From: Bacteroidales bacterium
Lineage (GTDB): Bacteria > Bacteroidota > Bacteroidia > Bacteroidales > UBA10428
Assembly (NCBI GenBank): GCA_016938235.1
Contig: JAFGVA010000128.1
Coordinates: forward strand, 1-63,171
DNA: 63,171 nucleotides
Direction: 5' to 3'
The translations under genes and the position numbers were made by a program. Of the stretch, positions 1 to 63,171 are shown piece after piece. The notes beneath the pieces are model-generated. The model saw only the letters and a list, made by a program, of their open reading frames with translations, was not told where the DNA came from and did no database searches. The first letter of the stretch is position 1; each line of letters starts with the position of its first letter.

Positions 1-2034
1 CTTGACAGTACGATAAAACTTTATCATGAAGATAATTTTGCAAAAGTACCGGAATTAACCATGGTATGGCCTACTGTAAACGATTTCGCCGATGATTACT
101 ACCCCTTAAGTTTCCTTTCACAATTATTGTCGAGAGGTAAAAAGGCTCCGATGTATAAAGTAATGGTAAAAGAAAAACAACTCACTTCTAATACCCGGGC
201 GTATAACATGGCTCTGGAGCTTGCAGGAACTTTCAATATTGAGTTGAGGGCAAATCAGGGACACAGCTTGCAAGAACTCGAAGATGGCGTTTTTGAATCA
301 TTTGCCCGGTTCGAAAAGGATGGCATTACTGAAACAGATCTTGAACGCATAAAAGCCGGACTGGAAACCGATTTCTATGAAGAAATGAGCAGTGCCCTTT
401 ACAAATCATTTAACCTTGCTATGTTTAATGCAATGATGGATGACCCGGCATACGGCGAGAAACACATCGAGAAAATCCGAGCTGTAACCATCAACGACAT
501 TGAGCGTGTATATAACAAATACATTAAAGATAAACCATACCTGTCAACAAGTTTTGTTCCAAAGGGACAACCCGAACTTGTTGCTGAGGGTTCGTTAAAA
601 GCTGATGTTGTTGAAGAAAGTATTGCAGATGCTACTGAAATTGCTGCTGTTGAGGACAAAGAAAATGAAATTGAAAAAACTCCCTCGGCATTCGACAGAA
701 GCATCGAACCAGAACTCGGTTCCGAGCCCACATTAAACATACCGGATGTGTGGACATCTAATCTTGAAAATGGCCTTGAAATTTATGGTATTGAACAATG
801 GGAATTACCCCTGGTTAAATTTAGTCTAAATATAGAAGGGGGTATATATGCCGATGAGCTTGATAAGATTGGCGTTGCCGACCTCGTTTCTGAAATGATG
901 CTGGAAGGTACTGCAAACAAAACTCCTGAAGAACTTGAAGAAGAAATAGAACTTCTGGGAGCAAGCATCAGGGTTAGTTCAGGTATGGAATCCATTTCGA
1001 TTTATGGTTCAACACTTGCAAGAAACTATGACAAAACTATTGCTTTGGTGAAAGAAATTCTGCTGGAGCCCCGATGGGATTCTGCTCAATTCGATTTGAA
1101 AAAAACAAAAGCAATAAATGAAATTAAACAACGAGAAGCAAATCCAAACTATATTGCTTATGTTGAGTTTAATAAGCTTGTATATGGCGATGATAATATT
1201 TTTGGCCATAATCCATATGGCGAAGCAGAAGTCGTTGCTACCATAACTCTTGATGATCTTAAAACATATTACGATAAGTTTTTTGTTCCGAACGTTGCAG
1301 CATTTCATGTAGCTGGAGCAATTGACAAAGCCCACGTTGAAAAGTCTCTGGCCGATTTAAAAGAGTCATGGCTTGAGAAAGAAGTTGTTTTTCCTGAATA
1401 CGATATGCCGGAACCAGCTAAAGAAGCAAAAATTTATTTTTACGATATACCTGGTGCCAAGCAATCTGTTATTAATATTGGCAATATTAGTATTCCCAGA
1501 ACCGACAAGGATTATTCTGCCGTAGAAACTATGAATTATAAACTTGGAGGTTCTTTCAGCGGAATATTAAACCTGATACTAAGGGAAGAAAAAGGCTTTA
1601 CTTATGGAGCCCGCTCTTATTTCAACGGACGAAAAAACACCGGAACCTATACAGCTCAATCGAGTGTGAGATCAAATGCCACACTTGAATCAGTACAAAT
1701 TTTCAAAGATGAAATGAGTAAGTACGGCGAAGGAATTTCTGAAGAAGATTTACAATTTACTAAAAACGCGCTGATTCGCTCTAATGCCCGCAGATTTGAA
1801 ACACTTGATGCCCTGGTAAATATGCTTGAAACCATGAGCGAGTATGACCTGTCAGCCGATTATGTTAAACAGGAAGAAGATATAATTAGAAACATGGACC
1901 TTGAAAAACACAAGGAACTGGCTCAGAAATACATCAAACCTTCACAAATGATTTACCTGGTTGTTGGTGACGCCGAAACACAACTCAAGCCGCTTAAAAA
2001 ACTTGGACTAGGCGATCCTGTTCTTCTGAATTAA
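1..2034 (+). CDS. M16 family zinc-peptidase-like protein, C-terminal part (5' truncated)
   Basis: The reading frame is open from base 1 to the stop at 2032-2034, so the gene begins outside the window and only the last 677 residues are seen. The visible part holds the end of a first M16 unit, an acidic linker around residues 205-245, and a second M16 unit starting near 'NLENGLEIYGIEQ'. The second unit has no HxxEH zinc motif, as is usual for the inactive half of two-domain M16 proteins; the catalytic half would lie upstream. Late motifs such as 'GGSFSGILNLILREEKGFTYGARS' region (around residues 515-540) are typical of the family. In Bacteroidota such proteins are normally periplasmic or outer-membrane-associated peptidases. 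A signal peptide cannot be judged because the N-terminus is missing. Confidence 0.9.
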   Translation, partial: LDSTIKLYHEDNFAKVPELTMVWPTVNDFADDYYPLSFLSQLLSRGKKAPMYKVMVKEKQLTSNTRAYNMALELAGTFNIELRANQGHSLQELEDGVFESFARFEKDGITETDLERIKAGLETDFYEEMSSALYKSFNLAMFNAMMDDPAYGEKHIEKIRAVTINDIERVYNKYIKDKPYLSTSFVPKGQPELVAEGSLKADVVEESIADATEIAAVEDKENEIEKTPSAFDRSIEPELGSEPTLNIPDVWTSNLENGLEIYGIEQWELPLVKFSLNIEGGIYADELDKIGVADLVSEMMLEGTANKTPEELEEEIELLGASIRVSSGMESISIYGSTLARNYDKTIALVKEILLEPRWDSAQFDLKKTKAINEIKQREANPNYIAYVEFNKLVYGDDNIFGHNPYGEAEVVATITLDDLKTYYDKFFVPNVAAFHVAGAIDKAHVEKSLADLKESWLEKEVVFPEYDMPEPAKEAKIYFYDIPGAKQSVINIGNISIPRTDKDYSAVETMNYKLGGSFSGILNLILREEKGFTYGARSYFNGRKNTGTYTAQSSVRSNATLESVQIFKDEMSKYGEGISEEDLQFTKNALIRSNARRFETLDALVNMLETMSEYDLSADYVKQEEDIIRNMDLEKHKELAQKYIKPSQMIYLVVGDAETQLKPLKKLGLGDPVLLN

Positions 2035-2052
2035 GAAAAACAAACTATTAAT

Positions 2053-2194
2053 AAAAGAGGGTGTCTAAAAATCCTTAACCAACGTCATTCCCATGAAAAT
2101 GGGAATCTCCTAATTAACAGTTGTACACCTAAGTAGGAGATCCCCAATCAAGTTGAGGATTACGAAAAATGGGCTTTTCAGACACCCTCTTTTT
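2053..2194. repeat. Palindromic intergenic repeat element (REP/MITE-like), copy A
   Basis: About 142 bp bounded by an inverted repeat: AAAAGAGGGTGTCT at 2053 on and AGACACCCTCTTTT ending at 2194. Inside is a second layer: CGTCATTCCC at 2083 with a short hairpin ATTCCCAT/ATGGGAAT, and the pair AGGAGAT/ATCTCCT further in. The outer arms can form a long hairpin ending in a T run, so it may double as a terminator for the M16 gene. Related CGTCATTCC elements occur at 44911 and 47030. No transposase is encoded. Confidence 0.75.
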
Positions 2195-2208
2195 GTTTTA
2201 AACTAAAA

Positions 2209-2727
2209 ATGACTCAACTTAAAATTAAATGTGCAAATCCTAAAGACGCCTCTATCCTGACTCAAATAGCATTCGCAGCAAAAAAAATCTGGAACTACCC
2301 ACAAGAATACTATGAAATATGGAAGGACGAACTTGCAATAACAGAAAAATACATTGCCGATAATACGGTATTCAAAGCAATTCTTCAAAACAAAGTTGTG
2401 GGTTTTTACTCCATTGTGCTAAATCCTGCTGATTTCTATTCTGGCGAGGTTTATGTGATGAAAGGCAATTGGCTCGAGCATATTTTCATACTACCTGAAT
2501 ACCATAAAAAGGGCATTGGAAGCATGCTGACAGATCATGCAAAAGAGCAATGCAGACAAAAGAAATTGGACAAGTTGTTCATATTTGTTGACCCATTTGC
2601 CAAGGGATTTTATGATAAAATAGGTGCAGAATTCTTATACAATTCAAAATCTTCGATACCCGGAAGGGAAATTCCTGTATATTCGCTTCCTTGCAATTAT
2701 TCATCTGCATGCTTTTTAAAGCCCTAA
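2209..2727 (+). CDS. GNAT family N-acetyltransferase
   Basis: A 172-residue protein with the GNAT fold signature: beta strand 'HIFILPEYHKKGIGSML' around residues 91-107 containing the acetyl-CoA pyrophosphate-binding loop (KKGIGS), followed by 'FVDPFAKGFYDKIGAEF' (127-142), the usual final strand/helix. It would transfer an acetyl group from acetyl-CoA to an amine; the substrate cannot be predicted. The ATG lies just after the repeat element at 2053-2194, with no obvious Shine-Dalgarno, and the gene appears monocistronic. Length is normal for the family. Confidence 0.88.
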   Translation: MTQLKIKCANPKDASILTQIAFAAKKIWNYPQEYYEIWKDELAITEKYIADNTVFKAILQNKVVGFYSIVLNPADFYSGEVYVMKGNWLEHIFILPEYHKKGIGSMLTDHAKEQCRQKKLDKLFIFVDPFAKGFYDKIGAEFLYNSKSSIPGREIPVYSLPCNYSSACFLKP

Positions 2728-2761
2728 TAAAAATTTGAAAAAGAAATTTAGAAGAATGTTG

Positions 2762-2836
2762 TGGGCATTACTGGATTCGAACCAGTGACCCCCGCCCTGT
2801 CAAGGCGGTGCTCTAAACCAACTGAGCTAAATGCCC
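2762..2836 (-). tRNA. tRNA-Val (anticodon GAC)
   Basis: On the minus strand a full cloverleaf can be drawn: acceptor GGGCATT pairs with AATGCCC, D arm GCTC/GAGC, anticodon stem CCGCC/GGCGG closing the loop TTGACAG, and T arm ACTGG-TTCGAAT-CCAGT. The anticodon GAC reads valine codons GUC/GUU. The 3' CCA is not encoded; the bases after the discriminator read CAA. Confidence 0.93.
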
Positions 2837-2874
2837 TTCTATGAATAATTGTCGACAGAATACCATCAATATCA

Positions 2875-2932
2875 ACCCTATCAGGGCAGTGCTCTAAACC
2901 ATCCCGATATCTATCGGGAGAGCTAAATGCCC
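2875..2932 (-). pseudogene. Broken 5'-half copy of the tRNA-Val with a palindrome in the D loop
   Basis: Directly upstream of the real tRNA-Val (minus-strand sense) lies a partial duplicate. It repeats the acceptor 5' strand and D-stem (GGGCATTTAGCTC) and then TGGTTTAGAGCACTGCC, but the three bases AGT of the D loop are replaced by the 18-nt hairpin TCCCGATAGATATCGGGA (2902-2919). After the anticodon region (CTGATAG instead of TTGACAG) similarity ends and the T arm and 3' acceptor are absent, so it cannot be a working tRNA. Confidence 0.75.
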
Positions 2933-3005
2933 TTTAATAGTCACAAATATAATGAAATCCGTTTTCAGAATAATATATCCGACAAAAAGTGAATGAAGAA
3001 ATCGA

Positions 3006-3902
3006 TCAGGGGATTTCAAATTTTATGGGTATTTCAACACTAACATCAATGGTATCGGTATCTCTTACTGCAGGAGTCCACAGCGGAGAGTTGGCAATAA
3101 CTCTTAAAACCTCCGTGTTAAAATAATGTTTGTCATGTTTAGTTATTAGAGCACCTTTTACATTGCCCGTTTTATCTACAGTGAATTTTACCTGCACCTG
3201 TCCTTCCTCGAGCTTAGTCAATGCTTCTTTCGGATACTGAAGTTTCTCAATAACCCAGCTCACAAAATTGGAAATATCTCCCCCAAGAAAAGAGGGTGGA
3301 GTAAAATAATTGAAATAGCTTGTATCTGAACCATTTTCTGTAAAGCATTCCCCACTAAGAAAAACATCTTCTTTATAAGTTTCTTTTCTTATGGGCTGAC
3401 CATTATCATAATAGGTAATAAACTTTCCATCTTTTAAGCCTGATTTATAATCTACTTTCTTTATTAAAATACCCGATTCATTCCAGGTTTTTGTTGTTCC
3501 CTCCAAGGCATTGCTTTTATACTGGCTAAGTTGTTGTAGTTGTCCATTATTATACCAAACTTTATATTTCCCCTCTAAGCTGTTGTTGTTGTAATAACAT
3601 TGTTTTTTAATATCCCCATTGTTAAAATACCAGGTAAATAAACCATGCTTTCTGTCAGGGTTCAATGATTTGAAACTTCCAGTCATTCTTAAATTGTGAT
3701 TCGAGGAATATTCCGAAACCAATAATAGAAATTTACCTGTTGTGTCATTCGAAATTACCCGGTAATAATCTGACCCCATTAAGTTTTTACAAATCATTCC
3801 ATCGTTACTGAAATAAAGTGTATCGGAAAACCCTTGTGCAGGTAAAATGGCAATAAAGCTCAGCCCAATAAAAAAACTCAATATGCTCTTTTTCAGATTC
3901 AT
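3006..3902 (-). CDS. Secreted MORN-like repeat protein with C-terminal TonB domain
   Basis: 298 residues. An N-terminal signal peptide (SILSFFIGLSFIAILPAQG) targets the periplasm. Residues about 75-185 hold five or so repeats of the 'GxxxxWYxNGxLxxxxxYxxxxLEG' type, the MORN_2-like repeat common in Bacteroidota. Residues about 208-298 fit the TonB C-terminal domain: 'FLGGDISNFVSWVIEKLQYP', then 'GQVQVKFTVDKTGNV' and a final 'SVEIPIKFEIP'. Such free TonB-C proteins are usually periplasmic and of unknown exact role; there is no membrane anchor like that of true TonB. The gene ends the pair with the M48 lipoprotein gene, which stops 2 bases before this start, so the two are almost certainly cotranscribed. 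Confidence 0.85.
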   Translation of the reverse strand: MNLKKSILSFFIGLSFIAILPAQGFSDTLYFSNDGMICKNLMGSDYYRVISNDTTGKFLLLVSEYSSNHNLRMTGSFKSLNPDRKHGLFTWYFNNGDIKKQCYYNNNSLEGKYKVWYNNGQLQQLSQYKSNALEGTTKTWNESGILIKKVDYKSGLKDGKFITYYDNGQPIRKETYKEDVFLSGECFTENGSDTSYFNYFTPPSFLGGDISNFVSWVIEKLQYPKEALTKLEEGQVQVKFTVDKTGNVKGALITKHDKHYFNTEVLRVIANSPLWTPAVRDTDTIDVSVEIPIKFEIP

Positions 3903-3904
3903 TA

Positions 3905-4717
3905 TTAAGGAAGCATTGTTTTAAAATTATTGTAATCTGCTTCGAAGTAATCACCGTCAGGACTTCCTAATCCCTCCCAGACCTCTTCGATATTAGCCAA
4001 TCTGTTATCATCGGATGGATGAGAAGAAAGCACCTCCCAACTTTCGTTTGTTTTTCCATCGGCATTTAATTGTTCAAAAAAACCGGCAATCCCTTTTGGG
4101 TGATAACTAGTACCACTCAGGTATTTAACCGAGAATTCGTCGGCCTGATACTCATCTCCTCTTGAAAATTGTAAGGCCGCTAAACCTGCAGCTATATCAC
4201 CAACAATTGTTTCGAGCTGCGACTTCTCTGTACCAAACAAAATTGATGCAGCAAAATTCATACCATATGCTGCCTGCATCTGCTTGGCTGAGTGTCTTAA
4301 TTCAACATGTGCCATTTCGTGTGCAAGCACTCCTGCAAGATTGGCGCCATTATCAAGATATTTCATTAATCCGGTGTAGAAATAAAGTTTGCCACCGGGT
4401 GCAGCAAAGGCATTCATTACATCCTCATTAATTATTGTAACTTTCCATTCCCACTTATCATTAAAAGATTGATAACTGTTGGTTAAAATGCTGTTCATCA
4501 TTCCTTCAAGGTAATCATAGGCACTACTATAAATACCGGTATCGGGCAAAATCGGATAATCTTCAGGATTCGCCTTAATTGTACTGTCAAGTTGCTCTCC
4601 TAAAAGTATTTCCTGAGACCTGGGCATAATAACAAAACCTGTGTTTTTGTCTCCACAGGAAATAAAAAGGCTTATAAAAATTATTGATATGAGAATCGGG
4701 TTAAAAATACGCTTCAT
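3905..4717 (-). CDS. M48 family metallopeptidase lipoprotein (LoiP/BepA-like)
   Basis: 270 residues with a lipoprotein signal ending in 'LFISC' (Cys21). The zinc-peptidase motif HEMAH is at residues 133-137, followed by 'EYQAD' (Glu189 as likely third ligand), the pattern of M48 peptidases such as BepA and LoiP that degrade misfolded outer-membrane proteins in the periplasm. No TPR region follows, so it resembles LoiP/YcaL more than BepA. The position of the sequence 'AAPGGKLYFYTGL' before the active site is also typical. It is the first gene of a two-gene unit with the TonB-C/MORN-like protein, suggesting a joint envelope role; that link is inference. Confidence 0.9.
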   Translation of the reverse strand: MKRIFNPILISIIFISLFISCGDKNTGFVIMPRSQEILLGEQLDSTIKANPEDYPILPDTGIYSSAYDYLEGMMNSILTNSYQSFNDKWEWKVTIINEDVMNAFAAPGGKLYFYTGLMKYLDNGANLAGVLAHEMAHVELRHSAKQMQAAYGMNFAASILFGTEKSQLETIVGDIAAGLAALQFSRGDEYQADEFSVKYLSGTSYHPKGIAGFFEQLNADGKTNESWEVLSSHPSDDNRLANIEEVWEGLGSPDGDYFEADYNNFKTMLP

Positions 4718-4881
4718 AATAAGGTAATTTATAAGTTTATTTATAATGTAAACTTACGGAATTTATTGTTTTTTGTTGCTAAAAACTTAACTTAGAAGTC
4801 GATGTTGTTAAGTAACATTATGTTTACCGATTGATAAACGTTTTTTGCCGAATAATTGTTTTAAAACCTTAATAATCATTT

Positions 4882-4889
4882 TATTTTTG
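4882..4889 (+). promoter_or_regulatory. Putative -7 promoter box (TATTTTTG)
   Basis: Matches the Bacteroidota sigma-ABfr -7 consensus TAnnTTTG, 23 bases before the ATG at 4912. A -33 TTG lies in the AT-rich sequence about 25 bases upstream. No transcript data are available. Confidence 0.45.
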
Positions 4890-4911
4890 ATTTGTATTAA
4901 TTTAATTAGTC

Positions 4912-5628
4912 ATGGAACAACAAGAAAATAAAAAAAGGATTTTAATCGGGGTGGTGATTATTGTTGTAGGTGCATTATTACTAATGCGTAACTTTGGAGT
5001 TTACGACGATTATATTTCAAAATACATTTTCCACTGGGAAATGATTCTAATAAGCATTGGTTTAATAAGTATTGTATCACACGAGGGCCGTGGCCCTGGA
5101 TACCTTATGCTTTTATTAGGAGGGATATTCTATACACGCAATGTTTTAGATCTTACCTTTTTCGAAGGCATTAATTTCTGGCAATTATTCCTGGCTTTCA
5201 TGTTTATTTTTGCCGGAATATTCGTGATTTTCAAACGAAAATCAACCTATGAGTGTAAAAATCCACACCGATCAACAACCGACATGGATACCATGGACGA
5301 GGTAGCTGTTTTCGGTGGAGGCGACAGAACAATTGTAAGCGATAGCTTCAAAGGCGGAAAACTTTTAGCAGTTTTTGGTGGATCGAACTTTAACCTGATG
5401 CGCTCGAAGCTTGCTCCCGGAAAAAATTACATTGATGTACTGGTAGTTTTTGGTGGATTTAAGCTTGTTGTTCCCGAAGAATGGAATGTAAAGATAAATG
5501 CTATATCAATTTTTGGTGGTCTTACCGACAAACACAGGGTATCAAGACCCAAACCAACAGAGAACGAATCTGAATTAATCATTAAAGGATTTGTAATTTT
5601 CGGAGGTGGTGAATTAAAAAGCTACTAA
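4912..5628 (+). CDS. LiaF-like membrane protein (LiaI-LiaF-like TM region plus adhesin-like beta domain)
   Basis: 238 residues. Residues 8-105 contain four short membrane segments of the LiaI-LiaF-like type, and residues about 125-238 form the repetitive beta domain marked by four 'VFGG/IFGG' turns spaced 20-30 residues. LiaF homologues in Firmicutes inhibit an envelope-stress histidine kinase. Here the gene lies 6 bases upstream of a LytS-type kinase gene and its LytTR regulator, so an analogous role as a membrane partner of that kinase is a reasonable inference, not shown by the sequence. Many Bacteroidota have this gene order. Confidence 0.82.
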   Translation: MEQQENKKRILIGVVIIVVGALLLMRNFGVYDDYISKYIFHWEMILISIGLISIVSHEGRGPGYLMLLLGGIFYTRNVLDLTFFEGINFWQLFLAFMFIFAGIFVIFKRKSTYECKNPHRSTTDMDTMDEVAVFGGGDRTIVSDSFKGGKLLAVFGGSNFNLMRSKLAPGKNYIDVLVVFGGFKLVVPEEWNVKINAISIFGGLTDKHRVSRPKPTENESELIIKGFVIFGGGELKSY

Positions 5629-5634
5629 AACCGC

Positions 5635-6687
5635 ATGCTAAATCCAATTCTTAAAAACCGCAAGTATTCAATCGGATATATCGTTTCCTGGAACACTGTA
5701 ATGATTTTCCAGGTGTTTATGATGGTGTATTATTATTCAAATTCTTTTACTATTGCCTTAAGTGAAAGCCTGGTTTTTAATCTGCTTTTTGCCATAATTG
5801 GAATTGGGATCTGGTACCCTGTATACTATACCGATCTTGAAAAAAACAGGATAATAAATTTCCTTACAAACCACCTGGCATCAAGTTCTCTGGCAGTTGG
5901 TCTTTGGTTATGGTTAGGGTATCTTATACTTACTTCATTTTTTAGCGATGATGTTGAATACATTAAACAATTAAGCAATACTATTCCCTCTAGGGTTGGT
6001 TTTGGCTTCTTGTACTATGTATTACTCATACTCATTTACTATCTCTTTATTTATTATGAAAATTTCAAAGAAAAACTTGTACGGGAATCGGAACTGAAAA
6101 CACTTGTAAAAGAGTCTGAATTGAGTTCTTTAAAATCGCAGATAAATCCTCACTTTTTGTTTAACAGCCTAAACTCTATAAGTTCTTTAACCATGATTAG
6201 TCCCGAGAGAGCTCAGGATATGGTTATTAATTTATCTGAATTTCTGAGGTATTCGCTTTCCAATAAAAAAGAGTTTTTAACAAGTTTTGAAGAAGAACTG
6301 AAAAACATTGAGCGATACCTGAAAATTGAAAAAATAAGATTTGGAAAAAGGCTTCAAGTTGAGCAGAATATTGAAGAAAATACCAAAACCATGCTTTTGC
6401 CAGGCTTAATTTTACAACCCATTGTCGAAAATGCCATAAAATATGGTGTATACGAAAGTATTGACCAATCAGACATAAATATTGAAAGCCGCCAAAATAA
6501 CGAATTGCTCGAAGTTGTTGTTTGTAACGATTATGATTCTGATTTTTTGGAAAAAAAAGGTGCCGGTATCGGTTTAAAAAATGTGATGAGCAGGCTTAAA
6601 ATTCAATATGGAAGAGACGACTTAGTGAAAATTTCAAAAACAGAAAACACATTTAAAATTACTTTACGCTTTCCACAAGAAATATAA
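5635..6687 (+). CDS. LytS/YehU-type sensor histidine kinase
   Basis: 350 residues: four or so membrane helices in residues 12-140, a short helical linker, then the His_kinase domain (PF06580 type) with 'QINPHFLFNSLNS' placing the phospho-accepting histidine at about residue 173. The ATPase part follows: 'QPIVENAIKYG' (N box, about 263-273) and 'GAGIGLKNVMSRL' (G box, about 305-317). It would phosphorylate the LytTR regulator encoded 18 bases downstream. There is no recognisable extracellular sensor domain, so the signal may be read within the membrane or through the LiaF-like protein encoded just upstream. Confidence 0.93.
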   Translation: MLNPILKNRKYSIGYIVSWNTVMIFQVFMMVYYYSNSFTIALSESLVFNLLFAIIGIGIWYPVYYTDLEKNRIINFLTNHLASSSLAVGLWLWLGYLILTSFFSDDVEYIKQLSNTIPSRVGFGFLYYVLLILIYYLFIYYENFKEKLVRESELKTLVKESELSSLKSQINPHFLFNSLNSISSLTMISPERAQDMVINLSEFLRYSLSNKKEFLTSFEEELKNIERYLKIEKIRFGKRLQVEQNIEENTKTMLLPGLILQPIVENAIKYGVYESIDQSDINIESRQNNELLEVVVCNDYDSDFLEKKGAGIGLKNVMSRLKIQYGRDDLVKISKTENTFKITLRFPQEI

Positions 6688-6705
6688 ACATCAAACCTAA
6701 GAATT

Positions 6706-7461
6706 ATGGAAAAGTTAAAAGCTGTAATAATAGAAGACGAAGAATTAGGAAGAGAATTAGTAAAAAATTACCTGAAAGAGGTTGATGAGGTTGAAATTGC
6801 TGCTGAATGCGAAAATGGATTTGAAGGAGCAAAAGCAATTAATGAACATAATCCTCACCTGATTTTTCTTGATATACAAATGCCAAAACTTAATGGTTTT
6901 GAAATGCTTGAATTAATTGACGATACAGAACGTCCCGAGATTATATTTACTACAGCATACAATCAATATGCAATTCAGGCTTTTGAACTTAATGCCATTG
7001 ACTATTTGTTAAAACCCTTTTCTAAAGAACGTTTTTTTGAAGCCGTTAATAAAGCTATAAAACGCGTTCACAGTAATACAAAACCTGCCGAACGTTCTAT
7101 TTCAAAATTATCGCAACATCCTCTCACTGATACGCTTGAAAGAATTGTTGTAAAATCAAACAGTAAAATAAGTGTTATTCCGGTGAGCAAGATTCGTTAC
7201 ATCGAAGCACAAGACGACTATGTAATGATTTATTCTACCGAAGGTAAGCACCTGAAACAGGCTACAATGAAATATTTTGAATCGAACCTCAGTCCAAATG
7301 AGTTTCTGAGAGTTCACCGTTCATATATCATTCGCATCGATCAGGTAAACCAACTCGAACCATACGGTAAAGACAGCTATGTTGCTAAATTAAAGAATGG
7401 CGAACCCATTAAAATAAGTAAAAGTGGACTGAAAGCACTAAAAGAAAAATTGAATTTTTAA
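6706..7461 (+). CDS. LytTR family response regulator
   Basis: 251 residues with a receiver domain (residues 1-120; acidic pair Glu10/Asp11, phospho-acceptor Asp56 in 'HLIFLDIQMP', Lys near 'LLKPF') and a LytTR DNA-binding domain (about 145-251; 'IVVKSNSKISVIPVSKIRYIEAQDDY', 'RVHRSYIIRI'). It is the partner of the kinase gene upstream. The last bases overlap by four the end of the convergent gene at 7458. Targets cannot be read from the window, although the LiaF-like gene at the head of the operon is a natural candidate. Confidence 0.94.
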   Translation: MEKLKAVIIEDEELGRELVKNYLKEVDEVEIAAECENGFEGAKAINEHNPHLIFLDIQMPKLNGFEMLELIDDTERPEIIFTTAYNQYAIQAFELNAIDYLLKPFSKERFFEAVNKAIKRVHSNTKPAERSISKLSQHPLTDTLERIVVKSNSKISVIPVSKIRYIEAQDDYVMIYSTEGKHLKQATMKYFESNLSPNEFLRVHRSYIIRIDQVNQLEPYGKDSYVAKLKNGEPIKISKSGLKALKEKLNF

Positions 7462-7787
7462 ATAATAAATAAACAGTCAATTGCATCTGTAAAAATATGC
7501 GTTACGAGTCCAATGCCTGTAATTCTGGTTTTACGGGGTATAAGTAAAACAGCATATACTAATATTGCAACCTCACTATGCAAAGGATGAAATCCTATAC
7601 TGCAACGCGATGAGTCAAAAACAGGGCTTGCCAGAAAATGGTCAAAATCTATAATCATCGTTGAAATCTGAAGAAAATAATATCGCCACATTTGCTTTTT
7701 ACTTTTCGATAGCTGATAAGCTATAGCTAAAGGAAATGCAAAATGCAATCCGTAGTGTATAAAAGGACGTATAAATTGGATTAACAT
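7458..7787 (-). CDS. DUF6122 family membrane protein
   Basis: A 109-residue protein with three hydrophobic segments and conserved histidines and aspartates ('IHYGLHFAFP', 'IIDFDHFLASP', 'FHPLHS', 'THIFTDAIDC'), the pattern of DUF6122, a small Bacteroidota family related in layout to YdjM-like membrane metal-dependent hydrolases. Function is unknown. The DxDH and HPLH motifs, on membrane faces, could bind metal, which is inference. It converges on the LytTR gene with a four-base overlap at the ends. Confidence 0.75.
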   Translation of the reverse strand: MLIQFIRPFIHYGLHFAFPLAIAYQLSKSKKQMWRYYFLQISTMIIDFDHFLASPVFDSSRCSIGFHPLHSEVAILVYAVLLIPRKTRITGIGLVTHIFTDAIDCLFII

Positions 7788-7819
7788 AATAACTATACCC
7801 CAGATTTCTGCTCAATTTA

Positions 7820-8419
7820 TTATTCAGCAGACAGTTCATCGGTTTCAATTAAATTATTCAATATAGCATAGACTGTTAAACCGGCAATTGTTTTAATTCC
7901 GAGCTTAGCAGTAATATTCTTCCGGTGCGTGATAACTGTATGCGGACTAATAAACAAGATATCGCTAATTTCTTTATTGGTTTTCCCTAAGGCCACAAGT
8001 TTTACTATTTCTTTTTCACGATCGCTAATTGTATCGTCAACATGGAAGGTATGTGAGTTTTCAATCCGAATAAAAAACCTGCGTAGTTTTTCAATTATAA
8101 TTTCTTCATTGTCATTGATATATAAAACATCAGAAACAAAACTTTTAACAGCATCATTAATCGGGTTGTTTTCAATCAACAGAATTTCTCCGTGTTTATT
8201 TTTAGATCGTATTTTCTCCAGGCTGAAACAAACCGGCTCAGGTATCGAATTCGACTCCAGAATAAGGTAAGCCGGACAGAATTTTCCATCGATACAATTC
8301 TTAAGCGACGAAATATACATTACATCAGCGTTATTAGCATACGTTTTAATTAAATGCCTAATTGCGGCTCTCAATAAACCCTGGCTGACAACTGCAACAA
8401 TTTCTGAATTAGTATTCAT
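7820..8419 (-). CDS. LuxR/NarL-type transcriptional regulator
   Basis: The preferred start is the ATG at 8419 (199 residues, 'MNTNSEIVAVV'); a longer frame to 8479 only adds residues that overlap the upstream gene. The N-terminal 120 residues look like a degenerate receiver domain without a clear phospho-acceptor aspartate. Residues about 135-190 form a LuxR-type helix-turn-helix ('SDREKEIVKLVALGKTNKEI', 'ISPHTVITHRKNI'). The start overlaps the stop of the hemerythrin gene by 11 bases, indicating translational coupling. Hemerythrin plus LuxR pairs are recurrent in Bacteroidota; a link to oxygen or nitric oxide stress is inferred from the partner. Confidence 0.88.
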   Translation of the reverse strand: MNTNSEIVAVVSQGLLRAAIRHLIKTYANNADVMYISSLKNCIDGKFCPAYLILESNSIPEPVCFSLEKIRSKNKHGEILLIENNPINDAVKSFVSDVLYINDNEEIIIEKLRRFFIRIENSHTFHVDDTISDREKEIVKLVALGKTNKEISDILFISPHTVITHRKNITAKLGIKTIAGLTVYAILNNLIETDELSAE

Positions 8420-9146
8420 TGCTTTCCAGTATTTGTTTTTCGATGGCCTGCATTTTGGGAACAAGCACTTTCTCTTCAATTCTGGAATGATCGTTTAAAT
8501 CTCTTTCCAACCGGAATAATTCAAATAGAATAGCATTCGATAAAGTATAATCGGGAATGGGAGGCAGGTATTTAATAATCAGATTTTTTAAATCATATAA
8601 TTTATCCTCAACGTTATCGTGATCATCGGCATATTTGCTTATCGATTCTTTATTTACCAGTTCAACAATGTCGCCTGTTATAGTGTTGCTGTAATATGCC
8701 TGATCAATTTTCAATATGTATGGATGCACTTCTTTTTCTTCCTTTTCGATATGATTGAAAAGATCTTTTTTATATTCTGCAAAGAAATTCCTTATTAACT
8801 GGAATGATTTTTTGTTTTCAGATGGAGCAAGTTCATATAAATTATTAATCATTTGCTCAATCTGAGGCATTTTAAAATCTAAATAAAATACGTGCGAACG
8901 TTTAATGTAATCAACAATTAACTTTAAAGGAAAATTTTGTAATTCTGCTTCAGGAAAGTAGTTTTTATCAAGAAAAGAATTTACAATTTCGAGGAAAAAT
9001 TTAAGATTAACCTCTTGTTTTTCACAAATTTGCTCTACTGTTATATCCCCAAAACCAAGTTGAATACCAAACCTGTTTAATATAGGCAATAACAAGTAGT
9101 TATTATGAATGGCATCTGATAGTTTTGTGCCTGCTTTAATATTCAT
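8409..9146 (-). CDS. Hemerythrin-domain protein (RIC/ScdA-like)
   Basis: 245 residues. The N-terminal 60 residues resemble the small helical domain of RIC/ScdA (YtfE) iron-centre repair proteins ('LLLPILNRFGIQLGFGDITVEQIC'), although the CC pair usual there is missing. The rest is a hemerythrin-like four-helix region with spaced ligands: His in 'KRSHVFY', 'NHIEKEEKEVHP', 'DDHDNVEDK', and 'NDHSRIEEKVLVP', enough for a di-iron site. Likely function: binding iron/oxygen or NO and helping to repair damaged Fe-S centres, or sensing for the coupled LuxR regulator. The start is preceded by a strong promoter-like box only 10 bases away, implying a very short leader. Confidence 0.85.
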   Translation of the reverse strand: MNIKAGTKLSDAIHNNYLLLPILNRFGIQLGFGDITVEQICEKQEVNLKFFLEIVNSFLDKNYFPEAELQNFPLKLIVDYIKRSHVFYLDFKMPQIEQMINNLYELAPSENKKSFQLIRNFFAEYKKDLFNHIEKEEKEVHPYILKIDQAYYSNTITGDIVELVNKESISKYADDHDNVEDKLYDLKNLIIKYLPPIPDYTLSNAILFELFRLERDLNDHSRIEEKVLVPKMQAIEKQILESNEY

Positions 9147-9155
9147 TTTTATTTA

Positions 9156-9163
9156 CAAAGGTA
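9156..9163 (-). promoter_or_regulatory. Putative -7 box (TACCTTTG) for the hemerythrin/LuxR pair
   Basis: On the minus strand TACCTTTG exactly matches TAnnTTTG, with its last G only 10 bases before the ATG at 9146. Transcription would start within a few bases of the start codon, so the mRNA may be leaderless or nearly so. Confidence 0.45.
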
Positions 9164-9358
9164 TTGAGCTTAAACAAAAAACCCACTATTTGGTTACATA
9201 TAATAAGGATCTATTTTAAAATGTGTTTGAAATAGCCTAAATTTGTTTAGTGCCTGTTTAACCTTACTCTCAACAATATTAATTAATACTGCGCTTTGTA
9301 TGTATTGCAAAGACTGTTTATTGGTATGCTATTTACTAAATCTTAAAAATTAACCGGA

Positions 9359-10012
9359 ATGTTTAAAGAAATAAATCTGATAGGTGTTAAAGGTAAAGTA
9401 AAAGTTAATTCTGATGGTACTGAAATAGTTTACAATGATAAAGTTGTCAATCAGTATCACTTAAAATCAAAAAAACATACCAAAGGCTATATGTGTTGTT
9501 CTATAGAAGGAAAACAATTCTATGTTCACCGTTTAGTTGCCGAAGGCTGGGTAAAAAATACTCACCCATTAACACAAAAGCTGGTTTTGCACAAAGACTG
9601 CGACACCATGAACAATAATCATAAAAACCTTTCCTGGGGGGATACAAAAAAATTACACCATAACCGTATCATGTCAAATATTCCTGGTGCCGGTGTTAAT
9701 GCAAATTTGTTAGCTTACCGCGGTAGTTCAACAATTTCTTACGATGAAGCTATTAAAGTAGCTGCCAGGCTCGATAATGGAGAAACAGCCAGGAATATTG
9801 CAAAAGAGTATGATGTATCTGAGATGTCAATTATAAGAATCCGGAAAAGGTATTGTAAAAACAAAGTGGCTTCTCCACGTTACTCCAACGATGTTAAAAA
9901 AATTGTTGTTCAGCTTAAACAGAAACACTCGTACAAACGTGTTGCCGAAATTACCGGCATCAGGTATGAAACCGTAATTAAATGGTGCAAAAATGCTGAG
10001 CCTGTTAATTAA
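9359..10012 (+). CDS. HNH endonuclease with C-terminal helix-turn-helix segments
   Basis: 217 residues. Residues about 40-105 fit a phage/homing-type HNH nuclease: 'YVHRLVAEGWV' then 'LVLHKDCDTMNNNHKNLSWGD', with His78, Asn86/87 and Asn90 in the usual ββα-metal positions. Residues 125-165 ('SYDEAIKVAARLDNGETARN', 'DVSEMSIIRI') and 175-212 ('KKIVVQLKQKHSYKRVAEIT', 'RYETVIKWC') are two helix-turn-helix units of the kind used by homing endonucleases for site recognition. It sits alone between chromosomal genes, with no intron, intein or phage genes nearby. It may be a solitary mobile endonuclease or a domesticated DNA-binding protein. Confidence 0.82.
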   Translation: MFKEINLIGVKGKVKVNSDGTEIVYNDKVVNQYHLKSKKHTKGYMCCSIEGKQFYVHRLVAEGWVKNTHPLTQKLVLHKDCDTMNNNHKNLSWGDTKKLHHNRIMSNIPGAGVNANLLAYRGSSTISYDEAIKVAARLDNGETARNIAKEYDVSEMSIIRIRKRYCKNKVASPRYSNDVKKIVVQLKQKHSYKRVAEITGIRYETVIKWCKNAEPVN

Positions 10013-10014
10013 AA

Positions 10015-11349
10015 TTACTCCAACTCTTCAGATATCTTTTTAAGTATCTGATTATTCTTTAGGTACTCATTGTCTTTCGTGTAACCCAGCTCTAAAGCCC
10101 TTGCAATATTTTTCATTGCTTCGGTTTTATTGCCTAATACATATAACGATTCGGCCTTAATGGCATAATATGTATCGTTTTCAGGATAGGCCAAAATAAG
10201 GATTTCAGCAGCTTCAAGACTTTTATTATAGAATTTTTCTTTAACTAATTTTCGGTTTATTTCCCACAGTAAAATTCCAATATGCGCCCTGGCGCGATTT
10301 GCTGCATGTTGCAGGTATATGCTATTATCGGAAGTCGAAATTTCGTTGAGTTTATTTATTGTCCCTTCCCACCATTTTAAAGATTTGAAACCATCTGTCT
10401 GATTATTGGTTTGCATAAGGATACCACGAACAGCATTACCAAATTCAATCTTAAGCGAATCTTCCAGTCGGATGCTTTTTTCAAACTCCTTTAACTGAAG
10501 CGTAAAGCTTTTCTCGTTTGATAGATTCTGCATTTCGGTAGTATAGTTTCTGTCAATAAAGCTCAGATTTTGCAATATCCACAGCGAGTTTATAAATTCC
10601 GAAACCGACTTGCTCTTTTCAAGCGCTTCTTCTTCAAGTTCAATGTATTCAGACTCAAGAAACTTATTACCTGTTATTTGTGATAACTGATAGCACAATG
10701 CACGCTCAAATGCAGTATCGGAAGGCCAGCCATGTTCCTCATCCGTTGTTATAAACTGGAACGGATATCCGCTTCTCCACAATGTATTTGCCATATTCAA
10801 CCCTTCGGTAAAGTTGAAATCGGCATTGCCCACAACTCCCGAATAAATCCAATCAGGTACCGAAAATGGTTTATTTCCGACCGGATAAAAAGCACCGGTG
10901 GCTATCAGGCCTTTTGCTTTTCTGAAATTCTGTGCATAATAATAAGCAAAGCGGCTTCCCCCGGAAAATCCCGAATACAAAATCAGGTTTTCATCAACCG
11001 GAAATTTTTCCAGAGCATCTGAAATCATAGCATGAGCTGCAAGAGTATTATCTTCAACTGGTCCGTTTTTCGAATTATAAGAACATGCAAGAATAATGTT
11101 GTATTTATCTGCCAGGGTTGAATATTGTTCAACTGCCTTTTTCGCCCGGGCAGAAGGATCAAAAAGAAACAATACAGGGTATTTTTTCCCAGTGGAAACA
11201 GTATCGGGCAAATAAACACAATAAAACTGCTCCGGTTGTTGTTCACATTGTATCGAATCGTTCAAACGGTAAAAAACCTTTTCATGAGAATGAACACACC
11301 CTGAAAACAGGAATGCCTGAAAAAAAAACAATATTTGTAACAATTTCAT
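10015..11349 (-). CDS. Alpha/beta-hydrolase (esterase-like) lipoprotein with TPR-like tail
   Basis: The start at 11349 gives 444 residues with a lipoprotein signal ending 'FLFSGC' (Cys18); a longer frame to 11466 would only add residues before the signal. The N-terminal half is an alpha/beta hydrolase of the PHB-depolymerase/dienelactone type: 'PVLFLFDPSARAKK', nucleophile elbow 'GFSGGS' (Ser about 129) and a late histidine in 'TTDEEHGWP'. The C-terminal 200 residues are helical with at least one TPR ('AESLYVLGNKTEAMKNIARALEL'). Likely an outer-membrane-attached esterase of unknown substrate. It diverges from the B12 riboswitch, 120 bases away. Confidence 0.78.
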   Translation of the reverse strand: MKLLQILFFFQAFLFSGCVHSHEKVFYRLNDSIQCEQQPEQFYCVYLPDTVSTGKKYPVLFLFDPSARAKKAVEQYSTLADKYNIILACSYNSKNGPVEDNTLAAHAMISDALEKFPVDENLILYSGFSGGSRFAYYYAQNFRKAKGLIATGAFYPVGNKPFSVPDWIYSGVVGNADFNFTEGLNMANTLWRSGYPFQFITTDEEHGWPSDTAFERALCYQLSQITGNKFLESEYIELEEEALEKSKSVSEFINSLWILQNLSFIDRNYTTEMQNLSNEKSFTLQLKEFEKSIRLEDSLKIEFGNAVRGILMQTNNQTDGFKSLKWWEGTINKLNEISTSDNSIYLQHAANRARAHIGILLWEINRKLVKEKFYNKSLEAAEILILAYPENDTYYAIKAESLYVLGNKTEAMKNIARALELGYTKDNEYLKNNQILKKISEELE

Positions 11350-11469
11350 TATTAGAATATTTGACAATGAAATTAGCACTATTTTCTCGCTAAATAAAAC
11401 TTCATTTTTTGTAATCTGAATATTTTCATTTAAAATTGCATCACGATGGTGCTCATTCCAATTCATTGG

Positions 11470-11625
11470 AAAAGCTTAAAAGGGAATCGGGTGTAAATCC
11501 CGGACAGTTCCCGCTGCTGTGAGCTCCAAGACTTTCAGGCAATCAATGCCACTGTTCGTCAGCCGACGTACGGGAAGGCGCCTGAAAGGGAGCGAGTCAG
11601 AAGACCTGCCATCTGGAAATTTCAT
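11470..11625 (+). ncRNA. Cobalamin riboswitch
   Basis: Diagnostic blocks in order: AAGGGAATCGGGTGTAAATC at 11480 on, CCGGACAGTTCCCGCTGCTG, GTGAGCTCC, then GGGAAGGCGCCTGAAAGGGA and the B12-box GAGTCAGAAGACCTGCC ending at 11610. After it CATCTG (11611-11616) can pair with CAGATG near 11648, a possible expression platform that would control the BtuB-like gene starting at 11732. Adenosyl- or methylcobalamin binding should switch off the downstream uptake genes. Confidence 0.95.
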
Positions 11626-11731
11626 TATGTAGCTTTCGGGAGAAAAGCAGATGATGGTTGCCTCAAAAACAATCTTTTATCTTACTAACTCCAAAAGTTG
11701 CAAGTGATTAGTTTGAATTTAATCATTTGTA

Positions 11732-13627
11732 ATGCAACTTAAAGGTATATTGTTATTCATTATTGCCTTGGCAGGCAGTAGCATAAACTGTCAGATTACC
11801 GACAGTGTTTTTGTTATTCAGGAAGTGGTTGCTAAAGGACCCCGCTTTGGAAAATATACACTGGGAGCAAATGTTTCCCCGATAGATTCATCTATTCTTC
11901 AACTTTATCAAACAAATTCGGTTGCTGAAATTCTGAATTTCCAAAGTCTGGTTGCAATTCATACATACGGGCCCGAAGGATTGGCAACAGTTAGTATGAG
12001 GGGGGGTAGTTCCCGTCACACAACAATAATCTGGAATGGTTTTAACCTGCGCAACGCCTCCAGTGGTAGTATAAATTTCTCTGTATTATCGGCAGGATTT
12101 GTCGATAAACTGGATGTTCAAATGGGGGGAGCATCAACAATGTATGGCAGCGGGGCAACTTCGGGTTCGATTTTCATTACAAACAGCCTGAAACTGGGAG
12201 AAAAAAAACCAATTGCCGTTATTAACCTCGATTTGGGAAGTTATAATACAAAAAACTTTATTGGAACAGTGGGAATTCAATCCCAAAAATTCTCGACCCG
12301 CATTAAACTGGGCCTGCAATCATCCGATAACGATTTCAGATTTTTGAATATTGGCAACATTACAGACACCCTGAAACATGCTGCTTACGAAAGATATTCT
12401 CTGGCCTGGCAAAATACTTTCAAAACAGGCAATAAATCAAAACTTGAAACAGACTTATGGTATTCCAGCCTGAGCAAAGATATTCCGGCTTTAATCTCTG
12501 ATACAAAAGACGGGAAAACACATCAGGACGATGACAATTTAAAAATGGCTGTTAATTATTCAAGCTACAACAATCATGGATCCATCAGGATGCGTTCGGG
12601 ATATTTTTTTGATCGCACACAATATTTCGATCCCGAAGGTACAGTAAAAGAAAGCCTGAATCAGTCTTTCTCTGTCATTAATGAAATAGAGACCAGAATA
12701 AAAATAGCCAACAACCACAGCCTGAACCTGGGATTAAATCACACCTACGAATATGCTCAATCGAAATCGTATGTGGCAGATACCGGTAGAAACAGAATAT
12801 CGGTATATAGCAGATATGATCTGGCATTTTTCGAAAACAGGCTTCGGCTATCACCCGAAGGAAGAAAAGAATTTGTGCCGGATGAAAAGATTCCCTTTGT
12901 TTACTCTCTGAGCGGAACCTTCGAAATAATTAGCGGACTAACGATAAAAACGCTATTTGCCAAACATTATGCGCTGCCTGTTTTTAATGACCTTTACTGG
13001 AGTGAAGATGCATTTGCAAAAGGAAACCCTGCTCTTAAACCGGAATTCGGTTACAATAAAGAAATTGGATTGTCATATATTTATCATACACCAGATTTAA
13101 ATCTCGATCATAACCTAACCCTATACCGGAATAAAATTGTAGATCAGATAATCTGGCTTCCGGATAGTACTTCGAAGTATACACCACAAAATATTAAGTT
13201 CTCAGATACCAGAGGTCTGGAGTTTTCAGGTAAAATGACAAAAAAAATCTCCCCGATTAGTATCCATACAAATTATCTGTATGGCTACACCAATGCCCGG
13301 TTGTACGATAGCATAAATGACCCGGATCCTACTCAAAAATCGTATGTTCCAAAGCATAAAGCCTCATTAACAGCGGGGATTTCATATAATCAAATCAGCT
13401 TTTACTACACTCAAAGCTTTTATAGCAAAAGACAAATTAATGCCATGAGAGAACTTGATGCCTACAGTATCTCAAACATCCACTTTAACTATTTATTCAA
13501 AATTAAGAATATGGGCTTTTCAGCATCTTTCAAAATTAAAAACCTGTTTAACACCAGCTACCAGATTATGAATGGTTGGGCACAACCCCTGCGAAACTAT
13601 AGCATAGGAATAAATCTAAATATCTAA
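11732..13627 (+). CDS. btuB: TonB-dependent vitamin B12 receptor (BtuB-like)
   Basis: 631 residues with a signal peptide (to about residue 20) followed by a TonB-box-like stretch 'DSVFVIQEVVAKG'. The plug spans about 40-150: 'VAEILNFQSLVAIHTYG', 'SMRGGSSRHTTIIWNGFNLR', 'MYGSGATSGSI'. The rest is a 22-strand-type barrel ending in an aromatic-rich strand ('NYSIGINLNI'). No carboxypeptidase-like N-terminal domain is present, so it is the classical BtuB/FepA type, not SusC. The substrate is assigned from the cobalamin riboswitch directly upstream and the BtuG-like gene 11 bases downstream. Energy comes from TonB/ExbBD encoded elsewhere. Confidence 0.92.
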   Translation: MQLKGILLFIIALAGSSINCQITDSVFVIQEVVAKGPRFGKYTLGANVSPIDSSILQLYQTNSVAEILNFQSLVAIHTYGPEGLATVSMRGGSSRHTTIIWNGFNLRNASSGSINFSVLSAGFVDKLDVQMGGASTMYGSGATSGSIFITNSLKLGEKKPIAVINLDLGSYNTKNFIGTVGIQSQKFSTRIKLGLQSSDNDFRFLNIGNITDTLKHAAYERYSLAWQNTFKTGNKSKLETDLWYSSLSKDIPALISDTKDGKTHQDDDNLKMAVNYSSYNNHGSIRMRSGYFFDRTQYFDPEGTVKESLNQSFSVINEIETRIKIANNHSLNLGLNHTYEYAQSKSYVADTGRNRISVYSRYDLAFFENRLRLSPEGRKEFVPDEKIPFVYSLSGTFEIISGLTIKTLFAKHYALPVFNDLYWSEDAFAKGNPALKPEFGYNKEIGLSYIYHTPDLNLDHNLTLYRNKIVDQIIWLPDSTSKYTPQNIKFSDTRGLEFSGKMTKKISPISIHTNYLYGYTNARLYDSINDPDPTQKSYVPKHKASLTAGISYNQISFYYTQSFYSKRQINAMRELDAYSISNIHFNYLFKIKNMGFSASFKIKNLFNTSYQIMNGWAQPLRNYSIGINLNI

Positions 13628-13638
13628 TAATTATAAAA

Positions 13639-14715
13639 ATGAAAAATCTAAAAAAACACGTTTCCGCACTTATTGGTATAGCTTTAATTGCTCAAATTTT
13701 TACTTCCTGCGATAACAAAGAGGAAGTTAAGGGGGAATATACAAATGGAGTATACATAGTAAACGAAGGCAACTATGGAAGTGCCGATGGCTCGTTAAGT
13801 TTTTACAGTTACGATTCCGACTCGGTATACAACGATATCTTTAAAGCAAAAAACGGAGATCCTCTTTGGGATGTATTACAATCAGTTACAACTAGCGGCG
13901 ATAATATTTACATAGTAGTTAATAATTCAAATAAAATTGATGTTGCCGATAAAAATACCATGGAGTATAAGGGTTCCATCGAAAATGTAACATCACCAAG
14001 ATATTTGGTAACAAAAAACAACACAGCCTATGTTAGTTGCTGGGGAGATAACTCCATTAAAATTATTGATCTGAATACAAATGCTATTGCAGGAACAATT
14101 ACTGCAAATGGAAGTGGCCCTGATAAAATGCTTATTAACAATAATTATTTGTATGTTGTAAATACAGGTGGCTGGGGTAACGACTCTACAGTAACAATTA
14201 TTAATACTGAAACCAATGAAGTAGAAAAGTACCTTAATGTTCCCTACAATCCGAAAGATATTGTAATGGACAATTCTGGTAATATCTGGGTTCTTTCTTT
14301 TGGTATGGTTAGCTATGCAGAAGATTTTTCAACTATTTCGCTGTCACCATCAATGCTATATAAAATTGATCCTGCTACCAACGAAGTGGTATCACAGGGA
14401 GAATTATTTGCCGACCAGCACCCTGCTCATCTCGAAGCTAATGACGAGTCAAACACATTATATATAGGAGGCGGATATACCTTTGTCGGAATTTATAAAA
14501 TAGAAATTGCCGGTAATAATTTAACGCTTTCACAAATTGCCAATGATTTTGCTTACGGGTTAAACTTTGATGCAAAAAGCAATGCTCTTTTTGTTAGCCT
14601 TTCAGGCAATTATACTTCAGCAGGCACAGTAAAAAGGTATGATACCGATGGAAATCTTTTAGGTACATACAGTTGTGGTATTGGTACAAGCGGAGCATTT
14701 AAAAACACAAAGTAA
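13639..14715 (+). CDS. BtuG-like beta-propeller lipoprotein
   Basis: 358 residues with a lipoprotein signal ending 'IFTSC' (Cys about 26). The body has repeated YncE/DUF5074-like blades: 'YIVNEGNYGSADGSLSFYSY', 'NKIDVADKNTMEYKGSI', 'NSIKIIDLNTNAIAGTI', 'STVTIINTETNEVEKYL', which predict a propeller. In Bacteroides thetaiotaomicron the similar BtuG captures corrinoids at the cell surface with very high affinity and hands them to BtuB. Position right after the BtuB-like gene, behind the B12 riboswitch, supports the same role. No ABC transporter genes (btuCDF) are in the window. Confidence 0.87.
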   Translation: MKNLKKHVSALIGIALIAQIFTSCDNKEEVKGEYTNGVYIVNEGNYGSADGSLSFYSYDSDSVYNDIFKAKNGDPLWDVLQSVTTSGDNIYIVVNNSNKIDVADKNTMEYKGSIENVTSPRYLVTKNNTAYVSCWGDNSIKIIDLNTNAIAGTITANGSGPDKMLINNNYLYVVNTGGWGNDSTVTIINTETNEVEKYLNVPYNPKDIVMDNSGNIWVLSFGMVSYAEDFSTISLSPSMLYKIDPATNEVVSQGELFADQHPAHLEANDESNTLYIGGGYTFVGIYKIEIAGNNLTLSQIANDFAYGLNFDAKSNALFVSLSGNYTSAGTVKRYDTDGNLLGTYSCGIGTSGAFKNTK

Positions 14716-14745
14716 TTTATTATTAGCCATAATAAATCTTAAAGG

Positions 14746-15465
14746 ATGATGCAAAAAGCATTCTTTAACTGGAGCGGAGGCAAAGATTCAGCCTTCGCTC
14801 TTTATCATGTTTTAAACGAAGGTATTTTTGATATTCGGTATTTGTTAACTACCATAAATAGCGAATATAAAAGAATCTCGATGCATGGTGTTCGGGAGGA
14901 ATTGCTGGTAAAACAGGCAGAATCTCTGGGACTTGAGCTTTTAAAACTCTATATGCCTGAGTTTACTTCAATGGATGAGTATAATTCTGTTTTAACCGAA
15001 AGCATGAAATCACTAAAAGCTGAAGGTATTGAAACAGCTGTTTTCGGCGATATTTTTCTGCAGGATTTACGTGATTACCGTGAAAACAAACTGGCTGAGG
15101 CAGGAATAAAAAGCATTTTCCCGATTTGGAAAAAAGACACACAAAAACTGGTTCGTGACTTTATTGATACCGGGTTTAAGACCATAATTACCAGTGTGGA
15201 CGAAAGGTTTCTTGATAAAAGTTTTGCAGGAAGAATAATTGATAATACCTTTTTAAAAGATCTGCCCGCAAATGTAGATCCTTGTGGAGAAAACGGAGAA
15301 TTTCACAGTTTTGTTTTTGATGGGCCAATATTTAAAAAAGCTATTCCCTTTTCGATAGGAGAAAAAACATACAGAAAATACAAGCAAAACAACAATAAAG
15401 TACCAGATACCGGTTTTTGGTATTGCGATATCATTCCTGAAAAAACAGGCAACTTTGTAAAATGA
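14746..15465 (+). CDS. Dph6-family ATP-pyrophosphatase (adenine-nucleotide alpha-hydrolase fold)
   Basis: 239 residues. The PP-loop 'WSGGKDSA' is at residues 9-16 and the family signature 'DPCGENGEFHSFVFDGP' sits near residue 185-201, both typical of the diphthine-ammonia-ligase-like family. Bacteria have no diphthamide, so the bacterial reaction is unknown; an ATP-dependent amidation or similar step is plausible. The gene is the third of the B12 riboswitch operon (30 bases after the btuG-like gene), which points to a corrinoid-related task such as modifying or amidating imported corrinoids. That task is inference from context. Confidence 0.85.
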   Translation: MMQKAFFNWSGGKDSAFALYHVLNEGIFDIRYLLTTINSEYKRISMHGVREELLVKQAESLGLELLKLYMPEFTSMDEYNSVLTESMKSLKAEGIETAVFGDIFLQDLRDYRENKLAEAGIKSIFPIWKKDTQKLVRDFIDTGFKTIITSVDERFLDKSFAGRIIDNTFLKDLPANVDPCGENGEFHSFVFDGPIFKKAIPFSIGEKTYRKYKQNNNKVPDTGFWYCDIIPEKTGNFVK

Positions 15466-15538
15466 ATTCTTTTAAAATAATAAACGAAGTTTTATTTTTT
15501 CATCATCTTTTCTATATTTAAATACTTTTAAGAAAAGT

Positions 15539-17521
15539 ATGAGAAAAATAGTCTCCCTCGTTATAGTTGCGATTCTCTTTCAAACTATTGTTCGTGCTAC
15601 TGAAACAGCAGATATTCCCTTTGCTAAAAATGGAATAATTGACATTAGCAACCGGAACTTCGATAAAGAATATATTGCATTATCCGGTGATTGGGAATTT
15701 TTTTGGGATACTTTATTAACACCTCAGCAGATACCTGAATTCCTTTCAGAAAATGAAACAGCCTATATTCATGTTCCTGCATCGTGGAATACCAAAAAAG
15801 GCGGTTCTTATTCAAAAAAGGGGAAAGCCACCTACCGTTTAAAGTTTAAGTCTTCCGGTGAAAAAAAGACTTATGCAATCAGGCTTCATAATTTTTTCAC
15901 ATCGGCAAAGGTTTGGTTCGACGGAGATTTAATTTACCAGGCAGGTAAACCAGGTTTCAGCAAAAAAACAACCAAGCCCGATTATCTTTTCCAGGAAGTT
16001 CCTTTAGTTTTTGAGAAAGATATTACCGAACATGAACTTGTAATTCAAATTGCGAATTATCACCATACCCGATCAGGTATTGTTAAAGATTTGTTTTTTG
16101 GCAGTTATAATGAGTTAACACATCAGTCAAAAGCATGGCTAATACTCAACCTTCTCATAATAGGTATCATTTTATTTATAAGTTTTAATCACTTACTCAA
16201 CTTTTTCTTATACAAAAACGAGGTTACCAATTTGTATTTTGGAATACTTTGCCTGATTATGATTGTCCGCAGTATTTCAACCCAACAACGAATTATTACA
16301 TTTGTTTTTCCGAATATCAACTGGGAACTCCTGTTCAAAATGGACAATTTCTCCGGATTTGGTACTATTCCGCTATTTGCCATTTTTCTGTATATATTAT
16401 TTAAGCAGGACTTCCCTCGTATCTTTTTAAATATCTTAGTATCAATTGGTGCTATTATTACTGCGATTGTATTTTTTACACCTCAAATAATTTACGGTAG
16501 ACTCCGCATGATATTTGAACTCTATGTTCTGGTTGGCGGATTATCCCTAACATTTTATATTATTCTGCGTGCTGCCATACGCAAAAGAGAAGGAGCTTTG
16601 CTTACTTTTATCGGATTTTTTATTCTTTATGCTACAGCAATAAACGATGTACTTATAAGTATGGGACTAATTCACTCCGTTGAGGTGGCACCTATTGGAC
16701 TGGTAACATATATGCTGGTGCAGTCCTTCGTACTTTCAAGAGGTTCGGCTCTTGCCATTATTGAAAATAAAAAACTGGGGCTTGAACTTCAGAAAGAAAA
16801 AGAATTATTGGAGAATAGGGTTGCTGAGCGTACAAAAGAATTAGAAGAAAGAAACCTTGAAGTTATAAACCAACAGGAAGCCATAAAACATCAGTCGTGG
16901 TTAAACGACAGTCTTGCCCGAGTTAATGTTATTCTAAATGAATATAACAAGAGCAGTATTGAAGTATTGTCACAAAATCTCCTAAGCGAAATACTTGATT
17001 TAGTAAATGCCCAGGTTGGAGTTGTTTACATTATCAATACTGACGATGAAAACCCCGTATTAAACCTGGCTGCTTCGAAAAATGCAAATGCCGAATTGTT
17101 ATCAAAGAAAACAATAGAACCCGGCCAGGGTTTATTGGGTGCCTGTTTCCTCGATCAAAAACTCAAAACATTCGAAAACGTTGGCGAAACATATATAAAA
17201 CTTGATTCAGGTCTTGGTGAAATGCACCTGAAGAACATTGTTCTGCTGCCTTTAGAGACAAACAATATCCCCATTGGAGTTATTGAAATTGCCTCGTTTA
17301 AAAAGCTAACTAATGATTACTTAGAATTATTAACAAAAGTTTCAGAAAGTATATCATCAACAATCCAGTTTATTCGCCTGAACAATAAAAACCTGTTTCT
17401 ATTAGAAGAATATAAACAAAAGCAGGAAACACTGGATATCAATGAAATGGAAATGCTACAGCAACTTGAAGAACTGCAATCTTTAAAAGAACAGATGGAA
17501 CAAATGAATAATAAAAATTAA
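15539..17521 (+). CDS. 7TM-DISM sensor with GAF domain and no output domain
   Basis: 660 residues: signal peptide (1-20), a periplasmic jelly-roll like 7TMR-DISM extracellular domain (about 30-190; 'LSGDWEFFWD', 'VPASWN', 'TYRLKF'), seven membrane helices (about 198-405), a coiled coil (about 410-455; 'ENRVAERTKELEERNLEVIN'), a GAF domain (about 465-605) and a second coiled coil to the end. Most proteins of this type end in a histidine kinase, GGDEF or PP2C domain; here the chain simply stops after 'LKEQMEQMNNKN'. It would pass an extracellular signal to another protein through its coiled coil. It follows the B12 operon by 73 bases, probably with its own promoter. Confidence 0.85.
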   Translation: MRKIVSLVIVAILFQTIVRATETADIPFAKNGIIDISNRNFDKEYIALSGDWEFFWDTLLTPQQIPEFLSENETAYIHVPASWNTKKGGSYSKKGKATYRLKFKSSGEKKTYAIRLHNFFTSAKVWFDGDLIYQAGKPGFSKKTTKPDYLFQEVPLVFEKDITEHELVIQIANYHHTRSGIVKDLFFGSYNELTHQSKAWLILNLLIIGIILFISFNHLLNFFLYKNEVTNLYFGILCLIMIVRSISTQQRIITFVFPNINWELLFKMDNFSGFGTIPLFAIFLYILFKQDFPRIFLNILVSIGAIITAIVFFTPQIIYGRLRMIFELYVLVGGLSLTFYIILRAAIRKREGALLTFIGFFILYATAINDVLISMGLIHSVEVAPIGLVTYMLVQSFVLSRGSALAIIENKKLGLELQKEKELLENRVAERTKELEERNLEVINQQEAIKHQSWLNDSLARVNVILNEYNKSSIEVLSQNLLSEILDLVNAQVGVVYIINTDDENPVLNLAASKNANAELLSKKTIEPGQGLLGACFLDQKLKTFENVGETYIKLDSGLGEMHLKNIVLLPLETNNIPIGVIEIASFKKLTNDYLELLTKVSESISSTIQFIRLNNKNLFLLEEYKQKQETLDINEMEMLQQLEELQSLKEQMEQMNNKN

Positions 17522-17539
17522 AGTAGTTTTTGTATTGCT

Positions 17540-18016
17540 TTAGTTCTCCTCAATCTGATTCTCCTTACTCTTACCATAACTTCTAAAGTGAAATATTCTG
17601 TTCTTTTTTCTAAAAGATGAGGGAACGAAGGTAAAATTTTTCAGACCGAATTTTCTGGCTAATATTTCAAGACCTATCAATGATAAACCACCCCCGGGCA
17701 ATAACGATATGGAGGCAAAAAACGAAAACCGTCCCACATCCATCAATTGCTCCAGTGCTGCTTTTATTTCTTCTTTGCTGGGTGGAGTTTTTCGTTGTTG
17801 AAGGTCAAGTTTGCTTTCAAGCAGTTTAAAAAATGACTGTGCCATGTCCCGAGTTTCTTCTGCTTCCTTACCCATACCCTTCATTGTCTTAAGCAGTATT
17901 CTTTTAGTTCGGCGAGCAAATCTTCGTCCAAACCTCCACCGTTTAAAAAAACTTTCCTTTTTTTTACCGACAGAATAATACCTGTTCGATAAATAGTCCT
18001 GGTCCATCTCCTTCAT
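17540..18016 (-). CDS. LETM1-like domain protein
   Basis: 158 residues, highly basic at the N-terminus ('FFKRWRFGRRFARRTKRILLK'). A helical middle part is followed by 'SFFASISLLPGGGLSLIGLEI' and 'VPSSFRKKN', which resembles the membrane-proximal motif of LETM1 proteins ('PFxLPxxLPSxF'). Function in bacteria is unknown. The one hydrophobic stretch (about residues 95-118) may be membrane-associated. It is convergent with the 7TM-DISM gene (18-base gap). The family assignment is by motif only. Confidence 0.6.
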   Translation of the reverse strand: MKEMDQDYLSNRYYSVGKKKESFFKRWRFGRRFARRTKRILLKTMKGMGKEAEETRDMAQSFFKLLESKLDLQQRKTPPSKEEIKAALEQLMDVGRFSFFASISLLPGGGLSLIGLEILARKFGLKNFTFVPSSFRKKNRIFHFRSYGKSKENQIEEN

Positions 18017-18411
18017 GCCTATACTCTATTTCTTCTAACAATTGCCAAAGATACAAAGCAAAAAAACTATCAGATAAAATTATTCAAATGAATTATAATG
18101 CTGAACAGTAAAAATATCCGGATAATGAATTTCTATTTTCAATCGATTGATTTTGAAAAAACTACAAGATTATATGCTGTTTCATTGCATCCTGCTTTTG
18201 TTTCATGTTTTTAATAATAAAGTAGTTATATAATACTCTTTATCTCCGATATTGTAAAATAGCACATTGCAAAATCCGAAACACTCAAAAGAAATTTCAA
18301 CAAATAATTTCAAACAAATGCAATCGAATGCAAATATTTTTTGTAAACTTGGATTTTAAAAATCCTGCAACCATTATTATCAATCAAATATTATAATACT
18401 ATATCAAGTTA
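18017..18411. other. 395-base intergenic region upstream of the LacI gene
   Basis: AT-rich region between two divergent genes. No open frame of note. It contains one operator-like dyad (18319-18332) and runs such as 'TATTTTTTG' that resemble -7 boxes for the LacI gene. Nothing else recognisable was seen. Confidence 0.5.
18319..18332. promoter_or_regulatory. Putative LacI-type operator (TGCAATCGAATGCA)
   Basis: A near-palindrome with a central CG, the hallmark of LacI/GalR operators, matching its reverse complement at 12 of 14 positions and lying 80 bases before the LacI gene at 18412. Autoregulation is the natural reading. No clear second copy was found before the symporter gene. Confidence 0.4.
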
Positions 18412-19434
18412 ATGAAATCGAACAAGGAAGTTACTATCTATGATATTGCAGCCACTTTAGGTATCTCAGCTTCCACTGTTAGCAGGGCATTAAGCGATCA
18501 TCCTTCGATCAAAAAAGAAACCAAAAAGAAAATACGAGCACAGGCCAAACAAATGGGATATCAGCAAAATGCATTTGCCAGTAACCTGCGCCGCAAACGA
18601 TCAAATACAATTGGCGTTATTGTTCCCCGGCTCGATAGTTATTTTATGGCTAGTGTTATTGCCGGAATCGAAACCGAAGCCAACAAAGAAGGCTACAATT
18701 TAATTATCAGCCAGAGCCAGGAATCATTGAAAAAAGAAGAAGCCAACATATCTACCATGTACAACAGCCGTGTTGATGGCTTATTGGTATCTGTTTCTGA
18801 TGAAACTGAAAATCTGAATCATCTTAACCTGTTTCTAGACAAAAATATACCCGTAGTTCTTTTCGACAGGGTAAATACACACCCAAAATGTACCTGCATA
18901 GTTATCGACAATTATAAAGCAGCATATGAAGCAACCCAGCATTTAATTGAACAGGGGTGCAAAAAAATTCTTTATTTTACAAGAAGCCTGAATACCAACG
19001 TTTACCAAGACAGGCATAATGGTTACAAACAAGCTTTAATTGATAATAAACTGATATATAATGCTGAATTTGTATCTGCCGGCAAACTTGATAACAGCAG
19101 ATTAGAAATAGTGATTGATAAAATTGTAAAAAAAGAAATTACTCCCGATGCTATTTTTGCCGCTAATGACCATTCTGCTGTTGTTTTTATTTGTAAACTG
19201 AAAGAAGCGGGCATTAGAGTACCACACGACATTGCCGTAGTTGGATTTAATAACAATCCCATCTCGAAAGTTGTAGATCCAAACCTTACCACTGTGCATT
19301 ATCCGGGAGAAGAAATGGGCTCAATGGCGGCAAGTACACTAATTGAACAAATTACTAAGAAAAAAAATACCTCTCTTGATTCGCTTGTTTTATACCATGA
19401 ACTAATAATAAGGAATTCATCGTTAAAAAAATAG
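18412..19434 (+). CDS. LacI family transcriptional regulator
   Basis: 340 residues: a LacI helix-turn-helix at residues 6-50 ('VTIYDIAATLGISASTVSRA') with hinge ('RSNTIGVIVPRLDSYF') and a periplasmic-binding-like sensor domain to the end ('SVIAGIETEANKEGY', 'PDAIFAANDHSAV', 'DIAVVGFNNNP'). The ligand is likely a xylan-derived sugar or sugar acid, inferred from the downstream symporter, GH10 and GH115 genes. Regulation of polysaccharide loci by LacI proteins is less usual in Bacteroidota than by hybrid two-component or SusR-type systems. Confidence 0.94.
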   Translation: MKSNKEVTIYDIAATLGISASTVSRALSDHPSIKKETKKKIRAQAKQMGYQQNAFASNLRRKRSNTIGVIVPRLDSYFMASVIAGIETEANKEGYNLIISQSQESLKKEEANISTMYNSRVDGLLVSVSDETENLNHLNLFLDKNIPVVLFDRVNTHPKCTCIVIDNYKAAYEATQHLIEQGCKKILYFTRSLNTNVYQDRHNGYKQALIDNKLIYNAEFVSAGKLDNSRLEIVIDKIVKKEITPDAIFAANDHSAVVFICKLKEAGIRVPHDIAVVGFNNNPISKVVDPNLTTVHYPGEEMGSMAASTLIEQITKKKNTSLDSLVLYHELIIRNSSLKK

Positions 19435-19569
19435 TTTTCTGTAATGTCGCAAAATAGAATCCTGATGTATCTATTAAATTAATATCTAACAACCAAGTCA
19501 AAGGCATTTTGCATTTTTACAGCAATATTGTAATAACTAAAAAAACAGAATAATATTAATAACAACAAA

Positions 19570-21033
19570 ATGGAAAACAGAATCCAAAAAATTTCTCTAC
19601 TAGAAAAGGTAGGTTACAGTTTAGGAGACCTTGCTGCTAATCTTGTCTTTCAAACATTAACCACATATCTGGCCTATTTCTATATCCACATTTATAAACT
19701 TGAAACAGACCATGCTTCTGTTATAATGCTTGTTGTAGGTCTTGTTGCAGCTTTTGCCTTTAATCCAATTATTGGAGCTGTTGCTGATAGGACCAACTCA
19801 AGGTGGGGAAAATTCAGACCCTGGATTTTATATACCTCAATACCCTTAGGTGTTATGGCTTTGCTTGCATTCTCAACACCAGACTTTGCCTATAAAGGTA
19901 AAGTTATCTACGCTGCTGTAACATACACATTATTATTATTACTCTATGCTGCAAATAACCTTCCTTATTCTGCTTTAAGTGGAGTATTAACCGGCGATAT
20001 GAAGGAACGTAACAGTATTTCTTCAATTCGGTTTGTGGCTGTAATGGGTGCCCAGTTCTTTGTACAGGTTTTTATGTTACCAATAATATTACATGTTGGA
20101 GATGGAGATAAAGCTGCCGGTATGGAATCTGTAATGACATGGCTGGCTATTATTGGTACAGTTTTATTAATCATTACATTTTTATCTACTCGTGAACGGG
20201 TTAAACCTCCAATAGAACAAAAAACTCCATTGAAGGACGACTTATCTGACCTGGTTAAAAACAAACCTTGGATTATCTTATTATCAGTAACTATTTTGAT
20301 TTTTACAACACTATCTATAAAAGGTGGTTCATATATTTTCTATTTTGAGCAATATGTTGATGAAGGAGTTCTAGCAAAATTTATAAGCCCGCTAACAAAT
20401 ATTCTTCCAGAAAATGTACTTGGATGGTTTGGCTCAGATGCCAGATCAACAGGATTTGGATTATTCAATGGTGGTGGTATTATTTTTATGATTGTGGGTA
20501 TTGGAATCTCTAAGAGACTAGCTGATAAATACGGGAAAAGAGATGTTTACAAGTGGGGGCTATTCATATCAACCATTTTTGTTTTAGCTTTTGTATTCTT
20601 CCCGGCACAAAGCGTTTCACTCATGTTTATCTCTCAAATATTACATGGATTCTTCTATGGAATAACCATACCGGTATTATGGGCCATGGTCGCTGATGTT
20701 GCTGACTATTCCGAATGGAAAAACGGCCGTAGGGCAACAGCTATAGTATTCTCAGCCATGATGGTGGGTCTGAAATCAGGACTTTCAATTGGCCAGGCTT
20801 TAGTTGCATGGATACTTGGTCTTTACGGATATGTCAACGAATCTGACCTTCCTGATGGACAAGCTTTAATTCAACCGGAATCAGTCGCACAAGGATCCAA
20901 AATGCTTATCAGTGTTTATGCGGCAATCCCATTCTTAATTGCCTTTGTACTGCTTTTCTTCTACGAAATAAACAAAGCAAAAGAAGTGCAAATTGAGACT
21001 GAACTAGCTGAACGCTCTAAAAATTCAAAATAA
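19570..21033 (+). CDS. GPH-family glycoside-pentoside-hexuronide:cation symporter
   Basis: 487 residues with 12 predicted membrane helices and the GPH marks: 'EKVGYSLGDLAANL' at the start, 'NPIIGAVADRTNSRWGKFRPWI' after helix 2, and 'ADVADYSEWKNGRRATAIVFS' in the second half. Members carry xylosides, glucuronides or similar sugars into the cytoplasm with H+ or Na+. With GH10 and GH115 genes downstream, import of xylo-oligosaccharides or (methyl)glucuronic acid is expected. An insertion of about 60 residues between helices 7 and 8 ('YVDEGVLAKFISPLTNILPE') is found in many Bacteroidota members. Confidence 0.92.
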   Translation: MENRIQKISLLEKVGYSLGDLAANLVFQTLTTYLAYFYIHIYKLETDHASVIMLVVGLVAAFAFNPIIGAVADRTNSRWGKFRPWILYTSIPLGVMALLAFSTPDFAYKGKVIYAAVTYTLLLLLYAANNLPYSALSGVLTGDMKERNSISSIRFVAVMGAQFFVQVFMLPIILHVGDGDKAAGMESVMTWLAIIGTVLLIITFLSTRERVKPPIEQKTPLKDDLSDLVKNKPWIILLSVTILIFTTLSIKGGSYIFYFEQYVDEGVLAKFISPLTNILPENVLGWFGSDARSTGFGLFNGGGIIFMIVGIGISKRLADKYGKRDVYKWGLFISTIFVLAFVFFPAQSVSLMFISQILHGFFYGITIPVLWAMVADVADYSEWKNGRRATAIVFSAMMVGLKSGLSIGQALVAWILGLYGYVNESDLPDGQALIQPESVAQGSKMLISVYAAIPFLIAFVLLFFYEINKAKEVQIETELAERSKNSK

Positions 21034-21048
21034 GAAATTTAATTCCTG

Positions 21049-21083
21049 AAAAAGCTCACTATTTTGAATATAGTGAGCTTTTT
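21049..21083 (+). terminator. Rho-independent terminator after the symporter gene
   Basis: A perfect 14-bp stem AAAAAGCTCACTAT / ATAGTGAGCTTTTT with a 7-base loop, the T run being part of the right arm. Being A/T-flanked on both sides it could act in both directions. It separates the symporter gene from the GH10 gene, which then needs its own start or read-through. Confidence 0.75.
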
Positions 21084-21108
21084 GTTGTTATATATTTAAT
21101 ACTTTATT

Positions 21109-22248
21109 ATGAAATTAAAGACTGTTAACTTTATTGGATTTGTGATTTTGGGGACTGTAATATTATCTTGTTCGCCAAAAACTGAAGAGCCTGAGACAAT
21201 CAAAGACGCCTACGCCGAATTTTTTGACATTGGTACTGTACTTAATGCCTGGCAAATATTGGGCAATGATTCTGCTGCAGTGAATGTTGCAATTAAAAAC
21301 TTTAACACAGTTACAGCAGAGAATGCTATGAAATGGGAAAAAATTCATCCGGAACCAGGCGTATTTAATTTTGAGGTTGCTGATAAAATTGTTGAAATTG
21401 CTGAGCAAAACAACATGAAAGTCATAGGCCATGTTTTATTGTGGCACTCCCAAACGCCAAAATGGGTATTTTTTGGTGAGGATGGAGAACTTACTTCCCG
21501 CGATACATTGCTTGCCAGGTTAAAAAATCATATCGAAGTTGTTCTAGGACACTATAAAGGAAAAATACATGGTTGGGATGTTGTAAATGAAGCTTTTAAC
21601 GATGATGGCACACAACGAAATACTTTATGGAAGAAAATAATTGGCGACGACTATATCCAAAAAGCTTTTGAATTTGCAGCTGAAGCCGATCCAAATACCG
21701 AACTATATTACAACGATTTTAATATGTACAAACCCCAAAAAGTTGATTCTGTAATCAAAATGGTTAACGACCTACGGGAAAAAGGTGTTAAAATTGATGG
21801 TATTGGTATGCAAGGCCACTATGGACTTAAAGATAACCCACTGCTTAATGAATTTGAAGCAAGTGTAAAAGCTTATAGTGAACTTGGCGTAAAAGTTATG
21901 ATAACCGAAATGGATATCACTTTGTTGCCTTTCCCCTCTCCCGGAAATGGTGCCGATGTAGGAATGAGATTTGAATTGGAGGAAGGATTGGATCCGTATA
22001 AAGAAGGCTTGCCAGATTCTGTGAAAGTTGAATTGGCCGGCAGGTATTCCGATTTGTTCAGGGTTTTACTTAAATATTCCAACTCTGTGAGCCGGGTAAC
22101 TATCTGGGGCGTTAATGATTTATACAGCTGGAGAAATAACTGGCCAATTAGAGGCCGTTCAGATTATCCACTACTTTTTGACAGGCAAAATCAGCCAAAA
22201 CTGGTTGTTGACTCATTAATAACATTAGCAAACCAGTATAAAAATTAA
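21109..22248 (+). CDS. GH10 endo-1,4-beta-xylanase lipoprotein
   Basis: 379 residues with a lipoprotein signal ending 'VILSC' (Cys21). GH10 signatures are complete: 'NFNTVTAENAMKWEKIHP' near residue 65-82, 'HVLLWHSQTPKW' (108-119), acid/base Glu161 in 'WDVVNEAF', and nucleophile Glu267 in 'VMITEMDIT'. It cleaves internal beta-1,4 bonds in xylan from an outer-membrane position, giving substituted xylo-oligosaccharides for the GH115 enzyme encoded next. The domain fills the chain; no carbohydrate-binding module is seen. Confidence 0.96.
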   Translation: MKLKTVNFIGFVILGTVILSCSPKTEEPETIKDAYAEFFDIGTVLNAWQILGNDSAAVNVAIKNFNTVTAENAMKWEKIHPEPGVFNFEVADKIVEIAEQNNMKVIGHVLLWHSQTPKWVFFGEDGELTSRDTLLARLKNHIEVVLGHYKGKIHGWDVVNEAFNDDGTQRNTLWKKIIGDDYIQKAFEFAAEADPNTELYYNDFNMYKPQKVDSVIKMVNDLREKGVKIDGIGMQGHYGLKDNPLLNEFEASVKAYSELGVKVMITEMDITLLPFPSPGNGADVGMRFELEEGLDPYKEGLPDSVKVELAGRYSDLFRVLLKYSNSVSRVTIWGVNDLYSWRNNWPIRGRSDYPLLFDRQNQPKLVVDSLITLANQYKN

Positions 22249-22292
22249 AAAGGGCATTTGGTTAAGCAATAACTTACAATTTAGTTTTAATC

Positions 22293-22331
22293 CCTTCAGA
22301 ACAGGAATCGGATACATTCCTGTTTTGAAGG
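22293..22331 (+). other. Long intergenic stem-loop between GH10 and GH115 genes
   Basis: A 16-bp stem CCTTCAGAACAGGAAT / ATTCCTGTTTTGAAGG (one G-U pair) around a 7-base loop. No T run follows directly, so it is not a textbook terminator. It may be an mRNA processing or stabilising hairpin or a weak terminator. Confidence 0.6.
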
Positions 22332-22461
22332 TTTAGTAAACTTGTTTTTCATAGTAACTTTAAAATCAATGTATTACATGTTGTTCTGCCAATATTCCTG
22401 CCAAATAACTTGAAAGTATTCAACAATAGTCCTAACTTTATTTGCTGGCTCATAAACTTTA

Positions 22462-25365
22462 ATGAAAATGAATATAACAATTTTTAAAACCAACCAAATT
22501 CCTATTTTTCTAATTGTCTTGTTTATAAGCGGTTTCTGTTCAAACAAATTGTTTGCCGTTAACGATTTAGACTACATTAAAACTGAATCCGTTCAAGGGG
22601 GATTTCCTATATTAACAAACAAGCTAGCCAGTCCTGTTTTTGTTGCCGAAACAGAATTTGAAGGAGTAATTATAGCAGCCAAAAATCTCCAGGCCGATAT
22701 TGAAAGAGTGGGCGGAGTCAGACCCCAATTCAACCAGGGTAAAAAGCCCGAAGGCAATAATGTAATAATAATCGGTACTATACAAAACAATCCTTTAATT
22801 AACCAATTGGTTCAGGATGGAAAAATTGATATTTCTTCTCTGAAAGGTAAGTGGGAAACCTTCCTGATTACCGTTGTTGAAAATCCGGTTCGGGGAGTTG
22901 ATAAAGCCCTTGTAATAGTTGGAAGCGATAAACGGGGAGCCATTTATGGTATTTACGATGTAAGTGAAAAAATTGGCGTTTCACCCTGGAACTGGTGGGC
23001 CGATGTACCTGTTGAGCATCAGGATAACCTGTTTGTTGTACCGGGTAAATATACGCTTGATGAGCCTGCAGTAAAATACAGGGGTATATTTATTAACGAT
23101 GAAGCTCCCGCACTTACAGAGTGGGTTTTTGAAAATTTCGGTGACTTTAACCATAAATTCTATATACACGTATTTGAATTAATTCTTCGCCTGAAAGGAA
23201 ACTTCTTATGGCCTGCAATGTGGGGAAGATCATTATTTGATGACGACTCACTCAGTCCGGTATTAGCAGATAAATATGGAATAGTACTTAGTACTTCTCA
23301 TCACGAACCACTTATGCGTTCGCATATTGAATGGAGCAGGTATGGCAAAGGTCAATGGAACTATGATAAAAACCCCGAAAACCTTCAGGAATTCTGGAAA
23401 AAGGGAATTGAAAGAATGGGAGACTACGAAAGCCTTGTTACAATAGGTATGCGTGGCGATGGTGACGAAGCAATGACCGAAGGAACAGCTATCGGACTGA
23501 TGGAAAAAATTGTTGAAGATCAACGGAATATCATAGCAGAAGTAACCGGAAAACCAGCTGAAGAAACCCCCCAGGTATGGGCCTTATATAAAGAAGTTCA
23601 GGATTATTACGATAAAGGTATGCGTGTGCCCGACGATGTTACTTTATTGTTATGCGACGACAACTGGGGCAACGTAAGGGTTTTACCCGGTATTGAAGAT
23701 AACCGGGCCGGTGGTTTTGGCATGTACTACCACTTCGACTTTGTTGGTGGACCCAGAAATTATAAGTGGCTAAACGTAACTCAAATTGAACGTGTCTGGG
23801 AACAAATGCGACTTTGTTATGACTTTGGTGTTGAAGAAATATGGCTTGTAAATGTTGGGGATATTAAGCCTATGGAATTCCCGATAAGTTTCTTCCTCGA
23901 TTATGCCTGGAATCCGAATGTCTGGCCTGCTAAAAGGTTGAGCGATTATTATACGCTTTGGTCGGAACAACAATTCGGACCTGAATATGCCAAAGAAATT
24001 GGAGAGATAATATCTCTTTATACCAAGTATAATTCACGCAAAACTCCCGAAATGCTATCAGCTGAAACTTACAGCATTATTAATTATAATGAGGCCGAAA
24101 GAATAGTCTACGATTATAATAAACTGCTTGAAAAAGCACTAAATATTGGGGATAAACTACCCGAAGAGTACCATGATGCTTATTTTCAACTTGTATTGTT
24201 TCCTGTACAAGCCTGCGCCAACCTGAACGAACTTTACTTTAATGTTGCTAAAAACCGTCTGGCTGCCAGACAAAACCGGGCAAGCACAAACGATTACGCC
24301 CAAAAAGTTAAAGAGTTGTTCGATAAAGATGCTGAAATAGCTAATTATTATCACACCAGGGTAGCCAATGGAAAATGGAACCACATTGCTTCTCAGGTAC
24401 ACATAGGTTATACCTATTGGCAACAGCCCGATGAGCAGGTTATGCCTAAAGTTGAAGAAATAAAAATCAACAACGAACCCGGATTGGGTGTAGCTGTAGA
24501 AAACAGTGTGAAATGGTATCCTGAGGTAAAAGAAAATCTTTACTTACCTGAATTTGACCCCATAAACAACCAAAGCCATTTTATAGAAATATTTAACCGC
24601 GGTAAAGCTGAACTGGAATATAAAATTGAAGCGGCTGCCGATTTCATCCTGATAGATGTAAATGGCGGAAAACTGGAAAAAGAAAAAAAGATTACGCTTC
24701 GTATTGATTGGGATAAAGTTCCCAACGAAATTTCTGAATCATTCATAACAGTTTCAGCAAACAATGGAGAAAGCATTAAAATTGTTGTGCCAATAAACAA
24801 CACCAAACTAGTGGGAAAAGGTTTTATTGAAAACAACGGAGTAACAGTAATTGAAGCCTCAAACTATACCGATAAATTTATTGGTGCGGAAAGCCGCTGG
24901 GAGATTGTTCCTAATTTAGGAAGAACAGGATCAGCAGTTACTACCGTTCCTGTTACAGCATCAAGATTTCAGCTTCAGGAAAATAGTCCACGACTGGAAT
25001 ATGAGGTTACTTTATTAGATACTGGAAATGTTGAACTAATCACCCTGTTGTCGCCAACACTGAACTTTAAAAAGGCTGATGGTTTTTTGTTTGCTGTTTC
25101 TATCGATAATGAAGAACCTCAGATTGTTAATATGCATGCCAGCGATACCATTCCTGACTGGTTTTACCCCAGTTGGTGGAATAATGCTGTAAGCGATCAT
25201 ATCAGGAAATATTCAACAACACATTATATTAACAAGCCTGGAAAGCATACTTTAAAATACTGGATGATTGACTCAGGCATTGTTCTTCAACGATTTATAT
25301 TAAACAGAAATGATTCTCTTAAAGATTCTTATCTGGGACCTGAAGAATCGAAGTTTGTAGAATAA
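22462..25365 (+). CDS. GH115 xylan alpha-1,2-glucuronidase
   Basis: 967 residues with signal peptide (about 1-32). Typical GH115 blocks are present: 'GAIYGIYDVSEKIGVSPWNWWADVP' region, 'YRGIFINDEAPALTEWV', 'FELILRLKGNFLWPAMWGR', 'HHEPLMRSHIEW', 'VTIGMRGDGDEAM' and 'LLCDDNWGNVR'. These enzymes remove (4-O-methyl)glucuronic acid from internal and terminal xylose of glucuronoxylan. The C-terminal part (about 690-960) is beta-rich, matching the family's usual accessory domains. The gene follows GH10 by 213 bases that contain a stem-loop. Length is normal for the family. Confidence 0.95.
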   Translation: MKMNITIFKTNQIPIFLIVLFISGFCSNKLFAVNDLDYIKTESVQGGFPILTNKLASPVFVAETEFEGVIIAAKNLQADIERVGGVRPQFNQGKKPEGNNVIIIGTIQNNPLINQLVQDGKIDISSLKGKWETFLITVVENPVRGVDKALVIVGSDKRGAIYGIYDVSEKIGVSPWNWWADVPVEHQDNLFVVPGKYTLDEPAVKYRGIFINDEAPALTEWVFENFGDFNHKFYIHVFELILRLKGNFLWPAMWGRSLFDDDSLSPVLADKYGIVLSTSHHEPLMRSHIEWSRYGKGQWNYDKNPENLQEFWKKGIERMGDYESLVTIGMRGDGDEAMTEGTAIGLMEKIVEDQRNIIAEVTGKPAEETPQVWALYKEVQDYYDKGMRVPDDVTLLLCDDNWGNVRVLPGIEDNRAGGFGMYYHFDFVGGPRNYKWLNVTQIERVWEQMRLCYDFGVEEIWLVNVGDIKPMEFPISFFLDYAWNPNVWPAKRLSDYYTLWSEQQFGPEYAKEIGEIISLYTKYNSRKTPEMLSAETYSIINYNEAERIVYDYNKLLEKALNIGDKLPEEYHDAYFQLVLFPVQACANLNELYFNVAKNRLAARQNRASTNDYAQKVKELFDKDAEIANYYHTRVANGKWNHIASQVHIGYTYWQQPDEQVMPKVEEIKINNEPGLGVAVENSVKWYPEVKENLYLPEFDPINNQSHFIEIFNRGKAELEYKIEAAADFILIDVNGGKLEKEKKITLRIDWDKVPNEISESFITVSANNGESIKIVVPINNTKLVGKGFIENNGVTVIEASNYTDKFIGAESRWEIVPNLGRTGSAVTTVPVTASRFQLQENSPRLEYEVTLLDTGNVELITLLSPTLNFKKADGFLFAVSIDNEEPQIVNMHASDTIPDWFYPSWWNNAVSDHIRKYSTTHYINKPGKHTLKYWMIDSGIVLQRFILNRNDSLKDSYLGPEESKFVE

Positions 25366-25402
25366 TTTATATTATTACTACCTATACCTTAAGCAACTAA
25401 AC

Positions 25403-26110
25403 ATGAAGAAAGTTTTCATACTGTTGCAGCTATTCTTTTCAATAGGAATAGCTGCACAACCTGGACTCTATTTCGGGAGCCAGGTTCCACTCACTTACAC
25501 AATTGGTGCCGATTTTAAAACCAATTACAACATTGCTGTCGGTATGCATTTGGGAGGAATAGCCTACCCTTATAAAGAAGCAATTCTTGGAATTATGGAA
25601 CTCGGGGGTGCCGATGAAACCCTTACCAATACCATTGGCCATGCTTTTACATCGGGTTATAGTATGCAACCCGAATTAATGTATTATAAAAACAACTGGA
25701 AAGTTGGTTTGATCTATTCTTTTTTCTATTTACGGGCAGATGATACCCCACTCAATGTAATTGATAATTATTACGGTTTTAACCTTAGCGATTACAGGTT
25801 ATTGCGCTTTATCGATAATTTTTACTATTTGACACTCTATTCAGAACTGCATTGTGCCGGCATTAAAGCAGGCTATAATTTTAATCTTCCTTTTGAAGGC
25901 ATAGAAATTCATACTGATTTTGATTTTATGAAAATCATTGCCTCTAATAGTTATGTTTACAGAAATGAAGATGAATATCTTGATGTTTTGTCGGAGAATG
26001 TTAATGAAAAGTTAGATTACCATTATTTAAAATATGGTTATTTGCCCTCAGTAAATATTAAAATACTATATCGGTTCAACTTTTTATATAAAAACAATAC
26101 AGAAGAATAA
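25403..26110 (+). CDS. Secreted protein, probable small outer-membrane beta-barrel
   Basis: 235 residues beginning with a signal peptide ('MKKVFILLQLFFSIGIAAQ'). The body is rich in aromatic residues and alternating short strands ('YNIAVGMHLGGIAYP', 'WKVGLIYSFFYLRAD', 'HCAGIKAGYNFNLPF', 'VNIKILYRFNFLY') and ends in an aromatic strand, all suggesting an outer-membrane barrel. I recognise no named family. It lies 37 bases after the GH115 gene, so a role in passage or surface display of xylan products is possible but unproven. Confidence 0.6.
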   Translation: MKKVFILLQLFFSIGIAAQPGLYFGSQVPLTYTIGADFKTNYNIAVGMHLGGIAYPYKEAILGIMELGGADETLTNTIGHAFTSGYSMQPELMYYKNNWKVGLIYSFFYLRADDTPLNVIDNYYGFNLSDYRLLRFIDNFYYLTLYSELHCAGIKAGYNFNLPFEGIEIHTDFDFMKIIASNSYVYRNEDEYLDVLSENVNEKLDYHYLKYGYLPSVNIKILYRFNFLYKNNTEE

Positions 26111-26118
26111 AGAAGTTA

Positions 26119-27102
26119 CTATTCCGTTTTAAATATTGATGCTTTTATAGCAGTTGCAGAAATACCATTTTCTCCTTCGAAAACCTCGCTACCCCACCAG
26201 GTTAAAGTTTTCCAGTCATTATACTCAACAAGGTCGAGCCATGCATTTTCTTCATTATTACCTGTCCAAGACCACGGTAAATAACCATACCCGTATTTGT
26301 CGCCTATTTCCATTACCACTTTATGGTTGACTTTGCAACCCAGGTTATTCTGTCCATCGTTAAAATTATAACCAAACTCACCAATAATAAGAGGCAAATT
26401 CAGACTGTAAACCTGTTCTATTTTGCTCTTTACGGAGTCGGCTTCATTCCACGAACCATACATGTGAACATCTAAAAGAATATTCTTTAAAGTGTCGTAT
26501 TGTATTAATTGTTGGCCATACTCAATAAATGGATCGATATTTTGCCCCCATCCGGGTGCATCAACAACAATGGTGTTTCTGTATCCGGCTTTACGGAGAG
26601 TGTCAACAGCAGTTTTATATGCTTCAAACCATTTTTCATTTGATACACTATGGTTTCCCCATTCATTAGCAATATTTATCAACAAGAACTGCTCGTATTT
26701 ATCAAGAACATGTTTTACTTCAGGCAGAACAAAATACGCTGCCATAGCAACCAGCCTCGAAGTCGATGAATCACCTGTAGCATCGTGCAGCTCAACCATG
26801 GGTATCATTTCAAGCTCTATACACTTACTAAGAATACTATCAAGCAGGCTTATTCTTCCCTGAGTCATCCAAACCACACGAATGGTGTTGACATTTTTTT
26901 CTGCAATAGCTGGCAGAGCATCATATGCTTTTTTCGGAAACCATATATGTGGATTATTCACTCCTTTTATAATAAAAGCGTTCCCGTTTCCATCAACCAG
27001 ATTTTTCCCCTGAATTGTAAAACCTTTATAGGCCGCACTATCATTATTACATTGAGAAAAAATAAACGACAATAGGATGAAGGTAATTTTAAAACATTTC
27101 AT
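26119..27102 (-). CDS. GH5 family glycoside hydrolase lipoprotein
   Basis: 327 residues with a lipoprotein signal ending 'IFSQC' (Cys18). Catalytic pattern of clan GH-A family 5: acid/base Glu147 in 'INIANEWG' and nucleophile Glu242 in 'LIIGEFGY', with 'NTIRVVWMT' and 'HDATGD' in the expected places. The 'LDVHMYGSW' strand and short chain are like endo-beta-mannanases of GH5 (the family called CelA/ManA-like), though cellulase or xylanase activity cannot be excluded. It converges on the secreted-barrel gene of the xylan locus (8-base gap), making it a likely member of the same polysaccharide-degrading block. Confidence 0.87.
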   Translation of the reverse strand: MKCFKITFILLSFIFSQCNNDSAAYKGFTIQGKNLVDGNGNAFIIKGVNNPHIWFPKKAYDALPAIAEKNVNTIRVVWMTQGRISLLDSILSKCIELEMIPMVELHDATGDSSTSRLVAMAAYFVLPEVKHVLDKYEQFLLINIANEWGNHSVSNEKWFEAYKTAVDTLRKAGYRNTIVVDAPGWGQNIDPFIEYGQQLIQYDTLKNILLDVHMYGSWNEADSVKSKIEQVYSLNLPLIIGEFGYNFNDGQNNLGCKVNHKVVMEIGDKYGYGYLPWSWTGNNEENAWLDLVEYNDWKTLTWWGSEVFEGENGISATAIKASIFKTE

Positions 27103-27260
27103 ATCCTTTATTTTAAATATGTAACTCTCTTCCTAATATTTACAATTATATTAAATTTAATACAAGCGTGACCCGATCTGGTGAAAAAAAATAATCTTTT
27201 TTAACAAATATTTCTATAACTTGAGTATAGCAATTAAGAAACACAAAAGCCAGATCCAAT

Positions 27261-27926
27261 ATGCAAAAAACCGTTGTCATTGTTGCCGGTGGAAGTGGCA
27301 CAAGAATGAAAAGCCAGGTGCCAAAACAATTTCTAAAATTAAAAGAATTGCCGATCATTATGCATTCCATAAATTGCTTTATTGCCTACGAAAACAATAT
27401 TGAAATTCGTGTTGTACTGCCTGAAAATGAACTTGAAACCTGGAAAGAATTATGTTCGAAACATAAATTCAATGTCCCACACCAGGTATTTCAAGGTGGA
27501 ATTACCCGCTTTCATTCTGTTAAAAACGGACTGCAAAATCTTTCAACCGATGGAATAATTGCTGTTCACGATGGAGTGAGGCCGCTTGTTAGTGTTGAAA
27601 CAATAAGAAAATGTTTCATGATTGCCGGAGAATATGGAGCGGCAATACCGGTTGTAGATGTACAGGAGACCATCAGAGAAGTCAGAGGCGAATTTTCGGT
27701 AACCGTTGACAGAAAAAATTTTAAACTTGTTCAAACCCCTCAGGTTTTCGATGCCGAAATTTTGCTAAATGCTTATAAACAAGACTACGACGAGTCTTTT
27801 ACCGACGATGCCTCAGTTGTAGAATCAAACAATCGGTTAGTTATGATGGTACCCGGAAATCGTGAAAACATTAAAATTACAACCCCGGAAGATTTGGTAA
27901 TAGCAGAGGCTCTGATGAAAGATTGA
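27261..27926 (+). CDS. ispD: 2-C-methyl-D-erythritol 4-phosphate cytidylyltransferase
   Basis: 221 residues with the nucleotidyltransferase start 'VVIVAGGSGTRMKSQVPKQFL' region (residues 4-24), 'HDGVRPLVS' (about 101-109) and 'TDDASVVES' near residue 175, all diagnostic of IspD. It makes CDP-methylerythritol from MEP and CTP, the third step of non-mevalonate isoprenoid synthesis. It has no isoprenoid gene neighbour here. The ATG used begins 'MQKTVV'. Confidence 0.95.
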   Translation: MQKTVVIVAGGSGTRMKSQVPKQFLKLKELPIIMHSINCFIAYENNIEIRVVLPENELETWKELCSKHKFNVPHQVFQGGITRFHSVKNGLQNLSTDGIIAVHDGVRPLVSVETIRKCFMIAGEYGAAIPVVDVQETIREVRGEFSVTVDRKNFKLVQTPQVFDAEILLNAYKQDYDESFTDDASVVESNNRLVMMVPGNRENIKITTPEDLVIAEALMKD

Positions 27927-27929
27927 TTT

Positions 27930-28607
27930 TTATTCCGAATCTTTTACAACCTTACCTCCAAGACTTGTTTTTTCATCAAGAATGGGAGAACCTTTATAAT
28001 TAATGTATCCACCTGTTGATGCATTGGCTTCAAGGTTTTCGGTAATATTAATTTTTATTATTCCCCCGCTGGTTGCTTTAACTTTAGCATTTTTCCCTTC
28101 AAGTTCAAAGGCAGAAATTGTTCCTTTTATGTTTGCTGTCAGGTTTTGTTCATCAGCATAGCCTTTTGCCGTGAGTACACAACCTTCCGAAACATCTGCT
28201 TCAAGATAATCAATATCTAAATTGGCAAAGAGTAACGCTCCGCTTTTTAGTGATACATTCAAACTATCAACCCTAACTAAATTACGGGTATCGATGTCGG
28301 CTTTTCCAAAGCCTTTAATGCTTTGTAAATCTATATAGATGATTCGTATTTTTGGATCGCCTTTATAGTCAACCCCCGCCTTTTTGCGAATTCTCAAAAT
28401 ACTATCCGTTAAAGTAATATTTAAGTCTTCCAGCTTTGTGTCGGTTCCTTCGCATAGTTCGAATTCATCGCCACGTTCAAGCGTAACGATGATCCCATCA
28501 AATACTTCAAGATGTAAAAAAGGATTGGCTCGCTGACATTTGCCTTTTACCTGGGCAAAAGATAAAACAGGAACCAGGGTAATTGCTAATAGTAAATTTC
28601 TAAACAT
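27930..28607 (-). CDS. DUF2807 (head-GIN, autotransporter-adhesin-like) secreted protein
   Basis: 225 residues with a signal peptide ending near 'SFAQ' (1-18). The rest is a right-handed beta-repeat region ('SLKSGALLFANLDIDYLEAD', 'SEGCVLTAKGYADEQNLTAN', 'EGKNAKVKATSGGIIKINI', 'LEANASTGGYINYKG') typical of DUF2807. Such proteins are frequent in Bacteroidota; their role is unknown. It converges on ispD with only 3 bases between stop codons. Confidence 0.8.
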   Translation of the reverse strand: MFRNLLLAITLVPVLSFAQVKGKCQRANPFLHLEVFDGIIVTLERGDEFELCEGTDTKLEDLNITLTDSILRIRKKAGVDYKGDPKIRIIYIDLQSIKGFGKADIDTRNLVRVDSLNVSLKSGALLFANLDIDYLEADVSEGCVLTAKGYADEQNLTANIKGTISAFELEGKNAKVKATSGGIIKINITENLEANASTGGYINYKGSPILDEKTSLGGKVVKDSE

Positions 28608-28678
28608 GATTTGTAGTTTGAATAAGAACGTAAAATACTAAACAATATTGAATTTGAAAAGACTAATATTTATCTGTG

Positions 28679-29434
28679 TCAGAATAAAAACAGGGCTGCT
28701 GCCAGTGTGCTGAATAAAATTAATGCTCTGAAAATTTTTTCCGGAATTATATCCACAATTTTTTTTCCGGCAATAGCACCAATAATGACTACCGGTATCG
28801 CTGTTAAATCTAATAACAGTGTTTGGGTTTTTATGGTTTCCCAATAAAAAACATGCAAGGGTACTTTACTTATATTTATTATCAGGAAAAACCATGCGCC
28901 CGTGCCAATATAAATGTTCTTTGGAAGACGCATTGAAAGCAGATATAATGCCATAACCGGCCCGGCAGCATTTCCAACCATGGTAGTAAAGCCGCCTGCT
29001 AATCCTAACACAGCTGCGAACCACCAACTATCAGGCACACTTACCTTTTTACTTCTTAAATCCTGCCATAGCATGATGCCGATGCCTAAAACAATAATTA
29101 CTGCAAGCGCTTTTTTAAACTGGGTATCGTTTATTTCATGACCAAAATAAGCTCCTGTCAGAATTCCAACCATTGCCCAGGGAAGTAAACGTATAACATG
29201 TTTCCAGCTGGCATGGCGATTAAAATATTTTACAGCAAAGAAGTCTGCTACAATTAAAACTGGTAAGAGTATTCCAACCGATTCTCTACCACCAAACAAG
29301 CCTGCCATTAATGGTACAACCATAAGCCCCAGTCCCGAAAGACCTGTTTTTGCCATACCAATAAATAGCCCACAAAGTGCAAAAAGAATCCAGTGCCAAA
29401 AATCTAAATTATAAACCTGAAAAACTTCAATCAA
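28679..29434 (-). CDS. TauE/SafE family permease
   Basis: 251 residues, about eight membrane helices, with the two family repeats ('LCGLFIGMAKTGLSGLGLM', 'GLAGGFTTMVGNAAGPVMALY'). Members export sulfite or organosulfonates, others are unassigned. The start used is a TTG, 11 bases after the stop of the SO_0444-type permease gene; no ATG lies before the first helix. The gene is the last of a run of three minus-strand metal-related genes, so it may serve the same physiology, but its own substrate is unknown. Confidence 0.88.
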   Translation of the reverse strand: MIEVFQVYNLDFWHWILFALCGLFIGMAKTGLSGLGLMVVPLMAGLFGGRESVGILLPVLIVADFFAVKYFNRHASWKHVIRLLPWAMVGILTGAYFGHEINDTQFKKALAVIIVLGIGIMLWQDLRSKKVSVPDSWWFAAVLGLAGGFTTMVGNAAGPVMALYLLSMRLPKNIYIGTGAWFFLIINISKVPLHVFYWETIKTQTLLLDLTAIPVVIIGAIAGKKIVDIIPEKIFRALILFSTLAAALFLF

Positions 29435-29445
29435 AGTCTGAAAAA

Positions 29446-30711
29446 TTATTTCATTTCCTCGAATTTGTAACCTATACTTTCAACGGTTGTTTTAACCTTA
29501 TTCAAATCAATATTATCACCCGAAAGTGTTACCTGTTCCCTTTCAAGATCTACTTCAACTCCGTTTATGCCATCAAGTTTAGACAGGTTAGTTTCAACAC
29601 TCATCTTACAATGATTACAATTCATTCCTCGCACAAAAACTTTAATATCTCCCATATCAATTTGAGTTTCTATGTTTTTTTTCGACTTAAATTTCCTTAA
29701 AAATTTCCGAATATAAATATTGATTAACAAAAATACCATAAGAAGTCCCGAAGCTACATGTACCCATTTTGGTAACAGTCCGTGGTTATGATTATGTTCG
29801 CTTAGTGCTGAAATAAACCAATCTCTGGGCAGGAAATAATCGATAAATAATCCTGACAGAAGAGCACCGGCTATTAGAGTTACCAGGTATACAGTCAAGG
29901 TTTTTCTTCCCATAGAATTTCCGATTACCGAAATTGTTGCTGCATTTGTAGCCGGCCCGGCCATAAGAAAAACCAGTGCTGCTCCCGGCGATATTCCTTT
30001 CAGCATTAAAACAGCAGCTATGGGCACCGAACTGGTTGCGCAAACATATACAGGTATTGATGCCACTAAAATGATAAGCATTCCAACAAAATCGTTTTTA
30101 ATATAGGAAGCAAAAAAATCATCAGGTACAAGCATGGCTATTAAAGCTGCAATAAGTAATCCGATAATAAACCACTTTGCAATATCTTCCAGAAAATCGA
30201 CAAACGCATATCTGAATAATTCAACAACAGGATTTTTCTTTTCTTTTTTACCGGTTGAACTTAATGTGTTAACTTTTTCATCAAGTTGAATTTCGTTTTT
30301 CGAGACCTGGTTAGTAAAAAATCCACCAAAAACTCCGGTTATTAATGCAACTATTGGCCTGACAATAGCAAATGGTATTCCTAATAACGAATAAGTTACC
30401 ATAATTGAATCGACCCCGGTTTGAGGTGTTGAAATTAAAAAGGAAATGGCAGCTCCTTTTGATGCTCCATTTTTATGAATAGAAACGCCGGTTGGAATTA
30501 CCCCGCAAGAACAAAGCGGAAGAGGAATCCCTATTAATGCTGCCTTTATTACCGATTTCATGTTGGATTTGCCAAGCAGCTTATTTATTCTGCCATCGGG
30601 TAAAAATACGTGCAGCAAACCCGCAATAAAAAACCCCAGTACCAACCATGGAGCCATATCCAGCAATAGTGCCACCAATTCATTATAATAAGATAAAATG
30701 TATTCCATCAT
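29446..30711 (-). CDS. SO_0444-type Cu/Zn efflux permease with C-terminal HMA domain
   Basis: 421 residues. Residues 10-330 are a DUF318/ArsP-type permease with 'GIPLPLCSCGVIP' (about 56-68) and 'CATSSVPIAAVLMLKG', a pattern of the SO_0444 Cu/Zn efflux family. Residues about 355-421 are a heavy-metal-associated domain with the metal-binding 'GMNCNHC' motif. The permease and metal chaperone are thus one chain. It lies between a TauE/SafE permease and a CDF exporter; together they form a metal-export block. Confidence 0.9.
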   Translation of the reverse strand: MMEYILSYYNELVALLLDMAPWLVLGFFIAGLLHVFLPDGRINKLLGKSNMKSVIKAALIGIPLPLCSCGVIPTGVSIHKNGASKGAAISFLISTPQTGVDSIMVTYSLLGIPFAIVRPIVALITGVFGGFFTNQVSKNEIQLDEKVNTLSSTGKKEKKNPVVELFRYAFVDFLEDIAKWFIIGLLIAALIAMLVPDDFFASYIKNDFVGMLIILVASIPVYVCATSSVPIAAVLMLKGISPGAALVFLMAGPATNAATISVIGNSMGRKTLTVYLVTLIAGALLSGLFIDYFLPRDWFISALSEHNHNHGLLPKWVHVASGLLMVFLLINIYIRKFLRKFKSKKNIETQIDMGDIKVFVRGMNCNHCKMSVETNLSKLDGINGVEVDLEREQVTLSGDNIDLNKVKTTVESIGYKFEEMK

Positions 30712-30741
30712 AAAACCCCCTTAATTTTATAGCATAAAAAG

Positions 30742-31668
30742 CTATTTTTTAGAAATCAGACTTTTTTTATCACAACAGTCGTATTCGAACTGAATAGTAA
30801 CATGATTAACACCAAAATTGTTTCTGAGGGTGCTGCTAATTTTAGTTAGAATAGGACTTGTATCGGAAATGGAAAGGTCGGTGGAAAGATCAGCATGGCA
30901 TTCGAAATGTATCTGGCTATCGTTCAGATTCCAGACATGAACATGATGTATATTGTCTATTTCATCGAATTGCTCAAGTTCAATACGTATTTTTTCGATA
31001 TCGATTGATCGTGGTGTGGCCTGCATAAGTATATCTACAGCTTCGCGAAGAACTGTCCAGGTTTCTTTTAAAATGTATAAACCAATTAAGACTGTAATTA
31101 AGGGATCTACCCAGTAAAACTCGTAAAAATAAATAAGCACAGATCCCACAATTACTGCAACTGATGAAATTGCATCGCCCAGTAAATGCAAATAGGCTGC
31201 CCTTATGTTAATGTTTTTATCCGAGTCGTTTTTTAATAAAAGTACTGCCAGCAAATTTGCCACTAAACCAATAGTTGCAACAACAAACATTATTAGTCCC
31301 TTAATAGGCTCGGGATTTTGAAATCTTTGCCATGCTTCTTTAAACAGGAAAATGGTTATAACAATTAAAGCCACCGCATTAAATAAAGCTGCCAGTATCT
31401 CAATACGTTTGTATCCGAATGTTTTCCTGGTATTTGCCGAACGCTTGCTAATAATATTTGCTATATAGGCCAGAAAAACAGCAATGGTATCGCCTAAATT
31501 ATGAATCGCGTCCGATAAAAGAGCAAGGCTGTTTGAAACAAGTCCGCCAATTATTTCAGCAATTGTAATTACTACATTCAAAACTGTAGCAATCAATAAG
31601 TTCCTGCCACTCAATTCTGAATGTCCATGTCCATGTCCATGACTATGACTAAGATTGCTGCTCTGCAT
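30742..31668 (-). CDS. CDF family zinc/cation exporter (CzcD/ZitB-like)
   Basis: 308 residues with a histidine-rich N-terminus (HSHGHGHGHS), six membrane helices and the metal-site motifs 'LSDAIHNLGDT' (helix 2; about residues 52-62) and 'HLLGDAISS' (helix 5). The C-terminal cytoplasmic domain includes 'HHVHVWNLNDSQIHFECHADL', as in zinc-binding CDF tails. It exports Zn2+ (or Co2+/Cd2+) from the cytoplasm in exchange for protons. It is the first gene of the minus-strand metal block and diverges from the CZB chemoreceptor gene. Confidence 0.94.
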   Translation of the reverse strand: MQSSNLSHSHGHGHGHSELSGRNLLIATVLNVVITIAEIIGGLVSNSLALLSDAIHNLGDTIAVFLAYIANIISKRSANTRKTFGYKRIEILAALFNAVALIVITIFLFKEAWQRFQNPEPIKGLIMFVVATIGLVANLLAVLLLKNDSDKNINIRAAYLHLLGDAISSVAVIVGSVLIYFYEFYWVDPLITVLIGLYILKETWTVLREAVDILMQATPRSIDIEKIRIELEQFDEIDNIHHVHVWNLNDSQIHFECHADLSTDLSISDTSPILTKISSTLRNNFGVNHVTIQFEYDCCDKKSLISKK

Positions 31669-31902
31669 AACATTTTTTATTCCAAATATTATTCTGTAAA
31701 GATACCCTTATTTAAAACCTTTCAAAATAAGTTAAGATTAAAACTGCTCCAGAAACAATCTGTTTTCATGTTTAAAATGTATACAAAAGACACGTTAGGT
31801 GATTTATATCACCATAAAATTATAGGAATAAGCCATTTAACTTTATTAAATTTATATAACAAGTACGTTAATTGAATTCAATTAGATCAAATCCTTACAG
31901 TC

Positions 31903-33894
31903 ATGAAATGGAATAATTTTAAGCTTTCAACAAAATTTGTCATCTCTTTTGGCACAATAATTATAATTCTTGCAGTTGTTGCTACCTGGTCGATACGTGG
32001 AATAGGAAAAGTAGTTACAAATGCATCTGAAGTTATCGAGGGAAATAAACTAAGGGCAAATATTGAGAACAAATATATTCAACATTTAAAATGGGTTGAT
32101 AAACTGGAAGAATTAGTATATGACTCCGAAATTAATGAAGTTACATTAGAAACCGATCCTCATAAGTGTGCTTTTGGTATTTGGTTTTATGGGGGCGGAC
32201 TTGATACCGTTCAAAAAATTGCTCCTGAACTTGTTCCTATTCTGAAGGAAATGGAAGATGCCCACACAAATTTACATGCAACTGCATCTGAAATCATTGA
32301 AATATATAAACCCGCTGATTACAACCTGAGCATTTTTATGGAAGGCATCAGAGCCAGCCATTTAGCATGGAGCAACCAGGTTAAAGATGCCCTGTTAAAT
32401 AAAAAAAGAAAACTTGATGTTCAGATGGATCCGGAACAATGCAGCCTCGGTAAATGGATAAGCAGTGAATCGACTCATAATTTCCTGGCAAACCACCAAG
32501 ACTACAAGCCTTATATTGATTCTCTGATTGAAGAGCATAACAACTTGCATAAAAGTGCAAAGGTAATTGATAGTTATTTACACCAAGGAAATTTTACGGC
32601 TGCTCATAACTATTTTAAAAGCAATACAGCCGTTCATCTCGACAATAATATCATCAATTTAAATAACCTGGTTGACTATAATAATTCAAAACTCGAAGGC
32701 TTAAAAAAAGCTGAAAATATTTTAAGCAGCGAAACTCAGTTATATCTTACCGAATTTGAATTTCTTTTTAATGATGTTATTGAAAGTTCGAACAAATATA
32801 TTTTAACAGATGATGCCATGTTAAGTTCTGCAAGAAGAACAAAAGGTGCAGTATTGTTTTATTCTGTTATTGCGGTCATCATTTCAATTGTTGTCGCGGT
32901 TATACTAATTCTTGGATTCCTTGGTCCGATAAAAAAAGCCATAGCATTTGCACAACAAATTGCGCAAGGAGACTTAACAGCTAAAATTAGTCTCAATCAG
33001 ACAGATGAAATTGGCCAGCTTGTAAATTCCCTAAGCGATATGTCGGCCAAATTAACATCAATCGTTGAAGATGTAATGAATGGGGCTAACAACATTGCTC
33101 AAGCCAGTATGGAGATGAGTTCATCATCGCAACAATTATCTCAAGGAGCCAGCGAACAGGCTTCATCTGTTGAAGAAATTTCTTCAGCCATGGAAGAAAT
33201 GACGGCTAATATTCAGCAAAATGCCGACAACGCCGAAAAAACAGAATTCATTGCCAAGAATGCGCAACAAGGTATTATTAAGGGACACGAATCGGCCGAT
33301 ATCTCCTCAACATCGATGCAACAAATTACAGAAAAGATTTCAATAATCAACGAAATTGCATTTCAGACAAATATACTGGCACTTAATGCGGCTGTTGAGG
33401 CTGCCAGAGCCGGTGAATACGGAAAAGGTTTTGCTGTTGTAGCTTCTGAAGTTCGTAAATTGGCCGAAAGAAGTAAAGATGCTGCCGAAGAAATAGACAA
33501 AGTGTCGAAAAACGGAGTGAAAATAGTAGTTGAAGCAAGTAAACAATTAGCCAATATTGTACCTGAAATTGAAAAAACGGCAACGCTTATTCAGGAAATT
33601 GCTGCTGCCAGTATGGAACAAAACTCGGGTGCAAATCAGATAAGCAATGCAATTCAGCAATTAAACAATGTTACACAACAAAATGCTGCTTCTGCTGAAG
33701 AACTGGCCACAAATTCTGAAGAATTATCAAGTCAGGCAGCCTATTTAAAAGATCTAATTTCATTTTTCAAGATTAAGGAAATAAGAGAAAAACAATTAGA
33801 ACAGGTAAAGAGTTACGAAGTTAATTTCAATTCAATTGCAGTAGTCCCGGAAGAAAGTGAAACTGTTATGGAAGAAGAAGATATTATGTTTTAG
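31903..33894 (+). CDS. Methyl-accepting chemotaxis protein with two tandem CZB zinc-binding domains
   Basis: 663 residues. A transmembrane helix (12-30) is followed by a periplasmic region with two CZB domains: first HLKW (His61), CAFGIW (Cys89) and HTNLH (His121/125); second HLAW (His153), CSLGKW (Cys180) and HNNLH (His212/216). This is exactly the HxxW-CxxGxW-HxxxH pattern of the chemoreceptor zinc-binding domain. A second membrane helix (about 316-341), a HAMP domain and a methyl-accepting signalling domain ('[20 protein letters not shown]') follow. It should sense Zn2+ or zinc-linked oxidants. It diverges from a zinc exporter operon, suggesting related control. Which output path (chemotaxis or other) it feeds is not visible. 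Confidence 0.9.
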
Positions 33895-33939
33895 CATATA
33901 GTTTTTCCGGATTATAAAAACCGGAACCGTTGTTAATTA

Positions 33940-33960
33940 GCCCTGAATTAATTTCAGGGC
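33940..33960. terminator. Terminator hairpin between the MCP and lgt genes
   Basis: GCCCTGAA-TTAAT-TTCAGGGC with A/T runs on the sides, suitable for both converging genes. A second smaller hairpin (TTCCGG...CCGGAA, 33905-33926) precedes it. Confidence 0.65.
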
Positions 33961-34827
33961 TTATTTTTTGCCTTTAAACGGTTTACCAACAGGTGCTTTT
34001 CGGCGCAGCAGGTATATACCTGAAATAATAAAAGGAATACTTAGCCATTGTCCCATGTTCAAAGTCATACCTTGTTCGAAATCAACCTGAATATCTTTAA
34101 CAAATTCTATAAAGAACCTGGCAGAAAATACAAGAATTAAAAACAATCCAATGAAGTATCCTTGTTTTACTAGCTGATGTCTCTTATTGTAGAGATATGT
34201 TAATAAAACAAAAATCAATAAATAAGCTAAAGCCTCATATAATTGCGCAGGGTGTTTTGGTAAAACTTCCCCGGCAGCTGCATCGTATTGATCCCATGCC
34301 CTCATAAATTTAACACCCCATGGAAGATCAGTAGGAATTCCGTTAATTTCTGAATTAAAGAAATTACCCATCCTGATAAAAGTTCCGACAAGGGCTGTAA
34401 CAATTGCTATTCTGTCAAGAATCCACAAATAGGTTATTTTATATTTACGACAATATAGGTACAAGCCTATTAAAATACCTATTCCTCCACCATGGCTGGC
34501 CAAACCCTGGTAACCAGTAAACCTGAAATCCTGTCCTATTTTGCCTTCAAAGGGTAATATAATTTTAAGTGGATGTAAAAGATAAGTCTCAGGTTCATAA
34601 AATATACAATGACCCAGCCTTGCTCCAATTATTGTTGCCAGAATCATATACATGGTAAGTTTATCGAGTAATTCAAGAGAGACTCCCTCGCGCTTGTACA
34701 TTTTTGCAAGAAGATAATATGCAATTATGAATCCCAATCCAAACATCAGACTGTAATAACGCAACTCAAAACTGTCGAGTTTGAATATTTGCGGGCGCAG
34801 ATTCCATGTAATATAACTTAGCAACAT
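33961..34827 (-). CDS. lgt: Prolipoprotein diacylglyceryl transferase
   Basis: 288 residues, seven membrane helices. Key motifs: 'LRYYSLMFGLGFIIAYYL' in the first helix, 'ARLGHCIFYEPE', the family signature 'IRMGNFFNSEINGIP' (about 150-164), and 'HPAQLYEAL' near residue 197. It attaches diacylglycerol to the lipobox cysteine of prolipoproteins, consistent with the many lipoproteins encoded here. It runs opposite to the Ig-like lipoprotein gene, with about 210 bases between. Confidence 0.96.
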   Translation of the reverse strand: MLLSYITWNLRPQIFKLDSFELRYYSLMFGLGFIIAYYLLAKMYKREGVSLELLDKLTMYMILATIIGARLGHCIFYEPETYLLHPLKIILPFEGKIGQDFRFTGYQGLASHGGGIGILIGLYLYCRKYKITYLWILDRIAIVTALVGTFIRMGNFFNSEINGIPTDLPWGVKFMRAWDQYDAAAGEVLPKHPAQLYEALAYLLIFVLLTYLYNKRHQLVKQGYFIGLFLILVFSARFFIEFVKDIQVDFEQGMTLNMGQWLSIPFIISGIYLLRRKAPVGKPFKGKK

Positions 34828-35038
34828 CTTTCTGAAATTTATGAGGTGAAGATACTTTATTGAAAACCAACAGACAATAAATTTTTTTAAATTATTGCTA
34901 AAAATCCAATTAATTAGTCAATATTAATCCTTGCAAGAGAATTAAATACAACAACCTTCAATATTTTAAGATAATTTAATAAGGTTTTGGCTGCCCTTTA
35001 CTTAAAACATAATTGATATTTGCCAAGTATGACTATTT

Positions 35039-36994
35039 TTGTCCGATAAACTCAACAGATTTTTCGCTTTGAAGAAATTTTTAGTTATAGGATTTTGCTT
35101 TTACCTGCTGATTGGATTTTCTGGTTGTGCCAAAATTGGTTCTCCTCCCGGCGGACCCAAAGATGAAGATCCACCTGTTGCATTAAAATCAAAACCGGCA
35201 AACTATGCAACCAATTATAATAAAAAAAAGGTTATTGTAAAGTTCGATGAGTTTGTTAAACTTAAAGATCAGTTTAACGAGTTTACCATATCTCCGCCCT
35301 TCAAGAAAAAACCCATTCCTTTAATCAGAGGGAAAAAAATTGTGGTTGAAATTCCGCTGAGCAAAATGGATTCTTCGACCTATACACTTGATTTCGGGCA
35401 ATCTATCGAAGACAACAACGAAGGCAACAAACTTCCTAATTTTCAGTTTGTAATTTCTAAAAATGCCCATATCGATTCTTTTTCAGTAAAAGGACTTGTT
35501 CTCGATGCTTTTAGCCTCAAACCACACGAAAACAGAATAAATATTTTGTTGCATAAAAACCAGACCGATACAGCCTTTCAGACAATAATCCCATCCTATG
35601 TCGGCAGAACAGATCCTAAAGGAAATTTCAGAATTAACCATATTGCTCCGGGCAAGTATAGTGTTTTTGCTTTGATTGATGGGAACAATAATTATTTATA
35701 CGATTTGCCTTCTGAGATAATTGCTTTTTACAATGACCCGATTATCCTTGATCCCGATTCATTCCCCAATGAACCCGATTTTGTTGACAGCCTGCTGAGG
35801 GATTCCCTGGTTGTTGCTGATTCAATCGTGCTTAATGATTCCACTATTTCAGACACCTTAATAACTTCAGGAACAGCGGCTAAAAGGATAACAAAAGCTC
35901 CAATGGATTCAGTCCCAAATGATTCTACTTCGACCGATTCAATAGCAATGATGTTTTATGGCTATACCTTCAATATGTATTCTTTTCAGGAGAAAGAACC
36001 ATACAATCAGTTTTTATCAGACTTTTCAAGAAGTAGTCCCGAACGTTTGGAAATCATTTTCAATGAACCGCTTGATAAATCGATAGATTTGCGTTTATTA
36101 AAACCAGATACTGTGGGGCAATGGTTTTACCTGAACGGCAACGAACTCAATGACACCTTAATTCTTTGGCTTGCTGACAGTAACCTTGTGAGCAAAGATA
36201 GCATAGAAGTAGAAATTACGTATCCCGAAACCGACACCATGGGTTTAACAATACCAGTAACCGATACTATTGTTTTCAGGTATAAGGAAAAGGGAAAAGA
36301 CAAGGGGAGCAAAAACAAAAACTCTGCTAAAGAACGCGAAAACGACACAGATGAAGCTGATTCTGTAAAAGCCATAGTATACAGAACGAAACTAAATGTT
36401 AATGTAAAAAAATCGGGACAGGATTTACACCTGCCAATTCAAATTAGTTCAGAAGCACCTGTTTTAAAATATAAGCAAGAACTTATTGAACTTAAATACA
36501 TTGAAGACACGCTCGAAAATCCGGTTAATTACGAGTTTTTACAGGATTCTGTTGATAAAACAAAATTCAAACTATTAACAAAGTTTGAGCATTCAGCAAA
36601 ATACAAGCTCTACATTCATGAAGGTGCCATAACCGATATTTATAATCGTACAATTGATTCCACCGAATATATATTTACTACTCAACGCGACGATTATTAT
36701 GGTCAGTTAATTATGCACTATGAACATATAAACAGCCCGGTTATTATACAACTTTTTGATAAAGACAGTAAACTCGTCCAAACAAAGTATATTTCTGAAA
36801 GTCAGACACTAAGGTTCGAATACCTTGCTCCGGGCAAATACTCAATGAAAATTATTTTCGATGATAACGAGAATAGAAAGTGGGATACAGGTATTTTAGC
36901 CGAAAGATTGCAACCCGAACGAGTTGCTGTTTTCCCTAAAGCAATTGAAGTAAGATCAAACTGGGAAGTTGAGTACACCTGGAAACTGGAATAA
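35039..36994 (+). CDS. Ig-like domain lipoprotein, conserved in Bacteroidota
   Basis: 651 residues from a TTG at 35039; a second TTG at 35069 would give a tidier signal ('KKFLVIGFC...FSGC'). In both, a lipoprotein signal ends at the cysteine of 'GFSGC'. The first mature stretch, 'AKIGSPPGGPKDEDPP', is the mark of a Bacteroidota lipoprotein family with an N-terminal Ig-like (SbsA/Big_5) domain, here about residues 50-140. A carboxypeptidase-like or beta region with 'GNFRINHIAPGKYSVFALID' follows, and a similar segment recurs near the C-terminus ('LRFEYLAPGKYSMKIIFDDN'). Exact function is unknown. Confidence 0.8.
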   Translation: MSDKLNRFFALKKFLVIGFCFYLLIGFSGCAKIGSPPGGPKDEDPPVALKSKPANYATNYNKKKVIVKFDEFVKLKDQFNEFTISPPFKKKPIPLIRGKKIVVEIPLSKMDSSTYTLDFGQSIEDNNEGNKLPNFQFVISKNAHIDSFSVKGLVLDAFSLKPHENRINILLHKNQTDTAFQTIIPSYVGRTDPKGNFRINHIAPGKYSVFALIDGNNNYLYDLPSEIIAFYNDPIILDPDSFPNEPDFVDSLLRDSLVVADSIVLNDSTISDTLITSGTAAKRITKAPMDSVPNDSTSTDSIAMMFYGYTFNMYSFQEKEPYNQFLSDFSRSSPERLEIIFNEPLDKSIDLRLLKPDTVGQWFYLNGNELNDTLILWLADSNLVSKDSIEVEITYPETDTMGLTIPVTDTIVFRYKEKGKDKGSKNKNSAKERENDTDEADSVKAIVYRTKLNVNVKKSGQDLHLPIQISSEAPVLKYKQELIELKYIEDTLENPVNYEFLQDSVDKTKFKLLTKFEHSAKYKLYIHEGAITDIYNRTIDSTEYIFTTQRDDYYGQLIMHYEHINSPVIIQLFDKDSKLVQTKYISESQTLRFEYLAPGKYSMKIIFDDNENRKWDTGILAERLQPERVAVFPKAIEVRSNWEVEYTWKLE

Positions 36995-37070
36995 TCTTTC
37001 CGAATTGAAAAATCAATCTTATTTAATTTGTTGGGAATTTGTTTAAATTTACCTGTACAAGCCCCTCATC

Positions 37071-38255
37071 ATGAGAATTGTATCAGGAAAATATCTTCTT
37101 TTTGGGTTTCTGTTTTGTATTTGCTCATGTTCAACTTTGAAAAAAAGCCTTAATGATGTTCCACAATATTTTTCAGAAGAAAGTGAAAAACAGAAATTAA
37201 TTTCCGATGCCCGGTATTGCTCGCAAAGCGAAGATTACGAAAATGCTATTATTCTCTATAATCAATTAATTGAAAAATACCCTTTACAAGGAACCTATTA
37301 TACCGAAAAAGCCAATGTACTTTATAAGCAGGGCCAATATGCTGAATCTCTGATTTATTTAAATAAAGCTATTGAATTACAAGACGATAACATATTTGAC
37401 TCATATTATTTAAGAGCTGAAATCTTCTATGAACAGGAAAAATTACAAGAAGCAAAAAAAGATTTTGAAAAGGCTACAGAACTTAAAAAAAACTGCTCTT
37501 CCTGTTATAATTACTTAGCTTCGATAAACAGCAGACTATATGAAGATTTGCAGGCTATTGCCAATTTTAAAAAAGCCATTGAACTTGACCCTTTAATAAC
37601 TACATATTACCAGAACCTTGCTCTTGAATATGCTAAACAAAATCTTTTCGATTCTTCACTTACATTTTTGAACAAAGCCATTATAATAAATAGGAATAAA
37701 GCATCGCTCTATTTTGTAAAGGGCATTATTTTATATGAAAAAGATGACCGAATTCGTGCCGATTCAAATACTATCAAAAGCCTGAAAATGGATCCGTCAA
37801 TTTCTGAACTTCTTCTTACAGAAGTTTACCACTCGGTTATGAATAATAAATTATCCTTTGCAGCACACTTACTTGATATGGGTATTTCTGTATATCCCAC
37901 CCATATTCCATTTCTAATAAAACGTGCCGAAATCTGCGAATATAAGAGAGATAATACATGCGCTATTGAATTTTACTCACGGGCATTAAGTATCCATTCA
38001 GCAGAAACTGACTGGTATTTGAAACGGGGGAAGTTATTATTCATGGAACAAAATTACAATGAGGCAATAATTGATTTTTCCAGGGTATTGGAAAGTCAGC
38101 CCTACAATACCGAAATATTACTGAAAAGAGGATATGCTTTATACCGTTTAAATAATTCTGAAGGAGCAGAAGCCGACTGGACTGCTGCATATAATCAGGG
38201 AGACAATCGGGCAAAAGAATACCTGAAAATTTACCTTAAAGTTGAATATCCATAA
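37071..38255 (+). CDS. TPR-repeat lipoprotein
   Basis: 394 residues with a lipoprotein signal ('FGFLFCICSCSTL') and about nine or ten TPR units over residues 40-390 ('YENAIILYNQLIEKYPLQGT', 'YAESLIYLNKAIELQDDNIF', 'LQAIANFKKAIELDPLITTY', 'NYNEAIIDFSRVLESQPYNT'). It is probably a periplasmic or outer-membrane scaffold; no enzymatic motif is seen. The gene is the second of a possible unit with the Ig-like lipoprotein gene 76 bases upstream. Confidence 0.85.
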   Translation: MRIVSGKYLLFGFLFCICSCSTLKKSLNDVPQYFSEESEKQKLISDARYCSQSEDYENAIILYNQLIEKYPLQGTYYTEKANVLYKQGQYAESLIYLNKAIELQDDNIFDSYYLRAEIFYEQEKLQEAKKDFEKATELKKNCSSCYNYLASINSRLYEDLQAIANFKKAIELDPLITTYYQNLALEYAKQNLFDSSLTFLNKAIIINRNKASLYFVKGIILYEKDDRIRADSNTIKSLKMDPSISELLLTEVYHSVMNNKLSFAAHLLDMGISVYPTHIPFLIKRAEICEYKRDNTCAIEFYSRALSIHSAETDWYLKRGKLLFMEQNYNEAIIDFSRVLESQPYNTEILLKRGYALYRLNNSEGAEADWTAAYNQGDNRAKEYLKIYLKVEYP

Positions 38256-38332
38256 AAAGAAGTGCCCGAATTCCCATGGGGAAAACAGGCAACTTCGTTG
38301 CTTATATCGATTAGGGTGCCAGCAGAGCCAGA

Positions 38333-41300
38333 CTAAAACTTAAGCTCTAATACCATCTGAATTCCTCTTGAAACGGGATAATAGTTTTTGTCAATGCCCG
38401 GCAAAGTCTGGGCTTTGCTTTGTTCAATCAGATTCCAGTTGTTAAATTCAGGATCCTGACCTTTATAATTTGTTAGTGTTAAAAGATTTAACCCGGTAAT
38501 TCCCAGGCTTAACTTTTCGATACCCAGTCGCTTAATACTTCTGGAGCTAAACTCATAAACCAGGCTTAAATCGGATAGACGAAGGTAAGAAGCCTCTTCG
38601 ACCGACAAATCGGTAAGTATTCCATCGCTATTACCTGTTGTTAGTTCTGAAACTTCATAACCGCAATATTCCTGAAAGGTGCTTAAATTAATCGCCTGGT
38701 TACCGTAAGTATAATTGAATAAGGCCGACAAGTCGAATTTCCCGAATTCTAATTCAAAACCAAAACCGCCGTAAATTTTTGGATTGGTATTAACCAGCGG
38801 CTCCCTGTCAAGTTCGTTTATAACACCATCTTTGTTTACGTCTGCCAACATAAGAACCTGATTTTCTTTATCGATATTCTGAACACGATATCCGTAGTAT
38901 AATCCCAAAGGTTCGCCTGTTTTTAACTCCTGCCCTGTTAAAACGCCCCCGATATTTCGGTATATTCCTCCTGATGTAGCAACATCCAGTTCGGTTATTT
39001 CTGTCCGGTAAAAGCCAATATTCGAGTTTATCCTTAATTTCAGAGAATAAAGAAAAGGCAGAAATGTTTCAATATTTGCATCAAAACCTTTGCTTACATA
39101 ATCTCCTGCATTTATCCATTCGTAACTTGTTTCATTAACACAATTCAGGAAATACATCTCTTTTGTTATATGTCTGAAATAATCTGCCCTTATACTTAGG
39201 CGGTTTGAAAACAACCCAAGGTCAATACCAAGATTTTGTTTACCGTTTTTTTCCATTGATAACCCGGGTGAAGTACTTATTTCTGGTACCTCATCACTTA
39301 ATCCAAACAAACTATAGTAAACCGGGTTAAAAGTCATGAACATGGGAAGCATTGGTTTGCTGTTTGTTCCGATGCTGTACCTGACTTTAAAATTAGTAAT
39401 AGCTCCAACAGCATTCATAAAGTTTTCGTCAGATATTTTCCAACCTAATGACACATATGGTAAGTGATTCCATTCACCAGTAGCAAACTCCGGAGATTTT
39501 TCAACCCGATAAATTATCGAGGTGTAATACCTGTTTCTTATATCGTATTTCAAACTACTGAAAAAAGTGTTCATATTTACCTTCTGGCTAAGACTCTGAG
39601 AACTGTTTTCTGTACTTTTTGTGTTCTGTTTCAGGTAATTATGTTCGTAATTATTTTCAAAATCGGCAATAAAGTTAAGATTATGAATTCCTGTACTTAA
39701 GGAATACTTTATACCTGCTGAATATTTACTGTAACCATATTTTTGATAAATTTCAGCATCCTCTTCCAAGGTTATTTTGTAATTATTTTCACGATAATTT
39801 TTTCCGTAATTTCCAAACAGGTACAAACCATCAACAGGTAATTTAAGCTCTGCATTTAAATTACCTAAAAGCTGACATTCTGTCGAATTTGTCTCAATCA
39901 GGTTATCTAATGAAGATCCTTTGTAAGGAGCTACAGATTTTATATTGGCATAATTTCCTTTTACATTACCACTTATTGAAAGGTAATTACGAAACATAAT
40001 AAGGTTAAAAACATTTGATGCCGTATAATTCTTAAGTCCTGTATTCTGAATAACTCCCGCATCATTATTATAACCGGCATTAAACTTTACAGTGTATTTA
40101 TTTGATCCCGATGAGTAGTTCAACGCGTATTTCTGTGTACTGGCCGGCTCAACTAAATCTTTGTACCATAGATTTGATTCACTAATCAATGATTGTGGCA
40201 AATCTGCTTTTTTGATACCTGCTTGTGCTTTAAAATTTACCTTATGCTTACCAAAAGCTCCTTCTTTTGTATTAATTATTATAACACCATTACCGGCCCG
40301 GTTTCCATATATACTAGAAGCGGCAGCATCTTTCAGAATTTCAATCGATTCTATATCGTCGGGATTTACTGATAAAAGCGGATCCTGGTCGAAATCGCCG
40401 GCCTGAACCGGAACACCATCAACTATATACAATGGCTGATTACCGGAAGACAAAGAATTATTGCCACGAATACGAATGCTGGTTCCGGTTCCGGGAGCAC
40501 CACTATTATTTACAATTTGTACCCCGGCAGCCCTTCCCTGTATCGTAGAAGCAACCGACATGTTGGTAGTGGTTGTAAAATTGTCGGATGATACAGAAGC
40601 AATCGACCCGGTAACAGACGACTTCATTTGAGTACCATAGCCTACAACCAATACTTCGGTTAAACTAAGTACATCTTCAGTTAATGAAATAGAACCTGTG
40701 TTTGTTAAAGCCTGAACATTTTGCACATTAGCGACTGCAGCATTGCTCACACCTTTCGGAAGTGGTAAAGGCTGTTTTACTGATGTTAGAGTTTGGCTTT
40801 CATTTCTAACCAAACTATCAACTGCAATAAAGGAAGTATATTGGGTTAGTAAATTGTATTTAAGCCCCAGGTCTGTAACTTCTGATACCTGTTCCTGAGT
40901 TAAACTTTGACTGTTACTATACGAAGGATTTGTATAATAATGAGCAAAATCGTCGATATACCGTATTTTGTTTCTTGCCCACAAATAGCGTAATGCCTGT
41001 GTGTTTTCCCGGTTTGCATTTTTGAGGTTGAAAATTTGAACATAGGGCACATTTCCGCTTACACCTTTTACTTTTATTGTACCCTCGGGGCTGCCTTTAT
41101 ATTTTCCGTATACAAGAATCGAACGTTGGGCAAATACATCGGGTATGCCTGAAGGTTCGTAATCGTATGCCTCAAAGTCACCAAAGTCAATCCTGATATC
41201 GGTTAAAACCGGGTATTTTATAAGATCAATGAGTTTTTCCCCGGCTATTTCGCCTTCCGATTGATTTGTAGCAACAAAAGACTCTCCCATTCCGGCATGC

Positions 41301-42916
41301 GATAAACCCTCAATAAGATATCGATTACATGACGAGCCTAATCCAAAAGCAAAAAGATTGGCTTCATTCAGGTTATCGCGTACATATTGAAAAGTTTCTT
41401 TTTCAAATGAAACATAACCATCGGTTAGCACGATAAACGTTCTTGAGTAACCAGGTTGAGGACCGACTTTCATGGCACGTTTCAATGCCGCCAATAATTC
41501 GGTTCCTCCCCCGCCATGCTGGCTGTTCATGTTTTTTATTCCATACTGAACATTGGTAAATGTTGCAGGTTGAGATGATTCCCACAACATATTGCTTCCA
41601 CCGGCAAATGTGAGAATATTATACTTATCTTCCGTATTAAGACCTCCTAACAATTTTCGCATGGTCGCTTTTGAAACATCAAGCGGGAACCCGCTCATAG
41701 AGCCCGAAACATCAATCACAAAAATATATTCACGTTTTGTAATATCGGCTTCCTGCGGGGCTTTGGGGGGTTCCATCATGAGTAAGAAGAAATTCTCATC
41801 TTCATGTTCGTAAAGCAGAATTCCCGATTCTACTTTTCCTCCGCGTAAACCAAACCTCAGAATAAAATCGCGGTTCCCCCCATAAGCCTCCTCAGAATCT
41901 AGTTTAATACTTGCTGTTTTTTCATCGGAATAATTTGTAAGTACTTTATGTGTTGTACAAGCTAGTTTTTTAATAGGAATGCCTGAATTCAGATTTACTT
42001 TTATATCGAAAGTATTCAAAGGCTTGCTGCCCTCAGTAAGGTAAGGATTTTCTATCCATTTTTCAGCGTTGTTTTCAGGTGTATTTGAATACCTTGGACC
42101 CACAACAGTTGGATAAACAAATTCATAAATACCATCAACCGATTCAAGCATTTCGGTATATTTCATGGTAACCTCAATAGTATCTCCGGGAAGAATATTG
42201 GCAACGTTCATCTGAAAAACATTAGGCCTTTGCTGCTCAAGAAGAGTAGCTGTTTTGCCCTCTTGTTTTGCAGTTTCATAATCGGTTCGGGCCTGCTGTT
42301 TTTCTTTGATTTTTGCTTTAAGAATTCGATTACCGATACGCATATTCATACCATATACGGCAGCTTTTGTCGAACCCGGAAAAATATAAATTGCCTCCAG
42401 GGTATTTCTACCTTCATTTACATAAAGTTGTTTTACGGTAACATCGGCGATTACCCCGGCAATATTTACCTCGGCGGTTGTTGATTTTAGTGGCATCCTG
42501 TCAACAAATGAATCATCGCTTTTAACAAAAAAGTAGGGTGAAAGTGTTTTATCTCCCCCATCGGGTATGGTATGGTGAAAAACTTCATTATTGTCATTTT
42601 CTGTTTCATCCATATTACTTTTGGCTTGCGAACTTCCCGACTCAGCAGTAACCAGCATTTCTTGCGGTACAAAGCCAACATAGCTAAAAATTAAAATCGA
42701 ACCCACAGGAGCTTCTATTGAATAAAAGCCATTGATATCAGTAATTGTTCCGGTTGTTGTTCCCTTAATTGAGATAGTTACACCGGGCATTGGTTCACCC
42801 TGGCTGTCGTTAAGTATACCCGAAATAGTTCTGGTATTCTGAGCCATAAGGCTAACAAATAATAAGTTTATCACCAGGAAAAGACTTATTCTCTTTATTC
42901 TTCGTATTGTTTTCAT
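38333..42916 (-). CDS. Fusion: CarboxypepD_reg-like, VIT, VWA and SusC-type TonB-dependent receptor
   Basis: A 1527-residue chain (start at ATG 42916; a longer frame to 43006 only adds residues before the signal peptide). Order: signal peptide (1-25), carboxypeptidase-like regulatory domain (28-92), VIT domain (about 125-265; 'ADVTVKQLYVNEGRNTLEAIY', 'RTDYETAKQEGKTATLLEQQ'), a beta linker, a VWA domain (about 396-580) with complete MIDAS residues Asp402, Ser404, Ser406, Thr472 and Asp499, the usual VIT-VWA tail 'LTQYTSFIAVD', then a TonB-box-like 'LTEVLVVGYG' (752-761), plug (about 762-885; 'GNNSLSSGNQPLYIVDGVPV', 'ASSIYGNRAGNGVIIINTK') and a barrel to the end. No SusD gene neighbours it. Domain families are known separately; their joining in one chain is unusual. 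Confidence 0.88.
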   Translation of the reverse strand: MKTIRRIKRISLFLVINLLFVSLMAQNTRTISGILNDSQGEPMPGVTISIKGTTTGTITDINGFYSIEAPVGSILIFSYVGFVPQEMLVTAESGSSQAKSNMDETENDNNEVFHHTIPDGGDKTLSPYFFVKSDDSFVDRMPLKSTTAEVNIAGVIADVTVKQLYVNEGRNTLEAIYIFPGSTKAAVYGMNMRIGNRILKAKIKEKQQARTDYETAKQEGKTATLLEQQRPNVFQMNVANILPGDTIEVTMKYTEMLESVDGIYEFVYPTVVGPRYSNTPENNAEKWIENPYLTEGSKPLNTFDIKVNLNSGIPIKKLACTTHKVLTNYSDEKTASIKLDSEEAYGGNRDFILRFGLRGGKVESGILLYEHEDENFFLLMMEPPKAPQEADITKREYIFVIDVSGSMSGFPLDVSKATMRKLLGGLNTEDKYNILTFAGGSNMLWESSQPATFTNVQYGIKNMNSQHGGGGTELLAALKRAMKVGPQPGYSRTFIVLTDGYVSFEKETFQYVRDNLNEANLFAFGLGSSCNRYLIEGLSHAGMGESFVATNQSEGEIAGEKLIDLIKYPVLTDIRIDFGDFEAYDYEPSGIPDVFAQRSILVYGKYKGSPEGTIKVKGVSGNVPYVQIFNLKNANRENTQALRYLWARNKIRYIDDFAHYYTNPSYSNSQSLTQEQVSEVTDLGLKYNLLTQYTSFIAVDSLVRNESQTLTSVKQPLPLPKGVSNAAVANVQNVQALTNTGSISLTEDVLSLTEVLVVGYGTQMKSSVTGSIASVSSDNFTTTTNMSVASTIQGRAAGVQIVNNSGAPGTGTSIRIRGNNSLSSGNQPLYIVDGVPVQAGDFDQDPLLSVNPDDIESIEILKDAAASSIYGNRAGNGVIIINTKEGAFGKHKVNFKAQAGIKKADLPQSLISESNLWYKDLVEPASTQKYALNYSSGSNKYTVKFNAGYNNDAGVIQNTGLKNYTASNVFNLIMFRNYLSISGNVKGNYANIKSVAPYKGSSLDNLIETNSTECQLLGNLNAELKLPVDGLYLFGNYGKNYRENNYKITLEEDAEIYQKYGYSKYSAGIKYSLSTGIHNLNFIADFENNYEHNYLKQNTKSTENSSQSLSQKVNMNTFFSSLKYDIRNRYYTSIIYRVEKSPEFATGEWNHLPYVSLGWKISDENFMNAVGAITNFKVRYSIGTNSKPMLPMFMTFNPVYYSLFGLSDEVPEISTSPGLSMEKNGKQNLGIDLGLFSNRLSIRADYFRHITKEMYFLNCVNETSYEWINAGDYVSKGFDANIETFLPFLYSLKLRINSNIGFYRTEITELDVATSGGIYRNIGGVLTGQELKTGEPLGLYYGYRVQNIDKENQVLMLADVNKDGVINELDREPLVNTNPKIYGGFGFELEFGKFDLSALFNYTYGNQAINLSTFQEYCGYEVSELTTGNSDGILTDLSVEEASYLRLSDLSLVYEFSSRSIKRLGIEKLSLGITGLNLLTLTNYKGQDPEFNNWNLIEQSKAQTLPGIDKNYYPVSRGIQMVLELKF

Positions 42917-43062
42917 AGGAATAATTATTTGGTTTCCTGTATGAAAACTGAAAATTAGAATCCCCCTAAAACAATTTGTTTTTTTGCTACTGTATTCAGA
43001 TAACAATAAGATGCAACCAAAATGGTATAATTTTTGTTATTATTGGTAAAAACCAAACACTT

Positions 43063-43779
43063 ATGAAAACCTTTACCCTGTGTACTCTTTTGTATGTAGT
43101 TACTTTTACAGGATTTTCGCAAGCAGTACCCCTGGTTCCGTATTTAGCCTCAAACACTTTTGAAGAATATGGTCGTGTGTTCGCTTATGAAAACATTGAT
43201 GATGTAATTGTTTCTATAGGATTTGAATCATATAATAAAAATGAATTTATTCTTGAACTGACAATCGATAACCAGTCTGACGACACAATATTTTTTGATC
43301 CTGCCGAAGTTTATGCATTCAGAGACTGGGAAAATTTTACTGTAATAGATGATCAATTGTATTTCGCTGTAAATCCTGAAGTGGAACTGGATAGCATCTA
43401 CCAGACAGCAATGGTTGAAGAACAGATAATAAAAGACACCAAAAAGGCAAGTATTGTATTAGGAATTGTTTATGTTGCAGCCGAAATAGCCGGTATTTCT
43501 TCAGATGCCAGCTATAACACAATGGAGTTTGTTCGTGGAGCCCATGATTTAGCCCAGTTTGGTTTAGCTGTTTCGCGCGAAGAAGCCAGAAACAAACTAT
43601 GCAATATATACCATTACGAAGATTACTGGGTAAATGGTGCATTAAGAACTACCATCATTCCTCCCGGAAAATATGATAGTGGCAAACTACACTTTAGAAT
43701 ACCTAAGGCTGAAATTTATAAAATTTTTCTGCCTGTTGAAGACAGAATTTACAGATTTGGGTTTATTAAGGATATATAA
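43063..43779 (+). CDS. Secreted protein of unknown function
   Basis: 238 residues from the ATG at 43063 ('MKTFTLCTLLYVVTFTGFSQ' is a clear signal peptide); the frame extends to 42976 but only before the signal. The mature part has a beta-rich first half ('NKNEFILELTIDNQSDDTIFF'), a helical middle segment (about residues 110-170) and a final beta part ('GKYDSGKLHFRIPKAEIYKIF') resembling the layout of conserved Bacteroidota periplasmic proteins. I recognise no family. It diverges from the VIT-VWA-SusC fusion gene with only about 146 bases between starts, so joint regulation is possible. Confidence 0.6.
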   Translation: MKTFTLCTLLYVVTFTGFSQAVPLVPYLASNTFEEYGRVFAYENIDDVIVSIGFESYNKNEFILELTIDNQSDDTIFFDPAEVYAFRDWENFTVIDDQLYFAVNPEVELDSIYQTAMVEEQIIKDTKKASIVLGIVYVAAEIAGISSDASYNTMEFVRGAHDLAQFGLAVSREEARNKLCNIYHYEDYWVNGALRTTIIPPGKYDSGKLHFRIPKAEIYKIFLPVEDRIYRFGFIKDI

Positions 43780-43904
43780 TTCCGGCTACCCTCTTTCTCA
43801 GATAGAAATCGACGGCAAATGAATAAAATAAAAACCGTTTCGAAGGGAGGAAATTTTGTATCTGGTGAGAAATATTGTTGAATAAGTATAAATTATACAA
43901 AATT

Positions 43905-44870
43905 TCAAGGATAACATTCATCCGGCTTAAATACTTCGGGATAAAGATTTCTTAGATATTTCCTGGATTGATAACACAAATCACATTCATCGTAAAACTC
44001 TTCGGGAACTATTAAGCCCTGTTCCAATGCTTCAGAAAACAATCCTTTGGGGCCTTCCTTATCGAGCTTTTCAAGTATTGGAATAGCAGATACATTATAG
44101 TTTTCTACTATTTCCCTGAAAGGGGTTTGAAAAACATTACCAATCACAATTCCATAACAAATCATAACATTGCCGTAAGGATCAATCCAAACCATTGCCG
44201 GATTAAAGGGTGAACGTTCACCCAGACAGGTATTTAGTTCTGTGCATTTCCCTTGTGGAATTTTCCTTTTCTTGGGAATATTGATAGCACTCCCCTTCCC
44301 AATTGAGCGTTCTGTGGCAGATGCGACCGGAAAACCAGCACCACCATCAACTCTGTTGGTTATTAATTCGGTTTCTTTATTAATTTTTTCGGCACCCTGA
44401 ATACCTTCTGCCAGTCGAGCACCCATAATGTATGTATGGGTTTTTAAACTACTTTGCGAAATAACTTTAACTAAATTACCGGGGCCAGTTTCCGGCATTT
44501 GTTGCTGGTGGTAGTAATCGGCTGATACTGCTATGCCGGTAACTCCGATTTTCTGCAATTCTGATACAGTTTGCTCTGTTTTTTTTATTTCGGTAGCCCA
44601 GTACGCATTAGTTGAAAGACCAATATTTTTTTGAAAGTACTTGCGAATTCTTTTTAATATTTCTTTAAGTTTTTTCTGGTCTATAAAAATTTCTCCTCCG
44701 CTTAAATGTTGCCAGAACATGTGTTTATCATAAGGAAAATCTTTGAGTACCAGGTCTATCATATCCGGGTTCATATATTTTTTTTCACCCTTGGTCTCAA
44801 AGAAACAATGATTGCAACTCAGGTTGCAGTTGTATGTTGTTATCCAGGTTATTCCGGTAAGTTTTAGCAT
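43905..44870 (-). CDS. Radical SAM protein with SPASM-like C-terminus
   Basis: 321 residues. The Cx3Cx2C cluster motif 'CNLSCNHC' sits at residues 15-22, followed by 'LSGGEIFID' (SAM-binding) and 'AVSADYYH'. The C-terminal third has further cysteines ('KCTELNTCLG', 'MICYG', 'DECDLCYQSRKYL') that may bind auxiliary Fe-S clusters, as in SPASM/twitch enzymes. Substrate unknown. No precursor peptide or partner gene is evident. Downstream genes are dnaG on the same strand beyond a repeat element. Confidence 0.85.
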   Translation of the reverse strand: MLKLTGITWITTYNCNLSCNHCFFETKGEKKYMNPDMIDLVLKDFPYDKHMFWQHLSGGEIFIDQKKLKEILKRIRKYFQKNIGLSTNAYWATEIKKTEQTVSELQKIGVTGIAVSADYYHQQQMPETGPGNLVKVISQSSLKTHTYIMGARLAEGIQGAEKINKETELITNRVDGGAGFPVASATERSIGKGSAINIPKKRKIPQGKCTELNTCLGERSPFNPAMVWIDPYGNVMICYGIVIGNVFQTPFREIVENYNVSAIPILEKLDKEGPKGLFSEALEQGLIVPEEFYDECDLCYQSRKYLRNLYPEVFKPDECYP

Positions 44871-44910
44871 TTTTTAAAGAAATAATATAAGCTACACGAA
44901 ACTTTTTAAT

Positions 44911-45020
44911 CGTCATTCCCGCGTAGGCGGGAATCTCCATCAAATATAAAAGTGCATTGTTGCTCAAAAATTGGAGATCTCCGTTCCGAAAGCTTTCGGA
45001 ACTCGTACCTCGTACACAGA
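44911..45020. repeat. CGTCATTCC-type intergenic repeat element, copy B
   Basis: Begins CGTCATTCCCGCGTAGGCGG, with the hairpin TTCCCGC/GCGGGAA, then AATCTCC...GGAGATCT and a perfect 20-bp palindrome GTTCCGAAAGCTTTCGGAAC (44983-45002). Similar in its CGTCATTCCC...GGGAATCTCC head to the element at 2053-2194. Non-coding. Confidence 0.65.
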
Positions 45021-45065
45021 TGAAGTTGAAAATAAGGAGGAGAATTATTTGATTTATGTGACATC

Positions 45066-47006
45066 CTAATGCAAAATTATTCTATCTCCCAGTTTTTTAG
45101 AAATATTACGCTTCAGTTCATTCAGAATTTGCATTTTCTGTATTAGAAGATCAATAGATTCCATATCGTTTGAAGCCTGGGCATGATTAATTTCTTCCTG
45201 TGTTTCTTTAATCATGTCCAACACTTTTTTATTCTTAAAAGAAATAATGAGTTCGGGCACAATCTCTTTAAGTTTCATCTCTTCGGTTTCGAGCCTTACA
45301 TTATTCTTCGACCATAAAGGACTCATTTGCCCGTCATAATCTTCCAGCAACAATTCAGCAGACAAGGAACTAATTTCAATATCTTCGTGCCTTGTAAAGA
45401 AATCCATATCAATTTTCATTTTATTATCAACCAGCTCCGAAATTATTTGAAAAATCTTGTTGTAAACCGGATGCTGAAAAAGTAATTCATCTTCCCTGAC
45501 CTCATCTACCACATATTTCATAATACTGGGTGAATCATCGAAGCCTGGAAAAAGCTGTAAGTTGCCAAAATTCAAAAGTGCTCTTACCAATTCGTGTTCA
45601 TGCTTAAAATCTTTTTTAATGTTTATGGTAAGCTCCGGCTGTGCAGGCTCGGGTTTATTCTGAAAAGATTCCTGTCTGTAATATCTTTTTTCAGAGTCTT
45701 CGGCCTTTCTTAATCGAATTTTGTAGGTTTCATCGTACAGAATTTTCTCATCTATATCCAGAAGTTTGCTGCACTCCCTTAAATAAACACTTCTAACAAT
45801 ACTATCGGGTATTACAGCAACCGACCGAACAATGTCGTTAATTAAAGTTGCCCTTTGTACCGGATCATTTTCTGCTTCGCCAATTAATAGCCTGGTTTTG
45901 AATCGAATAAAATCAGTTTCATTCTGCTCGATAAACTCAGTAAATTCAGTACTGCTATGTGCTTTAGCGAACGAATCAGGATCCTCACCTTCGGGAAGAA
46001 GCAAAACTTTAACATTCATGCCTTCCTCTAGAATCAGGTCAATTCCACGCAAAGAAGCTTTTATACCCGCCGGATCACCATCGTATAAAACGGTAATGTT
46101 TTTAGTGAATCGTTTGATTAACCTGATTTGCTCAATAGTTAATGCAGTTCCCGACGATGAAACCACATTTTGAATTCCCGCCTGGTGCATACTGATAACA
46201 TCAGTATAACCTTCAACGAGAAAACATTTATCGAGCTTATTAATTTCTTGTTTGGCAAAATATAAACCATAAAGAATATGGCTTTTATGATAAATTTCTG
46301 ATTCGGGCGAGTTTAAGTATTTCGCGGTCTTCTCATCTTTTTTAAGAACCCTGCCGCCAAATCCCAGGATTTGTCCCGAGAGACTGTGTATTGGAAAAAT
46401 TACCCTTCCCGAAAAACGATCGAAACGATAATTGTTTTTTTCAATGGTCAGCCCGGTTTTTATAAGGTATTCAAGCTTATACCCTTTTTCTGTTGCTACC
46501 TGGGTAAAACCGTCACGGGCTTCCAAAGAATATCCGAGCTGAAAATTCTTAATGGTTTGTTCGCGAAAGCCACGTTCTTTAAAATAGCTTAATCCTATAG
46601 CTTTGCCTTCGTCCCTGTTCCATAGCCACTCCGAAAATTTCTTTTGAGCAAAATTTGATACTTCAAGCAAGCTTTCGCGTTCATTCTTTTCCTGAATTTC
46701 TTCAGGAGTAATTTCTTTCTCATGAATTTCTATATTGTACTTCTTTGCAAGGTACCTTAAGGCTTCGGGGTAGGAAAGCTTTTCTAATTCCATCAAAAAT
46801 TTAACTGCATTTCCGCCTAATCCGGAACTGAAGTCTTTGAAAATTCCTTTCCCGGGACTTACAAAAAACGAAGGCGTTTTTTCATTCGAAAAAGGGCTAA
46901 GACCTTTAAAGTTTGACCCCGCTTTTTTTAGTTTTACAAAATCACTAACTACCTCGACAATGTCGGCTGCTGCAAAAATCCTGTCTACTGTTTCTCTGTC
47001 GATCAT
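45066..47006 (-). CDS. dnaG: DNA primase
   Basis: 646 residues. The N-terminal CHC2-type zinc-finger fold is present but all four metal ligands are replaced: the positions of CPFH and CFGC read SPFS (Ser37, Ser40) and DFSS (Asp58, Ser61). The rest is normal: primase core with 'GYTDVISMHQAGIQNVVSSSGTALT' region and the Toprim acidic 'VEGYTDV' and 'YDGDPAGIKA' motifs. It synthesises RNA primers at the replication fork. Loss of the zinc ligands is, to my knowledge, usual in part of the Bacteroidota. C-terminal helicase-binding part extends to residue 646. Confidence 0.95.
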   Translation of the reverse strand: MIDRETVDRIFAAADIVEVVSDFVKLKKAGSNFKGLSPFSNEKTPSFFVSPGKGIFKDFSSGLGGNAVKFLMELEKLSYPEALRYLAKKYNIEIHEKEITPEEIQEKNERESLLEVSNFAQKKFSEWLWNRDEGKAIGLSYFKERGFREQTIKNFQLGYSLEARDGFTQVATEKGYKLEYLIKTGLTIEKNNYRFDRFSGRVIFPIHSLSGQILGFGGRVLKKDEKTAKYLNSPESEIYHKSHILYGLYFAKQEINKLDKCFLVEGYTDVISMHQAGIQNVVSSSGTALTIEQIRLIKRFTKNITVLYDGDPAGIKASLRGIDLILEEGMNVKVLLLPEGEDPDSFAKAHSSTEFTEFIEQNETDFIRFKTRLLIGEAENDPVQRATLINDIVRSVAVIPDSIVRSVYLRECSKLLDIDEKILYDETYKIRLRKAEDSEKRYYRQESFQNKPEPAQPELTINIKKDFKHEHELVRALLNFGNLQLFPGFDDSPSIMKYVVDEVREDELLFQHPVYNKIFQIISELVDNKMKIDMDFFTRHEDIEISSLSAELLLEDYDGQMSPLWSKNNVRLETEEMKLKEIVPELIISFKNKKVLDMIKETQEEINHAQASNDMESIDLLIQKMQILNELKRNISKKLGDRIILH

Positions 47007-47029
47007 GGTATTTTTATTACTTCTTCATC

Positions 47030-47179
47030 CCGTCATTCCTGCCTTCGCGGAAATCTCCTGCTTTTAATAAAATCAATGCACAACTGATACAATGTGAATA
47101 TATCTTTTGTACTCAACAAGCAGGCATCATCAATAAATAACAGATTGCTTCTTCTCCAGTTGGCGAATTGCAATGACGG
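47030..47179. repeat. CGTCATTCC-type intergenic repeat element, copy C
   Basis: CCGTCATT (47030-47037) and AATGACGG (47172-47179) form the outer inverted repeat, with 'CTGCCTTCGCGGAAATCTCC' after the left arm. It belongs to the same loose family as 2053-2194 and 44911-45020. It lies between dnaG and the divergent sirtuin gene. Confidence 0.6.
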
Positions 47180-47266
47180 TAATTAAATTAAAGTCTAAAA
47201 ATATAAAAAAGATAAGAGCATTTCGAAAATAACTTCCGGTTCATGCAATTTAGAATTTTGATTTCC

Positions 47267-47274
47267 TATTTTTG
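47267..47274 (+). promoter_or_regulatory. Putative -7 box (TATTTTTG)
   Basis: Matches TAnnTTTG 18 bases before the sirtuin ATG (47293), predicting a short leader. Confidence 0.4.
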
Positions 47275-47292
47275 TTAAAACAGCTTCAATAA

Positions 47293-47985
47293 ATGCAAAA
47301 ACTGGTTGTATTAACAGGTGCTGGTATGAGCGCCGAAAGTGGGTTAAAAACCTTCAGAGAAATGGGAGGCCTCTGGGAAAGTTATGATGTTATGGAAGTT
47401 GCAAGTCCACAAGGTTGGGCAAAAAACATGGAACTTGTATTGCGATTCTATAACGAAAGAAGAGCACAGCTCGAAACTGCAAAACCAAATACCGGACATT
47501 ACGGGCTTGCCGATTTAGAAAAAAATTTCGATGTACACATAATTACCCAAAATGTTGACAACCTGCACGAACAAGCGGGTAGTTCTAAAGTTCTTCATTT
47601 ACATGGCGAACTTACCAAGGTGCGCAGTACCGAAGATGAAAGTCTGGTTTACGACATTGGCTACAAAGCGATAAACAAAGGCGATACATGTGAGAAAGGT
47701 TTTCAGCTAAGACCACATATTGTATGGTTTGGCGAAATGGTTCCGGCAATGGAAGAAGCTGCTGAGATTGCAAGCCAGGCAGATATTTTTGTGGTAGTAG
47801 GCTCATCGTTGGTTGTATATCCTGCTGCCGGACTGATTAATTATGCTCCTCCTCATGCTCCTGTTTATGTTATTGATCCAAACCAGGTAAATTCTCCGGG
47901 ATACAGAAAAGTTGAATTTATAAAAGAACCTGCAGGAAAAGGTGTTGGAATATTAAAGGAAAAACTGATAAGTCAGCTGAATTAA
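47293..47985 (+). CDS. cobB: Sirtuin NAD-dependent protein deacylase lacking zinc cysteines
   Basis: 230 residues with 'TGAGMSAESGLKTFR' (8-22), 'TQNVDNLHEQAG' (85-96) and catalytic His104 in 'LHLHGEL', then 'GSSLVVYPAAGL' and 'VYVIDPN'. These are the sirtuin NAD-binding and catalytic parts. The two CxxC pairs that normally bind structural zinc are absent; the region between about 105 and 150 contains a single cysteine. It would remove acetyl or other acyl groups from lysines. It is followed 11 bases later by a small outer-membrane protein gene. Confidence 0.92.
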   Translation: MQKLVVLTGAGMSAESGLKTFREMGGLWESYDVMEVASPQGWAKNMELVLRFYNERRAQLETAKPNTGHYGLADLEKNFDVHIITQNVDNLHEQAGSSKVLHLHGELTKVRSTEDESLVYDIGYKAINKGDTCEKGFQLRPHIVWFGEMVPAMEEAAEIASQADIFVVVGSSLVVYPAAGLINYAPPHAPVYVIDPNQVNSPGYRKVEFIKEPAGKGVGILKEKLISQLN

Positions 47986-47996
47986 AAATTTTCAAA

Positions 47997-48599
47997 ATGA
48001 AGATTCGAATTCTTATTATATCGGCTATTATTTTTTTTAGCCTTACTATTAAAGCCCAGCGCTTCCAGGGAGGAGTGCTTGCCGGTATTAACGCCTGTCA
48101 GATCGATGGCGACAATTGGTCTGGTTTCAATAAACTGGGATTAAACTTCGGTGCTTTTGTAAATACAAAATTTAATGACGAATGGGGCGGACAGCTTGAA
48201 ATAAAATATTCGGGTAAAGGTTCTTCTTCAGGGCCATTTAGCACCGAACCCCAGTTGGTAAGTCTGAGATATATAGACATACCCATTCTGGCTACTTATG
48301 AAATAAAAAAAGATTTAAAAATTCAGGGCGGCATTTCAATAAATTACCTTTTCAGCGGCATGTATTATGCCGGCGAATGGTTTGATGATTGGGACTACCC
48401 TCCTACAAAATACGAAACGGCAATAACATGTGGTGTGAATTACCGCTATTTTGAATCTTTTGATTTCAACTTGCGGTATTCATATTCAATTATGCCGGTA
48501 CGCACGGCATATTCAACCTCAAGTTGGGGAGAAGGTGCCTGGTTTAACAACTATCTTACATTTGCTTTGTATTTTGAAATAGGAAGCAATGGTTTTTAG
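47997..48599 (+). CDS. Small outer-membrane beta-barrel protein (PorT-like)
   Basis: 200 residues with a signal peptide ending 'TIKAQ' (about 1-21). Alternating strands ('GLNFGAFVNTKFNDEWGGQL', 'QGGISINYLFSGMYYAGEW', 'ITCGVNYRYFESFDFNLRY', 'NNYLTFALYFEIG') indicate an eight-stranded barrel of the outer-membrane beta-barrel/PorT type. Function unknown. It may be cotranscribed with the sirtuin gene, from which it is 11 bases away; that pairing has no obvious functional meaning. Confidence 0.78.
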   Translation: MKIRILIISAIIFFSLTIKAQRFQGGVLAGINACQIDGDNWSGFNKLGLNFGAFVNTKFNDEWGGQLEIKYSGKGSSSGPFSTEPQLVSLRYIDIPILATYEIKKDLKIQGGISINYLFSGMYYAGEWFDDWDYPPTKYETAITCGVNYRYFESFDFNLRYSYSIMPVRTAYSTSSWGEGAWFNNYLTFALYFEIGSNGF

Positions 48600-48668
48600 T
48601 AAATTTCATTTGAGAGATTAACGCTCAAAAATGTCTCGTTTTTACAATTTTCGAAATTCTCCTTCAGC

Positions 48669-48676
48669 TACTTTTG
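48669..48676 (+). promoter_or_regulatory. Putative -7 box (TACTTTTG)
   Basis: Fits TAnnTTTG, 32 bases before the VOC gene start at 48708. Confidence 0.35.
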
Positions 48677-48707
48677 TTTTGAATAAATCAATCAAAACTT
48701 TAATTCA

Positions 48708-49067
48708 ATGAGTAGATTAAATCCCTGGGTTGAAATACCCGCAGCAGATTTCGACAGAGCGGTCGATTTCTACAATAACGTATTTAAGTTAAACCTGGTT
48801 AAAAACGATTGGGGAAAAGAAAAGATGGCTTGTTTCCCAAACGACGAAGGATCTATATCATTTTCTCCCGGTTTTAAACCTGCTCAGGATGGCACGCTGG
48901 CCAGCTTTAATGTCCCCGATTCAATTGAAGAAGCTCTGAAACGTGCGAAATCTAATGGTGGAAATGTAGTTCTCCCAAAAACAAAAATCGAAGCCGAAGG
49001 TCGTGGTTATTTTGCTTTGCTAATCGATAGTGAAGGCAATAAAATTGGGCTTTACGGGAATGAGTAA
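48708..49067 (+). CDS. VOC family protein (glyoxalase/bleomycin-resistance fold)
   Basis: 119 residues containing two βαβββ units: 'WVEIPAADFDRAVDFYNNVF' and 'YFALLIDSEGNKIGLYG' at the C-terminus. Typical of the VOC superfamily, often metal-dependent. The ligand pattern is not clear, so it may be a binding or lyase-like protein of unknown substrate. Confidence 0.85.
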   Translation: MSRLNPWVEIPAADFDRAVDFYNNVFKLNLVKNDWGKEKMACFPNDEGSISFSPGFKPAQDGTLASFNVPDSIEEALKRAKSNGGNVVLPKTKIEAEGRGYFALLIDSEGNKIGLYGNE

Positions 49068-49103
49068 GCTAAATTTTTGAGGTATGCCAATAGCACTCAG
49101 TGA

Positions 49104-49188
49104 TGCTTTTTGAAAAACTCTGTATAACTCTGAGTAATTCTAAGGAATTACTGTTACACAGAGATTCCCTGAGATGCACAGAGAAAAA
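49104..49188. repeat. CTCTGTG-type inverted repeat
   Basis: Intergenic run with ACTCTGTATAACTCTGAG and, on the other side, GTTACACAGAGATTC and CACAGAG, centred on GTAATTCTAAGGAATTAC. Resembles short palindromic repeats common in Bacteroidota. Lies between the VOC and AraC genes. Confidence 0.5.
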
Positions 49189-49223
49189 ACAGAAATTTAA
49201 ATATTTCGTACTATATCTTTTAA

Positions 49224-49231
49224 TATTTTTG
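49224..49231 (+). promoter_or_regulatory. Putative -7 box (TATTTTTG)
   Basis: Fits TAnnTTTG, 19 bases before the AraC-family gene start at 49250. Confidence 0.35.
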
Positions 49232-49249
49232 TAAAATCAAACTTATCCG

Positions 49250-50059
49250 ATGAGTTTTAACCTGGCTTCTCCATCCAATATTTTATCACCCTACATTAAG
49301 CAATATTGGTCGATTGACAGTTGCATTCACCAAAAAAATGTACACACCCAACGCATTGTACCAAACGGATTGATGGAATTAATCTTTTATCTTGAAGATA
49401 AACCTGAGTCTTCCGATAAGAATAAAAGTATTAGCGACAGGTCGCTGATTACAGGTCAACAAAGGTCATTTTATGATTTAAAAATCACCGGGAAAATGTC
49501 CTTGTTTTCAGTAATATTTCAACCAGCAGGCCTATCGGTTTTTTTTGATATCCCTTCTGACCAGTTTTTTGATCTAAATATTCCTTTACGGCATATTCTT
49601 GGGAAACAGGTTGATGAATTGGAAGCTAAACTATTTGAGGCAAATTCATTTTCTGGCAAAATAAAAGTTATCGAGAATTTTCTGTTGCACAGATTACATA
49701 AAGCGCAAAAGAAATTTCAACTAGAAAGAATAAACTCAAGCATTGAAATAATAAACCTGAAAAGAGGAAATGTAAAAATAGATGAACTTGCTTCTGATGC
49801 CTGTTTATGCCGCAAGCAATTTGAAAGGATCTTTTCTGAGTATATAGGTACATCGCCAAAACAATTTTTAAAAATAGTCCGTTTTCAGAATGCTATTAGT
49901 AAAAAAGCAAAGAAAAAAAACCTAAACCTTACCGAGCTGACATATGCTTGCGGGTACTACGATCAATCGCATATGACCAATGATTTTCAAAAACTTTCAG
50001 GATTATCACCAAAGCTATATTTTGCCAGTTGCGATGCCTTTTCCGACTACTTTCAATAG
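49250..50059 (+). CDS. AraC family transcriptional regulator
   Basis: 269 residues. The N-terminal DUF6597-like sensor domain (about 1-150; 'SPSNILSPYIKQYWSID', 'FSVIFQPAGLSVFFDIP') is followed by an AraC double helix-turn-helix (about 165-265; 'IDELASDACLCRKQFERIFS', 'GTSPKQFLKIVRFQNAI', 'YACGYYDQSHMTNDFQKLSG'). It should regulate unknown genes; the VOC gene upstream is one candidate. Its C-terminus adjoins the DUF2279 remnant at 50060. Confidence 0.9.
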   Translation: MSFNLASPSNILSPYIKQYWSIDSCIHQKNVHTQRIVPNGLMELIFYLEDKPESSDKNKSISDRSLITGQQRSFYDLKITGKMSLFSVIFQPAGLSVFFDIPSDQFFDLNIPLRHILGKQVDELEAKLFEANSFSGKIKVIENFLLHRLHKAQKKFQLERINSSIEIINLKRGNVKIDELASDACLCRKQFERIFSEYIGTSPKQFLKIVRFQNAISKKAKKKNLNLTELTYACGYYDQSHMTNDFQKLSGLSPKLYFASCDAFSDYFQ

Positions 50060-50310
50060 CATTTGGTTATAGCGGAAATGGCATGTTTTACGAATTTGAT
50101 AATCCGAAAACTTACAAAGGAGAACCTTTTCCTTACTTCGAAAGGTATAGGCAATATGTTTTTTCACTCGACATTAATTGTTCAAAAATCCCTACCCAAA
50201 ATAAATTTTTGCAGAAAGTATTCAGGGCAGTTGACTTAATAAAAATACCTCTCCCGGCTATTGAATTCAACAGAATTGAGGGTACAAAATTCTATCCTGT
50301 TTACTTCTGA
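50060..50310 (+). pseudogene. C-terminal remnant of a DUF2279-type protein
   Basis: In one frame (with the codons before 50029 running into the AraC gene in another frame) the sequence reads 'GYSGNGMFYEFDNPKTYKG' then 'FPYFERYRQYVFSLDINCSK', 'IPTQNKFLQKVFRAVDLIKI' and 'PLPAIEFNRIEGTKFYPVYF', which matches by memory the last part of DUF2279 periplasmic lipoproteins. The N-terminal signal and first half are missing and no start codon of its own lies at the junction, so it is a decayed fragment left beside the AraC gene. Confidence 0.6.
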
Positions 50311-50372
50311 AACAGCGTTGAAAGAATTTATTATTAAACAGGTATAAAGAATTTTTCATTTCTAAATTAAAC

Positions 50373-50380
50373 TATATTTG
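50373..50380 (+). promoter_or_regulatory. Putative -7 box (TATATTTG)
   Basis: Exact TAnnTTTG match 21 bases before an ATG at 50401, with an AT-rich stretch upstream. It may serve the radical SAM gene. Confidence 0.4.
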
Positions 50381-50400
50381 TATGCATTAGAAATTTATCA

Positions 50401-50558
50401 TGGCTTCAAAATCAACAACTTATACTACCTCCCCTGAAAAGGAGAAGATCATGATGTTTCTGTATATTTTCTCCGAGCTGTAAAGAGTAATCCCTCCTTT
50501 CTTTACAAAGCCGGTTTTAGGCATTTAGATTTTCAAAAAAAATTAAAACAATCATTTA
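50401..50558 (+). pseudogene. Possible frameshifted leader of the radical SAM gene
   Basis: An ATG at 50401 opens a 27-codon frame ('MASKSTTYTTSPEKEKIMM' region) that stops at 50484. From about 50447 another frame reads on as 'HDVSVYFLRAVKSNPSFLYK' and 'AGFRHLDFQKKLKQSFIG' with protein-like composition, then stops just after the TTG start of the radical SAM gene. This looks like a once-continuous coding leader with one or two frameshifts. No family is recognised. The whole stretch 50060-50558 lacks an intact gene. Confidence 0.4.
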
Positions 50559-51788
50559 TTGGAAGCTTTTTACAGTTACCTGAATAGCTTGGTAAATAAA
50601 AACAAGCTACAGTATTCAAGGTATTCAAATATAAAATGGATCAATCCATATTCAGCCTTTGAATACCAGAACCAAAGAAATAAATTCCTGGAGAATATTG
50701 GTCACTTTGTTTTATTTAAAGGAACAAAACCCTATCTGAACCATATCTCAGAAGGATGTAATTTATGTGGACAGGGTTTATGGAGTTGCTTGTTTATTAC
50801 AGGTAAATGCAACGCCAATTGCTTTTATTGTCCAACCGCCCAGGATAAAGACGATGTTCCGGTTTCTCAGGGGTTAAGTTTTCCAACTCCGGAATCTTAT
50901 TCCGAATATGTAAATCATTTCGGGTTTAAAGGTGTTAGTTTTAGTGGTGGCGAACCTTTGCTTTTTTCAGAACGGGTTTTGGACTATCTGCAGGAATTAA
51001 GAAAATCCTGTGCTCCTGATATTTATGCCTGGATGTATACCAATGGTATTCTTTCTAACCAAGAAACCTTTGCTAAACTGGCTGAACTGAATCTTAATGA
51101 AATACGATTCGATATTGGAGCTACCGGTTATACCCTCGAAAATGTTTCTAAAGCAAAAGGTATTATCAAAAATGTTAGCATTGAAATACCGGCAGTGCCC
51201 GAAGAAAAAGAAGTAATAAAAACACTGCTCCCTAATATGATAAAGGCTGGTGTAACCAACCTGAATTTACATCAGCTCCGGCTCACAGAATACAATGCGC
51301 CAAAATTATTAAAAAGAGATTATACCTTCATCCCGGCTGAAAAACCCATTGTTTTGGAATCGGAATTGGCTGCCCTCGAAATAATTGATTATGCTAAATC
51401 CCAAAAGCTCGATATAGGAATCAACTACTGTTCTTTCTTTTTTAAGAATCGATTCCAGGCTGCAGGTTTCAAAAAACAAGTGAGTGGAGTATTTTCAGCA
51501 AATGAAAATGCAATAACTCAAAAAGGATACATCAGGGAGCAAAATCAAAGAGAGATAAATTACTATTCGGTAAAACTCGATGATATTGAAAATTCTTCGC
51601 CAAATTCTTCAGAGCTGGCTTTGATTCATAAAGCTTATGCATTCAATAAAACCTTAATAAAAAAAATTTCAACCAATCCGGAAATAACCTGCCTCATTCA
51701 AACAGAACCTGAAGTTATACCTGAAAATGATGAAATATTCGATATCTGGAACCTGGAATATATTGAATATGGATTAAGAGACTATTAG
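50559..51788 (+). CDS. Radical SAM protein with extra N-terminal cysteines
   Basis: 409 residues from a TTG at 50559 (no ATG lies in frame before the motif). A first cysteine set 'CNLCGQGLWSC' (Cys67, 70, 77) precedes the radical SAM motif 'CNANCFYC' (84-91) and 'VSFSGGEPLLF' (about 130). The C-terminal half includes 'LNLHQLRLTEYN' and 'IGINYCSFFF'. It resembles pyruvate-formate-lyase-activating-like (PflX/YfkAB type) radical SAM enzymes but the substrate is unknown. The first cysteines may bind an extra metal cluster. If the upstream leader was once coding, this is an N-terminally shortened gene. Confidence 0.8.
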   Translation: MEAFYSYLNSLVNKNKLQYSRYSNIKWINPYSAFEYQNQRNKFLENIGHFVLFKGTKPYLNHISEGCNLCGQGLWSCLFITGKCNANCFYCPTAQDKDDVPVSQGLSFPTPESYSEYVNHFGFKGVSFSGGEPLLFSERVLDYLQELRKSCAPDIYAWMYTNGILSNQETFAKLAELNLNEIRFDIGATGYTLENVSKAKGIIKNVSIEIPAVPEEKEVIKTLLPNMIKAGVTNLNLHQLRLTEYNAPKLLKRDYTFIPAEKPIVLESELAALEIIDYAKSQKLDIGINYCSFFFKNRFQAAGFKKQVSGVFSANENAITQKGYIREQNQREINYYSVKLDDIENSSPNSSELALIHKAYAFNKTLIKKISTNPEITCLIQTEPEVIPENDEIFDIWNLEYIEYGLRDY

Positions 51789-51938
51789 AATGTTGAATAA
51801 TTATTTCTGTACTTTTTAAAAATACTTAATTAGTAGTTTAAACCAATTCTTTAATCACAGAAATTCTGATAAATATAGAATTTCAGAAAAAATTGACCCA
51901 TACTAAATAATCAGAAAGCAACGTTAATAGAAAAGAAT

Positions 51939-53471
51939 ATGCATAATGCTATTCCGGATTCTATTAATATGAAACAAAAACAAGAACTCTTAGGCGTAAT
52001 TACAGGAATTTTTATCTTTTCACTATTGTTCCATAGGCAAGACTTAGGACTAAACCTTCTGATATTTGAATTAATTTACCTGGCATACCTTGTATTAACA
52101 AAACAACTCGATTTTAAAAAAATTAATATCCTAATCTATTCTCTTGCTGTTTTGCTTACAGTATTTTTCACGGTTCTGATACATTCAGTTTTTTCGTTCA
52201 TAATGAATTTTGTTGCTGTATTTATACTCGTTGGACTAATAATTTATCCCGAAATAAAATCAATACTCAATTCTATTGCATTAGCGTTTAACAATAGCAT
52301 ACAATCTCAGGTGGTTTTTCTTAGAAAACTTTCGGGCACACAACTTAAAGGCAAGAGATTAGGAACATACCTTTGGAAATCTAGAATATTCGTAATACCA
52401 CTATTTATCATCCTGATATTTATTCTTATCTACAGAAACTCAAATCCGGTTTTCGACAAAATAGTTACTAAAATAATTTCAACCTTAAACGATTTTCTGT
52501 TGTCCGTTTTCAAAAACTTTGATGCACTAATTCTTGTTACGTTGTTTATTGGTCTGGTCATCTGCAATTTTCTCATTTTCAAAAGTAAAAATCAAAAAGT
52601 TATCGATTCAGATGTTGGTTCAACAGATGCTCTAATTAGAAAAACAGTGCGTCGGTTTCGTTCATTTAAAATAACAGGTCTGAGAAATGAACTCAAAGCC
52701 GGCATATTCTTATTGTTTATACTAAATATTCTAATTCTTGCTATTAATGTAATAGATATTATTTGGGTTTGGTTTGGTTTTGAATGGGAAGGCGAGTATC
52801 TGAAGCAATTTGTGCATGAAGGTACTTACCTTCTCATTTTATCAATTTTGATTTCAATTGTACTGGTTTTGTATTTTTTCAGAGGAAACCTGAATTTCTA
52901 TAAAAACAACAGATTACTGAAAATTTTAAGTTTTATCTGGCTGGCTCAAAATGGAATTCTTACTATTTCGGTAGCTTTCAGAAACTTTTGGTATATCAGT
53001 TATTTCTCGCTTGCTTATAAACGAATTGGCGTTTTTATTTTCCTGGTAATGACCCTGTACGGCCTGTATTCTGTTGTAATAAAGGTAAAAGACAAAAAAT
53101 CATCGTTTTACCTGTTTAGAAAAAATTCGCAGTTTATATTCTTCCTTTTAGTAGTATGTTCATTGGTAAACTGGGATGTTGTTATTGCCAATTATAATTT
53201 TAATAAAGCCGATACTTCATTTTTACATCTGAATTTTATGGCAACTCTTTCTGATAAAGCACTCCCATATCTCGATAAGTCTTTATCCGAAGTTCAGTCA
53301 ATTGATAGTGTTCAGAAAGACAAATTCAGGTTTAAAGAGAAATTTATGACCCCTTTTGAATATAACAGCCTAATTCAAAACCGGAAATTTCAATTTAAAG
53401 AAAAGTGGGTAAACAAAAGCTGGTTAGAATGGAACTTTGCTGAATATAGGGCTTTTATGAAACTCAGGTAA
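51939..53471 (+). CDS. DUF4173 (DUF4153-like) integral membrane protein
   Basis: 510 residues with about 11-13 hydrophobic helices ('LGVITGIFIFSLLFHRQD', 'VFFTVLIHSVFSFIMNFVAVF', 'IFVIPLFIILIFILIY', 'IFFLLVVCSLVNWDVVIANYN'), the pattern of DUF4173. The last 100 residues are soluble and rich in basic and aromatic residues. Function unknown; such proteins are widespread in Bacteroidota. Two possible starts exist, M1 and M11 ('MKQKQELLG'); the second gives a shorter, hydrophobic N-terminus. Confidence 0.8.
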   Translation: MHNAIPDSINMKQKQELLGVITGIFIFSLLFHRQDLGLNLLIFELIYLAYLVLTKQLDFKKINILIYSLAVLLTVFFTVLIHSVFSFIMNFVAVFILVGLIIYPEIKSILNSIALAFNNSIQSQVVFLRKLSGTQLKGKRLGTYLWKSRIFVIPLFIILIFILIYRNSNPVFDKIVTKIISTLNDFLLSVFKNFDALILVTLFIGLVICNFLIFKSKNQKVIDSDVGSTDALIRKTVRRFRSFKITGLRNELKAGIFLLFILNILILAINVIDIIWVWFGFEWEGEYLKQFVHEGTYLLILSILISIVLVLYFFRGNLNFYKNNRLLKILSFIWLAQNGILTISVAFRNFWYISYFSLAYKRIGVFIFLVMTLYGLYSVVIKVKDKKSSFYLFRKNSQFIFFLLVVCSLVNWDVVIANYNFNKADTSFLHLNFMATLSDKALPYLDKSLSEVQSIDSVQKDKFRFKEKFMTPFEYNSLIQNRKFQFKEKWVNKSWLEWNFAEYRAFMKLR

Positions 53472-53514
53472 AAAAATTAAAAAATAAGACGATAGTTATC
53501 GGTTGCATACACCC

Positions 53515-53537
53515 GCTTCAAGTTTGAAACTTGAAGC
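53515..53537 (+). other. Short palindromic hairpin
   Basis: GCTTCAAGTTT-GAAACTTGAAGC is a perfect dyad after the DUF4173 gene; it could be its transcription terminator or end stem. No T run follows directly. Confidence 0.5.
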
Positions 53538-53550
53538 AGTATTAAGCATG

Positions 53551-53587
53551 AAAAATCCCCGCTACCCGACAAACCAGGTAACGGGGA
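53551..53587 (-). terminator. Terminator for the DUF4139 gene
   Basis: On the minus strand CCCCGTTACCT...GGGTAGCGGGG is followed by ATTTTT (53551-53556), a good intrinsic terminator 15 bases beyond the DUF4139 gene stop at 53602. Confidence 0.75.
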
Positions 53588-53601
53588 TAAAACCAAAACA
53601 A

Positions 53602-55218
53602 TTACAGTCCCTGAATTGTCCTGCCTTTCGGATATTTTACGGTATAAATGAATTTCACTTTTTTAGTTTCTCCGGCTTTCAGATTAAGCTTCCATAACAA
53701 TGAACCATAATCTGCATCGTAAATTGCTCCTTCTGATTCTTCAAGCTTCACTTCAATTTCTTTGTTTTTAGCTATCGGAATCTGATCCATCAAATCAAGC
53801 TCCATAGCAAAAGAGTTATTGTTTCTTACACTAATTTCAAAAGCTTTTGTTTCTTTCGTATTCGTTCCCAGGTTTTGTTTTGCAGTTAAATCGGTAAGTT
53901 GAGTTAGCTTAACGGTAATCTTGTCATCTCTGCCTAAAGAAAGCAACATAGAATCTACTGTAGTTACCGGATTCAATTGCGACTGACCAATATACATTCC
54001 CTCGAAGAAAAGGTTGGCTTGTCCGGGCAACAAATTGTAATTTCCATAATCTGCAATCTTAGCAATCAGAAAGGTTCCCGGATCCAATTTTGGAATGGCA
54101 TGATAAGAAAACTTACTGGTAAGTTCGTATTCTTTTAAAGATACCAGGTGCATTTGTCCATCACTCGGTATTGTCTGCGGAACCTCAATGGCATACGCCG
54201 AAGAAACTTTATTTTGAATAGTAGTAACTCCATAACCTATGGTTGGGACTTCATCCATCAACATTTCCTCTTCTTTAACTTCTGCAGCTAAAGGCATTGC
54301 TCTCTGGTATGCATTTGAAACCGCTGCTTTTGCCATTTTATATTCAAGTTCATAAGCTACAGGAACATAAAAATCAATTTGCCAGGGATACATTTTTGGT
54401 CTTTCGTTACTGACAGCAGGGTTTCCGGTAGATACAGTCAGATCAACATCATCCCATGCCAAACCTGTTTGCTGAAAGATGTTAGCTTTATAAATCAGCT
54501 TGATAGGATCATCGGCATTTTCGGCCCGAATATCGTATATAGGTGTCCAGCCAGCCTGCCAGGTTAAATACGAAAGACTTACATTAACTCTTATTGCAGC
54601 ATTAGCACTAATGCTTAAAACAATCTCGCCAACCGTTTTCCCTTCGATATACTTTAGTTGATTCAACATTTCATTAATTTTTTGTTTTTCTTTCTCAAGC
54701 TCAACAATTTCAGCTTCTATACCGAAAATTTTCTTCTTGATTTCAAGCAGTTTTTTACGGTAAAATTCGGCCAGTTGAACAATCTCGGATACTGTTACCT
54801 TTTCTTCGTTACTACCCAGCTTTTGGTTAATAACAATAAGGTTTTGTTCCCCCTCGTATACGGTCTTTTCGCTTTGCAGCCACTTTATTTTCTGGTTGAT
54901 AATTTGAAGAGAATCCTGCAATGACTTCGTTCTTTTTGGAATATTCTCATCTTCAAGCGTTCTCACTCTGGATGTTGCTGAAAGTAAGATAGCGCTGCCT
55001 GTAATTTTTGCCTGTATACTGTTTTGATCCAGGGTTGTTGAAACTCCCCGTATAACTATTTCGTTTGTTCCGGCAACAAGATTAACGCTTGCTGTATTTG
55101 ATATTTTTGCTCCTTGTTGATAAACAACAACATTTGTTATTTCGGATTGAACCGGTTTTTGACCTGCCAAAAAAGCAGGTAGCATTATAATTAACCATAT
55201 TATCTTTTTCATAATCAT
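53602..55218 (-). CDS. DUF4139 domain protein (MuiA-like, secreted)
   Basis: 538 residues (ATG at 55218 or 55212, 'MKKIIWLII'). Signal peptide to about residue 20; N-terminal DUF4140 region ('ITNVVVYQQGAKISNTASVN', 'NEIVIRGVSTTLDQNSIQAK'); coiled-coil middle (about 95-190, 'IEAEIVELEKEKQKINEML'); then the DUF4139 beta region (about 205-535) ending 'AGETKKVKFIYTVKYPKGR'. The MuiA-type proteins are involved in envelope or mucoidy phenotypes in other bacteria; here the role is unknown. Confidence 0.88.
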   Translation of the reverse strand: MIMKKIIWLIIMLPAFLAGQKPVQSEITNVVVYQQGAKISNTASVNLVAGTNEIVIRGVSTTLDQNSIQAKITGSAILLSATSRVRTLEDENIPKRTKSLQDSLQIINQKIKWLQSEKTVYEGEQNLIVINQKLGSNEEKVTVSEIVQLAEFYRKKLLEIKKKIFGIEAEIVELEKEKQKINEMLNQLKYIEGKTVGEIVLSISANAAIRVNVSLSYLTWQAGWTPIYDIRAENADDPIKLIYKANIFQQTGLAWDDVDLTVSTGNPAVSNERPKMYPWQIDFYVPVAYELEYKMAKAAVSNAYQRAMPLAAEVKEEEMLMDEVPTIGYGVTTIQNKVSSAYAIEVPQTIPSDGQMHLVSLKEYELTSKFSYHAIPKLDPGTFLIAKIADYGNYNLLPGQANLFFEGMYIGQSQLNPVTTVDSMLLSLGRDDKITVKLTQLTDLTAKQNLGTNTKETKAFEISVRNNNSFAMELDLMDQIPIAKNKEIEVKLEESEGAIYDADYGSLLWKLNLKAGETKKVKFIYTVKYPKGRTIQGL

Positions 55219-55294
55219 CTAATGTTTTGTTTATACTGATGCACTTTAGTATAAATTTCCATAAAAATTTTCTTAATTCCACTATATGTCCGTA

Positions 55295-55440
55295 ATTACA
55301 GCAACGAATACACGAATAATCTACTATTCAATAATTTTGTTATGCTTTAAAAAGAGGCTACTAATTTTGTGTTTTCAAAAGAACAATGACAGCTCTTTTT
55401 AAAATTTTGTAACAATAAGTCATTCGCGCATTCGTGGCTA
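55295..55440. repeat. Imperfect inverted repeat flanking about 100 bp
   Basis: Left arm GCAACGAATACACGAATAAT (55299 on) and right arm ATTCGCGCATTCGTGGC (55422-55438) pair with few mismatches. The arms bracket an AT-rich core. Non-coding, between the DUF4139 and SpmAB-like genes. Confidence 0.5.
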
Positions 55441-55472
55441 AAAAATCTGTAAAGAAGACAACAATATAAACA

Positions 55473-56771
55473 TTAACCCCCAAAAAATCCAATGTTTGTT
55501 AACCAATACATGATAAGAATGGCAGCTATAGCTCCGGCAAGATCAGCTATTAAACCGGCACCAATGGTGTACCTGGTGTTTTTCACACTTATTGCACCGT
55601 AATAAACTGCTACCGTATAAAAAGTGGTTTCAGTACTTCCCTGGAAAACAGATGCCAGCCGTCCGGCAAAAGAGTCTGCACCGTAGGTTCGCATGGTTTC
55701 AACCATCATTCCCCGGGCTCCGCTTCCGCTTAGTGGTTTCATAAAAGCTGTGGGTAGTGCATCAACAAATTGGGTGTCAAAACCGAGAAATGCAAAAAAC
55801 CATCCAATGCCATTTATTATCCAGTCGAAAGCACCCGAAGCCCTGAACACTCCTATGCCTACCAGCATTCCAACCAGGTATGGAATTATTTTTATTGCCA
55901 CAGTGAATCCTTCTTTTGCGCCATCGATAAACACCTCGAAAAAGGGTAGTTTTTTACGTATTCCGAGTACCAGAAAAAATACAATAAATCCGAAAAGAAT
56001 AAAATTTCCAATAAAGTTTGAAAAGACCGTAATCTGTTCTTGCTGCATGTGCTTGAGCCCGGTAAAAATACCCGCAATAATGAGGCTTAAGCCTCCAATG
56101 TAAGCAATAACAACTTTATTAAACAAATTTATTTTCTGAATAAAAGAAACTGTAATCAATCCTGCCAAAGTAGAAAAGAAAGTAGCCATTAAAAGAGGTA
56201 AAAACACATCGGCAGGATTGGCTGCATTTTCAGCTGCCCGGTATGCCATTATGCTAATAGGTATAATTGTGAGTCCGGATGTATTTAATACCAGGAACAT
56301 GATTTGTGAATTTGAAGCGGTATCTTTATCCTTATTCAACTCCTGCAACTGATCCATTGCCTTTAAACCAAATGGCGTGGCAGCGTTATCGAGCCCCAGC
56401 ATGTTGGCACAGAAATTCATAAGCATGCTTCCCATTGCCGGATGATTTTTGGGTATGTCGGGAAAAATGCGAACAAAAAACGGCGATGTAACTTTGGCCA
56501 GAGCATTAATGGCTCCTCCCTTCTCTCCTATTCTCATAATACCCAGCCATAAAGTCATAACTCCTATAAGGTAAATACTCAGCTTAACGCTATATTCAGC
56601 CATATCAAAAGTCGACATAACTATTTCTGAAAACACATCATGGTCAGCAACATCGAAAATTGTACTTGCAAACCAGTCGAACTGGTTTTGAAGATTATAC
56701 CCAACTACCCTCAAAAGTGCTACAACAAATGCAATCAGGAAAAAACCCAGCCAGATGTAATTTAAAGCCAT
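55473..56771 (-). CDS. SpmAB-like fusion (nucleoside-recognition domain membrane protein)
   Basis: 432 residues from the ATG at 56771 ('MALNYIWLGFFLIAF'); a TTG at 56789 is the longer alternative. Ten or so membrane helices with two nucleoside-recognition (Gate) repeats: 'WLGIMRIGEKGGAINALAKV' with 'LDNAATPFGLKAMDQLQ', and 'VAIKIIPYLVGMLVGIGVFR' with 'KPLSGSGARGMM' and 'GSTETTFYTVAVY'. The two halves equal SpmA and SpmB of Bacillus, where they concern spore core dehydration; in Bacteroidota the fused form is common and not linked to sporulation. Confidence 0.9.
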   Translation of the reverse strand: MALNYIWLGFFLIAFVVALLRVVGYNLQNQFDWFASTIFDVADHDVFSEIVMSTFDMAEYSVKLSIYLIGVMTLWLGIMRIGEKGGAINALAKVTSPFFVRIFPDIPKNHPAMGSMLMNFCANMLGLDNAATPFGLKAMDQLQELNKDKDTASNSQIMFLVLNTSGLTIIPISIMAYRAAENAANPADVFLPLLMATFFSTLAGLITVSFIQKINLFNKVVIAYIGGLSLIIAGIFTGLKHMQQEQITVFSNFIGNFILFGFIVFFLVLGIRKKLPFFEVFIDGAKEGFTVAIKIIPYLVGMLVGIGVFRASGAFDWIINGIGWFFAFLGFDTQFVDALPTAFMKPLSGSGARGMMVETMRTYGADSFAGRLASVFQGSTETTFYTVAVYYGAISVKNTRYTIGAGLIADLAGAIAAILIMYWLTNIGFFGG

Positions 56772-56917
56772 GAACAGAATTTTGTTCAATTTTCAGCATT
56801 TATTGCCAAAAAAGAAAACCTTTCGGCTAAAAGTTATAAAGATTAATAATATTGTATCAATTAAAAAGTTTTGATTTTTTCAATATTCTTTGTGATATTC
56901 GAATTGAAATTCTGAAT

Positions 56918-57454
56918 ATGGAAAAAGTAATTACAATCGAAGAGCTTAAAAAAGCCATAAGAAATGTTCCCGATTACCCTAAAAAAGGAATACAATTTAA
57001 AGATTTAACTACTCTTATAAAAGTACCGGAGTATTTTCAGTATATTATTGATGAACTTGCAGTTATGTACAGTGGCCGGGAAATTACCAAAGTTGTTGGT
57101 ATCGAATCGAGAGGCTTCATATTTGGCGGGGCTCTTGCTTCGGCACTGGGAGCCGGTTTTGTTCCTATTCGAAAAGCAGGTAAACTACCAGCCGATTGCT
57201 ATACTGTAAGCTACATACTCGAATACGGCAAAGATTCAATTGAAATTCACAAAGATGCGATAGAGCCCGGCGAAACCATACTCCTTCACGATGATTTATT
57301 AGCTACAGGAGGAACAAGCAAAGCTGCCATTGAACTTCTTAAAAACTTCAAGCCTGAAGAAATTTATCTGAATTATATTGTAGAACTTAACTTTTTGGAA
57401 GGCCGAAAGGCAATAGGAGACGAATACGATATTAGCGCGCTGTTACACTTTTAA
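56918..57454 (+). CDS. apt: Adenine phosphoribosyltransferase
   Basis: 178 residues from the ATG at 56918 ('MEKVITIEEL'); a longer frame starts at 56852. 'RNVPDYPKKGIQFKDLT' (about 12-28), 'VVGIESRGFIFG' and the PRPP site 'ILLHDDLLATGGTSKAAIEL' are diagnostic. It salvages adenine to AMP using PRPP. Length is normal. It converges on the DEAD-box helicase gene, with a hairpin between. Confidence 0.95.
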   Translation: MEKVITIEELKKAIRNVPDYPKKGIQFKDLTTLIKVPEYFQYIIDELAVMYSGREITKVVGIESRGFIFGGALASALGAGFVPIRKAGKLPADCYTVSYILEYGKDSIEIHKDAIEPGETILLHDDLLATGGTSKAAIELLKNFKPEEIYLNYIVELNFLEGRKAIGDEYDISALLHF

Positions 57455-57532
57455 TTATCAATAAACCTTAAAAAAACTTTGGCCTAAAAGGAATTTTGAT
57501 GGATGTTTTTTATTAAAGTGATCATTTTAAGC

Positions 57533-57575
57533 GTAATCGAAAAATGCTATTTTAGTAATATTAGCTTTCGATTAC
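57533..57575. terminator. Bidirectional terminator-like hairpin
   Basis: GTAATCGAAA (57533-57542) pairs with TTTCGATTAC (57566-57575), extended by GCTA/TAGC, between the convergent apt and helicase genes; T run follows on the plus strand. AT-rich flanks allow use by both genes. Confidence 0.6.
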
Positions 57576-57594
57576 ACTCTTTTTAACCTGCAAT

Positions 57595-59292
57595 TTATCT
57601 TTTCTTCCTGTTTCGCTTTTTTGAATTTGAATATGAACCTCTGTCTCCAAAGTTGTTTTGTGGTTTTTCAGGTTTCGCCACGGTAACAGTAAGTTCCAAA
57701 TCTTCAACAAAAGCATTTTTAAAAGAATGAACTATCTGCTTCTCAAATCGGCTATCGGCTTCAAAAAATGAGAAATTCCTGAGTAAATCAATTTTCCCGA
57801 TTTCTATTTTATCCTTTGGGTTACATTCATTTATCAGGTTTATCAAATCGCCGGCTTTAAGCTGATGCTTTGTTCCCATATTTATATGGAATCTTGTAAA
57901 ATTAGATGAATTAGATCGTCTTGAGCCCTTTCTTCCATCTCGATCATTCTCATTATTCCCTTTTGATTTTACGTTAAGATCAGGTGCATTCTTGTAATAA
58001 TTCAGAAAGCGATTAAATTCTACAGAAACAAAATGTTTTATTAAATCTTCACGGCTCAGCCACTCAAGTTTTTTGTAAATAATTGGCAGATATTCATCAA
58101 TCTTTTTTGAGTCAACTTCAATGTTTTCAACTTTGTCAATAAGATTAAAAAGTTGTTTCCCACAAATTTCACTTCCTCCCGGCACATCTTTACGCTCAAA
58201 CTTTTTTCGGGTAATTTTTTCCAGATCTCTAATTTTTCCGGGTTCACGCGAATGAATAATAGAAATAGAAATACCCTTCTTACCGGCTCTTCCTGTTCTA
58301 CCGCTTCGGTGAACATATACTTCTAAATCGTCTGGTAAATTGTAATTAATTACATGTGTTAAATCGTTAACATCTAATCCACGAGCTGCCACATCTGTAG
58401 CAACAAGCATTTGCAAATGTCTTGTTCTGAAACGCCCCATAACATGGTCGCGTTGCGCCTGTGATAAATCTCCATGTAAGGCATCGGCATTATATCCGTC
58501 CTGCATTAGTTTATCTGCAACATCTTTGGTTTCCTGCCTGGTTCGACAAAACACTATACCATAAATATTCGGATTAATATCGGCAATACGCTTAAGAGCC
58601 TCATACCTGTCGCGGGCATTAACAACATAAAATTCATGTGTGACATTCTCGGCACCTTCGTTTCTGTTTCCTATTGAAATCAATTCAGGATTATGCATAT
58701 AAGTTTTAGCAATACGCTCAATCTCTTTTGGCATAGTAGCAGAAAACAACAAGGTTTGTCTTTCATCAGAGGTATTCGACAAAATGAAATCAAGGTCATC
58801 TTTAAAACCCATATTCAACATTTCGTCAGCCTCATCGAGTATCATCCATTTTACCTGGCCAAGTTTCAGTGCTTTGCGTTTAATTAAATCAACAACTCTA
58901 CCAGGGGTACCAACAACTACATGAGCTCCGGCTTTAAGGTCCTTAATCTGACCCACAATATTTGCTCCGCCATAAACCGGCAAAACTTTAAACCCTTTAA
59001 TATATTTTGAAAAACTTTGCAAATCTTTTGCAATCTGCAAACATAATTCGCGTGTTGGACATAAGGCAAGCGACTGAATTAGCTTATTTTCGGTATCGAT
59101 TAATTGCAATACCGGTAGCCCGAAAGCAGCTGTTTTGCCTGTTCCTGTTTGGGCAAGTGCCACTAAATCTTTTTTCGACTCTAAAAGTGTTGGAATTGTT
59201 TTTTCCTGGATTGGTGTTGGATTTTTAAAACCCAATTCGTCTATAGCCCGTAATAATGCGGGAGCAAGACCTGTTTCATTAAATTGTATCAT
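57595..59292 (-). CDS. DEAD-box RNA helicase with DbpA RNA-binding domain
   Basis: 565 residues: Q motif ('FKNPTPIQEKTIPTLL'), Walker A 'ALAQTGTGKTAAF' (about 43-55), 'PGRVVDL', DEAD box 'ILDEADEML', 'LFSATMP', and the helicase C domain to 'YVHRSGRTGRAGKKG'. The tail (about 470-540) carries the DbpA RNA-binding fold ('NMGTKHQLKAGDLINLINEC'), then a basic, serine-rich end. It resembles CsdA/DeaD, which act in ribosome assembly and cold adaptation. The predicted promoter gives a leader of about 110 bases, as cold-shock genes often have. Confidence 0.94.
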   Translation of the reverse strand: MIQFNETGLAPALLRAIDELGFKNPTPIQEKTIPTLLESKKDLVALAQTGTGKTAAFGLPVLQLIDTENKLIQSLALCPTRELCLQIAKDLQSFSKYIKGFKVLPVYGGANIVGQIKDLKAGAHVVVGTPGRVVDLIKRKALKLGQVKWMILDEADEMLNMGFKDDLDFILSNTSDERQTLLFSATMPKEIERIAKTYMHNPELISIGNRNEGAENVTHEFYVVNARDRYEALKRIADINPNIYGIVFCRTRQETKDVADKLMQDGYNADALHGDLSQAQRDHVMGRFRTRHLQMLVATDVAARGLDVNDLTHVINYNLPDDLEVYVHRSGRTGRAGKKGISISIIHSREPGKIRDLEKITRKKFERKDVPGGSEICGKQLFNLIDKVENIEVDSKKIDEYLPIIYKKLEWLSREDLIKHFVSVEFNRFLNYYKNAPDLNVKSKGNNENDRDGRKGSRRSNSSNFTRFHINMGTKHQLKAGDLINLINECNPKDKIEIGKIDLLRNFSFFEADSRFEKQIVHSFKNAFVEDLELTVTVAKPEKPQNNFGDRGSYSNSKKRNRKKR

Positions 59293-59410
59293 TTTAAATT
59301 ATTTCAGATCCTGCAAAATTACCGCGCCAGTTATGTTTACCGGACCCTGTTATTACCACTGGACAAAACCCTCTAATAAGAATTCTGTCAAATATTTCAA
59401 ATTAAGCCTG

Positions 59411-59418
59411 CAAAGGTA
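59411..59418 (-). promoter_or_regulatory. Putative -7 box (TACCTTTG) for the helicase gene
   Basis: Exact TAnnTTTG on the minus strand, 119 bases before the ATG at 59292, implying a long 5' leader. Confidence 0.4.
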
Positions 59419-59558
59419 ATATTATAATTGAATCTTCTATTCCTTGATCTACAGTATTTTAGATTATCTGATATAAAATGGGTATTAACCTCCATGTTTT
59501 CTACGAGTATTCGACATATACAGGATGTTTTTCCTGGATAAGCATTTCTCATTTTTTT

Positions 59559-60365
59559 TTAAATAAAAAGTATCAGACTGGCTCCCATAACCATCATTCC
59601 GCCAATTAACCCATAAATAGCAAGGTGAGGTCTGCCATATTCCCTGGCTGCAGGTAAAAGTTCATCAAGCGAGATAAATACCATAATTCCGGCAACAGAA
59701 GCAAATAAAAACCCGAATACTCCCTGGCTTAAAAAAGGAAGTAATACCAGGTATCCAAAAATAGCACCTATTGGTTCTGATAATCCTGATAAAAAAGATA
59801 ACCTGAAAGCCTTTTTCTTGTCATTTGTAGCAAAATAAACAGGTACCGATACAGCTATACCTTCCGGTATGTTGTGTATTGCAATAGCAATAGCAATAGC
59901 TATACCATATGCAGGATCTGTTATTGCAGCAGTAAAAGTTGCCAATCCTTCGGGAAAATTGTGAATTCCAATGGCCAAAGCCGAAAAAAGACCCATTCGC
60001 ATAAGTTTCTTCTTATCGAATTTCTTGTCGGCCATATCTTCAACCTTTTTAAGTTCATGGGGATTTTCGACAGAAGGTATTAGCTTATCTATTATTGCTA
60101 TGAACAGAATACCAGCAAAAAACGCAAGGTAGGTCATCCAGTTGCCCATTTTATCACCATAAAATTCTATGAGTTCAATTTTTGCTTTCTGGAATATCTC
60201 AACCAGAGAAACATAAACCATTACACCGGCCGAAAATCCCAGGGATACAGACAGGAACTTTGTATTTGTTGTTTTCGAAAAAAAAGCAATTGTGCTTCCA
60301 ATACCTGTCGAAAGGCCCGCAAATAATGTAAGTCCGAAAGGCAATAATAACTCGTTGAAAGACAT
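59559..60365 (-). CDS. zupT: ZIP family metal transporter (ZupT-like)
   Basis: 268 residues with eight membrane helices and the two ZIP signature motifs HNFPEG (135-140) and HNIPEG (164-169), and a charged loop between helices 3 and 4 (about 95-120). It imports divalent metals such as zinc or iron. Together with the exporters at 28.7-31.7 kb it would balance zinc, although the two loci are not linked. Confidence 0.95.
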
Positions 60366-60548
60366 AATTATGTTTTTTATTTCTGGTAATACCCTATTTA
60401 TTAAAAAATCGTTTAAAAAAGAAAATTTTCCTTTTTCCTGACGGAATATAATCCTGTATATTTTTTGTTATATGTTGTGAAACAATTAATTACACAGAAG
60501 GTACACTAATGAGTATAGAGAGCTACACCAAGTTTTTCCGATAAGCAT

Positions 60549-61256
60549 TTAATAATGCATATTGCTAATTTTTATAAGCTTGGTTTCATCAAGAATTTTA
60601 ATTTTTCTCCCATGTAATTCAATAAGCCTGTCTTGTTTAAATTCCGACAGCAAACGAATTACTGACTCTGTGGCCGTTCCAACAATATTAGCTAATTCTT
60701 CGCGTGTAAGTGAGATTTGTAAAAAATTCTCATTATCGAGGTTAAACGACCACTTAAGATGAATTAAAACTTCGGCTAATCTTTCCCTAACTGTTTTCTG
60801 AGCAATATCGGTGATATAATCGTTAGCTTCCCCCAGTTCATTACAGGCAAGTTCGAGTAAATCCATGGCAAATTCGCCATTAGATTTTACGAAAGATTTC
60901 ACCAGATCTCCCGGAATATAACAAATAACAGAATCCTCAATAATTTTGGTAGATGTACAGGCAAGTTCTCCGGTAATAGTTGACCTGAAACCCATAATAT
61001 CGCCAGGTTTGGCAAATCGTATTATTTGATCTTTGCCATCAAATCCTGTTTTAAAAATTTTAATTATCCCTTTAACTACGCAATAAAATCCATTTATTCT
61101 ATGGCCTTCCTCATAAATCATTTCTCCCCTTCTAAAAATTTCGGACCCGTTTTCAAGTGGAATTAAATCCAATTCTTCTTTTGAAAGATGTTTAAAAACA
61201 GTTTTTGTGCTTAAAAATTCTTTTAATTCATTGCTATCGCTGGAGTTTCTTATCAT
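60549..61256 (-). CDS. Crp/Fnr family transcriptional regulator
   Basis: 235 residues: cyclic-nucleotide-binding-like domain (about 20-140; 'LIPLENGSEIFRRGEMIYEE', 'GFYCVVKGIIKIF', 'KPGDIMGFRS') and a Crp helix-turn-helix (about 170-225; 'LTREELANIVGTATESVIRL'). No Fnr-type N-terminal cysteines exist. Two cysteines in 'ITGELACTSTKIIEDSVICYI' are notable but not cluster-like. It diverges from the OsmC gene by about 290 bases, which hold a dyad at 61344. Confidence 0.9.
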   Translation of the reverse strand: MIRNSSDSNELKEFLSTKTVFKHLSKEELDLIPLENGSEIFRRGEMIYEEGHRINGFYCVVKGIIKIFKTGFDGKDQIIRFAKPGDIMGFRSTITGELACTSTKIIEDSVICYIPGDLVKSFVKSNGEFAMDLLELACNELGEANDYITDIAQKTVRERLAEVLIHLKWSFNLDNENFLQISLTREELANIVGTATESVIRLLSEFKQDRLIELHGRKIKILDETKLIKISNMHY

Positions 61257-61343
61257 GGCATATTATTTTTTCTAAAGCAATAAAAATATAAAACCCTCAA
61301 AATTTTAAATCTGTTTTATAAAAAAATTATTAGACCTGGTGTT

Positions 61344-61358
61344 ATGTGATACACACAT
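61344..61358. promoter_or_regulatory. Candidate Crp/Fnr-type dyad (ATGTG-ATACA-CACAT)
   Basis: A perfect 5+5 inverted repeat in the intergenic region between the Crp/Fnr and OsmC genes. It resembles a short Crp-like site. One copy only, so weak. Confidence 0.3.
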
Positions 61359-61545
61359 TTTATATATAAACTTATAAAAGAAAGTCGATTTTTGCAATTG
61401 CCTTTTAAAACTAAGTAGCTTGCCTGTTTTTTGTTAATCTGTTTTCGCTTTTCTTTAAACCTTAAACATGTTGATTTGTTTACATCAATAAATACATAAC
61501 TTGAATTAATAGGAAATTGTATTTACTTTTAAAATAAAAAGATAT

Positions 61546-61959
61546 ATGAAAGATTCAATAAATGTTAAATGGACAGATGGCATGAGCTTTGAAACCGAGA
61601 TTGATGGTTATAAAATAAGTGTTGACGCAAAGGAAGAATTTGGCGGACAGGGTAAGGGTCCCAGACCCAAACCTTTAATGATGATGGCACTTGCCGGATG
61701 CACCGGAATGGATGTGGTGTCAATATTAAATAAAATGCGGGTTAATTTCGATGACTTCAATGTTATAGTTGATGCCGAACTTACCGACGAACACCCGAAA
61801 CATTACCGTAAAATGCATCTTATATATAAATTTAAAGGCGAAAACCTGCCTCTCGATAAAATTGAAAAGGCCATTACCTTGTCACAGGAAAACTATTGCG
61901 GAGTAAGTGCATCATACAAAAAGGCCATGGAAATTACTTATGAAATTAAAATCAATTAG
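61546..61959 (+). CDS. OsmC family protein
   Basis: 137 residues with the OsmC pattern: 'KPLMMMALAGCTGMDVVSIL' (Cys in the first reactive position, about residue 52-56) and a second cysteine in 'SQENYCGVSASY' near residue 120. Two such cysteines form a peroxidase centre for organic hydroperoxides; it may be OsmC or the related YhfA type. The stop is two bases before the likely start of comF, so the two genes are a translationally coupled pair. Confidence 0.9.
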   Translation: MKDSINVKWTDGMSFETEIDGYKISVDAKEEFGGQGKGPRPKPLMMMALAGCTGMDVVSILNKMRVNFDDFNVIVDAELTDEHPKHYRKMHLIYKFKGENLPLDKIEKAITLSQENYCGVSASYKKAMEITYEIKIN

Positions 61960-61961
61960 CT

Positions 61962-62645
61962 ATTAAAACCTACCTGAAATCTTTTCTGAATCTTTTATTC
62001 CCGGAACTGTGTACTGCCTGCAACAATGTTCTTGCAGGGAATGAAAGCCTAATTTGTACCAAGTGTTTGTCTAATCTTCCGGAAACCGGTTTTTGGAAAC
62101 AAAAAGACAATCCGGTTGAAAAATTATTATGGGGAAGGGCAAAAATAGAACATGCTTCTGCCTTTTTGTTTTTTGAGAAAGGCTCATCGGTTCAAAATAT
62201 TTTTCACCACTTTAAATACAGAGGCAAAAAAGAAATTGGCTACTTGCTGGGTAGAATGTACGCATCAAAACTCAAGGATTCATTTTTTTCTGAGATAGAC
62301 CTGATTATACCTGTTCCCCTGCATAAAAAGAAACTACGCAAAAGAGGCTACAATCAAAGTCTGATTATTTCACAAGGGCTATCAGAAATCCTGGAAAAAC
62401 CTGTCAATAATACTACTCTTAGCCGGAAAAAATTTACCTCAACACAAACAAAAAAGAGCAGGTACGACAGGTGGTTAAATGTAAAAGATATTTTCTCTGT
62501 TGAAAATGAATCGCTACTTGAAAACAAGCATATCTTACTGGTTGATGATATTATTACTACCGGAGCCACTACCGAATCGCTTATACATACCTTGACAGAA
62601 ATACCCGGAATTAAGATTTCTGTTGTAGCACTGGCTGTAGCTTAA
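61962..62645 (+). CDS. comF: ComF family phosphoribosyltransferase-like protein
   Basis: 227 residues if started at ATT 61962; an in-frame TTG at 62067 would remove the first domain. The N-terminal zinc-finger is present: 'FPELCTACNNV' and 'ICTKCLSNLP' give CxxC...CxxC, then 'HHFKYRGKKEIG', 'IIPVPLHKKKLRKRGYNQS' and the PRT-like 'ILLVDDIITTGATTES'. These are all hallmarks of ComFC. The frame starts with ATT AAA ACC directly after the OsmC stop, without ATG, GTG or TTG until codon 36. In naturally competent bacteria ComF acts in DNA uptake. Confidence 0.85.
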   Translation: MKTYLKSFLNLLFPELCTACNNVLAGNESLICTKCLSNLPETGFWKQKDNPVEKLLWGRAKIEHASAFLFFEKGSSVQNIFHHFKYRGKKEIGYLLGRMYASKLKDSFFSEIDLIIPVPLHKKKLRKRGYNQSLIISQGLSEILEKPVNNTTLSRKKFTSTQTKKSRYDRWLNVKDIFSVENESLLENKHILLVDDIITTGATTESLIHTLTEIPGIKISVVALAVA

Positions 62646-62940
62646 GCTACACATCATATAGAATTTATGTAATGTGTTTACATTTATTGAGAAGTTAGGC
62701 GTCATTCCCCACATCAGCACCCCTGGAATAGATTGTAAAATAAGATATCTATTCCTAAAGAGCTGATTAATTTCTATCGCTAACGATAAATTTTCAAAAT
62801 GCTGATTAATAGTAAATTATGATTTTAAAAATTTACCGTTAGTCAGAATTGAACAGCAAGGTAGAGAGCTGCTACAAGATAAAAATATCTTAACTTTGAA
62901 CAGATGATTTTAGACTGACAGAATTGGCAATTTTTAAATT
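62646..62940. other. 295-base intergenic region
   Basis: No gene seen. A lone CGTCATTCCC at 62700 recalls the head of the repeat family at 2053 and 44911, without its partner arm. The rest is AT-rich DNA leading to the truncated Bro-N gene. Confidence 0.4.
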
Positions 62941-63171
62941 ATGAGTAATGCAAAAATATCGATACGTTTTTTTGACGACCGCGAAGTACGTGCTATTTGG
63001 GACGAAGAAAATGCCAAATGGTGGTTTTCGGTGTTGGATATTGTTGCTGTGCTTACTGACCAATATGATTATGCCAAAACACGCAACTATTGGAAATACC
63101 TTAAAGCCAAGTTAAAGAAAGAAAATAATGAAGTGGTTAGTGCCACTACCCAGTTGAAGCTTCTTGCCCCA
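62941..63171 (+). CDS. Bro-N domain protein, truncated by the window end
   Basis: The frame starts at ATG 62941 and runs 77 codons to the edge of the window. 'RFFDDREVRAIWDEENAKWW' and 'FSVLDIVAVLTDQYDY' then 'RNYWKYLKAKLKKE' form the start of a BRO-N domain, found in phage antirepressors and in many chromosomal proteins of Bacteroidota. The rest and any C-terminal domain are unknown. Confidence 0.8.
   Translation, partial: MSNAKISIRFFDDREVRAIWDEENAKWWFSVLDIVAVLTDQYDYAKTRNYWKYLKAKLKKENNEVVSATTQLKLLAP

Follow-up and report, generated by a model that had tools for sequence, protein, structure and literature searches.

SusC receptors constitute a major uptake route of the Bacteroidota, and their usual layout comprises an N-terminal extension (PF13715), a TonB box, a plug and a barrel. 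A SusD partner is usual as well, but it is not strictly defining. In TonB-dependent receptors generally, the region ahead of the TonB box and plug lies on the periplasmic side, and TonB acts at the box and the plug. The portions of PMC7782687 consulted place the extension (PF13715) of the SusC protein Bt1763 upstream of a TonB box that reads VDEVVV. The same portions report that SusCs controlled by ECF sigma factors carry an STN domain between the extension and the TonB box, and that STN communicates with the anti-sigma factor in known systems.

VWA domains have also been linked to energy coupling of the Ton and Tol kind. A 2025 report (PMC12204202) proposes, in the sections consulted, that YfbK-like inner-membrane vWA proteins are TolA/TonB-like force transducers in which the vWA domain replaces the TonB end, and it reports no deletion phenotype for them. 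The protein described here likewise links a vWA fold to such a system, but its vWA domain sits on an outer-membrane receptor rather than on an inner-membrane anchor. No description of VIT-VWA or VWA fused to SusC was found in the open-access literature searched, which agrees with the original prediction that VIT-VWA with a full SusC barrel is not a known combination; an earlier mention is possible. Three papers in which VWA and plug words co-occur (PMC7440613, PMC6801697, PMC3387259) do not contain such a fusion in the parts consulted.

A VIT-VWA module inside a SusC-type receptor

The window, by which we mean the whole 63,171-nucleotide stretch of Bacteroidales DNA that was analysed, carries a gene whose product combines VIT and VWA domains with SusC (Table 1). 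As had been claimed, the frame is uninterrupted from ATG to stop, and a reading check of the plus strand in the matching frame reveals many stops. HMM searches with Pfam and NCBIfam models agree with the predicted order of a carboxypeptidase-like domain, VIT, VWA and plug. There are no Rfam matches over window positions 38000-43500.

Table 1. Features of the fusion gene and of related genes discussed in the text. Residue numbers refer to the fusion protein of the window.
Feature	Position	Strand	Basis or remark
VIT-VWA-SusC fusion gene	38333..42916	-	single 1527-codon frame; ATG 42916, stop 38333
Signal peptide, residues 1-25 or so, placed by eye	42842..42916	-	sequence; helix 3-23 in AlphaFold model
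CarbopepD_reg_2 = SusC N-terminal extension, residues 31-113	42578..42826	-	Pfam, E 4e-16
VIT domain, residues 143-253	42158..42490	-	Pfam, E 6e-34
VWA domain, residues 398-550	41267..41725	-	Pfam VWA E 2e-10; VWA_3 E 3e-15
TonB-box-like LTEVLVVGYG, residues 752-761	40634..40663	-	likeness to VDEVVV of Bt1763
SusC plug, residues 765-878	40283..40624	-	Pfam Plug, E 8e-19; TIGR04057 signature at 854-884
Predicted SusC-type barrel, about residues 890-1527	38336..40249	-	TIGR04056; AlphaFold pTM 0.81; 8a9y TM 0.80 on query
YfbK-type VWA proteins with SusC-type extension, no barrel; TonB box and plug start by eye	L138:2069-4057, L139:9672-11600, L141:4806-6650		next listed frame after GldM-tail gene
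SusC N-terminus with VIT/VWA, 1083 residues (G279)	L140:4075-7326		next but one after GldM-tail gene
VIT-VWA paralogue of the window's genome (G000, contig C153)	L002:1384-3756		TonB_C end, lipobox-like signal
Genomes with a full-length GldM-tail gene	G327, G041, G307, G015, G349, G281, G347, G187, G279, G369, G000		

The curated model for SusC/RagA proteins (TIGR04056, NCBIfam) scores the fusion protein at 482 bits, above its cut-off of 368, and the SusC signature (TIGR04057, NCBIfam) is matched with 55.8 bits, above a cut-off of 46.2. Like Bt1763 and RagA, the protein possesses an N-terminal extension, a TonB-box-like motif, a signature-bearing plug and, by model, a large barrel, and it retains the order of extension, TonB box and plug even though the VIT-VWA module interrupts it. 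Given that the Pfam barrel model has no match in the protein at E 0.001, the barrel call rests on TIGR04056 and a structure model. AlphaFold was applied separately to two overlapping parts of the protein, with alignments drawn from the window and from the sequences of fetched loci. The model of the SusC part, which covers 801 residues and draws on 23 sequences, reached a pLDDT of 77, and its top PDB match is the levan SusC 8a9y of the levan utilisome (E 3e-53). The fusion is predicted to carry a closed, large SusC-like barrel, and to this extent TIGR04056 and AlphaFold bear out the claim of a full SusC-type barrel after a TonB-box-like stretch and plug.

The fusion differs from other SusC/RagA proteins in its long VIT-VWA insert, in a plug and barrel that are shorter than those of the SusCs measured, and in that no SusD gene was found on its contig. 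The absence of an accompanying SusD gene had been noted before; a genome-wide search with PF07980 alone returned 33 matches, none of them on the window's contig (C224), and Pfam found no SusD, sigma factor or FecR among the 12 scanned proteins neighbouring the fusion. The SusC part is 97-147 residues shorter than those of four uncut fusions and 116-236 residues shorter than 13 SusCs of its own genome, and it shares only 23-29% of its residues with each of the 22 others compared. No close free-standing SusC relative of its barrel was found at E 1e-50 in 295 genomes of the order, each represented by up to three scored candidates. Elsewhere in the window, positions 28679-33894 hold metal-related genes (a TauE permease, an ArsP permease with an HMA domain and a cation efflux protein), together with a chemoreceptor gene whose product has two zinc-binding CZB stretches.

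In its other half, the protein resembles VIT-VWA proteins both in its domains and in its fold. The model of residues 1-916 (48 sequences; pLDDT 71.5, pTM 0.63, with residues 711-825 below a pLDDT of 50) has as its best PDB match inter-alpha-inhibitor heavy chain 1 (6fpy; E 4e-33, TM 0.45 on query and 0.65 on target). Residues D402, S404, S406, T472 and D499, which we take to be the MIDAS of the VWA domain, are unchanged across a 48-row alignment that includes the window's row, and the expectation that all five MIDAS residues are intact holds under this assignment. The domain may bind a metal. The model for marine proteobacterial sortase targets (TIGR03788) is matched over VIT and VWA with 402 bits, but this is under the curated cut-off of 552, and the tail of the fusion is SusC.

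Contrary to the original prediction of a simple fusion, the two halves are not joined end to end. A carboxypeptidase-like domain is indeed present (PF13715), but instead of being a separate part it is the N-terminal extension of SusC itself. This extension stops near residue 90 (in the AlphaFold model, the final strand of the CarbopepD_reg_2 domain stops at residue 88), the VIT-VWA part begins by eye at DKTLSPYF, the start usual for its free relatives, and the TonB box and plug resume only beyond residue 750. Because the extension precedes the module and the TonB box and plug come after it, we regard VIT-VWA as an insertion within SusC, in which about 660 residues, VIT-VWA included, separate the extension from the TonB box. 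The insert occupies the slot held by STN in ECF-sigma-controlled SusCs, and no STN match was found in the fusion protein at E 0.001. Since the part of a receptor ahead of its plug faces the periplasm, the VWA domain is predicted, from established receptor topology, to be periplasmic. Of the two locations that the original prediction offered for an adhesion/MIDAS module, surface or periplasm, the latter is thus retained.

The fusion is rare and recurs in three families

Five further genomes, from two other families of the order, encode the same domain order in a single frame, giving a total of six fusion genomes in three families plus one copy that is cut at a contig end. This recurrence confirms that the fusion is real and is not the joint of one assembly. 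The place of insertion is identical in the six genomes, with the TonB-box-like motif at residues 738-770, and all six have the MIDAS motifs and open frames. Two of the five other fusions were scanned, and their scores of 498 and 523 bits both lie above the SusC cut-off.

The order sample (n = 392) was searched with a VIT-VWA query at E 1e-60, scoring being limited to three candidates per genome. The query matched in 49 genomes, and open frames of more than 1500 residues were found in four, namely G000 (the window's genome), G349, G041 and G327. Short or cut VIT-VWA frames occur in six genomes (G139, G174, G347, G409, G326 and G091); that of G347, which contains the extension, VIT and VWA and runs off the end of its contig, is 46% identical to the window's fusion. 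Within G041's family (101 genomes), VIT-VWA is present in four genomes, all with open frames of 1599-1653 residues, which adds G416 and G425 to the list, the fusion of G425 stopping at the end of its contig. These are four species of one genus (g24), which keep the fusion beside the same operon genes. The fusion is found in one of five genomes of G349's family and in one of the 23 of the window's family, nine of which have VIT-VWA. Across a sample of the phylum, VIT-VWA was detected in 12 of 395 genomes, and a frame above 1500 residues only in the window's own genome. A pattern search of named genomes, confined to close relatives, matched 12 loci. Eleven of these lack the fusion and have only VIT-VWA frames of 721-771 residues, and the twelfth (L050) has a 27% match over residues 7-1525 and no frame with the VWA motif sought.

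A common fusion, which the original prediction had named as speaking against it, was not observed, four of the 392 genomes of the order sample being fused; five other genomes share the joint. The single-chain fusion is rare, as claimed, but it is not a singleton.

Relationships of the two halves

The columns of the VIT-VWA half place the six fusions on one side of a branch with an SH-aLRT of 92, a value from a quick tree of 48 rows that lies below the mark of 95. The columns of the SusC half group the other five fusions (100/99) and leave the window's, on a long branch, outside this group (p-AU 0.0096). This second comparison included 17 of 20 fetched SusCs from the fusions' own genomes and none from other genomes, with L100, L108 and L114 left out because the motif pattern missed them. 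A single origin of the SusC parts of all six fusions is not supported, the p-AU value having been obtained with long branches. Either the barrel of the window's fusion was exchanged or it diverged fast, or there was more than one fusion event.

A sigma, FecR, STN and GldM-tail gene set

In genus g24, genes for an ECF sigma factor, FecR, an STN-family/CarbopepD protein and a GldM-tail protein are followed by the fusion gene on the same strand in all three loci that are long enough (G041, G327 and G416), and in G425, whose short contig truncates the locus, the last two genes of the set are visible. The sigma, FecR, CarbopepD and GldM_4th assignments are above Pfam cut-offs in G041, and the genes of G327 and G416 were assigned from their resemblance to those of G041, which for FecR and sigma amounts to 62-78%. 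For the STN-family protein of g24, neither an STN match at E 0.01 nor a useful PDB match (best E 0.18) was obtained; an STN above the cut-off is present in a relative from G187 that is 37% identical to it. A profile of the GldM-tail protein finds PorM structures (E 1e-9). A set of sigma, FecR, STN, GldM-tail and VWA genes was not found described in the open-access literature searched.

This arrangement invites comparison with FecA-type receptors accompanied by FecI/FecR and with STN-bearing SusCs. The fusion is, like these, a predicted TonB-dependent receptor, and in g24 it stands in an operon with ECF sigma and FecR genes. Unlike them, it has no STN, the STN-like domain being on a separate protein, and VIT-VWA lies ahead of its TonB box. 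The FecA-type adjacency of sigma and FecR genes is thus seen in g24 but not among the 12 proteins neighbouring the window's fusion. The same four set genes occur without the fusion on contig C74 of the window's genome and on C86 of G349. In the window's genome, the signalling link is accordingly one of co-occurrence only, and the scanned neighbours look unrelated. At L078:342-6122 of G349, the fusion lies some frames downstream of PorP-like, OmpA/TPR/PD40 and PKD-like genes (the PorP and PKD names were given by eye), and this neighbourhood resembles T9SS accessory sets.

Full-length matches to the GldM-tail protein (more than 290 of 337 positions, with up to five candidates scored in each genome) are present in 11 of the 392 order genomes, which span five families. 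All five genomes of the order sample that have a whole fusion (four) or a cut copy (G347), which span four families, are among them, a coincidence that is uncorrected for kinship. Counting the shorter matches at E 1e-20, which mostly cover about the first 150 positions, raises the number to 97 of 392. A protein of about 150 residues that matches the GldM-tail companion over its first half is found at G000:C80:27944-28384 and in many genomes of the order, and it is this short form that most of the 97 possess.

The slot after the set is occupied by the fusion in G041 and G327 of the order sample. In G347, G187 and G369, the next listed frame is instead a YfbK-type VWA protein with a SusC-type extension (Pfam), which matches the SusC model in G347 and has a TonB box and plug start recognised by eye in G187 and G369. 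The G279 protein (Table 1), which also gives weak TPR and DUF2135 matches, brings to six of 11 the GldM-tail genomes with a VWA protein carrying SusC N-terminal parts in or beside this slot. By eye, no VWA gene adjoins the set in the other five (G307, G015, G000, G349 and G281). Note that the set is incomplete on two of the contigs, since G347 shows only its last part and G279 has no sigma gene.

Possible functions of the fusion

We tentatively favour a reading in which the protein is a SusC-type receptor driven by TonB, with a MIDAS module that binds a partner in the periplasm and most likely signals via a FecI/FecR-type set. The barrel and plug would reside in the outer membrane and serve in the uptake or sensing of a ligand, and TonB would pull on the TonB box. 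VIT-VWA would hang in the periplasm next to this box, where the MIDAS could bind a periplasmic partner, the likeliest being a member of the sigma/FecR/STN/GldM-tail set. The module might then pass the receptor's state on to a FecI/FecR-type set whose STN is on a separate protein, or be under the control of that set. Several observations count against this reading: in both the window's genome and G349, set and fusion lie on separate contigs; by eye, five of the 11 GldM-tail genomes have no VWA gene adjoining the set; the receptor has no STN match; the window's SusC part is divergent, short and ungrouped; and only a single genome of its family has the fusion.

A more specific form of cell-surface signalling, split between proteins, can be imagined, and we consider it doubtful in its full detail. 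Here VIT-VWA would take the STN slot of the receptor, the STN on a separate protein would be read by FecR and the ECF sigma factor, and the GldM-tail protein would act as an extra periplasmic part. Because VWA proteins of different kinds, each with a SusC N-terminus, fill the slot after the set, coupling of VWA to the TonB box would be the core of this idea.

The nearest rival to the preferred signalling receptor is a purely mechanical role, in which VIT-VWA is a docking or force-bearing element of the Ton machinery that gates the access of TonB, or is pulled along, and has no regulatory part. Although we judge this rather unlikely, it draws on the tendency of the VIT-VWA family to be joined to Ton-system parts, which is repeated, as TonB_C tails, plug-like tails and the SusC fusion recur. 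Among 53 scanned relatives without SusC, which are those frames recognised by patterns in the fetched loci and not all that exist, TonB_C ends are present in 29, including the 55% identical paralogue of the window's genome (Table 1). The force-transducer proposal for YfbK-like proteins and the PorM likeness of the GldM-tail companion are also consistent with a mechanical role. Against it, no Ton motor gene is present among the scanned neighbours in the window, and any energy coupling by the relatives with TonB_C tails is putative, as is their anchoring: a crude pattern recognises a lipobox-like motif in only seven of the 29. By eye, a frame beside the paralogue looks like another TonB_C-type protein. 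Among phylum relatives, L090 and L095 have tails read by eye as small outer-membrane barrels, and L093 and L094 have plug-like stretches by eye, L094 not having been read to its end; the tails of L090 and L093 have no Pfam match.

The rarity of the fusion in the window's family and the short, divergent SusC part there would also suit a chance fusion of little function that has been retained for a time. However, such a drifting by-product is improbable given that six genomes preserve open frames and MIDAS motifs and that four species of one genus keep the gene beside the same operon genes. GC3 of the window's gene is moreover level, at 0.32 in each of its three parts.

Some VWA proteins do reach the cell surface, such as Mfa5 of P. 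gingivalis, which the part of PMC5445135 consulted lists as T9SS cargo, and six of the 53 relatives end in a T9SS tail. A surface adhesin, in which VIT-VWA would be exposed outside and bind a ligand that the barrel then imports, is nonetheless very unlikely for the fusion, since the module precedes the TonB box and plug, at the periplasmic end of known receptors, and the protein ends in a predicted barrel with no T9SS tail match by Pfam. Finally, an assembly artefact fusing two genes is refuted for the architecture because five other assemblies show the same joint.

Concluding remarks

The architecture of the fusion is solid; within a known receptor family it is new, rare and conserved, and its link to signalling is promising but unproven. 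According to the portions of PMC7782687 consulted, the function of the SusC N-terminal extension is unknown, and once it is deleted, growth on levan is not detectable within 24 h. A natural receptor in which a large module separates the extension from the TonB box offers a way to study what happens at this place. The fusion also ties VWA domains, which the sections of PMC12204202 consulted propose as parts of force machines, to a Ton receptor, and it points to the sigma/FecR/STN/GldM-tail/VWA gene set.
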